DNA from: Dehalococcoidia bacterium
GTDB taxonomy: Bacteria > Chloroflexota > Dehalococcoidia > Lucifugimonadales > UBA3495
Length of the DNA: 47,239 bases
Reading direction: 5' to 3'
Assembly (NCBI GenBank): GCA_022451925.1
Contig: JAKUNL010000009.1
Location: 10,923-58,161 of the forward strand
The notes under the pieces are model-generated. The model ran no database searches. It was not told the origin of the DNA and was given only the letters and a program-made list of their open reading frames with translations. This document shows positions 1 to 47,239 of this stretch, piece after piece; position 1 is the first letter of the stretch, and every line of letters begins with the position of its first letter. The translations under genes were made by a program, and so were the position numbers.

Positions 1-975
1 GGGGAACAGGTGTTGATCCCTGGAATCATGGAACACGTTGAACGAGCAGGAGTACATAGTGGCGATTCAATGGCAATTTATCCGAACATGAGCCTAAGCC
101 CTAGGGAAGTGGAGACGATTGTCGATTACACTACCCGCATCGGATTGGCGCTGGGCGTTCAAGGTCTTATGAATGTCCAATTCGTGATTCACGGGGGGGC
201 CGCTTACCGCAGTCCGCTGACTCCGCATGATGACACGGAACAGACCACGGTCTACATAATTGAAGTCAACCCCAGGGGCAGCCGTACCATACCATTCATA
301 TCAAAATTGACTGGTGTACCGGTGGCGAAACTTGCGACGAGGCTGATGCTGGGAGAGACTCTCCGATCTCAGGGTTATTCCGGCGGCCTCTGGCCGGAAC
401 AGAATTTGGTTGGTATAAAAGCTCCGGTTTTCTCCATGGCTAAACTCGTTGGTGTTGACTGGCATCTCGGGCCAGAGATGAAATCTACCGGAGAGGTTAT
501 GGGGGTTGACAAAGACTTTAAGAATGCGTTGACCAAAACGTTGCTTGCGGCCAATCTCAACTTTAAACCAGGAAGCGGTGTGCTACTCAGCATCGCCGAT
601 CATCACAAGTCTGAAGCTGTGTCCCTGATTCGAAACCTTACCGATTCTGGCTGCCTTCTCTATGCCACGGAAGGAACTGCTGCCATGATTTCCGCTATGG
701 GACTACCGGTGAACATGACCACCAAGAAACTCAGTGAAGGGCATCCCAACGTGGTGGATGTTATTGAAGACGGCAGTGTCAGTGCTGTGGTGAACACTAT
801 ATCCGGCTCTCCGGATGTAATGCGGGACGGGTTCTACATTCGACGGGCAGCGGTGGAAAAGCACATCCCATGTTTCACTTCCATGGATACCGCTAGAGCA
901 GCGGCTGAGAGCCTACCTTCCGAACCAGGATCTTATGAGATCAGTACGATCGGTGAGTATCTAAAGGCCAGCTAG
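1..975 (+). CDS. carB: Carbamoyl-phosphate synthase large subunit, C-terminal part (5' truncated)
   Basis: This is the last 325 or so codons of carB, whose product makes carbamoyl phosphate from bicarbonate, glutamine-derived ammonia and ATP for pyrimidine and arginine synthesis in the cytosol. The frame is open to the first base of the window, so the gene starts outside it; the GTG at position 10 is internal. Visible family signatures are IMEHVERAGVHSGDS and the ATP-grasp metal segment YIIEVNPRGSRT of the second synthetase half, then the C-terminal allosteric MGS-type domain (from about GSGVLLSIADHHKSEAV onward, with YATEGTAAMI and the phosphate-loop-like VNTISGSPDVMRDGF). It converges with the next gene, leaving only 13 bp between the two stops and no hairpin. 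A partial pyrimidine gene here fits pyrF a few kilobases away. The identification is secure. Confidence 0.96.
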   Translation, partial: GEQVLIPGIMEHVERAGVHSGDSMAIYPNMSLSPREVETIVDYTTRIGLALGVQGLMNVQFVIHGGAAYRSPLTPHDDTEQTTVYIIEVNPRGSRTIPFISKLTGVPVAKLATRLMLGETLRSQGYSGGLWPEQNLVGIKAPVFSMAKLVGVDWHLGPEMKSTGEVMGVDKDFKNALTKTLLAANLNFKPGSGVLLSIADHHKSEAVSLIRNLTDSGCLLYATEGTAAMISAMGLPVNMTTKKLSEGHPNVVDVIEDGSVSAVVNTISGSPDVMRDGFYIRRAAVEKHIPCFTSMDTARAAAESLPSEPGSYEISTIGEYLKAS

Positions 976-988
976 AAACGTCATTTGA

Positions 989-1942
989 TTACCAGTCCAT
1001 TTCCCGGCCCAAGCCGTTGGCTTTGGCTGAGTCATAAGCCAGCTTCGCTGCAGCCACGTCGGCGACTCCGGTGCCCATAATCTTGGCATAGACTATCTGT
1101 CCTGCATTATCTCGGCCAGTTACTGCTCCGGAAACTACATGTCTAAGCTCATGTACCTTGCTCCACTGGATTAATCCTTTGTCCACGGCATTACAGAGAT
1201 CGCCCGCCTCAATACCTGCCTGCTCGGCGGAGTCCACAATTATCTTATCTGCCCGTGTGATGGTATCTTCATCAACTTCCTTGGCTCGCCAGGTGGTGGG
1301 ACCGGCGCCAATCACGGTGCTCCCGTTCTTCAGCCAGGTCCCTTCAACTACTGGGTCCATGGTGGCGGCAACGCATATAATGAGGTCACAATCTCGCACA
1401 GCTCCCTCGTTCGTCGCGGCGGCGGAGACTTCGATCCCCATTGTCTTGGTCATCCTACTGGCGAATTCTTCCCTACGATCTTTAGTGCGGCTGAAGGCTT
1501 TAACGCAATTGATGTTCCGCACCTTGGATACTGCCTCTAATTGAGTAGGAGCTTGTCCTCCGGTTCCGATAATGCCCACGTTTATATCACCCGGGTTCGA
1601 CAAGTGTTTCACTGAAACACCGGTTGTTGCTCCGGTCCGAAGTTGCCCCAGGCGATTGGCCTGGGTATAGCAGAGTAATTCTCCGGTGTTCGCATCGTAG
1701 AGACTGACCTGGAAAGAATAAGATCCTTTAACTACTGTGTAGGTTTTGACTCCGAGGAGGCCCATATGGAAAAGCCCTCCCCCCATCACTGACAACATTC
1801 CACTATCGGCGATGACCTTTCGTCTTGTCATGTTATGAGCTTCCCCGTGGCCGTAGTGCTGCTGCATGGATTCGATAGCTTCTAACATGCTGTCCATGGT
1901 CACGCACTGTGCTACGTCTTCATCTTTAAGGAATAGTGTCAT
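989..1942 (-). CDS. Ornithine cyclodeaminase / mu-crystallin family NAD(P)-dependent enzyme
   Basis: This 317-residue protein has the length and layout of the ornithine cyclodeaminase/mu-crystallin family, cytosolic NAD(P)-dependent enzymes acting on amino acids or ketimines. The N-terminal half carries the substrate region with GVKTYT (about 64-69) and LRTGATTG (101-108). A Rossmann fold starts at VGIIGTGGQA (about 122-131). The family also includes alanine dehydrogenases, ketimine reductases and lysine cyclodeaminases, so the substrate cannot be fixed from sequence. The start is ATG at 1942, with AGAGG on the coding strand about 8 bases upstream. That ribosome site lies inside a perfect 12-bp palindrome (AGAGGTACCTCT, 1945-1956), which could hinder ribosome access or bind a regulator. 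The ferredoxin gene lies 170 bp upstream on the same strand and may share its transcript. Confidence 0.9.
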   Translation of the reverse strand: MTLFLKDEDVAQCVTMDSMLEAIESMQQHYGHGEAHNMTRRKVIADSGMLSVMGGGLFHMGLLGVKTYTVVKGSYSFQVSLYDANTGELLCYTQANRLGQLRTGATTGVSVKHLSNPGDINVGIIGTGGQAPTQLEAVSKVRNINCVKAFSRTKDRREEFASRMTKTMGIEVSAAATNEGAVRDCDLIICVAATMDPVVEGTWLKNGSTVIGAGPTTWRAKEVDEDTITRADKIIVDSAEQAGIEAGDLCNAVDKGLIQWSKVHELRHVVSGAVTGRDNAGQIVYAKIMGTGVADVAAAKLAYDSAKANGLGREMDW

Positions 1943-2112
1943 TGAGAGGTACCTCTAAGGTTAGCCGGATATTAGCGGTAGTATAAGACTGGACGCTGGG
2001 CGTTACTATATAGGGAACGGGAGAGATGTCGGTATGACGTGGGAGGTGGAGCCACGGATGACTTACTATGCTGCTATGTTAGGAGAGCCCAATCAGAGTA
2101 GCCGACATAAGA

Positions 2113-2352
2113 TTAGCGGTAGAACTGCCGGTTTTTCTGGATGTAGGTGCGCCACTCTGAAGGAATGTTGAACTCGTCGTATATCGCAGTAACCGGACAG
2201 GCCGCAACGCAATATCCGCAGTCGATGCAGGTTGACGGCTCTATGAAGTACTGCTCTGACTCATCGGTAGTGTGGATGCAGTCTACCGGACAAACTTCTA
2301 CGCATGAGGCATCTTTGACGCCGATACAAGGTTCCGTTATTACGTAGGGCAT
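2113..2352 (-). CDS. 7Fe ferredoxin, [3Fe-4S][4Fe-4S] type
   Basis: This 79-residue soluble electron carrier shows the pattern of seven-iron ferredoxins. The first cluster motif is C9-x7-C17-x3-C21-x3-C25 and the second is C42-x2-C45-x2-C48-x3-C52-P. In the Azotobacter FdI family the wide x7 spacing of the first motif goes with a 3Fe-4S cluster beside a 4Fe-4S cluster. An upstream in-frame ATG would add ten residues, but AAGAGAAGAA precedes the ATG at 2352 at good spacing and the N-terminus MPYVITEPCIG matches the family, so the shorter form is preferred. The gene is divergent from a LysR-type regulator, with a palindrome between them. It may donate electrons to one of the oxygenases or the cyclodeaminase-like neighbour; the sequence does not say which. 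Confidence 0.93.
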   Translation of the reverse strand: MPYVITEPCIGVKDASCVEVCPVDCIHTTDESEQYFIEPSTCIDCGYCVAACPVTAIYDEFNIPSEWRTYIQKNRQFYR

Positions 2353-2469
2353 TTTCTTCTCTTGGCGTACGAATAATTGCATTTCTATTCGTCGTTAGGC
2401 GTAATGGTAACCTATTGACGACTCTGCAGGCAATCACATTCTCAAATTGACGACTTATTTTGTCAAGGG

Positions 2470-2488
2470 ATAATATATGATATATTAT
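2470..2488. promoter_or_regulatory. AT-only 9-1-9 inverted repeat, candidate LysR-type operator
   Basis: ATAATATAT, one G, then ATATATTAT forms a perfect inverted repeat in the gap between the divergent ferredoxin gene and the LysR-type gene, about 34 bp before the regulator's TTG start. LysR proteins bind interrupted palindromes in exactly this position and often repress their own gene. The repeat could also serve as an AT-rich -10 region. No binding partner is proven. Confidence 0.45.
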
Positions 2489-2522
2489 ATCGGTTGATTA
2501 GTGGTGCTCCAAGGGGGACGAA

Positions 2523-3425
2523 TTGGAACTCAGGGAACTCATCAGTTTTTACCACGTTGCACGGGTACGTAGTGTTTCTAAAGCGGCTCGTGCTCTTGAG
2601 CTTGGCCAACCAACAGTGACCACACACCTGCGAAAATTAGAAGATGAGTTTGGCATCACTCTATTTGACCGAATTAAACGCCCGATACAGTTGACGTCTG
2701 AGGGCGTTACTTTACTCGAGTTGGTAACACCGGTCGTAACTTCAGTGGATGCCTTGAAGACTCAGATGGATTACTCAGAGAGGCGCGGTTCATTTGTTGT
2801 GGGCGCTTACCCTGATTTGGTCACTCATCATCTGCCGTCTGGAATCCAAAAGTTCCGTGAAGATTATCCGGAAGTTAGAATTCGGTTGCTGGCGCGGTCG
2901 TACAGTCCGCTGATTCAGCTGGTCCGTTCCGGAGAGATTGATTTGGCGTTCTGTTCATCTCCTCCTTCCGATGACACAACGTTGGAATTCAGGGAACTGT
3001 TCAATTACAACACCGTACTTCTGACTCCTCCTGGGCATGAACTTCTCCATCACCAGCCGGTTAAGCTGGAAGACATCGCAGAGTACCCGCTGATATTGAC
3101 CGCTCCTGACAGTCAACTACGCCAGAGAGTGGAACAATCCTTTAAGAGTAGGGGGATTGCACCTGATGTTGTGTTGGCCCTTGACGATACAGAGTCTATG
3201 AAAAGGTATGTTGAAATCGGAATGGGGGTAGCGATTGGAAGCGATTTCACCCTCCATGCGGAAGATCACAACCGGTTCAGCGTCTCTCGTTTAGATCATC
3301 TGTTCCCTGGATCGGTGATTGGTGTTTGCACTTTGAAGGGTAAGTTCGCAGGTCAGGCTGTCAGAAATTTCATTGAGATGATGTCCGACCAGATACGCGG
3401 TTTCCATGCTGAGCTATGGTCCTAG
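2523..3425 (+). CDS. LysR-family transcriptional regulator
   Basis: This 300-residue protein has the standard LysR layout: a winged helix-turn-helix at residues 1-60 (SVSKAARALELGQPTVTTHL, followed by LEDEFGITLFDR), a linker helix, and a two-lobed periplasmic-binding-type effector domain from about residue 90 to the end. The start is TTG at 2523, because an in-frame stop sits at 2499-2501 and GGGGG lies 5 bases before the TTG. It is divergent from the ferredoxin gene, the usual position for a LysR regulator controlling its neighbour, so the ferredoxin/cyclodeaminase pair is its likely target (inference). The effector domain resembles the CysB/CbbR/nitrogen-type group in a general way, but the ligand cannot be assigned. 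Confidence 0.93.
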   Translation: MELRELISFYHVARVRSVSKAARALELGQPTVTTHLRKLEDEFGITLFDRIKRPIQLTSEGVTLLELVTPVVTSVDALKTQMDYSERRGSFVVGAYPDLVTHHLPSGIQKFREDYPEVRIRLLARSYSPLIQLVRSGEIDLAFCSSPPSDDTTLEFRELFNYNTVLLTPPGHELLHHQPVKLEDIAEYPLILTAPDSQLRQRVEQSFKSRGIAPDVVLALDDTESMKRYVEIGMGVAIGSDFTLHAEDHNRFSVSRLDHLFPGSVIGVCTLKGKFAGQAVRNFIEMMSDQIRGFHAELWS

Positions 3426-3514
3426 GAATAAGATCATCCCAACGAAGATGGCGGGGCTTCTCGCATGGGATTCGGCAATGTATAAGGATGATAAAAGGCG
3501 GTGGTTTAGGACCT

Positions 3515-3730
3515 TCAGCTTAGAGCCTCGCCTTCTGAAACTTCATTCGAAGGCATAATCTGTTTCAAGCGCCTCGCCACTTGCGACCTGGCCAATAATA
3601 CGTACCGGTCACATTTCTGACAGTTCATGCCAATGTCAGCCCCCAACCTGGTGACAGTCCAAAGCGACTCACCACAAGGATGGGGCTTTTTCATCTGTAG
3701 AACGTCGCCGATCTTTAGTCCTAGGACCAT
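3515..3730 (-). CDS. DUF951 family small zinc-ribbon-like protein
   Basis: This 71-residue protein matches the DUF951 family, small conserved proteins of Firmicutes and Chloroflexi. The signature LQMKKPHPCGESLWTVTRLGAD is followed by CQKC and a basic tail with LARSQVARRLKQI. The three cysteines (PHPCG and C-x2-C) suggest a small metal-binding or nucleic-acid-binding fold, but no function is established. Its start overlaps the end of pyrF by 10 bp (MVLGLK is encoded across the pyrF stop), implying translational coupling. The overlap makes a shared transcript with pyrF near certain; a role in pyrimidine synthesis is not implied. Confidence 0.88.
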   Translation of the reverse strand: MVLGLKIGDVLQMKKPHPCGESLWTVTRLGADIGMNCQKCDRYVLLARSQVARRLKQIMPSNEVSEGEALS

Positions 3731-4557
3731 CCTTTCCCATCCGATTCAAGTATTTGATTGATATTCTCACGTAGTTTATTGGCCTCTTGGGCTGCTGCAT
3801 CGGCGTAATCCGGCCCACTTGAAGCGTAGATAATTCCTCTCGATGAGTTGATCAGTGCGGCACGTCCTCTAATGTCTGTGCCAAGTTTTACCGCAGCTTC
3901 CAGGTCGCCTCCCTGTGCTCCGACGCCCGGAATAAGCAGTGGCATGCTCGGACAAACATCCCTAATCGCTGCCAATTGTGCCGGGACCGTTGCTCCCGCA
4001 ACCAGACCAAGGTTTCCATTTGTGTTCCACTGATTGCAGGAAATGGCCATGTTCCGGTAGAGCGGCATCGTGCCATCCTTAGTGGTGATTTGGACGTCTT
4101 GAAAGTCTGCCGATCCTGGGTTCGAACCACGACACCAGACAAACACACCTTTTGAATCGTCGTCCAAGAACGGCGTTACCGTATCCTCACCGCCCCAGGC
4201 ATTGATAGTGATAGCGTCAAACCCCCAAACCTGGAACATCGCCTTGGCGTAAGCACGGGCAGAAGGTCCAATATCTCCTCGCTTGGCGTCTCCAAGTATG
4301 ATGGTGGTCGGAGCGGAGTTTCGAATGTGCTCTATCGTTTTTTCCAATTCACGTAAACCTGGTAGCCCCATGGACTCATAGAAAGCGAGGTTCGGTTTGA
4401 AGGCGCAGACATACTCGGCGGTGGCGTCAATGATTGACCGGTTGAACTCGTAAACACCGGAAATTGGCATTTTGGCTGGGTCAGGGTCAAGACCCACACA
4501 AACTAAACTCTTAGTTGTTTCTGCTGCCTGATCCAACCTGTCGGTAAATCCGCTCAT
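3721..4557 (-). CDS. pyrF: Orotidine 5'-phosphate decarboxylase
   Basis: OMP decarboxylase converts orotidine 5'-monophosphate to UMP, the last step of de novo pyrimidine synthesis in the cytosol. The catalytic lysine/aspartate motif DAKRGDIG lies at residues 90-97, after VGLDPDPAKM and FKPNLAFYES. With 278 residues and this spacing it belongs to the longer 'type 2' branch common in actinobacteria and Chloroflexi, not the 230-residue E. coli form. ATG at 4557 is chosen because AAGGAG precedes it at 6 bases and it gives the family N-terminus MSGFTDRLDQ; a longer frame to 4608 adds 17 unlikely residues. It overlaps the downstream DUF951 gene. Confidence 0.95.
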   Translation of the reverse strand: MSGFTDRLDQAAETTKSLVCVGLDPDPAKMPISGVYEFNRSIIDATAEYVCAFKPNLAFYESMGLPGLRELEKTIEHIRNSAPTTIILGDAKRGDIGPSARAYAKAMFQVWGFDAITINAWGGEDTVTPFLDDDSKGVFVWCRGSNPGSADFQDVQITTKDGTMPLYRNMAISCNQWNTNGNLGLVAGATVPAQLAAIRDVCPSMPLLIPGVGAQGGDLEAAVKLGTDIRGRAALINSSRGIIYASSGPDYADAAAQEANKLRENINQILESDGKGWS

Positions 4558-4591
4558 CGTTCTCCTTTGTGACTGTGGTATCAGGTGCAAA

Positions 4592-4597
4592 ATTATA
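4592..4597 (-). promoter_or_regulatory. Candidate -10 element for pyrF-DUF951
   Basis: On the minus strand TATAAT occurs about 35 bases before the pyrF start codon, in an AT-rich stretch between pyrF and the divergent sfsA. I see no convincing -35 hexamer at 16-18 bp, so the assignment rests on the perfect -10 and its position. Confidence 0.35.
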
Positions 4598-4718
4598 CAC
4601 GAAGTCAATCGTAATCCCCATTCGATTCTTTATCTAATAAGCGTTGATATTGCTACCAATCAGAGCCTAGGGTTACCATGATCTGGGTTGGAGCCTTGCT
4701 GGCCACGGGAGCATCGGT

Positions 4719-5432
4719 TTGGATTTGGGAAATGACTTAGTTGAGGGCATATTTTTGGAGCGCGTTAACCGATTCTTGGCCAAGGTGGAGGTGGATGGAA
4801 AGGAGGTTGGAGTTCATGTCGCAAACTCTGGCCGCATGAAAGAGTTATTCGTTCCTGGTTTTCGGGTGTTGGTGCGGTCTGTTGAAGGTGAACACCGTAA
4901 GACCAAGTTTGATCTCGTATTAGTAGACGTTGGTACTGCCCTGGTGTCCGCCGATTCGAGGGCACCAAATGCGTTGGTTGCCGAAGGCGTGTTGAACGGT
5001 CACCTGAAGCAGTTTGCCAGTTTTTCTGAAATGTACCGTGAGGTTACATTTGGTGATAGCCGACTAGACCTGATGCTGGAAGGCCGGACCGGGCGCTGTT
5101 ATATTGAGGCTAAGTCTGTGACCCTGGTGGAAAACGGCGTAGGTCTTTTCCCTGATGCTCCCACCGCCCGTGGGGCCAAGCACTTGCGTACTTTGGAGGC
5201 GGTAGTTGAAGCTGGTCACCGTGCAGCGGTTATCTTTGTCATCCAACGGTCGGACGTTACTGCATTTGCCACTAGTGACTCTTCTGATCCGGATCTAGCT
5301 AGGGCTCTTCGTTCGGCGGTGTCCGTTGGAGTCGAAGCTTACGCCTATAACTGCTGGGTAACCGAGCACTCTATCCAACTAGGTCAATCATTACCAATCC
5401 GACCTTATGCCGAAGTGATGGCAAATGCCTGA
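4719..5432 (+). CDS. sfsA: SfsA family protein, putative DNA-binding/nuclease
   Basis: This 237-residue protein matches SfsA, first named as a sugar fermentation stimulation protein in E. coli and predicted to combine an OB-like N-terminal half with a restriction-endonuclease-like C-terminal half. Visible signatures are VHVANSGRMKELFVPG (about 32-47), YIEAKSVTL (the E-x-K nuclease-like element), and FPDAPTARGAKHL. The family's CPNTG box is here VANSG. The best start is TTG at 4719 with GGGAG 7-8 bases upstream; another TTG two codons later is possible. The downstream endonuclease-III-like gene begins at the sfsA stop region, so the two form an operon. The pairing suggests a DNA transaction rather than sugar metabolism (inference). 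Confidence 0.92.
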   Translation: MDLGNDLVEGIFLERVNRFLAKVEVDGKEVGVHVANSGRMKELFVPGFRVLVRSVEGEHRKTKFDLVLVDVGTALVSADSRAPNALVAEGVLNGHLKQFASFSEMYREVTFGDSRLDLMLEGRTGRCYIEAKSVTLVENGVGLFPDAPTARGAKHLRTLEAVVEAGHRAAVIFVIQRSDVTAFATSDSSDPDLARALRSAVSVGVEAYAYNCWVTEHSIQLGQSLPIRPYAEVMANA

Positions 5433-5442
5433 GGGCACTCCG

Positions 5443-6120
5443 ATGAGTGACCGGCTGATGGACGTTTACCATCGTCTTTACGCTACCTACGGTCCCCAGC
5501 ATTGGTGGCCTGGAGACGGTCCATTTGAAGTGGTGGCCGGAGCCATTCTGACCCAGTCGGTAGCCTGGGTCAATGTTGAAATATCTCTGGCCAAGATGCG
5601 TGAGGCTGATTGTTGGTCATTCAGTGCAGTGCATCATATTGCAGAACCGGAATTGGCAAAGCTGGTGCGTTCGTCTGGTTATTTCAATGCCAAGGCCCGA
5701 AAATTAAAAGCCTTTGCTGCGCACGTCACGGTTAAGTATAAAGGTGGGCTAGACGTCCTATTTGCCCAGCCTACGCAATTGTTACGAGAAGAGTTATTGT
5801 CGATCTATGGAATCGGTGAGGAAACTGCCGACGACATCATAGTCTATGGGGCCGGGAAGCCATCATTTGTGATTGATTCCTATACTCGTCGGATCATGGA
5901 TCGGTTAGATATGTCTCCAGATGCAGAACGCCCTAAGTACAGCGATTATCAAGCCTTATTTCATAAACATATACCCGCGGATATAACGCTGTATAGCGAA
6001 TTTCACGCCCTGTGGGACCATCACGCTAAGATGGTTTGCTTTAAAACCGCCCCTTCCTGTGATGCTTGCTGCCTCCTCGACATATGCCTGACCGGGAAAA
6101 AGCTGATACTCAACGGCTAA
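5443..6120 (+). CDS. Endonuclease III-like HhH-GPD DNA glycosylase with 4Fe-4S cluster
   Basis: This 225-residue protein of the HhH-GPD base-excision-repair superfamily has its helix-hairpin-helix at about 119-133 (LSIYGIGEETADDI), the catalytic aspartate in VIDSYTRR (D145), and a C-terminal iron-sulfur motif C-x6-C-x2-C-x5-C near residues 200-217. The lysine that makes E. coli Nth a bifunctional glycosylase/lyase (GVGRKTA) is replaced by glutamate (GIGEETA), so this should be a monofunctional glycosylase, as in the MagIII 3-methyladenine type. ATG 5443 has GAGGG 7 bases upstream; an earlier ATG at 5425 overlaps the sfsA stop by 8 bp and is also possible. Damaged-base specificity is not readable. 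It is translationally coupled to sfsA. Confidence 0.88.
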   Translation: MSDRLMDVYHRLYATYGPQHWWPGDGPFEVVAGAILTQSVAWVNVEISLAKMREADCWSFSAVHHIAEPELAKLVRSSGYFNAKARKLKAFAAHVTVKYKGGLDVLFAQPTQLLREELLSIYGIGEETADDIIVYGAGKPSFVIDSYTRRIMDRLDMSPDAERPKYSDYQALFHKHIPADITLYSEFHALWDHHAKMVCFKTAPSCDACCLLDICLTGKKLILNG

Positions 6121-6184
6121 ATTGACGCTTGCTACTCCCACCTTTATGATTCGCCCGTAAATCCCCACTGAATATGGAGGCAAC

Positions 6185-6535
6185 ATGCAAGTTGTTCGCA
6201 TTTATACCGGAGAGGACGGCGAATCTCATTTGGAGGAGCTTGACTTGCCCTATGATCAGATGGAGACGTCTGAGAGGACACCGGTTGAAAATGCCAAGAA
6301 TATCCACTTTCGACGCTACCAGCCCGGCAGCTTTATTGACTGGCACCCGGCTCCTCAAAGACAGTATGTGATCACTCTAGAAGGCCAAGTTGAGATCGGG
6401 TTGGGTGACGGCACAAAACGCGTATTTGGACCCGGAGATGTTCTGCTAGCCGATGATCTTACTGGTCGCGGTCATACAACTGCTGTTTACGGGGACAAAG
6501 TCCGGGTTTCGGTTGCTATCCCGATAATCGACTAA
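6185..6535 (+). CDS. Small single-domain cupin protein
   Basis: This 116-residue cytosolic protein folds as one cupin barrel. The first motif region is PGSFIDWHPAPQRQYVITLEG and the second is FGPGDVLLADDLTGRGH, with the metal-type residues H54 and the late H of GRGH visible. The usual second histidine of motif 1 (HxH) is absent, with PAPQRQ in its place, so the metal site may be incomplete and catalysis cannot be assumed. GGAGG lies 7 bases before the ATG. It is followed 44 bp later by an alpha/beta-hydrolase homologue that has lost its triad, on the same strand. Both may be binding or accessory proteins of one transcript. Confidence 0.82.
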   Translation: MQVVRIYTGEDGESHLEELDLPYDQMETSERTPVENAKNIHFRRYQPGSFIDWHPAPQRQYVITLEGQVEIGLGDGTKRVFGPGDVLLADDLTGRGHTTAVYGDKVRVSVAIPIID

Positions 6536-6579
6536 CGTCCAGTCCCATTCCAGAAGTCAATTAAGAACCGGAGAAGAAT

Positions 6580-7392
6580 ATGCCTTTCGTCAAGATTGAT
6601 GACACTCTTGATATGTACTACGAGGATGATAATTTCACCGACCCTTGGCGCGATGGAATTGAAACCGTCGTCCTCCACCACGGCAATTCCAAGAACACTA
6701 AGCTGTGGTACGCCTGGGTGCCACTTCTTTGCCGTCAGTACCGGGTGATCAGGCTGGATGCCCGTGGCTTTGGACAGTCGTCTGTCCCTCCTGAAGGCTA
6801 TGACTGGTCCTTGAGTAACTGGGGTACGGACTTGCTGAAACTACTGGACCTACTGGGAATTGATAAGGTACACCTCGTCGGCGAGACGGTAGGAGGCACC
6901 ATTGCCCTGCAGTTTGCCTACGAGCATCCTGAGCGGTTACATACCCTAACTACTTGCACATCACCCTACAAGTTCGCGGGTGTGGATATGTATCAGCAGT
7001 ATTACAATCTGGTTAGCGAGGAGGGCGTGGCTGCCTGGGTGAACAAGACTGCAGAACGCCGGCTTGAACCTGGCAAATCTGATCCCGACCATCATAACTG
7101 GTACATAGATCAGATGTCTCAGACATCCAAGCGGGTGGTCTTGGAATCCTTGGCTTACCTGGGAACTCAGGACCTCACAGACATATTGCCTCAGATTCAG
7201 ACCCCGGCCATGGTCTTGGTATCGGAGCAGAGTGCGAAGGAAAGCTCGGAGCGCACGACGGTATTTGCCGAGAAACTTGGTAATGGGCGACTGGTTACTA
7301 TACCTGGCTCCGGCGGTTATGTGCAGCACTCGGCTCCTGAGGCCTGCGTCCTTGCTTGGCGACAGTTCTTAGGAGAGGTTAGCGGAAAGTGA
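6580..7392 (+). CDS. Alpha/beta-hydrolase homologue lacking the catalytic triad
   Basis: This 270-residue protein has a complete alpha/beta-hydrolase core: the oxyanion strand VVLHHGNSKNTKLW, DARGFGQSS, and the nucleophile elbow at 101-105. The elbow reads G-E-T-V-G, so the catalytic serine is Thr103. At the acid position, where relatives have G-x-x-D, it reads S-E-Q-S (S218). At the histidine position, where relatives have PGAGH, it reads PGSGG (G246), with H250 four residues later. All three triad positions are therefore changed while the fold-defining residues remain, which argues against ordinary esterase or lactonase activity. It lies downstream of a cupin gene on the same strand. It might bind a ligand, use Thr103/H250 in an unusual way, or be a receptor-like protein. 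Confidence 0.85.
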   Translation: MPFVKIDDTLDMYYEDDNFTDPWRDGIETVVLHHGNSKNTKLWYAWVPLLCRQYRVIRLDARGFGQSSVPPEGYDWSLSNWGTDLLKLLDLLGIDKVHLVGETVGGTIALQFAYEHPERLHTLTTCTSPYKFAGVDMYQQYYNLVSEEGVAAWVNKTAERRLEPGKSDPDHHNWYIDQMSQTSKRVVLESLAYLGTQDLTDILPQIQTPAMVLVSEQSAKESSERTTVFAEKLGNGRLVTIPGSGGYVQHSAPEACVLAWRQFLGEVSGK

Positions 7393-7565
7393 TTCCAGAT
7401 AGACCTTGATTTTCCCGGCGGGCACCGTTTGGGCAGTTTGTGTAACCCTCGCTTGGACCTCATGGTGCGTCAATGGCTTCGAATTTGGATTTTCTATCGC
7501 TTCGCCATAGTCCATCATCTGCCTAACGCGAAATTTCGTTTTCAAACCTGTGAAGCTATAAAATT

Positions 7566-8342
7566 CTAGATTAGAGACCTGGACTGCCCTCCGTCAACGT
7601 TCAAGCATGTGCCTGTAATCATACTTGCGTTCTCTGAAGCCAGGAACGCTACTGTGTCACCGATGGGCTCTGGCCAACCGAACTTCCCAGCGGGCAGGTT
7701 GCGATCTATGAAGTCGGCGACCTGTTCTGGCGTGCTGTTTTGCTGGAACCGGTCCCAACTGCTTCCGGGGAAATCGATGGACCCCGGGGCAATGCAGTTG
7801 ACCAGGACGTTCTCTTTCATCAGATTGAGAGCCAGGTGCTTGGAGAAGGCGATGAGAGCTGCCTTGCCAGTCATGTAATCGATGGAACCACCGTATTCAC
7901 GACCATAGATGGATGAGATGCTGATAATCCGGCCCCATTTCTGCTCTCGCATATGTGGCAATACCTTTGAGATGAGTTCAACTGCGCTCATGAAGTTAAA
8001 CTCCATACCTTCTCTAAAAGTCTCGAGTCCGGTTTCTTGGAAGTCTGCTGTGCCTTTTCTGCCCCCGGCGTTATTTACTAGGATGTCAACTTCTCCTAGA
8101 GTTTTTACCGTTTGGTCATGAAAATTCTTGAGGTCTTCTGCTTTCAAAACATCGGCTTGTACTGCCATGATGTCATAACCTTTGGATTTCAACTCGGTTA
8201 CCGTTGTATCCAGGTTTTCCTGGCCGCGCGCGCAGATCGCAACCTTGCAACCCTCTCTGGCCAGTGAGTCTGCAGCCTGCTTGCCGAGACCGTGACTGCC
8301 ACCGGTAACCATTGCTACTTTGCCTTGCAGGGACAGATCCAT
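7566..8342 (-). CDS. SDR family NAD(P)-dependent oxidoreductase
   Basis: This 258-residue classical short-chain dehydrogenase has the cofactor loop TGGSHGLG (13-20), NNAG at about 90-93, and catalytic S143, Y156 and K160 (Y-M-T-G-K). The dinucleotide-binding strand ends in ICARGQENL, an arginine-containing pattern usually linked with NADP(H) preference. The C-terminus has TGTCLNVDGGQSR, typical of FabG-like members. Substrate is unknown; a secondary alcohol or ketone is expected. It is divergent from the CoA-transferase gene and the shared 190-bp gap holds a candidate promoter. ATG 8342 has AGGAGGCGAT just upstream. Confidence 0.92.
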   Translation of the reverse strand: MDLSLQGKVAMVTGGSHGLGKQAADSLAREGCKVAICARGQENLDTTVTELKSKGYDIMAVQADVLKAEDLKNFHDQTVKTLGEVDILVNNAGGRKGTADFQETGLETFREGMEFNFMSAVELISKVLPHMREQKWGRIISISSIYGREYGGSIDYMTGKAALIAFSKHLALNLMKENVLVNCIAPGSIDFPGSSWDRFQQNSTPEQVADFIDRNLPAGKFGWPEPIGDTVAFLASENASMITGTCLNVDGGQSRSLI

Positions 8343-8450
8343 TATCGCCTCCTGTGATATTCACTTCGTGTTATTTGTTAGGTTTCTGGAATTTGTTGGT
8401 GGGATTATAGAGGCAGTTGTCCGGTTGTACCACACTCACCGGCCCGACGG

Positions 8451-8477
8451 TTGTTGGGAATATATGTCGGCTATAAT
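8451..8477 (+). promoter_or_regulatory. Candidate sigma-70 promoter for the CoA-transferase gene
   Basis: TTGTTG at 8451-8456 and a perfect TATAAT at 8472-8477 lie 58 bp before the CoA-transferase ATG. The 15-bp spacer is shorter than the ideal 17, so the -10 is the stronger part of the call. Confidence 0.4.
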
Positions 8478-8534
8478 TGGCCCGATTGGTTCCAGGGCTT
8501 TACTAAACGTTCATTTAAAAAAATAGGTGGTCAT

Positions 8535-9740
8535 ATGCAGGCTCTTGAGGGCATTACGGTATTGGACTTCTGTCGCAACGCACCTGGTATGTTTTGTACT
8601 ACGGTGCTTGCTGATCTTGGAGCTGATGTTCTGATGATTGAGCGTCCCATGGACGAAACTCGCTCTGCCTACGAGAAATTGGTGGCCGGTATACAGGGTG
8701 ACGACGATGCACGCCAGCACGCTTGTTTCAACGCTTTGCAACGTAATAAACGCAGTATCGCTTTGAATCTGAAAGACCCTGAAGCCCAGGATATATTCCA
8801 GAAGCTTGCCGAGACGACGGACGTGGTTGTTGAAGGATTTCGGCCTGGTGTCATGGATCGGCTGGGTGCTGGGTATGAGAAAGTCCGTTCTATCAACCCC
8901 CGGGCAGTTTACTGCTCAGTTTCCGGTTACGGACAAGATGGACCATATGCACAACTAGCGGGGCATGACATCAACTACATCTCATTTGCCGGAGCGTTGG
9001 GTCTGATTGGGCCTCGTGATGGGAAACCGTCGATTCCGTTGAACCTTATTGCAGACTACGCCGGTGGGGGGCTTTGCGGGGCTGTCGGCATCCTGGCTGC
9101 TCTAATGGCCCGAGAAAAGACTGGCATCGGTCAATATGTGGACATTGCCATGAGTGAGGGCGTGCTCTACATGCTCTCGGGCATGATTTCAGATGTGCTT
9201 TCTCGAGGTGTATCAACTGAACGTGCTGGGAATAGGCTGAATGGCGGGGCGCCTTACTACAATGTCTATCAGACCAAGGACGGGAAATATTTCTCCATCG
9301 CCGCCATAGAGCCCTGGTTCTGGACTAATCTATGCCACGCTCTCGACCGTGAGGATCTGCTGCCCCATCAAGATGCTACCGGTCATCAGAAAACAGTTGT
9401 TGAACAGGCTTTCGCCGAAGCATTTCTAGCCAAGACCAGAGACGAATGGTTTGAAGAGTTGAAGGGAGCCAATATCTCGGTTGGCAAAGTTTATTCACTA
9501 TCGGAGGCTTTGGACGACCCTCATGTGAAGGAACGGGGAATGCTCCTTGAGATTGAGGCGCCTGACATCCCCGAAGGAAAAGTTCGGCAGGTGGCGACTT
9601 CGATCCATCTTTCCGAAACTCCAGGAGAAGTGCGCCATCTAGGGTCTGTAACTGGACAGCATACTTCTTCAGTGCTAGAAAATCTGGGGTTTGATGCAGC
9701 TACTGTCGCTGATCTTATACGACGCCAGGTGGTTCAATAG
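8535..9740 (+). CDS. Class III (CaiB/BaiF) CoA-transferase
   Basis: This 401-residue cytosolic enzyme would move coenzyme A between carboxylic acids via an aspartyl-CoA anhydride. The catalytic aspartate is D174 in LIADYAGGGL. Other family marks are GITVLDFCRNAPGMF at the N-terminus, the P-loop-like ADLGADVLMIERP, VVVEGFRPGVMDRLG and YCSVSGYGQDGPY. Length and motifs fit the complete family. ATG 8535 is chosen because AGGTGG precedes it and a longer frame from 8451 would add 28 residues with no family character. Substrate pairs in the family include carnitine, formate/oxalate, bile acids and benzylsuccinate; none can be chosen here. A luciferase-like oxidoreductase follows 176 bp downstream. 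Confidence 0.94.
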   Translation: MQALEGITVLDFCRNAPGMFCTTVLADLGADVLMIERPMDETRSAYEKLVAGIQGDDDARQHACFNALQRNKRSIALNLKDPEAQDIFQKLAETTDVVVEGFRPGVMDRLGAGYEKVRSINPRAVYCSVSGYGQDGPYAQLAGHDINYISFAGALGLIGPRDGKPSIPLNLIADYAGGGLCGAVGILAALMAREKTGIGQYVDIAMSEGVLYMLSGMISDVLSRGVSTERAGNRLNGGAPYYNVYQTKDGKYFSIAAIEPWFWTNLCHALDREDLLPHQDATGHQKTVVEQAFAEAFLAKTRDEWFEELKGANISVGKVYSLSEALDDPHVKERGMLLEIEAPDIPEGKVRQVATSIHLSETPGEVRHLGSVTGQHTSSVLENLGFDAATVADLIRRQVVQ

Positions 9741-9786
9741 CTCCTCGATTTGCTTACGGCAAAATAGCAATGCTAGGCTCAAATCG

Positions 9787-9795
9787 TGCTATACT
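9787..9795 (+). promoter_or_regulatory. Extended -10 promoter upstream of luciferase-like oxidoreductase
   Basis: TGCTATACT is an extended -10 element (TGn plus TATACT), 122 bp before the TTG start of the next gene. No good -35 is seen, as is common for extended -10 promoters. The long leader has no hairpin that I recognise. Confidence 0.4.
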
Positions 9796-9916
9796 AAGCC
9801 CGCTCTAGAGAGGACTTGAATCGCGAAAAATCACTTCTAGCGATTGTATGTCCTTGAATATCATAGCCTTATTAATATCAAAACCCAGTTAAATTTAGAT
9901 TCACGGGGAACATAAT

Positions 9917-11062
9917 TTGATCAAGCGATTCTCAGTCTTATATGTCGGTCAAATAGACCTGGAAAATGTGGGCGTCGACGGGACCCCGCCAGATGACCGT
10001 CGTTATACCAATGAACAACTGGCTCAGACCTATGATAATGCTCTGGCGTTGGCCAAGCAGATGGACGACTCAGGGTACTATTGTCTCTGGACGGCAGAAC
10101 ATCATTTTCAGCGAGAAGGGTTCGAATGTATCCCCAACCTGACTCTGTTAGGTACCCATCTGGCAGCCCACACCAAGAACCTGAAATTTGGAGCTTCGTT
10201 CAACATCCTGCCAATGTGGCATCCCCTACGTTTGGCTGAAGATTTCTCTCTGGGTGATATCCTCACAGGCGGAAGATTGATTTTCGGCATCGGCCGCGGT
10301 TATCAATCCAGAGAAGTGGAGACATTTGGATCGCCGCTTATTGATCAAGATGCCAATCGAGAACTCTTTGAAGAACAAGTCGAGATTATTCTGAAGGCTT
10401 TCAATGAAGAGTCTTTCAGTCACCATGGAAAGCACTACAATATACCTCCAGATGTCCCCTACCGAGGCTATCAGCTCAAGGACATCACTCTCGTGCCAAG
10501 GCCTATGCATTTACCGGTAGATATTTGGCAGCCGATGAGCAGCGGGCGTAGTATCGAGTTCATCGCTAAGAAAGGCATCAAGGGTATGACCGCTCTTTCC
10601 GGCGAAAAGGTTGTGGAGCAATTCTTCACTACGTACCGCGATGCAGCCCAAGAAGCGGGCCGGTCGCTGAAGCTGGGGCAGGACATGTCCCTGGGGTTTG
10701 GTTTCTATATTGCCGACACGCAAAAAGAGGCCATGGAGCGCGTTCGCCCCTACCATGATGAGCGGTACAAGTGGTTCTCTCCATTTGGTCTGGTTCGTTA
10801 TACCGACGAAGAAGGGCGCATGTGGGGGAGCCCGGGCGCTCCTGCCCGCACTCCTTTGGTCGAAGATGGAGTTCAACAGAAAGCCTGGATATGCGGCCCG
10901 CCAGAGCATTTTGTTGAAACGCTTAAAGAAATTGAAGAGAAATATCCCGGTCTGGAAGATATATTCTTGCAGTGGCCGGAGGGTATGGGCTGGCCGGAGC
11001 TGAGTAAGCAATTGGACATCTTCTCGAAGGAAGTCATTCCGGCTTTCTCCAAACGAGGTTAA
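9917..11062 (+). CDS. LLM class flavin-dependent oxidoreductase
   Basis: This 381-residue TIM-barrel enzyme belongs to the bacterial luciferase-like group, which uses reduced FMN or F420 to hydroxylate or oxidise small organic compounds. Diagnostic segments are YCLWTAEHHFQREGFECIPN (about residues 55-74), KFGASFNILPMWHPLRLAED, and GGRLIFGIGRGYQSREVETFG, which forms the flavin phosphate site. The C-terminal part keeps GPPEHFVETL. The start is TTG at 9917 with GGGGAA 7 bases before it. It follows a class III CoA-transferase on the same strand, which suits oxidation of an acyl or cyclic substrate followed by CoA activation (inference). It is one of three members in the window, the other two sitting together near 32 kb with an FMN reductase. 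Confidence 0.93.
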   Translation: MIKRFSVLYVGQIDLENVGVDGTPPDDRRYTNEQLAQTYDNALALAKQMDDSGYYCLWTAEHHFQREGFECIPNLTLLGTHLAAHTKNLKFGASFNILPMWHPLRLAEDFSLGDILTGGRLIFGIGRGYQSREVETFGSPLIDQDANRELFEEQVEIILKAFNEESFSHHGKHYNIPPDVPYRGYQLKDITLVPRPMHLPVDIWQPMSSGRSIEFIAKKGIKGMTALSGEKVVEQFFTTYRDAAQEAGRSLKLGQDMSLGFGFYIADTQKEAMERVRPYHDERYKWFSPFGLVRYTDEEGRMWGSPGAPARTPLVEDGVQQKAWICGPPEHFVETLKEIEEKYPGLEDIFLQWPEGMGWPELSKQLDIFSKEVIPAFSKRG

Positions 11063-11180
11063 CCTAAACCTTTATTAGTGATCTGCTCTCCGGTGTTGAT
11101 AACTCGGAGAATACCCCTAGGATTTGATTTGAGGCCTATCCGCTTGAATTCAAGTGGCTTGCCTTCCAGAGGAGCGGCCA

Positions 11181-12485
11181 TTGGCGGACTCTGAACACGT
11201 ATCCCTGGCCAGAGCTGGAGCCAGCGCCATCTCCAGGTGGCGTGAAGCTACTTGGCGAAGGCCCAATACTGAGACGCCCCGTTTCAGTCTTGGCTACCGA
11301 CTAGAAGACAGGGGGGCTGGCGAGACATTCACACCTGATTATCTTTACGGGCGCCCGTCCTTAGATCTTTCAGGGGCCATGTTGAATGCTGTGAAATTGT
11401 CGGGTGCAGATCTATCACATGATGATCTCACTAAGGCGGATTTGACAGGCTCTGACCTGCGTCAGGCAGACCTATCTGGTGCCAATCTCCAAGGGGCTCA
11501 TCTCTGGCGGTCCAACTTATCCAGAGCTAACTTCAACGAGGCTTTCATGGCCGGCTGCACCCTCGGCCGGACTAATTTGTCGAACAGCGTTATGCAGTCA
11601 GTAGATCTGAAGGGCGCTAATATCGCTTTCTCTAATCTCTCGTATGTTGATCTCGAGCGGGCCGATCTTTCCGGAACCGATCTCAGCCAAACTGATCTTT
11701 CTTGGGCCAACCTTAGTGGGGCTAATCTTAGAAATTCCCGATTGGTCGGAGCAAATCTCGACATGGCAGACCTGTCAGGAGCTGACCTCCAGGGCGCGGT
11801 GATCATAAACGCTAAGATGAGCAACACTAGTCTCATTCGGGCCATCTGTGGGCTCACTACCATAGCAAATTGTGACCTGACTGGGGTGATTGGTCTTGGA
11901 GAGATCCAGCACGTTGGGCCAAGCATGATCGGCCTCGATACAATATCCCGTTCTAAGGGAGAGGTCGACTCCAGGTTTCTCGAGGGTGCTGGTGTACCGC
12001 GATTATTAATCGCGGCTCAGGATTCACTTCGAAATTCGGGGATTACTTATAAGAGGGTCCTGCTGGTCGGGTCTGTGGATGATGGCGAATTTGCAGACCG
12101 AATCAAGTCTGGACTCGCAGAGGCCCAAGTGCCCAGCTGGATAATATCAGCCGACGATGAGGATTCTCTTACCTCCGGTTCAACCAATTTGGATAGCGCG
12201 GTCTATTACGATCGTGTGATTTTGCTATGTACGGCGTCGTCGTTGGAAAACCCTTTAACCAGCCGTAATTTCTCAAGCCTGGTGAGCAATCCAGGCCCGA
12301 CGGTGCGAGATTCAATCATCACGGTCGCGGCTGATGACGTCTTCTACCAGCGAGAGGACCGCCTTTGTACCGGGCTGCGGGAGGGTAAAGTGGTGGATTT
12401 CCGTGGATCGCATGATGACGGTCGGTTCAAACAGGCCCTGTCAGCCTTGATCAGGGAATTTGAGGATTCACCATTTAGCTTTTAG
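11181..12485 (+). CDS. Pentapeptide-repeat protein with C-terminal TIR-like domain
   Basis: This 434-residue protein has two parts. From about residue 60 to 235 it is a run of A(D/N)LSG-type pentapeptides (LSGADLSHDDLTKADLTGS and many more), which fold as a right-handed quadrilateral beta-helix. A linker with SKGEVDSRFLEGAGVP leads to a domain at about 290-430 that aligns by eye with the TIR-like domain of bacterial pentapeptide-TIR proteins: the opening strand YKRVLLVG, then DGEFADRIKSGLAEAQVPSW, DRVILLCTASSL, and the closing VVDFRGSHDDGRFKQALSAL. The usual CWFAPED stretch reads SWIISAD, so the conserved acidic residue is missing and NAD cleavage is doubtful. TTG 11181 has GAGGAG 6 bases upstream; GTG 11154 is an alternative. 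Function is unknown; signalling or defence scaffolding is possible. Confidence 0.8.
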   Translation: MADSEHVSLARAGASAISRWREATWRRPNTETPRFSLGYRLEDRGAGETFTPDYLYGRPSLDLSGAMLNAVKLSGADLSHDDLTKADLTGSDLRQADLSGANLQGAHLWRSNLSRANFNEAFMAGCTLGRTNLSNSVMQSVDLKGANIAFSNLSYVDLERADLSGTDLSQTDLSWANLSGANLRNSRLVGANLDMADLSGADLQGAVIINAKMSNTSLIRAICGLTTIANCDLTGVIGLGEIQHVGPSMIGLDTISRSKGEVDSRFLEGAGVPRLLIAAQDSLRNSGITYKRVLLVGSVDDGEFADRIKSGLAEAQVPSWIISADDEDSLTSGSTNLDSAVYYDRVILLCTASSLENPLTSRNFSSLVSNPGPTVRDSIITVAADDVFYQREDRLCTGLREGKVVDFRGSHDDGRFKQALSALIREFEDSPFSF

Positions 12486-12524
12486 TTGTTCTTGACGGGC
12501 GATTAAGTTGGCTTATCGAATCAG

Positions 12525-12914
12525 CTATTCCACCGGTGTTTCTTCGGCTAACATCAGACATGCTTCTCCCCATTGAGCCGGGTTTGATAGGTCCCAGTCG
12601 TCACTTGATTCTGCTGGCTGCAATCTGAGTCCCTCGTCTCCGCCGTAGACCAGCAGTACTACGCCTTCACCAGAATCCTCGGCTAACGCAGACATAGCAG
12701 TGCATTCTCCGTCGGAACTCCAACCGGTTACACTGCACCACAGGTCTTCCCCATTTGGGCTTGTGGAATACACCCGCATGACCTCGATTGGATCGGTCAG
12801 TAAGTCAAACATCCGGTGTAGGTCCAGAGGGCTATTTGCCCCACCGGTAACTTCCACTTCAATCAGCATTCTATATTGGCTCCCATTAGTGTGGACTCCT
12901 CCCCATATTATCAC
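12525..12914 (-). CDS. Hypothetical acidic protein
   Basis: This is a 129-residue frame with no family I recognise. It is rich in acidic residues and tryptophan (WGGVHTNG, LWCSVTGWSSDGEC, DDWDLSNPAQWGEACLML), has no signal peptide or membrane segment, and its composition looks protein-like rather than random. Two of its three cysteines are in the middle (WCSVTGWSSDGEC). The ORF start is GTG 12914 without a clear ribosome site; ATG at 12869 with GGGAG about 10 bases upstream would give 114 residues and may be correct. It converges with the pentapeptide/TIR gene, 39 bp apart, and could be a lineage-specific partner of it. A shorter frame on the opposite strand is considered a shadow. Confidence 0.5.
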   Translation of the reverse strand: MIIWGGVHTNGSQYRMLIEVEVTGGANSPLDLHRMFDLLTDPIEVMRVYSTSPNGEDLWCSVTGWSSDGECTAMSALAEDSGEGVVLLVYGGDEGLRLQPAESSDDWDLSNPAQWGEACLMLAEETPVE

Positions 12915-13269
12915 TCGGACCGGATCGGAGCCCGTCTTGAGCCGATGATAAAGTATGCATGGCGTGCCAGAGTCCGATTAACAATATTCTCTATAAGTGG
13001 GTATAGCCAGGCGCTATTTGGGATTACATAAGTAGTCCGGTTTAATTTTGGAGCGCTGTATTTGATGTTTCTTGTGTATTTATCGCCATGCTCCTTCCAT
13101 CTTAGAACGCCTTAGAATTTGCAAATGGTTGATGAATCTAGAGTGTATTTCTTCCCAAAGAAATCGCGTTCGATAGTCATCAAGTAACAAACGAGGGATT
13201 TCGCTGTAGGACCGTCTCTTGTTATCGCTGAGAAGTCTGATTGCTATGGCTGATGGAAATCTATTTGTA
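12915..13269. other. Intergenic stretch with no recognised gene
   Basis: About 355 bp between the hypothetical gene and the promoter of the gamma-glutamyltransferase-like gene. A 72-residue minus-strand frame (13080-13298) is very basic, lacks a ribosome site and overlaps the promoter, so it is not called. I see no RNA gene. Confidence 0.4.
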
Positions 13270-13298
13270 TTGACACCCCGGTTGCCCCTCCGTATCAT
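13270..13298 (+). promoter_or_regulatory. Strong sigma-70 promoter of the gamma-glutamyltransferase-like gene
   Basis: TTGACA (13270-13275) and TATCAT (13293-13298) are separated by exactly 17 bp. The -35 is a perfect consensus and the -10 has one mismatch. It points at the gene starting at 13370, giving a leader of roughly 65 bases. This is the clearest promoter in the window. Confidence 0.75.
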
Positions 13299-13313
13299 CT
13301 CCTGAAACGGGGG

Positions 13314-13329
13314 GTGCCTTTTTAGGCAC
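13314..13329 (+). promoter_or_regulatory. Leader hairpin in the 5' UTR of the gamma-glutamyltransferase-like gene
   Basis: GTGCCT-TTTT-AGGCAC folds as a perfect 6-bp stem with a T4 loop, about 10 bases after the expected transcription start. It may stabilise the 5' end of the mRNA. It is not followed by a T-run, so it is unlikely to be a terminator. Confidence 0.5.
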
Positions 13330-13369
13330 AGTATTTGCAGAAAAACAGACGTCGCCTAGGGGGTGCATC

Positions 13370-15130
13370 GTGGCAATCGGAATCAAATCCTACCGTCCCA
13401 CAGTTTCTGGCTCTACACACATGGTAACGGCCGGTCATTATCTGGCTACAGCGTCTGGTTACCGTATTTTGGAACAGGGCGGGAACGCTACTGACGCCGG
13501 CGTAGCCGCAGGCATCACCTTGAATGTTGTACTGCCCCAGTGGACCAATTTCGGGGGCGTTGCCCCAATCATTGTCCATGATGCCCAGAAAAACGAGACC
13601 ATGGAGATTAGCGGCCTTGGTCGTTGGCCCAAAGCGGCCAACATAGATGATTATCTATCCAAGTACGGGGGAGACCTGCCTCCCGGAATCCCTCGCGCTG
13701 TGACGCCAGCCGGAGCTGATGCCTGGCTGACCGCCCTAAAACTATACGGCACCATGACGTTTGAACAGGTTGTGACCCCCGCTATGGAACTGGCGGAGAA
13801 TGGCTTTCCGGTTCCGGCTACCCTGGCCGCTTATTTCGCTAAGTCCGTTGGAGATGGAATAACCCACGAGTCTGATGAACAGACTATGTGGCCTTCTACT
13901 ACTGAGATTTTCTACCCGGGAGGCCGACCTTTCAAAGAGGGCGAGATACTAGTTCAGAAGGACTTAGCCCGCAGTTTTAGACGCTTGATAGAGGTTGAGC
14001 AGAGGAACACTTCCAAGGGCCGTGAAGAAGCTATCCAAGCCGCCCGCGATTTCTTTTACAGGGGAGAGATCGCCGAGGAGATGGTGAAGTTTCATCAAGA
14101 GAATGGTGGTCTTCTGACTATGCAAGACCTAGCCGATTTCCACGTAGGTGTAAATCCACCGGCCCACGGCACTTATAAGGGTATCGATGTCTATACTTGC
14201 GGTCCTTGGTGCCAGGGGCCGGTTAGTATTCAGGCTTTGCAGATACTTGAGGGAATTGACCTGAAGGGTATGGGTCACAACAGCGCCGATTACATTCATT
14301 CGTTGTTGGCGGCATTCAACTTGGCTCTCAGTGACCGTGAAGCATTCTTCGGCGACCCCGACTTTGTGAATGTACCGATAGAGGGTTTGCTTTCAAAGTC
14401 GTTTGCTGAAGAACGCCGGGCAACCATCGATATGAAGAAAGCCTTTTCTGAGATGCCCCTTGCTGGTAATCCTTGGAAGCATCAAGGAATGGAATCACCC
14501 GAAGGAAAACCGGCCCGGCCAGAACCGGTAGCTGGCGGAATGCAGGCTGATACCAGTTACACGGCCGTAGTAGATCGCTGGGGCAATGCTTTCTCTGCTA
14601 CTCCCAGTGACACCATTGCTTACAACCCAATCGTGCCAGGGCTTGGTTTCATTGTGTCAGGTCGTGGGTCCCAGTCTTGGCTCGATCATGACCACCCCAG
14701 CTCCTTGGAGCCGGGCAAGCGCCCGAGGCTCACTCCCAATCCAGCCTTGGCCATGAAGGACGGGAAAGTATTGCTGCCCTTTGGTACCCCAGGTGGAGAT
14801 GTTCAGCCCCAATCTATGGTCCAGTTGTTCCTGAATGTGGTTGAGTTCGGTATGGAAGCCCAAGAGGCCATCGAAGCGCCACGCGTATCGTCTTGGGGAT
14901 TCCCTAATTCTTTCTGGCCCCACGCCTACAGACCCGGGTTCGTGGGATTAGAAGGACGTATTGACCCTGATGTGATCGAGGAGCTTCGTAGACGAGGCCA
15001 TAACGTTGAGGTCTGGGAAGATTTCACGTATCGCATGGGCTGCGTTTGTGCTATCCATGTTGATCAGACGACCGGCAGCCGCAATGGAGGCGCAGACCCA
15101 CGCCGTGACGCCTACGCCATGGGCCGCTAG
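13370..15130 (+). CDS. Gamma-glutamyltransferase family protein (Ntn hydrolase)
   Basis: This 586-residue member of the gamma-glutamyltranspeptidase/acylase superfamily self-cleaves before a threonine that becomes the nucleophile. The large-subunit start is clear (GHYLATASGYRILEQGGNATDAGVAAGI), and the small-subunit start is D394-T395-S396-Y397-TAVVDRWGN, where family members usually read T-T-H-Y/F-S-V-V-D. The nucleophile is T395, and the next two residues, T-H in E. coli GGT, are S-Y here, so glutathione itself may not be the substrate; cephalosporin acylase-like or other amidase activity is possible. Later PGGDVQPQSMVQ replaces the usual GGSRI glycine loop. No signal peptide is seen, unlike periplasmic GGTs. 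Start is GTG 13370 with GGGGG upstream; it has its own strong promoter and a terminator. Confidence 0.88.
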   Translation: MAIGIKSYRPTVSGSTHMVTAGHYLATASGYRILEQGGNATDAGVAAGITLNVVLPQWTNFGGVAPIIVHDAQKNETMEISGLGRWPKAANIDDYLSKYGGDLPPGIPRAVTPAGADAWLTALKLYGTMTFEQVVTPAMELAENGFPVPATLAAYFAKSVGDGITHESDEQTMWPSTTEIFYPGGRPFKEGEILVQKDLARSFRRLIEVEQRNTSKGREEAIQAARDFFYRGEIAEEMVKFHQENGGLLTMQDLADFHVGVNPPAHGTYKGIDVYTCGPWCQGPVSIQALQILEGIDLKGMGHNSADYIHSLLAAFNLALSDREAFFGDPDFVNVPIEGLLSKSFAEERRATIDMKKAFSEMPLAGNPWKHQGMESPEGKPARPEPVAGGMQADTSYTAVVDRWGNAFSATPSDTIAYNPIVPGLGFIVSGRGSQSWLDHDHPSSLEPGKRPRLTPNPALAMKDGKVLLPFGTPGGDVQPQSMVQLFLNVVEFGMEAQEAIEAPRVSSWGFPNSFWPHAYRPGFVGLEGRIDPDVIEELRRRGHNVEVWEDFTYRMGCVCAIHVDQTTGSRNGGADPRRDAYAMGR

Positions 15131-15138
15131 CCGGAACC

Positions 15139-15189
15139 AGCCAATGGATGAGCTTCAGCAGTTCGGCAGTCGAAGCTCATCCATTGGCT
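15139..15189. terminator. Bidirectional terminator with an 18-bp perfect stem
   Basis: AGCCAATGGATGAGCTTC (15139-15156) and its exact complement (15172-15189) flank a 15-base loop between two converging genes, 9 bp after the GGT-like stop and 3 bp before the SDR stop. The long symmetric stem would stop transcripts from both sides; the plus-strand side is followed by TTCTATT. Confidence 0.8.
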
Positions 15190-15191
15190 TT

Positions 15192-15941
15192 CTATTCGGC
15201 GGTCCGGCCTCCGTCTATGACTAGTTCTGAGCCGGTAACGAATGACGATTCATCCGAGGCCAGATAGAGTGCTCCGTAGGCTACGTCTTCTGGACGTCCC
15301 AGTCGCTTTAGCGGAGTCCGGTTTAACCGATCAGCGCGTTTTTCCTCGTCGGCTAAGAAGCCCTCGGTCATAGGAGTCTCTATTGTCCCAGGGTGTACAG
15401 AATTGACCCGTATCCCATCAGAGGCATACTGGATGGCTGTTGACTTGGTCAGCAGTCTCACTGCGCCCTTGGACGCGTTATAGGAGGAGGTCACACGGCT
15501 TCCTACAAGGCCAGCCACCGATGATATATTCACGATGGAGCCACCACCGCTGTTCCGCATAGCTGGGATGGCATGCTTGGTGCCTAGGAACACACCCTTG
15601 GCGTTGATGTCCATGACTTGGTCCCATTCGTCCGATGACGTCTCTTCCACGTTGTGAGCCCTGTATATACCGGCGTTATTGACCAGGATGTCTAGCTTAC
15701 CAAATCGAGCAACAGTCTCGGTCACCGCCTTTTGCCAGGCGTCTTCGTCGCTGACGTCTAGAGGAATAAATACGCAACTGCCACCGGACTCGTTTATCTC
15801 GGCTTCAATCTGGTGACCATCATCTTCCAACATGTCGCCGATGACTACCTTGGCCCCCTCTTGCGCAAAAAGTTTGGCTTCCACCGCGCCCATACCGCGG
15901 GCTCCGCCGCTGATCAGGGCTACCTTGTTTTCAAGACGCAT
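15192..15941 (-). CDS. SDR family NAD(P)-dependent oxidoreductase (FabG-like)
   Basis: This 249-residue classical short-chain dehydrogenase has SGGARGMG (11-18) for the cofactor, acidic D36 after the second strand (VVIGDM, pointing to NAD rather than NADP), NNAG at 88-91, and catalytic S141, Y154 and K158. The C-terminal half has VHPGTIETPMTEGF and FVTGSELVIDGG. It is close in sequence to the SDR at 35.9-36.7 kb: the cofactor loop, IVNISS and the last 18 or so residues (SSFVTGSELVIDGGRTA) are almost the same, so the two are paralogues. ATG 15941 has AAGGAG 6 bases upstream; a longer frame to 15986 adds 15 unlikely residues. Substrate unknown. Confidence 0.93.
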   Translation of the reverse strand: MRLENKVALISGGARGMGAVEAKLFAQEGAKVVIGDMLEDDGHQIEAEINESGGSCVFIPLDVSDEDAWQKAVTETVARFGKLDILVNNAGIYRAHNVEETSSDEWDQVMDINAKGVFLGTKHAIPAMRNSGGGSIVNISSVAGLVGSRVTSSYNASKGAVRLLTKSTAIQYASDGIRVNSVHPGTIETPMTEGFLADEEKRADRLNRTPLKRLGRPEDVAYGALYLASDESSFVTGSELVIDGGRTAE

Positions 15942-16235
15942 AGCGGTCTCCTTGTTAGTTGTGCTTAGTCCCTCCATAGAGACCAAAGATACTGTGCCCT
16001 AGAAACAGACGGAAGACAAGACCTCGGAAAGAGAACCAGAATCATAAGAATTTCCTAGTATCACAGGCGGAGCCGATAAAAAATGCTTGGATCGTCGTGA
16101 TTTGCGATTCCTGCCCCATGGGAGGTTGATCACGTTACCTCTTGCCATCTGATTGACCCGACTTTGGACCGTCGATAGAATGGTGATTACAGTCGTAGGA
16201 ACCACTCGGCGGGTGCACCAAACGCAATCTTACCA

Positions 16236-16751
16236 ATGAATTATTTTCCCAGAAGCAAGGTTACTTTCATATGTGCACTTGTGGCTACCGTGCTGGCTGT
16301 GTCCTGCGGGGGAGCCGGACAGAATGCCAGAGATTTTGAAGTGGTTCAGTTCAATGGTGACACTTTCCGATTATCGGAAGAGGTGAAAAACCATGCCGTA
16401 GTGCTGAATTTTTGGTACCCAAGCTGTCCTCCCTGTCGTGTAGAGATGCCTGCTTTTGAGGCGGCGTGGCAGGAACTCAAGGATGAGCCGGTTCGATTTT
16501 TAGGGCTTTATGTCCCTCAGGGAGTCGACTCGGAAGAGGATGCCAGAAATTTTATTGAGGAATTAGGTTTGACCTTTAACTTTGCCACTGATCGCCTGGC
16601 CCGGATCGCCGAAGCATATGATTTGGAATATTTCCCGACGACATTTTTTATTGGTATGGATGGTAATGTGGTGGCTACCCACATTAGTATCTTAGAGACT
16701 GAAGAGATCGTCCGTCAGGCAAGAGCACTGCTCGGAGGTTCAGCATATTAG
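16236..16751 (+). CDS. Thioredoxin-like lipoprotein (TlpA/ResA type)
   Basis: This 171-residue exported thiol-disulfide protein starts with a basic N-terminus and hydrophobic stretch (FICALVATVLAVSC) ending in a lipobox with the lipidated cysteine at C24, so it should be anchored on the outside of the cytoplasmic membrane. The mature part is a thioredoxin fold with the active site Y-P-S-C64-P-P-C67 and the cis-proline loop FPTTFFIGMDG. CPPC with a membrane anchor is seen in TlpA/ResA proteins that reduce apo-cytochrome c or copper-site cysteines. The CopD-like membrane protein gene begins 30 bp later, which supports a copper or cytochrome role (inference). Trm112 follows. Confidence 0.92.
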   Translation: MNYFPRSKVTFICALVATVLAVSCGGAGQNARDFEVVQFNGDTFRLSEEVKNHAVVLNFWYPSCPPCRVEMPAFEAAWQELKDEPVRFLGLYVPQGVDSEEDARNFIEELGLTFNFATDRLARIAEAYDLEYFPTTFFIGMDGNVVATHISILETEEIVRQARALLGGSAY

Positions 16752-16781
16752 GGTATTTTTGAAGTTGCGTCCCCAAAATTA

Positions 16782-17267
16782 ATGAACGTTTTAGACTGGA
16801 TATTACTAGCCATACGTTGGGGGCACGCGTTGTCGGCCGTTGCTTGGGTCGGCGGCGGTATATTCTATCTGATGGTGCTGAGACCAGCTATTCAACAGGC
16901 ACGAGGGCTGCCGCCTGAGACCAACCGGTCGATTGGAGTGGAGTTCCGTAAATTAGTCAGTACGGCTATTGCTGTGTTGCTGATCACAGGGGTGATTCTG
17001 TCGGCCTCAAGGTTGACGGAAGATGTTGTAACCAGCCCTTATGTGGTGGTGTTGGCGGTGAAGATCGTATTGGCGTTGTACATGTTCTACGTGGTGAGGT
17101 TCATGCGTCAGAATAGTTATCCGGAAGAACCTGAACTGCCTGACTCCCGTTGGCAGCGGCTACTGGGCAGATTGACCGGAACCACAGCTCTGTTGATAAC
17201 TGGCGTTGTGGTGATAGGACTATCAGATTTGCTGGACGGGCTGCTCGAAAATGCGTTGCTGTCCTAG
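16782..17267 (+). CDS. CopD-like four-helix membrane protein
   Basis: This 161-residue integral membrane protein has about four transmembrane segments (roughly 8-32, 57-77, 83-103 and 131-155). The first helix holds the family-like pattern RWGHALSAVAWVGGGIFYL, with histidine and tryptophan as in CopD/DUF2269-type proteins linked to copper handling or haem. The ATG at 16782 has no strong Shine-Dalgarno, but the helix begins right after it. It sits between the thioredoxin-like lipoprotein and Trm112 on the same strand. A copper transfer role is inferred from family and neighbour only. Confidence 0.72.
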   Translation: MNVLDWILLAIRWGHALSAVAWVGGGIFYLMVLRPAIQQARGLPPETNRSIGVEFRKLVSTAIAVLLITGVILSASRLTEDVVTSPYVVVLAVKIVLALYMFYVVRFMRQNSYPEEPELPDSRWQRLLGRLTGTTALLITGVVVIGLSDLLDGLLENALLS

Positions 17268-17302
17268 ATTAGTCCAGATATTTTGTGGATATTGGAGTTT
17301 CG

Positions 17303-17494
17303 ATGAAGAAAGACTTGATGCAGATACTGGCTTGCCCAGTATGTAAGGGTGATTTAGATTTGCAAATCGAGTCGGAAGACGGCGACGATATCATATCTGG
17401 CAGTCTGAACTGCTCCGCTTGTAACGAGTCTTATCCCATTGAGGAATCGATTGCCAACCTGCTGCCTCCCGATCTCCGCCGAGAATTGGCATAA
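17303..17494 (+). CDS. Trm112 family zinc-ribbon protein
   Basis: This 63-residue protein has the Trm112/YcaR pattern ILACPVCKGDL (C11, C14) and LNCSACNESYPIEESI (C37, C40), then LLPPDL. Its eukaryotic relative is an activating subunit of several methyltransferases; bacterial members are small zinc-ribbon proteins of unclear role. ATG 17303 has GGAG 5-6 bases before it, so an upstream in-frame GTG at 17285 is rejected as the start. It is the last gene of a short run with the lipoprotein and the CopD-like gene, closed by a terminator. Confidence 0.9.
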   Translation: MKKDLMQILACPVCKGDLDLQIESEDGDDIISGSLNCSACNESYPIEESIANLLPPDLRRELA

Positions 17495-17521
17495 GTCCGA
17501 CTTATTGGCAATCCAATGAGA

Positions 17522-17550
17522 AGCCCCCTGGACACTTGCAGCAGGGGGCT
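17522..17550. terminator. Terminator between Trm112 and the UGSC selenoprotein
   Basis: AGCCCCCTG (17522-17530) pairs perfectly with CAGGGGGCT (17542-17550) around an 11-base loop, followed by CTTATT on the plus strand. It lies between two converging genes and can serve both. Confidence 0.75.
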
Positions 17551-17575
17551 CTTATTCGCTGTGATTATTCTAGGG

Positions 17576-18115
17576 TTAACCCTCTCCGGTCAGTACACGA
17601 ACTACCATGGGGGCTAGTTCTTCGGCTCTGGCTTTCAGAGCTGGCCGATCCATATTTTCTATGGGATGAGGTGTGAAAATAGTGGGATAATCAGGTGCTC
17701 CCCACATTCTGGCCATACCCTGAGCTGTAGGTACGAATCGATCGGTACAGATGGTTGCTGAAGGGATTCCGGCGTTCTCCACGTGGATTCCGTCGTGCAC
17801 ACTGCACGCACTGCATGATCCTCAATCACCTATCGCAATGACGACCGAGTCCACTTTTCCTGTCAACTCTTTCAGAGCTTTGGGGTCTGCGGCTTTGGAG
17901 GCGCTGGGTTTTCGGTGCCAGTGAACCTCAGTGATTTCGTATCGCGTTTTCAGCACCTCTGCTAATTCCTCAAGGAGGACATCGGCATTTCGCTTGCTAT
18001 CGTCGATTATACCCAAACGAGTGCCGGCCAGGCTGGCCAACCGTGGCGCCCCATCGAATGGAGCGATTACAGGCTGGGTAACTGGGTTTACCAATACATG
18101 TTCACTCTGGGCCAT
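17576..18115 (-). CDS. UGSC family selenoprotein with in-frame UGA (Sec98)
   Basis: Conceptually this is one 179-residue protein. Reading from ATG 18115 (GAGGGGAG upstream), the frame runs 97 codons to VVIAIGD, meets TGA at 17822-17824, then continues in the same frame with GSCSACSVHDGIHVENAGIP to a stop at 17576. The UGA is the first position of the U-G-S-C motif for which the family is named, where other members carry Sec or Cys. The alternative, a nonsense pseudogene, is unlikely because both halves remain fully protein-like and continuous in family pattern: N-terminal LAGTRLGIIDDSKRNADVLLEEL, C-terminal ICTDRFVPTAQGMA and PIENMDRPALKARAEELAP. A SECIS-like hairpin follows the UGA. The family is a Rossmann-like fold of unknown function; U/C-G-S-C and the nearby C-S-A-C suggest redox chemistry. 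Standard annotation would split this into two genes. Confidence 0.85.
17785..17821 (-). promoter_or_regulatory. Putative bacterial SECIS element in the UGSC gene
   Basis: Counting the U of UGA as 1, GGAU (4-7) can pair with AUCC (37-40), and CGUGC (17-21) pairs perfectly with GCACG (27-31) around the loop AGUGU. The second loop base is G, the loop lies about 20 bases after the UGA, and the stem is within the coding region, all as expected for a bacterial SECIS recognised by SelB. The hairpin tip is at 17794-17808. This is a by-eye fold, not a computed one. Confidence 0.65.
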
Positions 18116-18427
18116 TACTCCCCTCTCTCTGCGCCGCTAGGTGACGCTAAGTTCGTATTTGTATCGATTGTCGCAATCTCAGGTTGAAAAAGCAACGTAA
18201 TAGTCGTTTGTCACTTGGCTCTTCAACCAATGGCAAAGAATCGTACTTCTCGTCTAATAACAATAAACCGAGTTTCCTGTTTCTTCATGCTATATGTATA
18301 TACCTTCTCAGTTTGTGTATGAATGGGAATCTTGAAATTGTGACGGTGACCTATCCCTAGAGGCAAGATATCAAGGTGTAACCCTTCAGTAAATATCTCT
18401 ATTTGCTTGCTATGCTTCTAATCCCAA
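18116..18427. other. Intergenic gap between the UGSC gene and its upstream neighbour
   Basis: 312 bp with low GC and no convincing frame. The UGSC ribosome site (GAGGGGAG) is at its 5' edge on the minus strand. The gap is long for a co-transcribed pair, so UGSC may have its own promoter; I see no strong one. Confidence 0.4.
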
Positions 18428-19486
18428 TCATCTAACTAGTTTGGTTACGGCGGTCGACCCGACTTTTGGACCCCAACTTGGAATCACAGAAGACATGTTG
18501 GATTCTTCACCACCGGCAAATATTAGAAGGATATCGTCGGGCTCAGGAATGAGTTTAATCATCGTTTCATGATCGCTCGATTCTGGGTCACCTTTCAGGA
18601 CCATAGCCGCCTTGAGGTCGGCCACTGATCTCTGACAGTGATCGAATAAGAAATTTTTCACTTGGGCTTTGGTCCAGTCCTTCCATAGTTGCGAGTTACC
18701 TGCGATCGTTACAACAATCTGACCCTGGCGAATTCCGATACCAGTGTCGCCGACGGAACCGGAGGTGGACATATTGGTACCCAGGCTGGATGCCGCATCG
18801 GACAGGGCGTGCAGGATCGGTTCTGGGTGGCCAACGGCTCTGACTTGGCGGGGCGATTCACCGGCAAACACTGTGACTGTGCTTTGGTCAGCGGTGAAGC
18901 CGCGTTCCACATGCAAGGGTGTCCAGTGGGTATCCTGATCGGCTTCTGCTATGCAGTAAGTGTACTTTCCAGGATGACCGATGACGCTGCGGTCGAAAAC
19001 TCCGGGGATTGCAGCACAAGCATTCATTAGAATAAGCCGAACGGCGCGACCGATGGTGGCGTTGGCCCTGTTTCCGGGGCCAAACAGGTTGTTTCGGGAG
19101 TTTATGTTCAACTCCTTGCAGATGGGCCCGTTCACGATGGATAAGATTGCCGAACCTCCCATACTTGATGAAGGCCCCACTAGGTTGAAAACCGGGTCGA
19201 GCATGGCTTCGGTGGCAGTCAAAACCACCGGCATGTATTCAGGGAGGCATCCGGCCATCACAGCGTTGGCGGCTACTTTGGCAACGGTTATTTCGCGGCG
19301 ACGCTCTGGTATTTCCCCGACCACCTGTCCGGCTGGGCGTCCGGAATGTTCTATGAATTCGTTAACCCGTTGTTCAGTGGGCGGGACAACGGGCAAACCA
19401 TCGGTCCAACCTAATTCATAGCAGCGTTCGATGGCTTCGAGGGCCGAATCCCATTGGACTGTGGTTGTTTCGCCGAAATCTGGCAA
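18428..19486 (-). CDS. Conserved-looking protein of unknown function, upstream of the UGSC gene
   Basis: This 352-residue soluble protein has no family I can name with confidence. It has ordered, conserved-looking blocks: YELGWTDGLPVVPPTEQRV near the N-terminus, AVMAGCLPEYMPVV (about 93-106), GPSSSMGGSAILSIVNGP (about 124-141, glycine/serine-rich and loop-like), FGPGNRANATIGRAVRL, and VTIAGNSQLWKDW. Cysteines include AGC, GPIC, NAC, YTYC and FDHC. There is no signal peptide or membrane helix. The start is TTG 19486 with GGAGGG about 8 bases upstream. It lies upstream of the UGSC gene on the same strand with a 312-bp gap. From its place it may be a partner of the selenoprotein (inference by proximity). 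Confidence 0.82.
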   Translation of the reverse strand: MPDFGETTTVQWDSALEAIERCYELGWTDGLPVVPPTEQRVNEFIEHSGRPAGQVVGEIPERRREITVAKVAANAVMAGCLPEYMPVVLTATEAMLDPVFNLVGPSSSMGGSAILSIVNGPICKELNINSRNNLFGPGNRANATIGRAVRLILMNACAAIPGVFDRSVIGHPGKYTYCIAEADQDTHWTPLHVERGFTADQSTVTVFAGESPRQVRAVGHPEPILHALSDAASSLGTNMSTSGSVGDTGIGIRQGQIVVTIAGNSQLWKDWTKAQVKNFLFDHCQRSVADLKAAMVLKGDPESSDHETMIKLIPEPDDILLIFAGGEESNMSSVIPSWGPKVGSTAVTKLVR

Positions 19487-19700
19487 AGCTGGTTCCCTCC
19501 GGTTGAGTGTAGTGATTTATGTGGTTTGTATGTGCTTGCCCCTGTGATTCTGAACAGGATTGAAGAGTTTATTTATTGTTAATGGGCCTGTTTCACGTAT
19601 GGGGGATATAGGAAATAGGTGTTAGTTTGGACACGATTTAATAGGTGATTTTGCCTCTATTTCCTGCACGGTCGCAAGTTTCGACATCATCTGGCCCGGC

Positions 19701-19723
19701 CTTCCCCCCTCGCGAGGGGGAAG
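19701..19723. repeat. GC-rich near-perfect palindrome
   Basis: CTTCCCCCCTCGCGAGGGGGAAG is an inverted repeat centred on CGCG, with one extra C in the left arm. It lies 60 bp after the stop of the NHL gene and 215 bp before the 352-residue gene. It could end the NHL transcript, though no T-run follows on that strand, or be a dispersed intergenic palindrome. Confidence 0.5.
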
Positions 19724-19783
19724 GGATATTTTCGACAAGATGTTAGTCGTTGGCAGGCTGTCGATAGCCAAATAGCTACCTTG

Positions 19784-20731
19784 TTATTTGGCTAGGGTGT
19801 ATTTCGACAGGGAACGTAGTTCCTTGGGCGGGTTCATATGGGACCCGCGTATGGTGAAGGAAACTTCTGCCACATAAACGGACCCCTGAGAGTCGACTGC
19901 AATACCGTGGGGGGCGATGAATTGTCCCGGTCCTTCACCCTCGTTCTTATCGCCGAATTGACTTACCTGATTACCATTGAGGTCAAATATAGTAACTCGG
20001 TGACCCAGACCGGGGGCATCATCCACTCCCCCCATACCGTTAAGTTCACCCACGTAGATGTGCTCTCCCCAGAGGACCATGGAGTCTGGTCTGTGGATAT
20101 TGCTCCACATAGTCTGGAACTTGCCGTCTGTGTCAAATATTTGAATTCGGTGCGCTTCTCGATCTACAACATAAACGTTGGCGTTACTGTCTATGGCGAT
20201 ATTGTGGGGACGGATGAATTGTCCTGCATCGATGCCGGGTTCGCCCCATGAAAACTTGTATTCGCCGGCTCCGGTATAGACGTGGATCCGAGAATTACCG
20301 TAGCCGTCTGACACATAGATGTCGCCGTTGCCTGGATGGATGGCAGCTGAGGTAGGGCGATTGAAGGGTTCACCGCTCCAACGAGGAGCGGGGTTGTTAC
20401 GCTCGCCGATTTCGAGCAATTTTTCGCCGGCAGAGCTGAACTTTTGAATGGTATGTATGCCGTCATCTGAGCAGAGGAGTGAGTCGTCGTGGGCGATGTA
20501 GAGTCCGTGGGTTCGGTCGGCGCTGAAATCCCCTTTTCCAAAAGAACGGATGTAATTTCCATCACGGTCTAATACGATGATTGGCTCTTCGCCGCGGGTT
20601 AGCACAAATACGTTGTCGTTTGAGTCGACGGCCACACCGGGGCATTCTTTAAAGGACATTCCGGCAGGCAATTTAGCCCAATTTTCAACGAAGTTATAAC
20701 GAAAATCACCTGTACCGTAGACCTCTGGCAT
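19784..20731 (-). CDS. NHL-repeat beta-propeller protein
   Basis: This 315-residue protein is built of about six NHL-type repeats with the recurring pattern GVAVDSNDNVFV...IIVLDRDGNYIRSFG, then HNIAIDSNANVYVVDREAHRIQIFD and HGIAVDSQGSVYVAE. Such proteins make a six-bladed propeller used for binding or, in peptidylglycine alpha-amidating lyase relatives, for metal-dependent catalysis. No signal peptide is visible, so a cytosolic place is likely. ATG 20731 has AGAAGG upstream at good spacing. It lies on the same strand as the GMC oxidoreductase, 352 bp downstream of it. Its ligand is unknown; enzyme activity cannot be claimed. Confidence 0.88.
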   Translation of the reverse strand: MPEVYGTGDFRYNFVENWAKLPAGMSFKECPGVAVDSNDNVFVLTRGEEPIIVLDRDGNYIRSFGKGDFSADRTHGLYIAHDDSLLCSDDGIHTIQKFSSAGEKLLEIGERNNPAPRWSGEPFNRPTSAAIHPGNGDIYVSDGYGNSRIHVYTGAGEYKFSWGEPGIDAGQFIRPHNIAIDSNANVYVVDREAHRIQIFDTDGKFQTMWSNIHRPDSMVLWGEHIYVGELNGMGGVDDAPGLGHRVTIFDLNGNQVSQFGDKNEGEGPGQFIAPHGIAVDSQGSVYVAEVSFTIRGSHMNPPKELRSLSKYTLAK

Positions 20732-21083
20732 GTGTGCACCTTCTAATATCTAATTCTTGGTTTGGATGCTGGCCTCGAACCAAGGTTCTGAAATGGATCG
20801 GTAAAGTCCGATGCGCCGCTCATGGCCAAGCATATTAATCCTAAGTGTGGCTGATTCAAGTGTCAATGGTCGTGATGAAACGGGCCGTCTTGGAAGATCA
20901 GCCAGTTGAAGGTTCATCGAGAAAGATGTTGATAGGAATTGCCTTCTGTGTAGTGGCATCCTTCCGTGTATTGGACTTCCGGAATGGACATTCCAGACCG
21001 GCTCCCCTCCGACCCTAAGCTCCTAGCTTCAAAAAGGAAGGGGCCGTACTAAAGTCTTCACGCTGTTAGTTGATAGCTCTCAG
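20732..21083. other. Intergenic stretch between NHL and GMC genes
   Basis: 352 bp. A 69-residue minus-strand frame at 20750-20959 has no spaced ribosome site and no family character. GGAATG-GA-CATTCC (20981-20994) is a short perfect inverted repeat, and there is an imperfect GC-rich stem near 21000-21050 followed on the minus strand by no T-run. No gene is called. Confidence 0.4.
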
Positions 21084-22679
21084 CTACTCAATTACTTGCT
21101 TGCCTTCGCCTTTTAGGTAGTCAGCAGTGCGAAGGGCCAGGGCCTGGATCGTTGTCGTTGGGTTGACGCAGGCGCTGGTGGTAAAGATGCTGCCGTCAAT
21201 GATGAACAGGTTGGGAACATCATGCGTCCGCCCCCAGCGGTCAACCACCGATTTTGTTGGGTCCTCTCCCATACGCGCAGTACCGAGCAAGTGCCACCCT
21301 GCGTTACGGCGCAGGGGTTGGGCTACAGTCTTCTTAGCACCCGCAGTCTCCAGAACCTCTGTGGCCCGGGCAACCGCGTGGGCCAGCATCTTTGAGGTGT
21401 TCTCGCTGACGGTGTAATTTAGTTTTGGGGCTGGTATTCCATCACTGTCTGTCAGTTCCGGATCAATGGTCACCATGTTGTGTTCTTCTGGTAGGTCTTC
21501 AGTCATGATTGTTATGCCAATCATGTGGCCAAATCTCTCTTTGAATTCGGCATGATGTCCTTCGCCCCAGGCCACCTTCTGTCCCAGGAGACTTCCAATG
21601 GCAGCGGCCAATGGAGCCCCGCTGTACGCAAGAACCTGAAGGTCGTATCCACGGATGAAATCGTGGTCGGGATTGGTCTCGTAGAACTCCTGACTCAGCA
21701 TTGTGCTGCCTCTGGGACCATTGTCTTCGGTTCCCAGATCTTCGTCAAAGATACCCAATACCGAGCCCACTGGGTGGTGCATCAAACATTTACCGACGAG
21801 TCCGCTGCTGTTGGCCAGTCCATTGGGGTAGAGCGGTGACGTCGAGTTGAGTAGAAGTCGAGCGGTACCCACACCGTTGCAGGCAAGCACAACAGCTTTG
21901 GCCTTTTGTTCTTTCAGTTGACCTTCCTGGTAATAAAGGGCTCCGGTGGCGTTTCCTGATTCATCGATTGTAATCTCTCGCACCCTGGCGTGGGTCTCCA
22001 GTCGGGCGCCCGATTTGAGGGCGGACGGCCAATAGGTTAGGTCAGTGGTTGCAAAGGAACGGAGATATCCACCTACGTCAGGGTCGCGGTCATGGTGGGG
22101 CATAGATGATATAGCCGTGTCGGCAGCCCACCAATGCCAACCCAGCTTATCAAAGGCTTTAGCCAACAATTGCCCGCTTCTCCGAATAGACAACGGAGGG
22201 CAAGGGCGCTCTGGCTTCTCAGGATAGGCGGGATCACCCTTCAGACCCGATACACCCATCATACGGTCGTTTTCGTCGTAGTAGGGCTCCAGTTCTTCGT
22301 AAGAAATTGGCCAGTCGTCGGCTACCCCTTCTAGGGTCTTTACCCGAAAATCCGAAGGATGGAATCGAGGGAAATGGGCACCCCAGTGAATTAGACTCCC
22401 ACCCACTGCGTTGTACATCAGCGGGGCTATTGGCGTTTCGTCTTCGTTTACCGGATAGTCCTCTGGCAGTCCACGGAAGCTTGGGTCTGGGTGGAAATCT
22501 GTCTGCCAATGGATTTGGGCATCAGCTTCGGAGACAGGAAACGCATCGGTTGGTACCCACCCGCCCTGTTCTAAGCAGACCACTTTGATTCCAGCTTTCG
22601 CCAGACTCCAGGTAAATGCTGACCCGGAAGCACCTGCTCCGATTACTAGAACGTCTGCGATTTCCTCTTTATTGGCCAT
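21084..22679 (-). CDS. GMC family FAD-dependent oxidoreductase
   Basis: This 531-residue flavoprotein of the glucose-methanol-choline family oxidises alcohols. The ADP-binding site is VIGAGASGSAF (about 12-22), followed by CLEQGGWV; the middle has VVLACNGVGTARLLL; the C-terminal catalytic region has NAGWHLLGTARMG (histidine) and CVNPTTTIQALALRTADYL (asparagine), matching the His-Asn pair of the family. Length and order are complete. No twin-arginine or Sec signal is seen. ATG 22679 has GAGGAA upstream and follows a strong hairpin by 15 bases. The thiolase gene is directly upstream on the same strand, so a shared catabolic transcript is plausible. Related enzymes include choline and gluconate/sorbitol dehydrogenases. 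Confidence 0.94.
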   Translation of the reverse strand: MANKEEIADVLVIGAGASGSAFTWSLAKAGIKVVCLEQGGWVPTDAFPVSEADAQIHWQTDFHPDPSFRGLPEDYPVNEDETPIAPLMYNAVGGSLIHWGAHFPRFHPSDFRVKTLEGVADDWPISYEELEPYYDENDRMMGVSGLKGDPAYPEKPERPCPPLSIRRSGQLLAKAFDKLGWHWWAADTAISSMPHHDRDPDVGGYLRSFATTDLTYWPSALKSGARLETHARVREITIDESGNATGALYYQEGQLKEQKAKAVVLACNGVGTARLLLNSTSPLYPNGLANSSGLVGKCLMHHPVGSVLGIFDEDLGTEDNGPRGSTMLSQEFYETNPDHDFIRGYDLQVLAYSGAPLAAAIGSLLGQKVAWGEGHHAEFKERFGHMIGITIMTEDLPEEHNMVTIDPELTDSDGIPAPKLNYTVSENTSKMLAHAVARATEVLETAGAKKTVAQPLRRNAGWHLLGTARMGEDPTKSVVDRWGRTHDVPNLFIIDGSIFTTSACVNPTTTIQALALRTADYLKGEGKQVIE

Positions 22680-22694
22680 TACGTTTCCTCACAT

Positions 22695-22727
22695 TAGAAA
22701 GGGCACGGTTCTTCCGTGCCCTTTCTA
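22695..22727. terminator. Perfect 14-bp hairpin between thiolase and GMC genes
   Basis: TAGAAAGGGCACGG (22695-22708) and its exact complement (22714-22727) enclose the loop TTCTT. It sits 45 bp past the thiolase stop and 15 bp before the GMC start, so it lies inside a possible operon. There is no T-run on the minus strand; it may be a partial terminator or an mRNA-stabilising hairpin. On the plus strand it is followed by GTTTATC. Confidence 0.65.
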
Positions 22728-22772
22728 GTTTATCTTCCGAATTATTGTTAGATGCTGACAGCAGACAGATTC

Positions 22773-23969
22773 CTAACGTCTCTCGAACAAAGCAGCGACG
22801 CCCTGGCCGCCGCCAACGCACATGGTTTCCAGGCCGTATTGAACGTCTTTGGCTTCCATCTCGTTGAGCAAAGTGGTCAGAATACGGGCGCCTGTGGCTG
22901 CGATGGGATGGCCCAGCGAGATACCAGAGCCGTTGACATTGAGGTTGTCTTCGTTTGGGAGTTTCCATTCTCTGAGCACCGCTAGTACCTGAGCTGCGAA
23001 TGCCTCGTTCAACTCGATAAGGTCGATGTCACTAAGTGACATTCCAACTTTGTCCATAAGCTTACTTACTGCTGGTACAGGGCCTATGCCCATGGTGGCA
23101 GGGTGGCAACCGGTTACAACCCACCCCTTGAGGAAACCCATAGCCTCAAGGCCAAGTTCCTCTAGTTTGTCCTCAGCCACGACTAGGCAGACCGACGCTG
23201 CATCGTTTTGACTGCTCGAGTTACCGGCAGAGACCGAGCCATCTTTCATCACCGGACGTAGGCGCCCTAGTACATCCATTGAGCTGTCGCTGCGAGGTCC
23301 TTCATCCTTGTCGAAGACGACGGGGTCTCCCCTCCTTTGGGGGATTGAAATAGGGACAATCTGAGAATCAAACTTCCCGGATTCCTTAGCTGCCACAGCG
23401 CGCTGGTGGCTACGCAGAGCGTACTCGTCTTGTTCCTCTCGGGAAATCTCATATTGTTTGGCCAGGTTCTCTGCGGTTTCTACCATACCGCTGATGTAGC
23501 CAAAACGGTCCTCAGGGGATATGGTCTCTCTGGCTCGAGATAGCCGGTCATGAAGGGTGACTGAGCCGAATCGGGCTCCCCAACGAGACTCGTTCACGTA
23601 GAACTCTGCATTGCTCATGCTTTCAACGCCGCCGGCGACTACGACGTCGGCGTTTTCGGTCTGAACCATCATGCAGGCGTTCAGGATAGCTTGAAGTCCA
23701 GACGAGCAACGACGGTCCAATTGGTACCCGGGCACTTCGATTGGTAGACCGGCTTTTAGCAGGGCCAGACGTCCAATTGCCGGATTCTCTCCGCTGGGGT
23801 ATCCATGGCCCAAGATCACGTCGTCGACTCTGGCAGGGTCAAGCCCGCTGCGATCTAAGGTCTCTTTAATGACGGTAGAGGCTAGTTCTTCCGCTGGTAT
23901 ATCCTTTAGTGCTCCGCCAAAATTACCCACAGCGGTGCGGACCGGTGAAACGATGGCTACGCGACGCAT
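22773..23969 (-). CDS. Thiolase family protein (acetyl-CoA C-acyltransferase)
   Basis: This 398-residue cytosolic thiolase condenses or cleaves acyl-CoA, in beta-oxidation or acetoacetyl-CoA formation. The acyl-enzyme cysteine is C88 in DRRCSSGLQA, the asparagine loop is NEAFAA, the histidine H354 is in GHPIAATG, and the general-base cysteine C384 is in MCVGGGQGVA. All residues needed for a working degradative or biosynthetic thiolase are present. Length and order match the family. ATG 23969 has AGGAG about 9 bases upstream. It lies upstream of the GMC oxidoreductase gene on the same strand. Chain length preference is not readable. Confidence 0.95.
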   Translation of the reverse strand: MRRVAIVSPVRTAVGNFGGALKDIPAEELASTVIKETLDRSGLDPARVDDVILGHGYPSGENPAIGRLALLKAGLPIEVPGYQLDRRCSSGLQAILNACMMVQTENADVVVAGGVESMSNAEFYVNESRWGARFGSVTLHDRLSRARETISPEDRFGYISGMVETAENLAKQYEISREEQDEYALRSHQRAVAAKESGKFDSQIVPISIPQRRGDPVVFDKDEGPRSDSSMDVLGRLRPVMKDGSVSAGNSSSQNDAASVCLVVAEDKLEELGLEAMGFLKGWVVTGCHPATMGIGPVPAVSKLMDKVGMSLSDIDLIELNEAFAAQVLAVLREWKLPNEDNLNVNGSGISLGHPIAATGARILTTLLNEMEAKDVQYGLETMCVGGGQGVAALFERR

Positions 23970-24166
23970 AAATCACTCCTAACGTCTCGGAAATTATTAT
24001 TGCAATGATAACGGTTTTAGCGGGCGTGTGTCGAATGGCAGATGCCTGCCTGGCTTGACGTTTTCAACTCGCGTTAGAGAAGGTGAAAATAGGACAGCAG
24101 TTTTAGTACGGTCCTTTCGAGTAGATTTCTAGTTAAGTCGGGCAGTATGAGTCAAATAACCGGCTT

Positions 24167-24778
24167 TTAACGACGAGCGGTTTCAATTCCCTCTAACCGG
24201 TCTTCCAAATCTTCTAAGGCGTCCAGCCAGCCCACCGGCGCTAGATTCCTGGCTTTGTCCGGTATCAGCCCGGCTGCAGATAGCAGGAATGAAGCCACTG
24301 GAGATCCAACAAATTTGACCCTCAAGTCATCGACGTCGTTGGTTCCTATATGGGAGTGATTAAATATCTTTCCGGGAGCCCCTTTGTCAGGCGAGCGGTT
24401 ATCGGAGAATCCGGCCATTCCGAGGATGAGGCCAGTCACTACAACTGCCCCGACCGCCAGGCCTGCAGCCATCCCGCCAATTCGATCAGCCCAGCCTATG
24501 GACATACCATATACCAATTTCCTGGTGATGCCCGACATGATCCAAGTGATTGCGATAGTGGGCGTTATTACAAATAGGTAAGAAAGTAGCGTTACGAGAT
24601 CGTGATTGACCGAAAACCCGAATAGCCAGGATTCAACAGTTCCTCGGAGTAATGCGATCGAGACAATTCCGGCTATTATCCCAATAATGGACATATAGGT
24701 GCGAATCAAACCAATCCATATACCTATCAACCCACCCGCTGACAGTGTCACGATAAGGGCAATATCGACCCAGTTCAT
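24167..24778 (-). CDS. CvpA family inner-membrane protein
   Basis: This 203-residue membrane protein has the CvpA layout: MNWVDIALIVTLSAGGLIGIWIG as first helix, then about three more helices (near 30-48, 63-84 and 101-124), with the family pattern GWADRIGGMAAGLAVGAVV in the third to fourth region, and a soluble C-terminal tail rich in charged residues. E. coli CvpA is needed for colicin V production, but wider roles in envelope stress are likely. ATG 24778 has AGGAGG 6 bases upstream. It stands alone, followed by no partner on its strand within 190 bp, and upstream of it is a long gene-poor stretch. Confidence 0.85.
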   Translation of the reverse strand: MNWVDIALIVTLSAGGLIGIWIGLIRTYMSIIGIIAGIVSIALLRGTVESWLFGFSVNHDLVTLLSYLFVITPTIAITWIMSGITRKLVYGMSIGWADRIGGMAAGLAVGAVVVTGLILGMAGFSDNRSPDKGAPGKIFNHSHIGTNDVDDLRVKFVGSPVASFLLSAAGLIPDKARNLAPVGWLDALEDLEDRLEGIETARR

Positions 24779-25759
24779 CGCTAGCCTCCTATAATTGATA
24801 TCTGGTCGTTGGCCCTTGATTAAGGTACCAGGCCTGGTAATTTCTGATGAAGATACTCGGGTTTCTAACGGTTATAAAATCGCATTTAACAGACATAATG
24901 CCACTGAAAGTGTTACTGCTGTATTAATTGTTGCCAAAGCAATCTGCTTGGTCTTCAATGGGGGAATCTATATGAATGAGGAAAAGCTGTGTTTTAGGGA
25001 CGTATATTTTCAGACTGGGTCTTATCTAGGCGATGACGTAATGTCAGAACATCGGATGGAAGGGGCGCTTCTTAGTAATTCCTTACGCTTAAATGTGAGA
25101 GTTAACCCGAACCATATAAACAGCCGACCAATTTGATAGCTAAACCTATAACGCATATTGGATTTAGGTATAGCGAAGGAAGCAACTGGAGTTTCTTCTG
25201 GTGTTAGATTTTGAAGTAGAGAGACCGGATAAGAGGGATTCGGATACGATATCAGGTTCACAATCTCATCCGTAGATTAAACATACCTGCGACACTTTGG
25301 CGGTATTGCTCGAAGACGGGTCTATCAGGTACTTGAGCCTGCAAGTGCTATGGATCGCTGGTTATCCTTCTGGAAGAGTCTATGTCCATAGCGCTTTAGA
25401 TCAAGTGTATACATAAGATGTTGACGCGCGATTGTACTGCCCAAGGCGAGGGTATAAACCCCGGGCTATGCAAGGAGACTCTTACTGCATTCTTTCTTTC
25501 CGTTTCAGCGATGTAAATTTACATTGTGTGGTTCTGGAGTCTGATAGGAACAGATTGCTAGATGACCGAACCAGCTTTAGATTATGGTCAAACCTGCGAA
25601 TATCGCTGAGTTCACTCAGATTTTGGAAATTATCTGTGATAAACCTGCGTCAGTACGGTGATTGTTGGGAGGACTAACTGAGGTGTCAGGCGTAGAAATA
25701 TGTCAGATACGATCGGAGAATCAAGTCCTGAACATCAATGTACCTTTTCGACTACACCG
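24779..25759. other. 981-bp gene-poor region
   Basis: The longest gap in the window, between the cvpA start and the threonine synthase stop. Frames of 113 and 81 residues (24795-25136 and 25432-25677, plus strand) are there but have no ribosome site or protein-like composition. I looked for a tmRNA, RNase P and tRNA signature and saw none. It may hold a decayed gene or an uncharacterised RNA. Confidence 0.45.
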
Positions 25760-26944
25760 CTAACCTTTTTTCGTGCCGCTGATAAGATCCAGATACTTAT
25801 ATCCTGAACCGGTGTTGAACAATACGACTGATTCGGATGGATCCAAGAACTTTTGGTCGAGTAACTTTTTCAATCCAACCAAGGTGGCCGCTCCTTCAGG
25901 GGCAGGGAAGATACCTTCCGCAGTGGCCATCTCATACATAGCGTCAATCATCTCTTGATCAGACACAGCTAGCGCTGTACCGCCTGTGGCCCTTATAGCT
26001 TCTAATATTAGATAATCGGCAAAGGGATGAGGAACCCTGAGCCCGTCCGCCTTGGTAGTGGCGTTTTCCCATAGTCTGGACGAGTCGGCTCCCTCGTTAA
26101 AAGCCCGAACAATCGGCTGACATCCGTCTGCCTGAATCGATATAAACTTGGGTTGTTTGCCTTCTATCCAACCTAACTCCAACAGTTCTTTGAATCCTTT
26201 GTACATACCGATGATTCCAGTACCGCCACCGGTGGGATATATGACAGCGTCTGGCATCTTCCAACCTAGTTGTTGGACCATCTCCAATCCCATGGATTTC
26301 TTTCCCTCGGCACGGTACGGTTCTTTCAGGGTAGACAGATCAAAAAACCCAAGATCCTTGGCCACAGCGACAGCTTCTCGCCCTGCGTCATTGATTAGAC
26401 CTTGAACCAGGTTCAATTCTGATCCGGCTACTAGGGTTTCTTTCTTGTTGGCGTCGGGGGCATCTTGCGGCATGAATACCTTAGTCTCCATGCCAGATCT
26501 AGCCCCGTACGCCGCGGCCGCTCCGGCCGCGTTGCCAGCCGACGGCATGGTGAACCCGTCCACCTTCAGTTCCATGGCTTTTGAGACTGCAGCGGATATA
26601 CCTCGGGCTTTGAAAGTGCCGGTGGGGTTTAATCCCTCTTCTTTGATATAAAGCTCCTTCATGCCCAACTGGTTGGCCAGATTGTGGCTTTTAATCAGTG
26701 GGGTCCCCCCTTCACCTAAGGTGACTATGTTACTCTCGTCGTCTACCGGAAGCAGTTCCGAGTAGCGCCACATGGTATCCGGCCGGCTGGCAAAGCTGTC
26801 TCGGTCCACTTCCCGGCCTAACTTGGCCAGGTCGTAGCGAGCGAACAAGACCTTCTCGCAGCACGGGCTGATGCCTATCAATTGCTCGTGGGGGTAGCTC
26901 TTGCCGCAGACGGTGCATTCTAGATGGCTGATATAGCTGGTCAT
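25760..26944 (-). CDS. thrC: Threonine synthase
   Basis: This 394-residue PLP enzyme turns O-phosphohomoserine into threonine. It has the N-terminal zinc-ribbon-like segment of the short threonine synthases (C10-x2-C13 and C28-C29), the lysine that binds PLP at K112 in PTGTFKARG, the TLGEGGTPL entry, the PSAGNAAGAAAAYG substrate loop and the PTGGGTG phosphate-cofactor loop. It is full length and belongs to the family found in Chloroflexi, archaea and Mycobacteria. ATG 26944 has AAGGAG about 12 bases upstream, spaced somewhat far. It stands alone, without hom or thrB nearby. Confidence 0.93.
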   Translation of the reverse strand: MTSYISHLECTVCGKSYPHEQLIGISPCCEKVLFARYDLAKLGREVDRDSFASRPDTMWRYSELLPVDDESNIVTLGEGGTPLIKSHNLANQLGMKELYIKEEGLNPTGTFKARGISAAVSKAMELKVDGFTMPSAGNAAGAAAAYGARSGMETKVFMPQDAPDANKKETLVAGSELNLVQGLINDAGREAVAVAKDLGFFDLSTLKEPYRAEGKKSMGLEMVQQLGWKMPDAVIYPTGGGTGIIGMYKGFKELLELGWIEGKQPKFISIQADGCQPIVRAFNEGADSSRLWENATTKADGLRVPHPFADYLILEAIRATGGTALAVSDQEMIDAMYEMATAEGIFPAPEGAATLVGLKKLLDQKFLDPSESVVLFNTGSGYKYLDLISGTKKG

Positions 26945-27177
26945 GTGGTCGCTAATCTCCTTCCTAGCTGTGTGATGGATGTGTCTTAATTGATTCTTTT
27001 GGTGCCGTTCCCCTTACTATACCCCAGTTGGAAACCACGGTAACATTTTGTGGTGTTCAAACAAACCAGACAAACTTGCCATCAGACTAGACGTTCAGTA
27101 ATATGCCCGCCAGATGGCATTCTTGTCCCGCCTACTGGGTATTACCTAAAAATTATCTAGGTATCATAAGGAGAATT

Positions 27178-28101
27178 ATGAAACTGGCATTCTATGACGA
27201 TTTTAAACTAGGCGTGGTGAAAGATGACACCGTGGTCGATGTCTCAGAAGCCGTGAGCGGCATCGAACATACCTCGCCCCAAGACCTGATTAACCAGGTA
27301 ATTGAGAACTTCGCTCAGCATAAATCGGCTTTACAGCAAGCTGCTGATAGCGGCCAGGGGAAACCCGTGAGCACAGTGCGTCTGCGGTCTCCTCTGCCCA
27401 AGCCATCGAACATCATCTGCATGGCAGTGAACTATATGGAAGACGGCACTAGGGACGAGCCGGCTCCTATAAACGCGTTCCAGAAATCACCGAACGCCGT
27501 GATCGGTAACGGCGACACTATGGTACTTCCCGACATCCCTGCTTCTATCTTTGAAGGCGAAGCGGAAATTGCGCTGGTCATTGGCAAGAAGGCTAAGAAT
27601 GTCAAACAAGAAGATGCTTACGACTACATATTTGGTTACATCAACTTCATAGATGGCTCGGCACGTGGTCTCCAGGCTGGTGGAAACACCTTCTACCAGA
27701 TGAAATCCCGAGACACATTTGCGCCCATGGGACCGTATCTCGTCACCTCTGATGAGATCGAGGATGCCCAGAATCTGGATATCAAACTATGGGTTAATGA
27801 AGACCTTAAACAGTCTTTTAACACGGACGATATGGCACATAAGATTCCCAGGATCATGGAATGGGTTACCTCTATTCACGAGTTGGAGCCAGGCGACGTC
27901 GTTGCCACGGGTACTAACCACCGAGGCCTGAGCGCCCTGATGGACGGTGATACAGTGGATTTGGAGGTCCAAGGCCTTGGAACTCTGCACTTCAATGTCC
28001 AAGATGACTTGAAACGATCCTGGCTTCGGACTACGCGTTTGGAGATGGCCGAACAAGGCAAAGAGGGAACTACACCTCAGGTAAGTGGCAAATACGCATA
28101 G
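27178..28101 (+). CDS. Fumarylacetoacetate hydrolase family protein
   Basis: This 307-residue metal-dependent hydrolase or decarboxylase of the FAH family acts on 2-oxo or 1,3-diketo acids, as in aromatic catabolism. The metal site is formed by E126 and E128 (SIFEGEAEIALVIGK) and D159 (INFIDGSARG). The family entry LPKPSNIICMAVNY (about 73-86) and DTFAPMGPYLV are also clear. ATG 27178 has AAGGAG 6 bases upstream; a longer frame to 27103 is rejected. It opens the amidase region and may act on ring-opened products made by the flavin monooxygenases in the island (inference). An inverted repeat ends its transcript. Confidence 0.93.
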   Translation: MKLAFYDDFKLGVVKDDTVVDVSEAVSGIEHTSPQDLINQVIENFAQHKSALQQAADSGQGKPVSTVRLRSPLPKPSNIICMAVNYMEDGTRDEPAPINAFQKSPNAVIGNGDTMVLPDIPASIFEGEAEIALVIGKKAKNVKQEDAYDYIFGYINFIDGSARGLQAGGNTFYQMKSRDTFAPMGPYLVTSDEIEDAQNLDIKLWVNEDLKQSFNTDDMAHKIPRIMEWVTSIHELEPGDVVATGTNHRGLSALMDGDTVDLEVQGLGTLHFNVQDDLKRSWLRTTRLEMAEQGKEGTTPQVSGKYA

Positions 28102-28125
28102 GCTCCATGCCGGTATACGTTTTGG

Positions 28126-28151
28126 AAGCCTCCGCTGCCCAGCTGGGGCTT
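28126..28151 (+). terminator. Weak terminator-like inverted repeat
   Basis: AAGCCTC and GGGGCTT form a 7-bp stem with one wobble pair, followed by TCTGTC, 24 bp after the FAH-family stop. It is followed by few T residues, so it is a weak candidate. Confidence 0.35.
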
Positions 28152-28235
28152 TCTGTCAAAACAACTAGTACGGCGTTCCGGTTGTATGATCAGCTTCCTT
28201 TTCATGGTCCGAAATAACAGTCAGGAGTAAATCCC

Positions 28236-28442
28236 ATGGTTAACGAGAACAACTCAGATAAGTCGCCAAAGATCTCCATGGAAGAATTTAAATACATCGC
28301 AGACCGCGCGGGACTGGGCATGGATCAGACAGAGCTTGATGACCTAAAGCCAATCTATGAACTCTATATGGAATATACGGCGATGATGCACTCAATTGAG
28401 TTTGGCTCCGAAGAAATAGTCATGGAATTCCACCCTGATTAA
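28236..28442 (+). CDS. Small GatC/AtzG-like partner of the amidase
   Basis: This 68-residue acidic protein lies 51 bp before the amidase start on the same strand. It reads as two helices (MEEFKYIADRAGLGMDQTELDDLKPIYELYMEYTAMMHSIE in parts) followed by an extended tail VMEFHPD. That layout, small size and place recall GatC and AtzG, which wrap around and stabilise amidase-signature enzymes. No sequence signature proves it. ATG 28236 has AGGAG 8-9 bases upstream. It is expected to bind the neighbouring amidase (inference). Confidence 0.68.
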   Translation: MVNENNSDKSPKISMEEFKYIADRAGLGMDQTELDDLKPIYELYMEYTAMMHSIEFGSEEIVMEFHPD

Positions 28443-28493
28443 ACTTAAATTTTCTAACAGCCAAGGACCATTCTCGATAATAGGGGTAAGGAA

Positions 28494-29900
28494 ATGGCTC
28501 AAGCAAACAAGAAACTACATGAATTGACCATCCGCGAAGCAGGCGAGCTTCTGAAGGATGGAGACCTTTCTCCAGTGGAGTTGACTCAGGCGTTCTTCAA
28601 CCGGATTGATCAGACAGAAGACCGACTCCACTCCTTCATAACGCTGTTGCAAGATCGGGCTATGGGGGAGGCGCGAAAATCCGAGGCAGAGATCCGTAGT
28701 GGCAATTATAAAGGACCGATGCACGGTATACCTATCGTCCTGAAAGACCTATACGATACGGCTGGAATTCGGACAACGTCCGGATCCCAGGTCGATTTCG
28801 ATAGGGTGCCCACTACAGATTCAACCGCCACTTCCCGTCTGGCTGATGCTGGCGCCGTTCTACTGGGCAAGGTGACCATGCACGAATTTGCTCTTGGCGG
28901 GCCAGACTGGACAACACCATTTGAGCCAGCCTGCAATCCTTGGAATTTAAATCATATTACCGGTGGTTCCAGTAGCGGTACAGCTTCTGCTGTCGCTTCA
29001 GGACAGGCCATGGGCGGATTGGGCTCCTGCACCGGCGGCTCAATCCGTGGCCCTGCATCTTTATGCGGCATAGTTGGACTAAAACCGACTTACGGCAGGG
29101 TGAGCCGCGCTGGCGTTGTAACTTTGAGTTGGTCTCAAGACCATGTGGGACCTTTGACCTACACAGTTGAAGACAGTGCATATATGCTTCAGGCCATTGC
29201 CGGCCATGACCCTAAAGACCCCACTAGTAGTAGAGCGGTGGTCCCGGATTATTCTATTTCCCTTCGGGAAGACATAAAGGGTAAGGTGTTCGGCCTACCG
29301 AGGCACTATTTCTTCGATGAGGACCCAAGCGTGGACGCCGAGACGGTGGCAGTAGTCGAAAAGGCGGTTGCTGAGTTAGAAAGCTTAGGAGCCAAGATCG
29401 AAGAGATAGAACTCCCCAGCTTGGATTATATTCGGGCGGCTAACACCATAATCATGGTCTGCGAGGCCTATGCCTTTCACGAACCTAACCTAAAATCCCG
29501 TCCACAAGAATTTGGAGAGATTGTTCGAGCAAGGTTCCGGATTGGTGGAATGCTTAGCGCTGGAGACTACCTTCAGGCACAACGCTGTAGGCAATGGAGT
29601 AAACGGGAGTTTGCGGAAGCGCTGCAAAAAGTAGATTTCTTCGTCACTCCGACTATGACCCAGCCCGCTGCGGCGTTTGAGGGCTATGACCCCATCGCCA
29701 CTATACAGGGTAAGAGCTTCACTGCACCCTTCAACGTCACTGGACTACCGGCAATCTCAGTCCCCTGCGGGTTCACACAATCTGGTCTGCCAGTCGGAAT
29801 GCAGATTGCTGGTAAAGCTTTTGATGAACCCGGAGTGATACAGGCGGCCTATTCCTACCAACAGCACGCTCGATGGTATGAGCAGCGTCCGAACATATAA
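28494..29900 (+). CDS. Amidase signature family hydrolase
   Basis: This 468-residue amidase signature enzyme hydrolyses an amide. The Ser-cisSer-Lys triad is K84 (VLKDLYD), S160 (ITGGSSSGTA) and nucleophile S183 (TGGSIRGPA). The family length and GIVGLKPTYGRVSR are present. GatA is a possible relative, but there is no gatB here and its partner is only GatC/AtzG-like, so a catabolic amidase such as biuret- or aryl-amide-type is more likely. ATG 28494 has AAGGAA just upstream. Transcribed with the small gene before it; it converges with the MFS gene, 9 bp apart. Confidence 0.93.
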   Translation: MAQANKKLHELTIREAGELLKDGDLSPVELTQAFFNRIDQTEDRLHSFITLLQDRAMGEARKSEAEIRSGNYKGPMHGIPIVLKDLYDTAGIRTTSGSQVDFDRVPTTDSTATSRLADAGAVLLGKVTMHEFALGGPDWTTPFEPACNPWNLNHITGGSSSGTASAVASGQAMGGLGSCTGGSIRGPASLCGIVGLKPTYGRVSRAGVVTLSWSQDHVGPLTYTVEDSAYMLQAIAGHDPKDPTSSRAVVPDYSISLREDIKGKVFGLPRHYFFDEDPSVDAETVAVVEKAVAELESLGAKIEEIELPSLDYIRAANTIIMVCEAYAFHEPNLKSRPQEFGEIVRARFRIGGMLSAGDYLQAQRCRQWSKREFAEALQKVDFFVTPTMTQPAAAFEGYDPIATIQGKSFTAPFNVTGLPAISVPCGFTQSGLPVGMQIAGKAFDEPGVIQAAYSYQQHARWYEQRPNI

Positions 29901-29909
29901 AATGCTGGA

Positions 29910-31223
29910 CTAATCATTAGCGGTAGCCGGAGTTGGGGTTGACCTGGCCTCTGGAGGCAGCCCGTCTTCCCAGTCTAGAATCAATACCCTGTCGGTATTC
30001 TCCATGGACATGATGACTACGGCCCCCAACAAACTGGCCGCTATTGATAGGCTGATGGTCAAGATATAATCATCGAATATACCGAATAACACACCGCCAA
30101 TCCAACCTCCCGAGGCCATACCTAGCATGGCGCCTGATAGCTGCCAACCAAAAGAACGTCCCAAGGAGCCTTCTCCGTAATAACGACGATTGATAATTGG
30201 GAACGCCGAACCCTCACCGCCGTAACCGATTCCAAATATCACTGCAAACAGGTAAAAAGTCCAGGTGTCACTGGTCCAAAATAGCATCAGCACTGGAAGT
30301 CCTTGGAGCACATACATCACCGCCATTGTGCCCCTGGCACCTAGAGACTCGGCTAGAACTGGAGTCAAGAAACGAGTCAGGCCACTGACCAGAGCCAGAG
30401 TGCTGAGAACTCCTGCTGCTGCTACCGATCCGACTCCCGACAACACGGCAATGGGGACGATGTAGACAATCACTATGGCATGGGAGAGACAACCCAAGTA
30501 GTGAATCAACACCAGCTTCCAGAAGGCGGATGTCGATTGGATGGATGCTGCCCGTACCTTATCTCTGATCATCCGTATCTCACGAGTGAACTGCTCGTTC
30601 GCCACCTCTGACCGCTCTCCACCAAATGGTTCTAATCCCATGTCTGACGGTTTACTGCGGAAAAAGAATACGATAACGGACATGGTGAGCCCGCAACCAA
30701 TGCCCAATGTCCAGAACGCGATTCTCCAGTCGTAATTTGCTAGTAAGATCCCGATGAGCAGTGTGGTACCGGCCGGGCCAACACCTTGAGCGCATTGGAG
30801 TAGTCCTACACCGACGCCCAGCTTCTCGCGAAACCAATATGTGGCTGAGGTAATCAGGGCTATGTTGAGGCAACTCTGGGTGGAGCCGAGGAATACCCCG
30901 TAGGCCAACCAGATATGCCAGACCTGGCTGGCCATGGCGGCTATGGCGGTGCCGATGAAAAACGAAACAACGCCCGCGAAAAGCACTGGGCGTCCGCCAT
31001 AGCGGTCAGTGGCGATACCGATAAGGGGAGACAGTAGTGCACTCATCACTGCAGATATGCCGTAGGCCAATGTTATTGAACCCTGCTTCCAACCGTATTC
31101 TTCTTGGAGTGGAAGGATTACCACTCCGAAGGCTTGGGTGATGGATCCGCCGCAGAGATACAATAAGATGGACAGACTAATCACGACCCAGGCATAGTGG
31201 ATTTTGGGTAGACGTATCGGCAT
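29910..31223 (-). CDS. MFS transporter, oxalate/formate-antiporter or monocarboxylate-like
   Basis: This 437-residue carrier has about 12 transmembrane helices in two halves with a cytosolic loop at roughly 195-225. The motif between helices 2 and 3 is IGIATDRYGGRPV, a standard MFS A-type loop. The opening PKIHYAWVVISLSILLYLCGGS is typical of the oxalate/formate antiporter and monocarboxylate-transporter branch. The C-terminal tail is proline-rich (PPEARSTPTPA). It lies between the amidase and the luciferase-like monooxygenases and could import a carboxylic acid used there (inference). ATG 31223 has no strong ribosome site. Confidence 0.9.
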   Translation of the reverse strand: MPIRLPKIHYAWVVISLSILLYLCGGSITQAFGVVILPLQEEYGWKQGSITLAYGISAVMSALLSPLIGIATDRYGGRPVLFAGVVSFFIGTAIAAMASQVWHIWLAYGVFLGSTQSCLNIALITSATYWFREKLGVGVGLLQCAQGVGPAGTTLLIGILLANYDWRIAFWTLGIGCGLTMSVIVFFFRSKPSDMGLEPFGGERSEVANEQFTREIRMIRDKVRAASIQSTSAFWKLVLIHYLGCLSHAIVIVYIVPIAVLSGVGSVAAAGVLSTLALVSGLTRFLTPVLAESLGARGTMAVMYVLQGLPVLMLFWTSDTWTFYLFAVIFGIGYGGEGSAFPIINRRYYGEGSLGRSFGWQLSGAMLGMASGGWIGGVLFGIFDDYILTISLSIAASLLGAVVIMSMENTDRVLILDWEDGLPPEARSTPTPATAND

Positions 31224-31426
31224 AGATTAAAAGAGCTGTCTCAGGGCAATAAATGCTTTGGTTATTATATTTAGCCAAAGCTCAAAGCTAATGTTCAGAT
31301 TAGGATTGTAACTGTGATTGGTTCAGTGTGCGAGGATTCCAGGTCTCTCCACTACTGACAATAAAAAGGTTAATATTGTTCCATTAGACGCAGACAGCGT
31401 CAATATCGATAGATTCTAGAGATGAG

Positions 31427-32479
31427 ATGAGTGTATACGGACAAAAACGGGCCCTCAAACTCAGCATTTTAGATCAGAGTCCTTCCCACCAAGGTGAGGA
31501 CTCGGTTCAGTCTTTTCAACGAACCATAGAGCTTGCGACCAAGGCCGACGGCTGGATCTACCATCGATATTGGGTGGCCGAGCACCATAGTTCAGATCGG
31601 GTGATGGGGTCGTCGCCGGAGGTATTGATTTCCCATCTATTGGCCAAGACCAATCGCATTCGTGTAGGTTCTGGTGGCGTGATGCTCCAGCACTATAGTC
31701 CATACAAGGTGGCCGAGAATTTCAATGTGCTGTCGTCCCTGGCACCAGGGCGTGTGGATCTTGGTATCGGTCGAGGTCCAGGGGGGTTGCCTCAGTCAAC
31801 GATGGCCCTCCAGCAAACGACAGCCGGTGAGCGGTCCATTGGTGACAAGATTACAGCATTGCAGGAATTTCTCCGAGGAGACCTCCCTGAGACCCACGAG
31901 TTGCACGGATTGACGGCCAGTCCACGACCGCCCGAGTCGGCAGATATATTTTTGCTGGGAACTTCGGCGTCCAGTGCTGAGATGGCTGCAGAGTATGGTC
32001 TGCCCTACGTGTTTGCTCTCTTTTTGAACAGTGATCTGGATGTGATGACCAAGGCCATGCAGGATTACCACAGCCGATTTCCCGCTGATGTTTTGGTACA
32101 GAAGCGCGCGATGCTCGCCCTTCCAGTAGTGGTAGCCGAAACCGATGATGAAGCTGCGGGACTAGCCGCCAATATAAAGGTCATTCGGATCAGCTTAGAA
32201 AGCGGTCGCACATTGACTACAGCGACCAAGGAGGCGGCTCAGAATTTTGGAAAACAGTCAGGTGAGAAATTCGAGATTAACGTATATGACGCTCCGGTGA
32301 TCCACGGTTCTCCAGAACTCGCGCTGCAGAGATTGGTGGATGTACAGGAATTACATAACGTGGATGAAATTATGGTGGTTACCGCAGTGAACGATTTCTC
32401 AAAGCGACTGAGATCCTATGAACTGTTAAGCGAAATAGCGACTGAGTCAAATATAACTGGGATAACCCAGGGCAGGTAG
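31427..32479 (+). CDS. LLM class flavin-dependent oxidoreductase (MsnO8-like)
   Basis: This 350-residue luciferase-like protein belongs to the MsnO8-type branch, recognised by [15 protein letters not shown] at the N-terminus, [21 protein letters not shown] (about 48-68), and [16 protein letters not shown] for flavin binding. It should use reduced FMN and oxygen. The next monooxygenase gene starts 4 bp after its stop, so they form an operon, and a dedicated FMN reductase comes 1.5 kb later. The start ATG 31427 is preceded by GAGATGAG. The substrate is unknown; pairs of oxygenases with a reductase are typical of desulfonation and heterocycle degradation pathways. Confidence 0.91.
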
Positions 32480-32483
32480 AAAC

Positions 32484-33827
32484 ATGAAAGAGCAGAGAAT
32501 GATGAGAATGGGAGTTTTCCTCTCCGGAAGTGGAGGGAATATGGCTTCTTGGCGCCACCCTAGCGCTGTCCCTGATGGAGCGGTCAACCTGCAATATTAC
32601 CAAGGGCTCACCCGTAAGGCTGAGGATGCAAAGCTGGACTTTGTTTTCTTCGGTGACGGACTTTACATCAGCGAGAAATCGCACCCTAATTTCCTGGTAC
32701 GTTTTGAACCGCTAACCCTACTGGCTGCTTTGGCGATGGACACTACAAATATAGGTCTGGCTGCGACTTTGTCCACCACTTACAGCGACCCCTACACCGT
32801 GGCCAGGCAATTTTCCTCGATAGACCATCTAAGCAATGGTCGGGCTGGTTGGAACATTGTTACTTCGCCCCTTGAAGGTTCTGCGGCTAACTACAACAAG
32901 CCAGAGCACCCCAAGCACGATCTTCGTTATCGCATGGCTGGAGAGTTTGTTGAGATTACTAAAGGGTTGTGGGACTCCTGGGAAGATGATGCGTTCATAC
33001 GGGATAAAGAATCGGGGGTTTTCATAAATGCGGAAAAGCTGCACCGTCTCGATCACAAAGGAGAGTTCTTCAACGTGCAAGGCCCACTTAATATCTCTCG
33101 ATCCAAACAGGGTAGCCCAGTTCTGATTCAAGCAGGCTCCTCTGAGTCAGGCCGGGGGTTCGCCTCCAAAGTGGCTGACGCCATTTTCACCGGACAGTCG
33201 ACCCGAGACGAGGCAGCTAGGTTCTATAAAGATGTAAAACAAAGGGCTAAGTCAGCTGCCCGGAACCCTGACGAAGTACTTATTCTTCCGGGTTGTGGAC
33301 CCATTGTTGGAGACACCACTGAAGAGGCTGAAGCAAAATATCAAGAGATTGCCAACTTGGTGGTCATTGACGATGCACTTAATTATTTGGGCCGCTATTT
33401 CAATGATATGGACTTCTCCCCCTATGATCTGGACGCACCATTTCCGGACCTAGGTGATTTTGGGCGCAATGGATGGGAGAGTACGACGGATAAGATCAAA
33501 CAACAGGCTAAAGACGAAAACTTGACTCTTAGAGAGATGGCGTTGAGATCGACTACTCCTAGAAATGAGTTTATCGGAACGCCTACCCAGGTGGCAGATT
33601 CCATGCAGGACTGGTTTGAGAAAGGCGCGGCTGACGGGTTCATGTTGAACCACAGTGTGCTGCCTCAAGGATTTGATGATTTCGTTGACCAAGTACTTCC
33701 TATCTTGAAAGAACGGGGCCTTTTCCGCACCGACTATGAAGCCGATACTCTACGCGGTAATCTGGGGCTTCCCAAACCAGAGAACCGTTATACTCAGAAG
33801 GTCAAGTCTCGGGAAATAATGAGCTAA
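32484..33827 (+). CDS. NtaA/SnaA/DszA-type FMN-dependent monooxygenase
   Basis: This 447-residue protein belongs to the larger two-component monooxygenase branch, including nitrilotriacetate monooxygenase NtaA and dibenzothiophene sulfone monooxygenase DszA. Diagnostics are [53 protein letters not shown] (about 109-132), and [23 protein letters not shown]. It needs reduced FMN from a separate reductase, and one is encoded close by. It begins 4 bp after the MsnO8-like gene's stop. The full family length is present. Exact substrate not readable; sulfur, nitrogen or aminocarboxylate compounds are known for the family. Confidence 0.94.
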
Positions 33828-33848
33828 AACACATCCCACTACCGCACG

Positions 33849-33876
33849 CTCATCCTGATCCCTGTCGAAGGACGAG
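33849..33876. repeat. Imperfect intergenic palindrome of the CTCATCC...GGACGAG type
   Basis: CTCATCC (33849-33855) and GGACGAG (33870-33876) flank CTGATCCCTGTCGAA. The arms pair with one G-T wobble. It resembles a dispersed palindrome that I remember from many environmental genomes (CTCATCCTGAGCCTGTCGAAGGATGAG). It is in the 178-bp gap between the monooxygenase and reductase genes. Confidence 0.5.
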
Positions 33877-34005
33877 TGGTAACCAAATTCCGGTCGAAAA
33901 TAGTTGTTAATGAGAAAACTTTGTTACACATTTTAACCATGAACCGATGAATCATGGGTGAACCAATTGATGCTGAGATGAAGATAAGAATCAGGAGGCA
34001 TTTCC

Positions 34006-34587
34006 TTGCCAACATTGCTGGGAATACACGGCACTGTGACTAACCCTGGCCGCCTGAGCCGAGCTCTGCAGGTGGCCATTGATGCGGCTTCAACCAATAA
34101 CCCTTGTATCTCCACCAGTTTCCTTCATCTGGGAGACCATAAGATATCATTTGCTGATGGTCGACCGGCCGATGCGTACGGAGATGATACTGGAACGGTG
34201 CTGGAAAAGGTCCAATCGGCGGACATGTACATCATAGCCACACCCATTTTCCGTGCGTCGTTCACCGGAGCCCTGAAGAACCTGCTGGATCACATCCCAG
34301 TGGAAGGTCTCATGGGCAAGGCTTGCGGTCTTATTGGTATGGGGGCCACTGACCATCATTACCTCACGGTAGACACTCAGCTTCGACCAGTGCTTGCCTG
34401 GTTCGGAGCCCATCTTGTGCCCGGACAGGTTTATCTACAGTCCCAGCACTTTCACGACGGGCAACTGTCAGATGACAAGGCCATAGCCGGATTAAAGGAG
34501 TTGGGACGTGCGGTGGTGGCCCTTAATGAATCTACTGGTTCAAAAAACCCTGATGCAGCAGGGCCTGCACCACTGGCCGGAGGGTAG
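34006..34587 (+). CDS. NAD(P)H-dependent FMN reductase, partner of the monooxygenases
   Basis: This 193-residue flavodoxin-like reductase has the SsuE/MsuE pattern: LLGIHGTVTNPGRLSRAL for the FMN phosphate, IIATPIFRASFTGALKNLLDHI (about 75-96, the family 'P-x-Y-x-x-x-x-x-x-LKN-x-x-D' motif with F for Y), then GKACGLIGMGATDHHY. It should make free reduced FMN from NAD(P)H for the two upstream oxygenases. The start is TTG 34006 with the ideal AGGAGG 7-8 bases before it. It is followed 5 bp later by an alpha/beta-hydrolase, so the two are translated together. Confidence 0.92.
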   Translation: MPTLLGIHGTVTNPGRLSRALQVAIDAASTNNPCISTSFLHLGDHKISFADGRPADAYGDDTGTVLEKVQSADMYIIATPIFRASFTGALKNLLDHIPVEGLMGKACGLIGMGATDHHYLTVDTQLRPVLAWFGAHLVPGQVYLQSQHFHDGQLSDDKAIAGLKELGRAVVALNESTGSKNPDAAGPAPLAGG

Positions 34588-34592
34588 ATTCA

Positions 34593-35303
34593 ATGGCAAA
34601 TGTTAAGTCTATGGACGCCCGACTAACTCAAGAATCCCGGTCCGTAGCTGGGGATATGGTCTCTTACCAAATCCCAGTAACCGCCTATCCGACTGATTCT
34701 AAAGTGATCATTGTAAATTCGCCGGGTTCCGGAGAGCTTAAAGACGGTCGTGACCAGCGTTGGAAGAAGCTTGGCTTGCACCTTCAAGAAACGGAGTTGG
34801 CCACCATGGTCACCTACAATGCCCCCCGCCCCGACTTTAAGACCCAATTGGAGTGGGAACCATATTCATACGAGGGGGTCAGTTGGAATAAGCTTCTGAT
34901 TGAAAGTCTTTCTCACACAATCGAATGGGCTTTGGGAAATTCGGTTCGGCTCTGTGGATCAGCATACCCTAAGGTGTTCGTGGCCGGTTTCTCGTCCGGC
35001 GGCTCGGCTGTGGGGGCAGTGGCTCACAGGTACCCGTCTGTTGAACGCATTCTGCTGCTCTCGACCTACGATAGTGTAGGAGACCCGTTCTACGAGGGCG
35101 TGTTCGCATTTACTGGAGATATCTACCTGGCCTACGGCGGCGAGGACCAACCCGCCGGCATGCTCGCACAGGTGATTCAGATGGGGGCGCTCGCTGCTAA
35201 ATCGTTCCAGGCTAGGGAAGTCCCCAATTGCGGACACAGATTCGACGGAGAAGCAAATACGAAACTGTTGACTCAGGCCTTTCACTGGGCATTCGAGGGC
35301 TAG
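34593..35303 (+). CDS. Alpha/beta-hydrolase family protein
   Basis: This 236-residue cytosolic hydrolase has an intact apparatus: the nucleophile elbow G-F-S134-S-G at 132-136, an acid region YGGEDQPAGM and H215 in PNCGHRFDGE. The opening VIIVNSPGSGELKDGRDQRW has the oxyanion-type strand. It is smaller than usual and its lid is short. It starts 5 bp after the reductase stop with GGAGGG inside the reductase's end. Being locked to the flavin system, it may cut an ester or lactone made by the monooxygenases (inference). It contrasts with the triad-less homologue at 6.6 kb. Confidence 0.85.
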   Translation: MANVKSMDARLTQESRSVAGDMVSYQIPVTAYPTDSKVIIVNSPGSGELKDGRDQRWKKLGLHLQETELATMVTYNAPRPDFKTQLEWEPYSYEGVSWNKLLIESLSHTIEWALGNSVRLCGSAYPKVFVAGFSSGGSAVGAVAHRYPSVERILLLSTYDSVGDPFYEGVFAFTGDIYLAYGGEDQPAGMLAQVIQMGALAAKSFQAREVPNCGHRFDGEANTKLLTQAFHWAFEG

Positions 35304-35355
35304 AATAACCTTCTTAGGTTTTAAGCTAATAACAACTGACGAAAGAGGATTAAAA

Positions 35356-35889
35356 ATGCCGCGAGAGACGATTTATCTAAGAGACGCTGCCGGACAGGAG
35401 TTGGTTAAGGGTGTTTGGAAGTATGCCAGAGGCTATGTACCAGGCGAACCCAACGAGGGATTGGTTGAACAATTGGAGGGTAGCCCCGCTCGTCTGGCCG
35501 ACTACGACGACTCCAGCTGGGCGGTCTGCCCCAACCTGGCTGAGCGAAACTCCCACGGGTTCAGCTTCATATGGTTTCGGATTAAGATAACCATTCCCGA
35601 GACTGTGAACGGCCATCCTGTAAAGGGAACACGCATCCAGTTTGAAACTTGCATTGACGACTACGGAGAGATTTGGATTGATGGAGAATGCAACCGCGAT
35701 CAGGGGGCAATCCAGGGTTTCAACACTCCACAGCGTGTACTTCTTAGTTCTGATCCAAACCCGGGTGATCAGCACACCATAGCCCTGTTAGCCGCCAATG
35801 GACCACTTGCGGCCCCCGGAGGAACCGTGTTCTGCCGATACGCTAACCTGGGATTTGAGTGGACCGGCGGCGAAGTGGGACCACTTTAA
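35356..35889 (+). CDS. Free-standing sugar-binding-like (glycoside hydrolase 2 N-terminal type) beta-sandwich protein
   Basis: This 177-residue protein looks like the jelly-roll domain at the N-terminus of glycoside hydrolases of family 2, here alone. Typical marks are ADYDDSSWAVCPNLAE, FIWFRIKITIPE, GTRIQFETCIDDYGEIWIDGE and HTIALLAANGPLA. No catalytic domain or signal peptide follows, so it should be cytosolic and binding, not cleaving. ATG 35356 has AGAGG upstream. It is placed between a hydrolase and an SDR of the monooxygenase operon, and may carry or present a substrate. The fold call is by eye. Confidence 0.7.
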   Translation: MPRETIYLRDAAGQELVKGVWKYARGYVPGEPNEGLVEQLEGSPARLADYDDSSWAVCPNLAERNSHGFSFIWFRIKITIPETVNGHPVKGTRIQFETCIDDYGEIWIDGECNRDQGAIQGFNTPQRVLLSSDPNPGDQHTIALLAANGPLAAPGGTVFCRYANLGFEWTGGEVGPL

Positions 35890-35912
35890 TAAACGAAAAT
35901 GGAGAGGCACAT

Positions 35913-36665
35913 ATGAGACTCGATAACAAGGTTGCGTTGGTCAGTGGCGGCGCTAGAGGGATAGGTGCTGCCATAACCAAAGCTCTGGCAGGAGAGGGAG
36001 CTAAGGTCATCATCGGAGACGTACTTGAAAACGCTGGGCAAAGCACGGCCAAAGAGATTGTCCAGTCAGGCGGAGAATGTGTTTTTGTCAGCCTGGACGT
36101 GACCAGCGAATCCGATTGGGACAACGCTGTTGACGAGGCTATAAGTCGGTTTGGGAAGCTGGATATTCTTGTGAACAATGCTGGTGTCACCTCTCGGGGC
36201 AATGTGGAGGATATCTCCTCCGACGACTGGTCCAGAGTCATGGACGTCAATGTTAAAGGTGGATTTCTGGGCTCAAAAGCATGCATTCCTAAAATGAGAT
36301 CAAACGGTGGGGGATCCATCGTAAATATATCCTCTGGAGCGGCGATCGCTCCTCAGCCGAATACATCGGGCGCCTACGCAGCTAGCAAAGGAGCGGTCCG
36401 AATTTTTACCAAGTCTACGGCGATTCAGTATGCCTCAGATAACATCAGGTGCAACTCGGTTCACCCGGGCCCAGTGGAGACCGATATGCTGAATCTGAAC
36501 AGGCAAGGAGAAGAGGAACTAGCCGAGATGAAATCTAGGGTTCCATTGGGACGGTTTGGACGGGCAGAGGATATCGCCTATGGCGTTTTGTACCTTGCTT
36601 CGGATGAATCATCCTTCGTAACTGGTTCGGAACTAGTTATAGACGGTGGCCGGACTGCCCAATAG
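35913..36665 (+). CDS. SDR family NAD(P)-dependent oxidoreductase (FabG-like)
   Basis: This 250-residue classical short-chain dehydrogenase has SGGARGIG (11-18), acidic D36 (IIGDVLE, favouring NAD), NNAG at 88-91, IVNISSG and Y-A-A-S-K catalytic residues. It is a close paralogue of the SDR at 15.2-15.9 kb. ATG 35913 has GGAGAGG about 7 bases upstream; a longer frame from 35859 would overlap the previous gene by 31 bp and is rejected. It ends the run that starts with the luciferase-like genes and would oxidise an alcohol product there (inference). Confidence 0.93.
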   Translation: MRLDNKVALVSGGARGIGAAITKALAGEGAKVIIGDVLENAGQSTAKEIVQSGGECVFVSLDVTSESDWDNAVDEAISRFGKLDILVNNAGVTSRGNVEDISSDDWSRVMDVNVKGGFLGSKACIPKMRSNGGGSIVNISSGAAIAPQPNTSGAYAASKGAVRIFTKSTAIQYASDNIRCNSVHPGPVETDMLNLNRQGEEELAEMKSRVPLGRFGRAEDIAYGVLYLASDESSFVTGSELVIDGGRTAQ

Positions 36666-36742
36666 CTGATAAACCGGATTGCCCGGCCCATACTACCGAA
36701 GTACAATTTTATGAGCTACGAGTTAATAACAAGGTGATGAAA

Positions 36743-38116
36743 ATGCCTAGTAACACGCCCACAAACGAGTCTGGAGCGCTTTCTCTTGATACCGTGTCTG
36801 AATATCGTCAGAGTTTTGATGCTGATACGTCTAAGCGCTTGGTTCAAAATACCGTCACTCAACGCGACGTGAATGAAATCGCGCTAAGCCATAAGATCGT
36901 TAATGAATCACCTCACGATTTCTCAATAGTCCTGGACGACTGGTCAGTGACCAACCAAGCACGATCGGGCCGCTGCTGGATGTTTGCTGGGCTGAATCTA
37001 TGCAGAGTCGATACCAAGGATGTCCTAAACGTTAAAGAGTTTGAATTCAGCCAGAATTACCTCATGTTTTGGGACAAACTAGAACGGGTTAATTTCATCT
37101 TGGAAGCGATTATCGAGACTGCAGACCGGCCCACGGATGACCGTACCGTAGCCTTCTTGCTGCGGAATCCGCTGTCTGATGGCGGTCAATGGGACATGTT
37201 TACAGCTCTGGTGGCAAAACACGGGATCGTTCCAAAGAGCTCCATGAAAGAGACTGAGAGTTCTGCCAATTCTGCTCGTATGAACGCTAGCCTCAACTAC
37301 CAGACTCGTCAAGGAGCCAAGCGCATTCGCGATGCCTACGCCTCGGAATCGGGGATGGTAGAGCTACGTCGGATCAAAGACTCAGTACTGAAAGTGGTCT
37401 ATGACATGCTCTGCATTCACCTAGGCACACCGCCGGTGGAGGTTGACTGGCAGTGGAAGGATAAAGACGGGCAGTTCACTCGCTCAGGAAAGTTGACCCC
37501 ATTGGAGTTTGCAGCCAACTATCTCCAGACGGATATCCATGACTATGTAAGTCTGGTTCATGATCCTCGAGAAAGCAGCCCTGAGGGCGCTACCTTCACT
37601 GTGGAATATCTGGGAAACGTAATCGATGCTCCGTCCATCAGGTATTTGAACGTTGATATCCAACTGATGAAAGACATCACTTTAAAGATGCTCCAGGACG
37701 GTAAGCCGGTCTGGATGGGCTGTGACACTGGAAAACAGATGCACCGAGATCTTGGTATCTGGGACGCAGACTTGTTTGATTACGCCGCGGTATATGGGAC
37801 TGAATTCGACTTGGATAAAGCTGCTAGGCTGGAGTATCACCAGACGGCTATGACCCATGCCATGATGTTCACCGGGGTCGACGTGGTGGATGGTGTGCCC
37901 CGCCGTTGGCGAGTGGAGAACAGCTGGGACGACAAGGTGGGTAATAAAGGATTTTTCTTGATGAACGATTCCTGGTTCGCGGAATATATGTTTGAGATTG
38001 CAGTTCCCAAAGAATACCTTCCAGAGGAACTGCAAAAAGCTCTTGAACTTGAACCCATAGTCTTACCAGCCTGGGACCCTATGGGCTCTCTTGCCAACTT
38101 ATTCATTGGCGAATAA
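36743..38116 (+). CDS. pepC: C1-family aminopeptidase C / bleomycin hydrolase
   Basis: This 457-residue cysteine peptidase has the PepC/bleomycin hydrolase pattern: Q72-ARSGRC78-WMFAGLN, with catalytic cysteine C78; MTHAMMFTGVDVV with the histidine; and VENSWDDKVGNKGFF with the asparagine. The family forms hexameric barrels in the cytosol that trim peptides from the N-terminus and can inactivate bleomycin. Full length. ATG 36743 with AAGG 8 bases upstream is preferred over GTG 36734 and ATG 36737. It stands between the SDR and molybdopterin genes and may not belong to their pathway. Confidence 0.94.
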   Translation: MPSNTPTNESGALSLDTVSEYRQSFDADTSKRLVQNTVTQRDVNEIALSHKIVNESPHDFSIVLDDWSVTNQARSGRCWMFAGLNLCRVDTKDVLNVKEFEFSQNYLMFWDKLERVNFILEAIIETADRPTDDRTVAFLLRNPLSDGGQWDMFTALVAKHGIVPKSSMKETESSANSARMNASLNYQTRQGAKRIRDAYASESGMVELRRIKDSVLKVVYDMLCIHLGTPPVEVDWQWKDKDGQFTRSGKLTPLEFAANYLQTDIHDYVSLVHDPRESSPEGATFTVEYLGNVIDAPSIRYLNVDIQLMKDITLKMLQDGKPVWMGCDTGKQMHRDLGIWDADLFDYAAVYGTEFDLDKAARLEYHQTAMTHAMMFTGVDVVDGVPRRWRVENSWDDKVGNKGFFLMNDSWFAEYMFEIAVPKEYLPEELQKALELEPIVLPAWDPMGSLANLFIGE

Positions 38117-38153
38117 CCAACAGCTGGGTCGAGCGAGAGGCAATAGGAAATAG

Positions 38154-40277
38154 ATGGTTTTTAAATCGGAAATTATAGGCGAGTCTGTCCAGCGCGTAGA
38201 TGGACCGGATAAAGTCACTGGAGAGACTTTGTACACCGCCGATGTAACGTTGCCGGGTATGCTTTGCGGCAAGATTCTCCGTAGCCCCCATCCTCACGCT
38301 CGTGTTTGCAGCATCGACACATCCAAAGCGTGGGCTGTTCCAGGAGTTAAAGCCATCATAACCGGAGAGGATACAAGAGGTGCGTTACAGGGTAAAGTTC
38401 TTCGAGACATGCCAGTCCTCTGCTGGGACCGAGTCCGGTATATTGGTGACAGAGTGGCAGCGGTGGCCGCGGAAACACCCGAAGGCGCAGATGAAGCTCT
38501 GTTAGCTTTGGATGTGGAATACGAAATTCTGTCAGCGGTATACGACCCAATGAAAGCCATGCAGTCTGATGCCCCTCTGCTACATGATGACGTGGCCTCT
38601 TATGTGGGTGCACCATTGGAATTAATGGCACCGGATATCCATAACGGTCAGACTCGACTCGCTTGGGAAAAAGGCGATTTGGTTCGGGGCTTAAGTGAAG
38701 CAGACCTGATATTAGAACATTCTTTTTCGATTCCCAGTCGTCACCAAGGCTATATCGAACCCTTCGCCAGCATAATCGCGATCGACGATGACGGACGTAT
38801 TCAGGCATGGTGTTCCAGCAAAGCTCCCTTTAGAGCCCGTCGTCAGATGGCTCAGGCGCTAAATCTGGATGAGGAGCAGATCAAGGTAAACGTGACCTCG
38901 ATTGGGGGGGATTTCGGTGGTAAAGGCGACACCCGTGATTTACCCATAGCCTACCTCCTGGCTAAGATGGCGAATCGGCCTGTCAAGATTGTCATGAGCC
39001 ACGTTGAGGAATACACCTCAAGTAATCCCACACACCCCACGTTTGTTCGAATCAAGTCTGGAATTACTAAAGATGGTGTTATTACCGCTCGTGAAGTCCA
39101 TACCGTCCATGCTAGTGGGGCTTATGGAGCTTTGAAACCGAGGGCCTACCTCTCGACTCACCATTACGTCGGCGGTGGTTATCGGGTTCCCCATGCCGAA
39201 TTCGAATTCCTTCAGGTGTACACCAACACTGTTCCAGGCGGATATTTCCGTGCACCTGGGGCCCACCAATATACCTTTGCGCTTGAATCCCACACTGACC
39301 TTCTGGCCCGAGAGATTGGAATGGATCCTGCAGAATTCCGGCGGAAGAACTTGGTTTTGCCTGGAGAAGAAGACGCTCTTGGTCGCCCTATCCAATTGAC
39401 TAAAGTCCAAGAAGTTATGGAAGCCGCCTTGAAAGCTGGAAATTGGGATAAACCCAAAGACGATTCGTGCCATGGACGCGGCCTTGCTTTGTTTGGACGC
39501 CAAATAGGCGGCGGGGTTGCCGGTGCTGTTTTAACTGCGGAGGCAGATGGATCTTTCACAGTGATTAGCCCGACTGTGGATATTGGAACCGGCACCCACA
39601 CAATTGAGAAACAGATGGTTGCCAGTGAGATGGGAGTCTCCGTAGATCGGGTTCAGGTGCGTATAGGTAATACCGATGAGGTGCCATACGATGAAGGGCC
39701 CAGAGCTAGCCGCGTGACCTACACGGAGGGACAAGCTGTCATGCAGGCATGTGCCCAGGTCAAGCAAGCGATCTCCGATGGCGCAGAACTTCCTATCACG
39801 GTCACGGTTGAATATACGGCTCCGGAACGGGAAGACATAACCTATTTTGGTGCCCAAGTTGCAGAGGTACAGGTGGATAGGGAGACCGGCCAAGTCACGG
39901 TTTTGCGGCTGGTTACCTCTCACGATGTTGGTACCATCATTAACCCGTTGGCACATCAAGGACAGATTGATGGAGGAGTCATAACCGGATTCGGATTGGG
40001 TGTCACAGAAGAGTTCGTAACTGATGATGGCCAGGTGTTGAACGGCAATCTTGCCGACTACAAACTGCCGACCATGGCGGATGTTCCAGAGCTTCAGACG
40101 GTTTTAATCCAGACTGCTGGCGGCACAGGTCCTTATGAAGCTAAGGCTATTGGCGAGCTAGCCAATAATGCAACTCCTGCAGCTATTGCCAACGCTGTTG
40201 CAGATGCTACTGGTTGCCAGTTGTTCGAGTTGCCAATCACTGCCGATAGGGTCTACAAGGCATTGCAGCAACGCTGA
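38154..40277 (+). CDS. Xanthine dehydrogenase family molybdopterin-binding subunit
   Basis: This 707-residue large subunit of a molybdenum hydroxylase has the family order: VDGPDKVTGETLYTADVTLPGML at the N-terminus, HQGYIEPFASI (about 193-203), TSIGGDFGGKGD for the cofactor, PGGYFRAPGAHQ, and the active-site glutamate E668 in AKAIGELANN. It hydroxylates a carbon next to a nitrogen or oxidises an aldehyde, with the cofactor as a pterin cytosine or guanine dinucleotide. No FAD medium subunit and no 2Fe-2S small subunit is encoded within 8 kb on either side, so its electron acceptors must be elsewhere or different. ATG 38154 has AGGAAATAG upstream. The length is shorter than typical by 50-90 residues. 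Confidence 0.92.
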   Translation: MVFKSEIIGESVQRVDGPDKVTGETLYTADVTLPGMLCGKILRSPHPHARVCSIDTSKAWAVPGVKAIITGEDTRGALQGKVLRDMPVLCWDRVRYIGDRVAAVAAETPEGADEALLALDVEYEILSAVYDPMKAMQSDAPLLHDDVASYVGAPLELMAPDIHNGQTRLAWEKGDLVRGLSEADLILEHSFSIPSRHQGYIEPFASIIAIDDDGRIQAWCSSKAPFRARRQMAQALNLDEEQIKVNVTSIGGDFGGKGDTRDLPIAYLLAKMANRPVKIVMSHVEEYTSSNPTHPTFVRIKSGITKDGVITAREVHTVHASGAYGALKPRAYLSTHHYVGGGYRVPHAEFEFLQVYTNTVPGGYFRAPGAHQYTFALESHTDLLAREIGMDPAEFRRKNLVLPGEEDALGRPIQLTKVQEVMEAALKAGNWDKPKDDSCHGRGLALFGRQIGGGVAGAVLTAEADGSFTVISPTVDIGTGTHTIEKQMVASEMGVSVDRVQVRIGNTDEVPYDEGPRASRVTYTEGQAVMQACAQVKQAISDGAELPITVTVEYTAPEREDITYFGAQVAEVQVDRETGQVTVLRLVTSHDVGTIINPLAHQGQIDGGVITGFGLGVTEEFVTDDGQVLNGNLADYKLPTMADVPELQTVLIQTAGGTGPYEAKAIGELANNATPAAIANAVADATGCQLFELPITADRVYKALQQR

Positions 40278-40594
40278 TCCGAACGCACGTATCGGTGATA
40301 ATTATCTGAACTTGAATCAATATCAAATACACTCAATCGTGTAGCAAATGAGAGCCTTCGCGATTCCATTTATTTTGCCTGATTCGATAAACACGATGGT
40401 ATGGATTTGAAACAATTACCCAAAACATTCTCGATCAGTTGGAGTATTGTCCTTTGTGTATAGGAACCTTAGAATATACGTAATATTGAGTTGATGATTA
40501 TATCCATTATTCGGATAGAAAATTTCCCATAAGTCTTCGTTATGCATTTCCTTGGGAAGACCAGTAAAGCTTGAAAACGTGAAGGAGTGAATCG
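40278..40594. other. Intergenic AT-rich stretch upstream of the Baeyer-Villiger gene
   Basis: 317 bp of low-GC sequence between the molybdopterin and Baeyer-Villiger genes. There is no frame of note and no terminator that I recognise. The last part has the ribosome site AAGGAG of the next gene. A promoter is likely but not assigned. Confidence 0.35.
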
Positions 40595-42229
40595 ATGGTT
40601 AACGGTCAACAACAAACTGATTCATCCGGCGCTGGAGCCGACGGAAAAATCCAAGAATTCGATGCGATCGTTATTGGGTCTGGAGTCACCGGACTTTACG
40701 CTCTATACCGGTTGCGGAAACTCGGATTCTCGGCGCGGGGCATTGATGAGGCTAGCGGAGTTGGTGGCACCTGGTATTGGAATCGCTATCCGGGATGCCG
40801 GTTTGATTCCGAGAGTTACTCGTATGGGTATTCGTTCTCTGAAGAGCTCTTACAGGAATGGGACTGGAAAGAACATTTCGCGGGTCAACCGGAGACTGAA
40901 CGGTATTTGAACTACGTGGCTGACAAGTTTGATTTGCGTAAGGATATCCAGTTCAACACTAGGGTCAAGTCGGCTACATATATTGAAAAAGAGAACCGCT
41001 GGTTAGTTGAGGGAACGGATGGCAGTAAGTTTAAAGGGCAGTTTTTAATCACTGCTGTGGGCATCCTGTCCGCTGGATACGTACCTGATTTCGAAGGCAT
41101 TAATGACTTTAAAGGTACTTGGACTCATACCAGCAGGTGGCCCAAAGATGGCATGGATCTGAAGGGAAAGCGGGTTGGGGTGATCGGCACCGGTGCTACT
41201 GCGGTACAACTGATTCCTATGATTGCTCCAGAGGTCGCTCACTTGACTGTCTTTCAGCGTACAGCCAATTACTGCGCACCGTTGCGTAATGGTCCCATAG
41301 ATGAAGAGACCATGAAAGAGATTAAGACAAGATATCCTGAGATATTTAGGATATGTAACGAAACAGCCGGGTCATTCATGCATGAATTCGACCCGCGGTC
41401 TGCTATGTCGGTCTCCCCCGAAGAACGTTTGGATTACTACGAAAAACTGTGGGCCAAGCCAGGCTTCGGAAAGTGGTTGGCTAACTTTAAAGATGTAATG
41501 TTGCCTGGCCCAGCCAATGAAGATTATGCAGAATTCGTAAAGAACAAAATTCGCGAGCGGGTTCATGATCCAGTAGTAGCAGAGATGCTGGTGCCTAAGG
41601 ATCACACATTCGGCGCCAAACGAGTACCCTGCGAGACTGGTTACTATGACACTTACAACAGGAAAAACGTCTCGCTGATTGACGTACGCCAGGCCCCAAT
41701 CGAGAAGATAACTGCTAATGGTGTGAAGACCGCAGACGCAGAGTATGACCTGGATGTCATAATCTATGCCACCGGGTATGACGCTGTAACAGGTGCGTTG
41801 CTTAACATTGATATCTATGGTGAAGATGGCATTCTTCTTAGGGATAAATTTGTGGATGGCCCGCGCACGTATATGGGTGTTTCCAGTGTAGGTTATCCCA
41901 ATCTCTTCACGGTTAACGCAGCCTCTGTTGGTAACTTTCCTCGGGCAGCTGAACCTCTTATGGATTGGGTAACCGATTGCATGGCTTACGTCCGTGACAA
42001 CGGATACACTCGCATTGCACCCACGCTAGAAGCTGAAGATGCTTGGGTTAAACACGTCAACGAGGATGGAGAGAACATTCTCCGGACCAAGACGACCTCT
42101 TGGTTCGTCGGGGCGAACATCCCTGGGAAAGCGCGGGCTCTGCTGACAGCGCCAGATACGGCTCCGGTAATGAGAGCCAAACGCCTAGAAGTATCGGCTA
42201 ACGGCTACGAGGGATTCGAACTTATATAG
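40595..42229 (+). CDS. Type I Baeyer-Villiger flavin monooxygenase
   Basis: This 544-residue FAD and NADPH enzyme inserts oxygen next to a ketone to give an ester or lactone. The FAD site is VIGSGVTG (about 26-33), the region GVGGTWYWNRYPGCRFD follows, the Baeyer-Villiger fingerprint F-x-G-x3-H-x3-W-P is exact at 172-183 (FKGTWTHTSRWP), and the NADPH site is VIGTGATAVQ (about 196-205). Length and order match cyclohexanone-monooxygenase-type enzymes. ATG 40595 has AAGGAG 7 bases upstream. It is the last gene of the catabolic island and could feed the hydrolases with esters or lactones (inference). Confidence 0.95.
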   Translation: MVNGQQQTDSSGAGADGKIQEFDAIVIGSGVTGLYALYRLRKLGFSARGIDEASGVGGTWYWNRYPGCRFDSESYSYGYSFSEELLQEWDWKEHFAGQPETERYLNYVADKFDLRKDIQFNTRVKSATYIEKENRWLVEGTDGSKFKGQFLITAVGILSAGYVPDFEGINDFKGTWTHTSRWPKDGMDLKGKRVGVIGTGATAVQLIPMIAPEVAHLTVFQRTANYCAPLRNGPIDEETMKEIKTRYPEIFRICNETAGSFMHEFDPRSAMSVSPEERLDYYEKLWAKPGFGKWLANFKDVMLPGPANEDYAEFVKNKIRERVHDPVVAEMLVPKDHTFGAKRVPCETGYYDTYNRKNVSLIDVRQAPIEKITANGVKTADAEYDLDVIIYATGYDAVTGALLNIDIYGEDGILLRDKFVDGPRTYMGVSSVGYPNLFTVNAASVGNFPRAAEPLMDWVTDCMAYVRDNGYTRIAPTLEAEDAWVKHVNEDGENILRTKTTSWFVGANIPGKARALLTAPDTAPVMRAKRLEVSANGYEGFELI

Positions 42230-42409
42230 CGTCGGATACACGAAGTACCTAAGATGGGGTAAACGTAGAGGCGTCGTTCATTTAGATATTGCCTTTGCAG
42301 TCGATGAAAGTGGGTTGTCTCCATGTTCCTTGAACTAAGGGTACATTGTGCCTAGGATTCGTGTGATCATCTATTATTTTTTTAACTCGGCAAGCCAGAT
42401 TAAATTACG

Positions 42410-42449
42410 GCCTCTTAAGAGGCGTGACTCCAGCACCTTGTGCTAAAAT
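42410..42449 (+). promoter_or_regulatory. Palindrome and extended -10 promoter of the tRNA-Ala gene
   Basis: TGC-TAAAAT (42441-42449) is an extended -10 element about 20 bp before the tRNA. A perfect 14-bp palindrome GCCTCTTAAGAGGC (42410-42423) is placed just before the -35 region. It may be an operator or part of a stable hairpin ending the previous transcript. Confidence 0.45.
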
Positions 42450-42468
42450 TTATAGGTTGTCCAAACGT

Positions 42469-42543
42469 GGGGGTGTAGCTCAGCGGGAGAGCACCTGCTT
42501 TGCATGCAGGGGGCCAGGGGTTCGATTCCCCTCACCTCCACCA
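42469..42543 (+). tRNA. tRNA-Ala (anticodon TGC), CCA encoded
   Basis: The acceptor stem GGGGGTG pairs with CACCTCC (one G-T pair). The D arm is GCTCAGCGGGAGAGC, the anticodon arm is CCTGC-TTTGCAT-GCAGG with the anticodon TGC, and the T arm is GGGG-TTCGATT-CCCC with usual bases. A73 and CCA (42541-42543) are encoded. It reads GCA and other GCN codons. purE follows 76 bp downstream on the same strand. Confidence 0.97.
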
Positions 42544-42619
42544 AATTTTTCACTTTGATATCTCCTCTTACTTCCTCAACGAGTCTTATTGCGACATAAA
42601 TTGCAGCAAGGAAACTGGT

Positions 42620-43132
42620 ATGACTATAAATACTAATAAAGAAGGTAATCCGGTGGTAGGTATAGTCGGTGGCAGCACTTCCGATTTCCCAATTTTGAAA
42701 AAGGCTGTTGATTTATTGACTGATCTTGATGTGGAGAGCGAACTCAAAGTGGTCTCCGCTCATAGAACTCCTGATTGGTTATTTGAATATGCTGAAGCGG
42801 CAGAGTCTAGAGGACTAAAAGTAATCATAGCTGGGGCGGGTGGAGCCGCACATTTGCCAGGTATGCTAGCTGCCAAAACTATCCTCCCGATAATCGGAGT
42901 CCCAGTACCCTTGGAGCACCTTAAAGGCATGGATTCACTACTTTCTATAGTTCAAATGCCAAGAGGTGTCCCCGTCGCCACTGTCGCAATCGGAGGTGCC
43001 GAAAATGCCGCGATATTAGCGGCTGAGATACTGGCCATTCAAGATGAAGGCTTAAGAGCAAAGTTGAGAAATTGGCGAAACACTCTGACAGAAACCGTGT
43101 TGTTGAATCCGGAGTCACGGGGTGCGATCTGA
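42620..43132 (+). CDS. purE: N5-carboxyaminoimidazole ribonucleotide mutase
   Basis: This 170-residue class I PurE moves the carboxyl group from N5-CAIR to make CAIR in purine synthesis. Signatures are [24 protein letters not shown] and [17 protein letters not shown], with the active-site histidines in SAHRTP and AAHLPG. ATG 42620 has AAGGAAA upstream; a longer frame runs back into the tRNA gene and is rejected. It is in an operon with purK, with which it supplies the two-step bacterial route. Confidence 0.96.
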
Positions 43133-43161
43133 GAACTGACGACCGAAATTCGCTCATTCCA

Positions 43162-44283
43162 TTGGGCAGTACATTGGGAATGCTTGGGGGCGGTCAAATT
43201 GGAGGATTTTTTGCTGAATCGGCCCTACGATTTGGTTATAAAGTAGCAGTTTGGGACCCATCTCCAAATGCACCAGCAAAGAGATATGCTAGCGTGGCAT
43301 TCGATGCCCCTTTTGATGATCCAGACACTTTAACAAAATTTGCTGATGTGTCTGATTGTGCTTCGTTGGAATGGGAAAATATACCTGTGAGTCTAACGAA
43401 CGCACTGGAGAAGATAATCAGAGTCAGGCCGGGAAGCAAAAGCCTAGGACTGGCTCAAGATAGAACCCAAGAAAAACAATTCTTAACAGAGAATCACATT
43501 CCTGTAACAAAATACGCTGTGATAGAAAACCCTTCGGAATTAGGTGGAGTTCAGCTGGAACTACCCTGGATAGTAAAAACCGCCACGTTGGGATATGACG
43601 GTCATGGTCAATGGAGAATATCAAACTCGCGGGATATAGCCGATATACAAGACGTTTTGAAGGGAAATGGCCCGTGGGTGGTTGAGCAGGTAGTCCCTTT
43701 TAAAATTGAGCTATCAGTGGTTGTGGGCTATGACGGTGGAACTAAGTTAGTGCATTTCCCGCCAACCGAGAACATCCATGAAAATGGTATCTTAAGAATA
43801 AGTATATCCCCAGCTAGAATTTCATCGGAAGTAGAGAGAAGAGCTGAGGACCTTGCTCAAGAAGTCATAAAAAATATAGGCGAACCAGGCGTTTTTTGTG
43901 TAGAGATGTTTTTGCTAGAAAACGAAGATCTTCTGGTTAATGAAATTGCCCCACGGCCACATAACTCAGGGCATCACACGATAGACACCTTCACAGTGTC
44001 TCAATATGAATTACAGATTCGAGCACTAACAGGCCTTCCACTTGTAACCCCTCAGCAAATCACATCATCAGTCTTGTTGAATGTTCTAGGAGACGAATAT
44101 ACGAATCTAACTGATTTATATACGACGACTTCTATCTTACAAAACCAAAGCGCAAGAATTTATTCGTACGGTAAACAGGATGTTCGTCCTGGCCGGAAAA
44201 TGGGCCATATATTATTCAACGGACCCTCTCAGGGCGACTTACTCTCGGAAGCTCTTGAAACTCATAAGATTTTGACTAAATGA
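43162..44283 (+). CDS. purK: N5-carboxyaminoimidazole ribonucleotide synthase
   Basis: This ATP-grasp enzyme uses ATP and bicarbonate to make N5-CAIR, the step before PurE. Marks are GSTLGMLGGGQIGGFFAESA at the start, LPWIVKTATLGYDGHGQW, VVEQVVPFKIELSVVVG, FCVEMFLLENEDLLVNEIAPRPHNSGHHTID and ALTGLPL. The start is uncertain: TTG 43162 gives the usual short N-terminus (373 residues) and no overlap; TTG 43072 would make 403 residues overlapping purE by 61 bp. The gene looks richer in A and T than the catabolic island. A terminator ends it. Confidence 0.93.
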   Translation: MGSTLGMLGGGQIGGFFAESALRFGYKVAVWDPSPNAPAKRYASVAFDAPFDDPDTLTKFADVSDCASLEWENIPVSLTNALEKIIRVRPGSKSLGLAQDRTQEKQFLTENHIPVTKYAVIENPSELGGVQLELPWIVKTATLGYDGHGQWRISNSRDIADIQDVLKGNGPWVVEQVVPFKIELSVVVGYDGGTKLVHFPPTENIHENGILRISISPARISSEVERRAEDLAQEVIKNIGEPGVFCVEMFLLENEDLLVNEIAPRPHNSGHHTIDTFTVSQYELQIRALTGLPLVTPQQITSSVLLNVLGDEYTNLTDLYTTTSILQNQSARIYSYGKQDVRPGRKMGHILFNGPSQGDLLSEALETHKILTK

Positions 44284-44425
44284 TTGGGCATATATCCATC
44301 TGAATGAACCTGATCGGTTCATTAATACTGTCGGCAATGAATTCGCTGTAGATTAAATGCACCTGATTTGGATGTATGGTCAGGGAGTAATGATAATCAA
44401 CTCCCGCAACCTTTAGTTAAACTCT

Positions 44426-44457
44426 AGGAGGTAGGCGGTTATGGCGGCCTCCTTTTT
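44426..44457 (+). terminator. Rho-independent terminator after purEK
   Basis: AGGAGG (44426-44431) pairs with CCTCCT (44448-44453), with inner GC-rich sequence, and is followed by a run of T (44453-44457). It lies 143 bp after the purK stop and before the converging MFS gene. Confidence 0.65.
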
Positions 44458-44534
44458 GTCTTGGTCTTTTGTGGCCGGAGTTGTGTCATGCGTTGGTAAT
44501 GAGCACCAAACAGTAAAGAGATAGTTTCTGAATG

Positions 44535-45713
44535 CTAGTCAGCGGTGAATTTCTCGGCCGCTTTCGATTCTCGCATGAAAAAGGCAGAGATTACTGATGA
44601 AACAGCAACGGTCGTAAGGCAGAGGTAACCTATTCCTGGGAACCCGAACGACGCAAGGAGGACCCCTCCGATGCCAGCGCCACAGACACCGCTGACTTGG
44701 TTGCTTGCGCCTAACAAGCCGACGGCAGTCGCCTTAGACCGGTCGGATACCTCAGTGCCGAATGTCATGAATACCGGCCAACCGATACTTAATAGACCAA
44801 CCGAAACCGTAGCGAGGCCAACCACCGACCACATCTGAATGTCGATCGAAAGGAGCAATAACGCTACTGCTCCTCCCGTTAGTGATGCAACAGAAATAAC
44901 AGTCATCCGGTCGCTTCTGTTCCCGACTGGACCCGCGAAGTAACTGCCAATTACTCGGCCAACCCCGACTACTGCTAACGGAATAGCCACCTGGGCAAGG
45001 CTAATATCATAAGTATCAATCAAGTAGGCGGCTAGGTAACCTGAGAGCCCGAAGAAAGCCATTCGTTGGGTTAGGTTCACCGCGAACGCAGTGCGGAATA
45101 TTGGAATCGACAATAGTTCTCGGTACCGGGAGAAGACTGATAATGAGCGTGACCCTGGGCTTTCAGTTCTAGGGAACCAAAACCAGTTTAGTACTAACAC
45201 CAGTGCCATCACTACACCAATGACTAAAAACGGTAGCCGCCAACCTCCAAATTGAGCCAACAGTGCCAGGAACGGAATTCCAATCACAGAAGCCATTGTG
45301 TTGAAGGCCATAAGTCTCCCCACGGTGTGGGCACGTCGGTGCGGAGAAACTACGTCTGCCACCGCCGCCATGCTATTTGGGGGAATCATTCCCCCGCCTA
45401 GTCCAGAGATGACCCTGGTTGCGAGCAGGTTAGGTAGATTTAACGCGAATGATGAAGCTAAGGCACCGATGCAAAGGAGAGATAGCCCCAATAGTGCCAC
45501 CGGTCGTCTGCCAAACGAATCGGACAAAGGACCTGAGATGACAACCGAAATTGCCCAAGCAGCGAAATTAGCTGATGCCACTTGGCCGGCGACTGCAACT
45601 GATATATCGAACTCTGATGCAATTTCGACCAGCAATGGTGCATCTAGCAGCCACGTGCATTGGCCGGCGAATAAGGCCACCGCTACGGCGATTAAAAACC
45701 TCGGCTGCTTCAT
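44535..45713 (-). CDS. MFS transporter, DHA1-like
   Basis: This 392-residue carrier has about 12 helices. The loop between helices 2 and 3 is GPLSDSFGRRPVALLG, the classical MFS motif A of drug/H+ antiporters, and GNRSDRMTVIS is the repeat in the second half. The helix 4 to 5 region has ATRVISGLGGGMIPPNSMA. The family includes exporters of drugs, sugars and arabinose; substrate not readable. It stands alone on the minus strand, between purEK (converging) and an SDR (divergent). ATG 45713 has no clear ribosome site. Confidence 0.9.
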   Translation of the reverse strand: MKQPRFLIAVAVALFAGQCTWLLDAPLLVEIASEFDISVAVAGQVASANFAAWAISVVISGPLSDSFGRRPVALLGLSLLCIGALASSFALNLPNLLATRVISGLGGGMIPPNSMAAVADVVSPHRRAHTVGRLMAFNTMASVIGIPFLALLAQFGGWRLPFLVIGVVMALVLVLNWFWFPRTESPGSRSLSVFSRYRELLSIPIFRTAFAVNLTQRMAFFGLSGYLAAYLIDTYDISLAQVAIPLAVVGVGRVIGSYFAGPVGNRSDRMTVISVASLTGGAVALLLLSIDIQMWSVVGLATVSVGLLSIGWPVFMTFGTEVSDRSKATAVGLLGASNQVSGVCGAGIGGVLLASFGFPGIGYLCLTTVAVSSVISAFFMRESKAAEKFTAD

Positions 45714-46029
45714 ATACCATTGCTCGCGTTAGTTCGGTTCACTATCCTAGGGTCACCGTGATTTACGGTCTGATGACCATCATAGAAGTTCTCGAGGAAC
45801 AAACCTCTTTGCACGTGTTTGAGGGCCGTTTTATTTTTTTTATTATTCAATAATCAGCTGATCTGGGCGCTTGGTTCGTTGTTAGCAAGCGTTTTCCGAA
45901 GGACATAATTGTAGTATGTTTATGGGGTTAAATCATAATCATATTGAGTCGAAAAATTTTAGGGGCCCTTACCGATCCGATGAGTAGACATAAAGGGTTC
46001 GACTCCTCCCACCACTACATTACTAGGGC
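45714..46029. other. Divergent intergenic stretch with a tRNA-like fragment
   Basis: 316 bp between the divergent MFS and SDR genes. GGTTCGACTCC...CCACCACTA (45994-46017) resembles the T-loop and 3' end of a tRNA but has no matching 5' half. No other gene is seen. Confidence 0.4.
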
Positions 46030-46830
46030 ATGGAATTCCGTTTATCTTTCGGAATCATTCATCCAGATGAGAGTTTGTCATTGGCCGATTTATTAAAAGA
46101 TAAAGTCGCATTGGTTACTGGGTCTGGTAGAGGTATCGGAAGATCTATTGCCATGGCAATGGCTGGTGAAGGTGCAAAAGTTGCACTAACTGGCAGAGAT
46201 ACTGGCAGACTTGAAAAAGTTCTAGAAGAGATAAAACAGGCTGGAGGGCAGTCAGCGTTTTGGCGGATGGATGTGTCCAGTGAGATAGAAGTTTCGGATG
46301 CAATTGAGAAAATAACTGAGCATTGGGGTCAGATAGATATCTTGGTCAATAATGCAGGTATCATCCATGCTGATAAACCTGTTTGGGAAACCTCCATATC
46401 AGAATGGGACGAAGAGATGGCTACGAACCTACGAGGTATGTTCCTTTGTTGCCACTATGTCGTGCCTCAGATGGTGGCTAGGCAAAACGGTGTGGTAATC
46501 AATATTGGATCGTCCTCTGGAACTATTCCAGAAGATATGTCAGGAGCTTACGGCGCCACCAAATGGGGAGTACTCGGATATACCACGTCCCTGGCGAAGT
46601 CGGTGCGTCCACACGGGGTGAGGGTCAATGGCCTCAACCCAGGGTGGGTGGACACAGATATGACTAAAGGACAGATTCCTGATGGTGCAGGTCCCGAATG
46701 GACGAAACCCGAAGATATCGCTAGGGCTGCCCTGTTCTTGACTGCTCATGCTCCGGCCGATATGACCGGACAGTTTATCAATCTGTTTGGGGCAAATGAT
46801 CATTCAGGCCACGCTCCAGGCTTGTTATGA
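46030..46830 (+). CDS. SDR family NAD(P)-dependent oxidoreductase
   Basis: This short-chain dehydrogenase of up to 266 residues has TGSGRGIG (30-37), an LTGRD segment after the second strand typical of NADP preference, NNAG, S-SGT and Y-G-A-T-K catalytic residues, and LNPGWVDTDMTKG. The C-terminus ends in FGANDHSGHAPGLL instead of the common VDGG. The start ATG 46030 is preceded by AGGG; a TTG at 46081 with GAGAG upstream would remove 17 residues and is equally possible. It is a separate subfamily from the other SDRs in the window. An acyl-CoA ligase follows. Confidence 0.9.
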   Translation: MEFRLSFGIIHPDESLSLADLLKDKVALVTGSGRGIGRSIAMAMAGEGAKVALTGRDTGRLEKVLEEIKQAGGQSAFWRMDVSSEIEVSDAIEKITEHWGQIDILVNNAGIIHADKPVWETSISEWDEEMATNLRGMFLCCHYVVPQMVARQNGVVINIGSSSGTIPEDMSGAYGATKWGVLGYTTSLAKSVRPHGVRVNGLNPGWVDTDMTKGQIPDGAGPEWTKPEDIARAALFLTAHAPADMTGQFINLFGANDHSGHAPGLL

Positions 46831-47046
46831 TTTCCGACAATCGGTTTTACCATTAGTTTCTTTACTGCAACTGTTTTGTCGATTGCCTTGAGTAGCCGGA
46901 ACTGTAATGTGGTCATTGATAGTGGCATCACGTATTCGGATGTTATAGCATGGTTCCCTAATTCCGGGCCATTGATACAAGTCATATAAGTTCACTCGTT
47001 TCTAAGGAATCTTTCATCAAATTGAGATAACGCAAAGGTTAAAGGC

Positions 47047-47239
47047 ATGTTTGAGACCATCGAGCTAAAGAATACCATCGGTGACTTGCTGGACTCCCAA
47101 ACAGAGCGGTACGGAGATCGGGAGGCCTTGGTGCACGTGGAGGCTGGAACGAGGCTCACCTACCGAGAGTTCAAAGCAGAATGCGACCGTGTGGCCAGAG
47201 GACTCATGGCTGTGGGCATCGATAAAGGCCAACACGTGG
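47047..47239 (+). CDS. AMP-dependent acyl-CoA synthetase/ligase, N-terminal fragment (3' truncated by the window)
   Basis: The last 64 codons in the window open the frame of an AMP-forming ligase: TIGDLLDSQTERYGDREALVHVEAG, then RLTYREFKAECDRVARGLMAVGIDKGQHV, the usual N-terminal pattern of long- and medium-chain fatty acyl-CoA synthetases. ATG 47047 has AAAGG upstream. The frame runs off the end. It likely activates a carboxylic acid to acyl-CoA; the catalytic motifs lie outside the window. Confidence 0.9.
   Translation, partial: MFETIELKNTIGDLLDSQTERYGDREALVHVEAGTRLTYREFKAECDRVARGLMAVGIDKGQHV

Follow-up and report, generated by a model that had tools for sequence, protein, structure and literature searches.

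The window analysed here, a stretch of 47,239 nucleotides from the draft assembly of a Dehalococcoidia bacterium, carries on its minus strand a UGSC-family selenoprotein gene (17576..18115) that is almost certainly intact and not broken, and that very probably forms an obligate functional pair with the next gene upstream (18428..19486). The explanation favoured here, and considered likely, is that the selenoprotein is the catalytic subunit, and the product of the neighbouring gene the other subunit, of one selenoenzyme. The UGSC gene itself is a further member of a known, functionally uncharacterised selenoprotein family; what is new beyond the known family is its strict partner, the covariation in its SECIS hairpin, its relation to the glycine reductase subunit GrdB, and a predicted fold of apparently non-thioredoxin type.

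The gene encodes 179 amino acids including selenocysteine (Sec) 98 (stop codon counted in the coordinates), and is read in a single frame from 18115 to 17576, with an in-frame TGA at codon 98 (17822..17824, minus strand), no frame shift, and TAA as the terminal stop at 17576. The initial annotation had given exactly these coordinates, and had taken the UGA for the first letter of a U-G-S-C motif, which is borne out by the sequence around Sec98 (...VVIAIGD-U-GSCSACSVHDG...), where TGA followed by GSC at codons 98-101 makes up the U/C-G-S-C motif of the family. Its family assignment stands as well, the joined protein matching PF24696 at 190.1 bits (E 4e-56, cut-off 25) and NF041046 at 153.9 bits (above the cut-off of 125), whereas the N-terminal half up to the UGA alone reaches ~70 bits and ~50 bits, respectively. 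The two halves, which it had called protein-like, thus match the same family in register, and dN/dS is below 0.1 on both sides of the UGA in every computable comparison (dS being saturated); by this measure, purifying selection is as strong downstream of the UGA as upstream. The likeness to the PF24696 and NF041046 family extends over residues 20-176 and includes the motif, the Sec site and a SECIS after the UGA, and nothing essential sets the window gene apart from the ‘UGSC-containing protein’ family described in PMC2398784. Cys101 (codon at 17813..17815), the second residue of U-x-x-C, is invariant in both alignments (A1 and A2), and other members carry W, A, S or G at position 104. Because C104 varies, the conserved pair is U98/C101, and the additional C-S-A-C redox pair suggested in the initial annotation finds no support. 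Its description of the ribosome site as strong needs correcting as well, the putative GGGGAG lying only 2 nt ahead of the ATG.

The partner gene (18428..19486, minus strand) encodes 352 amino acids, with a TTG start preceded by GGAGGG at 19500-19495. Its product matches no Pfam or NCBIfam family, and aligns over 203 residues, at 39% identity, with the C-terminal domain of a UGSC paralogue (L030), a single long protein in which UGSC is fused to a partner-like domain. A homologue of the partner lies beside UGSC, or is fused to it, on the same strand at 82 of 83 loci, in varying order; at the exception (L087) it lies on the same strand ~5.3 kb off, as inferred from the coordinates of a probable matching genome. 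Of 60 related genomes, 47 have both UGSC and the partner and 13 have neither, and the copy numbers of the two genes are correlated (r = 0.985) and equal in 35 of the 47. Across 16 pairs their divergence is correlated too (r = 0.90, Mantel p 0.0002), with a weak correlation (r = 0.52, p 0.048) among the seven paralogous pairs of the host genome. What counts against strict pairing is an eighth partner copy in the host genome (L146 / L178, contig C4:28327-29364, plus strand), beside which no UGSC gene was found. The near-constant company of the two genes nevertheless suggests that their products probably form one enzyme.

Gene fusion points in the same direction. Open frames of ~530-650 codons occur at UGSC in many other Chloroflexota and suggest further fusions; among the ones whose loci were fetched, most showed partner homology in tblastn. 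A fusion of UGSC to a domain termed Unknown_1 was described from ocean metagenomes in 2008 (PMC2398784); Unknown_1 is probably the partner protein and the L030 fusion probably the same arrangement. The UGSC/Unknown_1 protein so described is a fusion, whereas most of the UGSC and partner copies in the present analysis are separate genes.

A clue to function comes from GrdB. The region of UGSC around Sec matches the GrdB model TIGR01917 with an E-value of 6e-7, scoring 28.7 bits where the cut-off is 602.2, and hhalign against a GrdB set (from related genomes, with the UGA of each protein read through) gives a probability of 91% and an E-value of 1e-6, with Sec aligned on Sec, in alignments that are small. 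On these alignments the Sec domain of GrdB is a relative of UGSC, the two sharing a U-G-[ST]-[CS] core. Like UGSC, GrdB (PF07355, TIGR01917) has U-G-[ST]-C-x-x-C following a strand, located in its C-terminal Sec domain, but it also has a large N-terminal part that is absent from UGSC. Glycine reductase contains the pyruvoyl subunit GrdE, and hhalign detected no relation of the partner to it (probability 0.2%); the host genome has no match to PF09338, and no relation of the partner to GrdB or to PrdB-like proteins was detected. Two PrdB-like proteins of the host genome, relatives of a D-proline reductase subunit, share with UGSC a U-x-x-C motif (UPAC/UPGC) with Sec right after a strand, but do not match the UGSC profile significantly, in what is a weak test with only these two sequences. 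Among GrdB-like genes of related genomes, five (L108, L109, L110, L111 and L115) continue after the TGA with GTSTRSG, where Ser replaces the usual Cys of U-x-x-C; GrdB-like L118 has UGTCNRCG.

In the proposed mechanism, SelB and Sec-tRNA would decode UGA 98 as Sec thanks to a hairpin 14-28 nt downstream, and the UGSC product would act as the catalytic subunit together with the 18428-19486 protein as the other subunit. The partner would hold a small organic substrate, which Sec98 would attack as a selenolate, breaking a carbon-heteroatom bond. The product would leave in reduced form as Cys101 goes on to form a selenenylsulfide, and the enzyme would be reset by a cellular dithiol. The paralogous UGSC/partner pairs in a genome would be isoenzymes with different substrates. 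Selenolate attack and selenenylsulfide formation belong to the mechanism put forward for glycine and D-proline reductase (PMC10298544). Reductive cleavage of the C-F bond in fluoroacetate has been linked to proteins related to GrdB (PMC10838667), so that amino acids need not be the only substrates of such chemistry. By analogy, GrdB-like reductive cleavage by UGSC is a plausible assignment, held with slightly less than even confidence. Somewhat more tentatively, UGSC and its partner may represent a distinct class of two-subunit selenoenzyme, in which a minimal GrdB-type Sec domain works with a substrate subunit that is no relative of GrdE, and which has multiplied to several isoenzymes per genome in SAR202-type bacteria, acting on the carbon-heteroatom bonds of dissolved organic matter. 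The genomic neighbours of UGSC, surveyed by eye or by Pfam and not systematically, are mixed catabolic genes in which nothing constant was found as a clue to the substrate. On the other strand, at a distance of two genes, lies a gene for a ResA/TlpA-like thioredoxin-family protein (16236-16751, plus strand), a possible electron donor.

The invariant Cys101 in a U-x-x-C motif would also fit a stand-alone thiol/selenol oxidoreductase of the thioredoxin or peroxiredoxin type, with the partner in the role of accessory or client, and the metagenome papers drew a thioredoxin-type idea from this motif. This reading is considered unlikely. The AlphaFold2 model of UGSC (pLDDT 85, pTM 0.80) shows strands and helices alternating in a sandwich, with Sec98 in the loop that leads from strand 3 to the following helix. 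Its best structural neighbours have flavodoxin-like, receiver-like and lumazine-synthase folds, so that the predicted fold looks flavodoxin-like and gives a thioredoxin fold no support, though the absence of that type from the match list is no proof in itself. Searches of the PDB with the UGSC protein and profile found no credible relative, and the sequence relation that was found is to GrdB instead. Moreover, thioredoxin-type selenoprotein families are usually rich in Cys homologues, according to PMC2398784 (Table 2), and none were seen among the UGSC members examined.

A second alternative keeps the two-subunit enzyme but replaces reduction by a step of, for example, lyase or transferase type, in which Sec would form a covalent adduct without net reduction and the partner would be a second catalytic subunit. 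The invariant residues of the partner are mostly polar or aromatic (W27, D29, N74, C80, R147 and E181) and are compatible with an active site, and searches with the predicted partner fold gave a very weak resemblance to class I fumarase, besides cyclic amide hydrolase and FtsZ-like folds (all with TM 0.26 or less and Z below 7). With TM 0.26 and Z 5.6, the likeness to fumarase falls short of significance, and a profile search of the PDB with the partner found no credible relative. The partner models are uneven (pLDDT 76 for the best, below 50 for the other four), so a claim about the partner fold is withheld. The invariant Cys101 near Sec suggests a redox cycle and speaks against adduct formation without net reduction, which is regarded as improbable.

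The decoding of the UGA as selenocysteine is supported by its conservation among homologues and paralogues. The host genome has seven UGSC genes, each with exactly one TGA, and TGA occupies the Sec site in 79 of 79 homologues (fetched loci, motif-matched only). Every UGSC match listed from the related genomes (~150) contains one TGA, as do 72 of the 75 matches listed from a phylum-wide sample, the remaining three having Thr (ACC), Met (ATG), or, in a fragment, an end short of the site. The Thr and Met relatives (L176 at ~5179 and L177 at ~2350, reverse strand) have a degraded motif with partner-like sequence alongside, and are possibly inactive copies. The relatives found outside the host genome are 61-96% identical to the UGSC gene at 17576..18115. 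All come from metagenome genomes of Chloroflexota or Dehalococcoidia, several of which bear the label SAR202 cluster, and by its nearest relatives the host genome is itself a SAR202-cluster Dehalococcoidia MAG. The initial annotation had described the site as one occupied by Sec or Cys, and had named a lack of Sec insertion genes together with a lack of homologues with Cys or UGA at this site as grounds for rejecting its reading; the insertion genes are present, and dozens of homologues with UGA were found. The Sec or Cys alternation agrees with a published count of 255 Sec against 21 Cys forms, but no Cys form was found among the UGSC members examined in Chloroflexota; the same source places UGSC among the commonest selenoprotein families of aquatic metagenomes (PMC2398784). 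Immediately before the UGA, Asp codon 97 (window 17825-17827) is GAT in 59 of 61 UGSC genes, compared with 30% elsewhere, and the U right before the UGA therefore seems constrained.

Downstream of the UGA lies a SECIS hairpin with the core CGTGC-AGTGT-GCACG (17794..17808, minus strand; 14-28 nt past the TGA). The RNA form CGUGC-AGUGU-GCACG or a variant occurs at +14 to +28 in 45 of 45 distinct sequences, and all 225 of 225 pair cells in the stem are standard pairs; shuffling the columns leaves 96.7%, and sliding the 3' strand 2-76%. In four sequences the inner C-G pair is replaced by G-C, a compensatory swap that accompanies replacement of Cys104 by Trp and an altered codon 106. Synonymous codons are locked at positions 103-107 of the UGSC genes and vary outside: Ala103 is GCG in 52/52 (25% elsewhere in UGSC genes), Cys104 TGC in 59/59 (76%), Ser105 AGT in 61/61 (6%), Val106 GTG in 56/57 (40%) and His107 CAC in 62/63 (70%). 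The bacterial SECIS pattern is a small apical loop with a guanosine shortly past the UGA (PMC1088965), and the UGSC hairpin has both the loop G and the location. Minimum-energy folding of the window stretch alone showed no excess over shuffles, and no Rfam model matched 17400-19800 at gathering score; since the single-sequence folding energy is unremarkable, the case for the SECIS is a wholly comparative one.

The host genome is equipped for Sec insertion. It encodes a tRNA-Sec with anticodon TCA, SelB (348 bits, cut-off 242), SelA (557 bits, cut-off 268) and SelD (377 bits, cut-off 125), so that all of the genes (selA, selB, selC and selD) for which the initial annotation had proposed a check are present. 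The selD gene (L021, contig C45:73071-73988, minus strand) itself contains one in-frame TGA, and the selenophosphate synthetase is therefore probably a selenoprotein too. Two PrdB-like genes (PF07355) on contigs C34 and C77 (L133:4422-5657 and L134:2141-3610, both minus strand) have an in-frame TGA in U-P-[AG]-C, and together with the seven UGSC genes and selD these bring the selenoprotein genes of the genome to at least ten. The remaining explanation of the UGSC gene, a pseudogene or a sequencing error in which a Cys codon (TGC/TGT) was mutated to or misread as TGA, can appeal to the single nucleotide separating these codons and to the draft state of the assembly, but is in practice already refuted: six paralogues of the genome share the TGA, as do 79/79 homologues, which come from dozens of independent assemblies, with purifying selection past the UGA, codon lock and covariation in the SECIS, and Sec genes in place.

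A gene of this kind would be mis-annotated as two fragments. The strict partner, the link to GrdB and the high copy number make the uncharacterised function of the UGSC family testable, and up to 13 UGSC copies per genome suggest that SAR202-type bacteria need a considerable supply of selenium. Among the papers searched, none names both SAR202 and selenoproteins; five mention both UGSC and glycine reductase, none of them with both in its title or abstract.

Around the UGSC/partner pair, no promoter signal above chance was found. A strong G+C-rich hairpin (CCTTCCCCCCTCGCGAGGGGGAAGG) is located at 19698-19724, ~200 bases upstream of the partner gene, and is possibly a terminator or a repeat.
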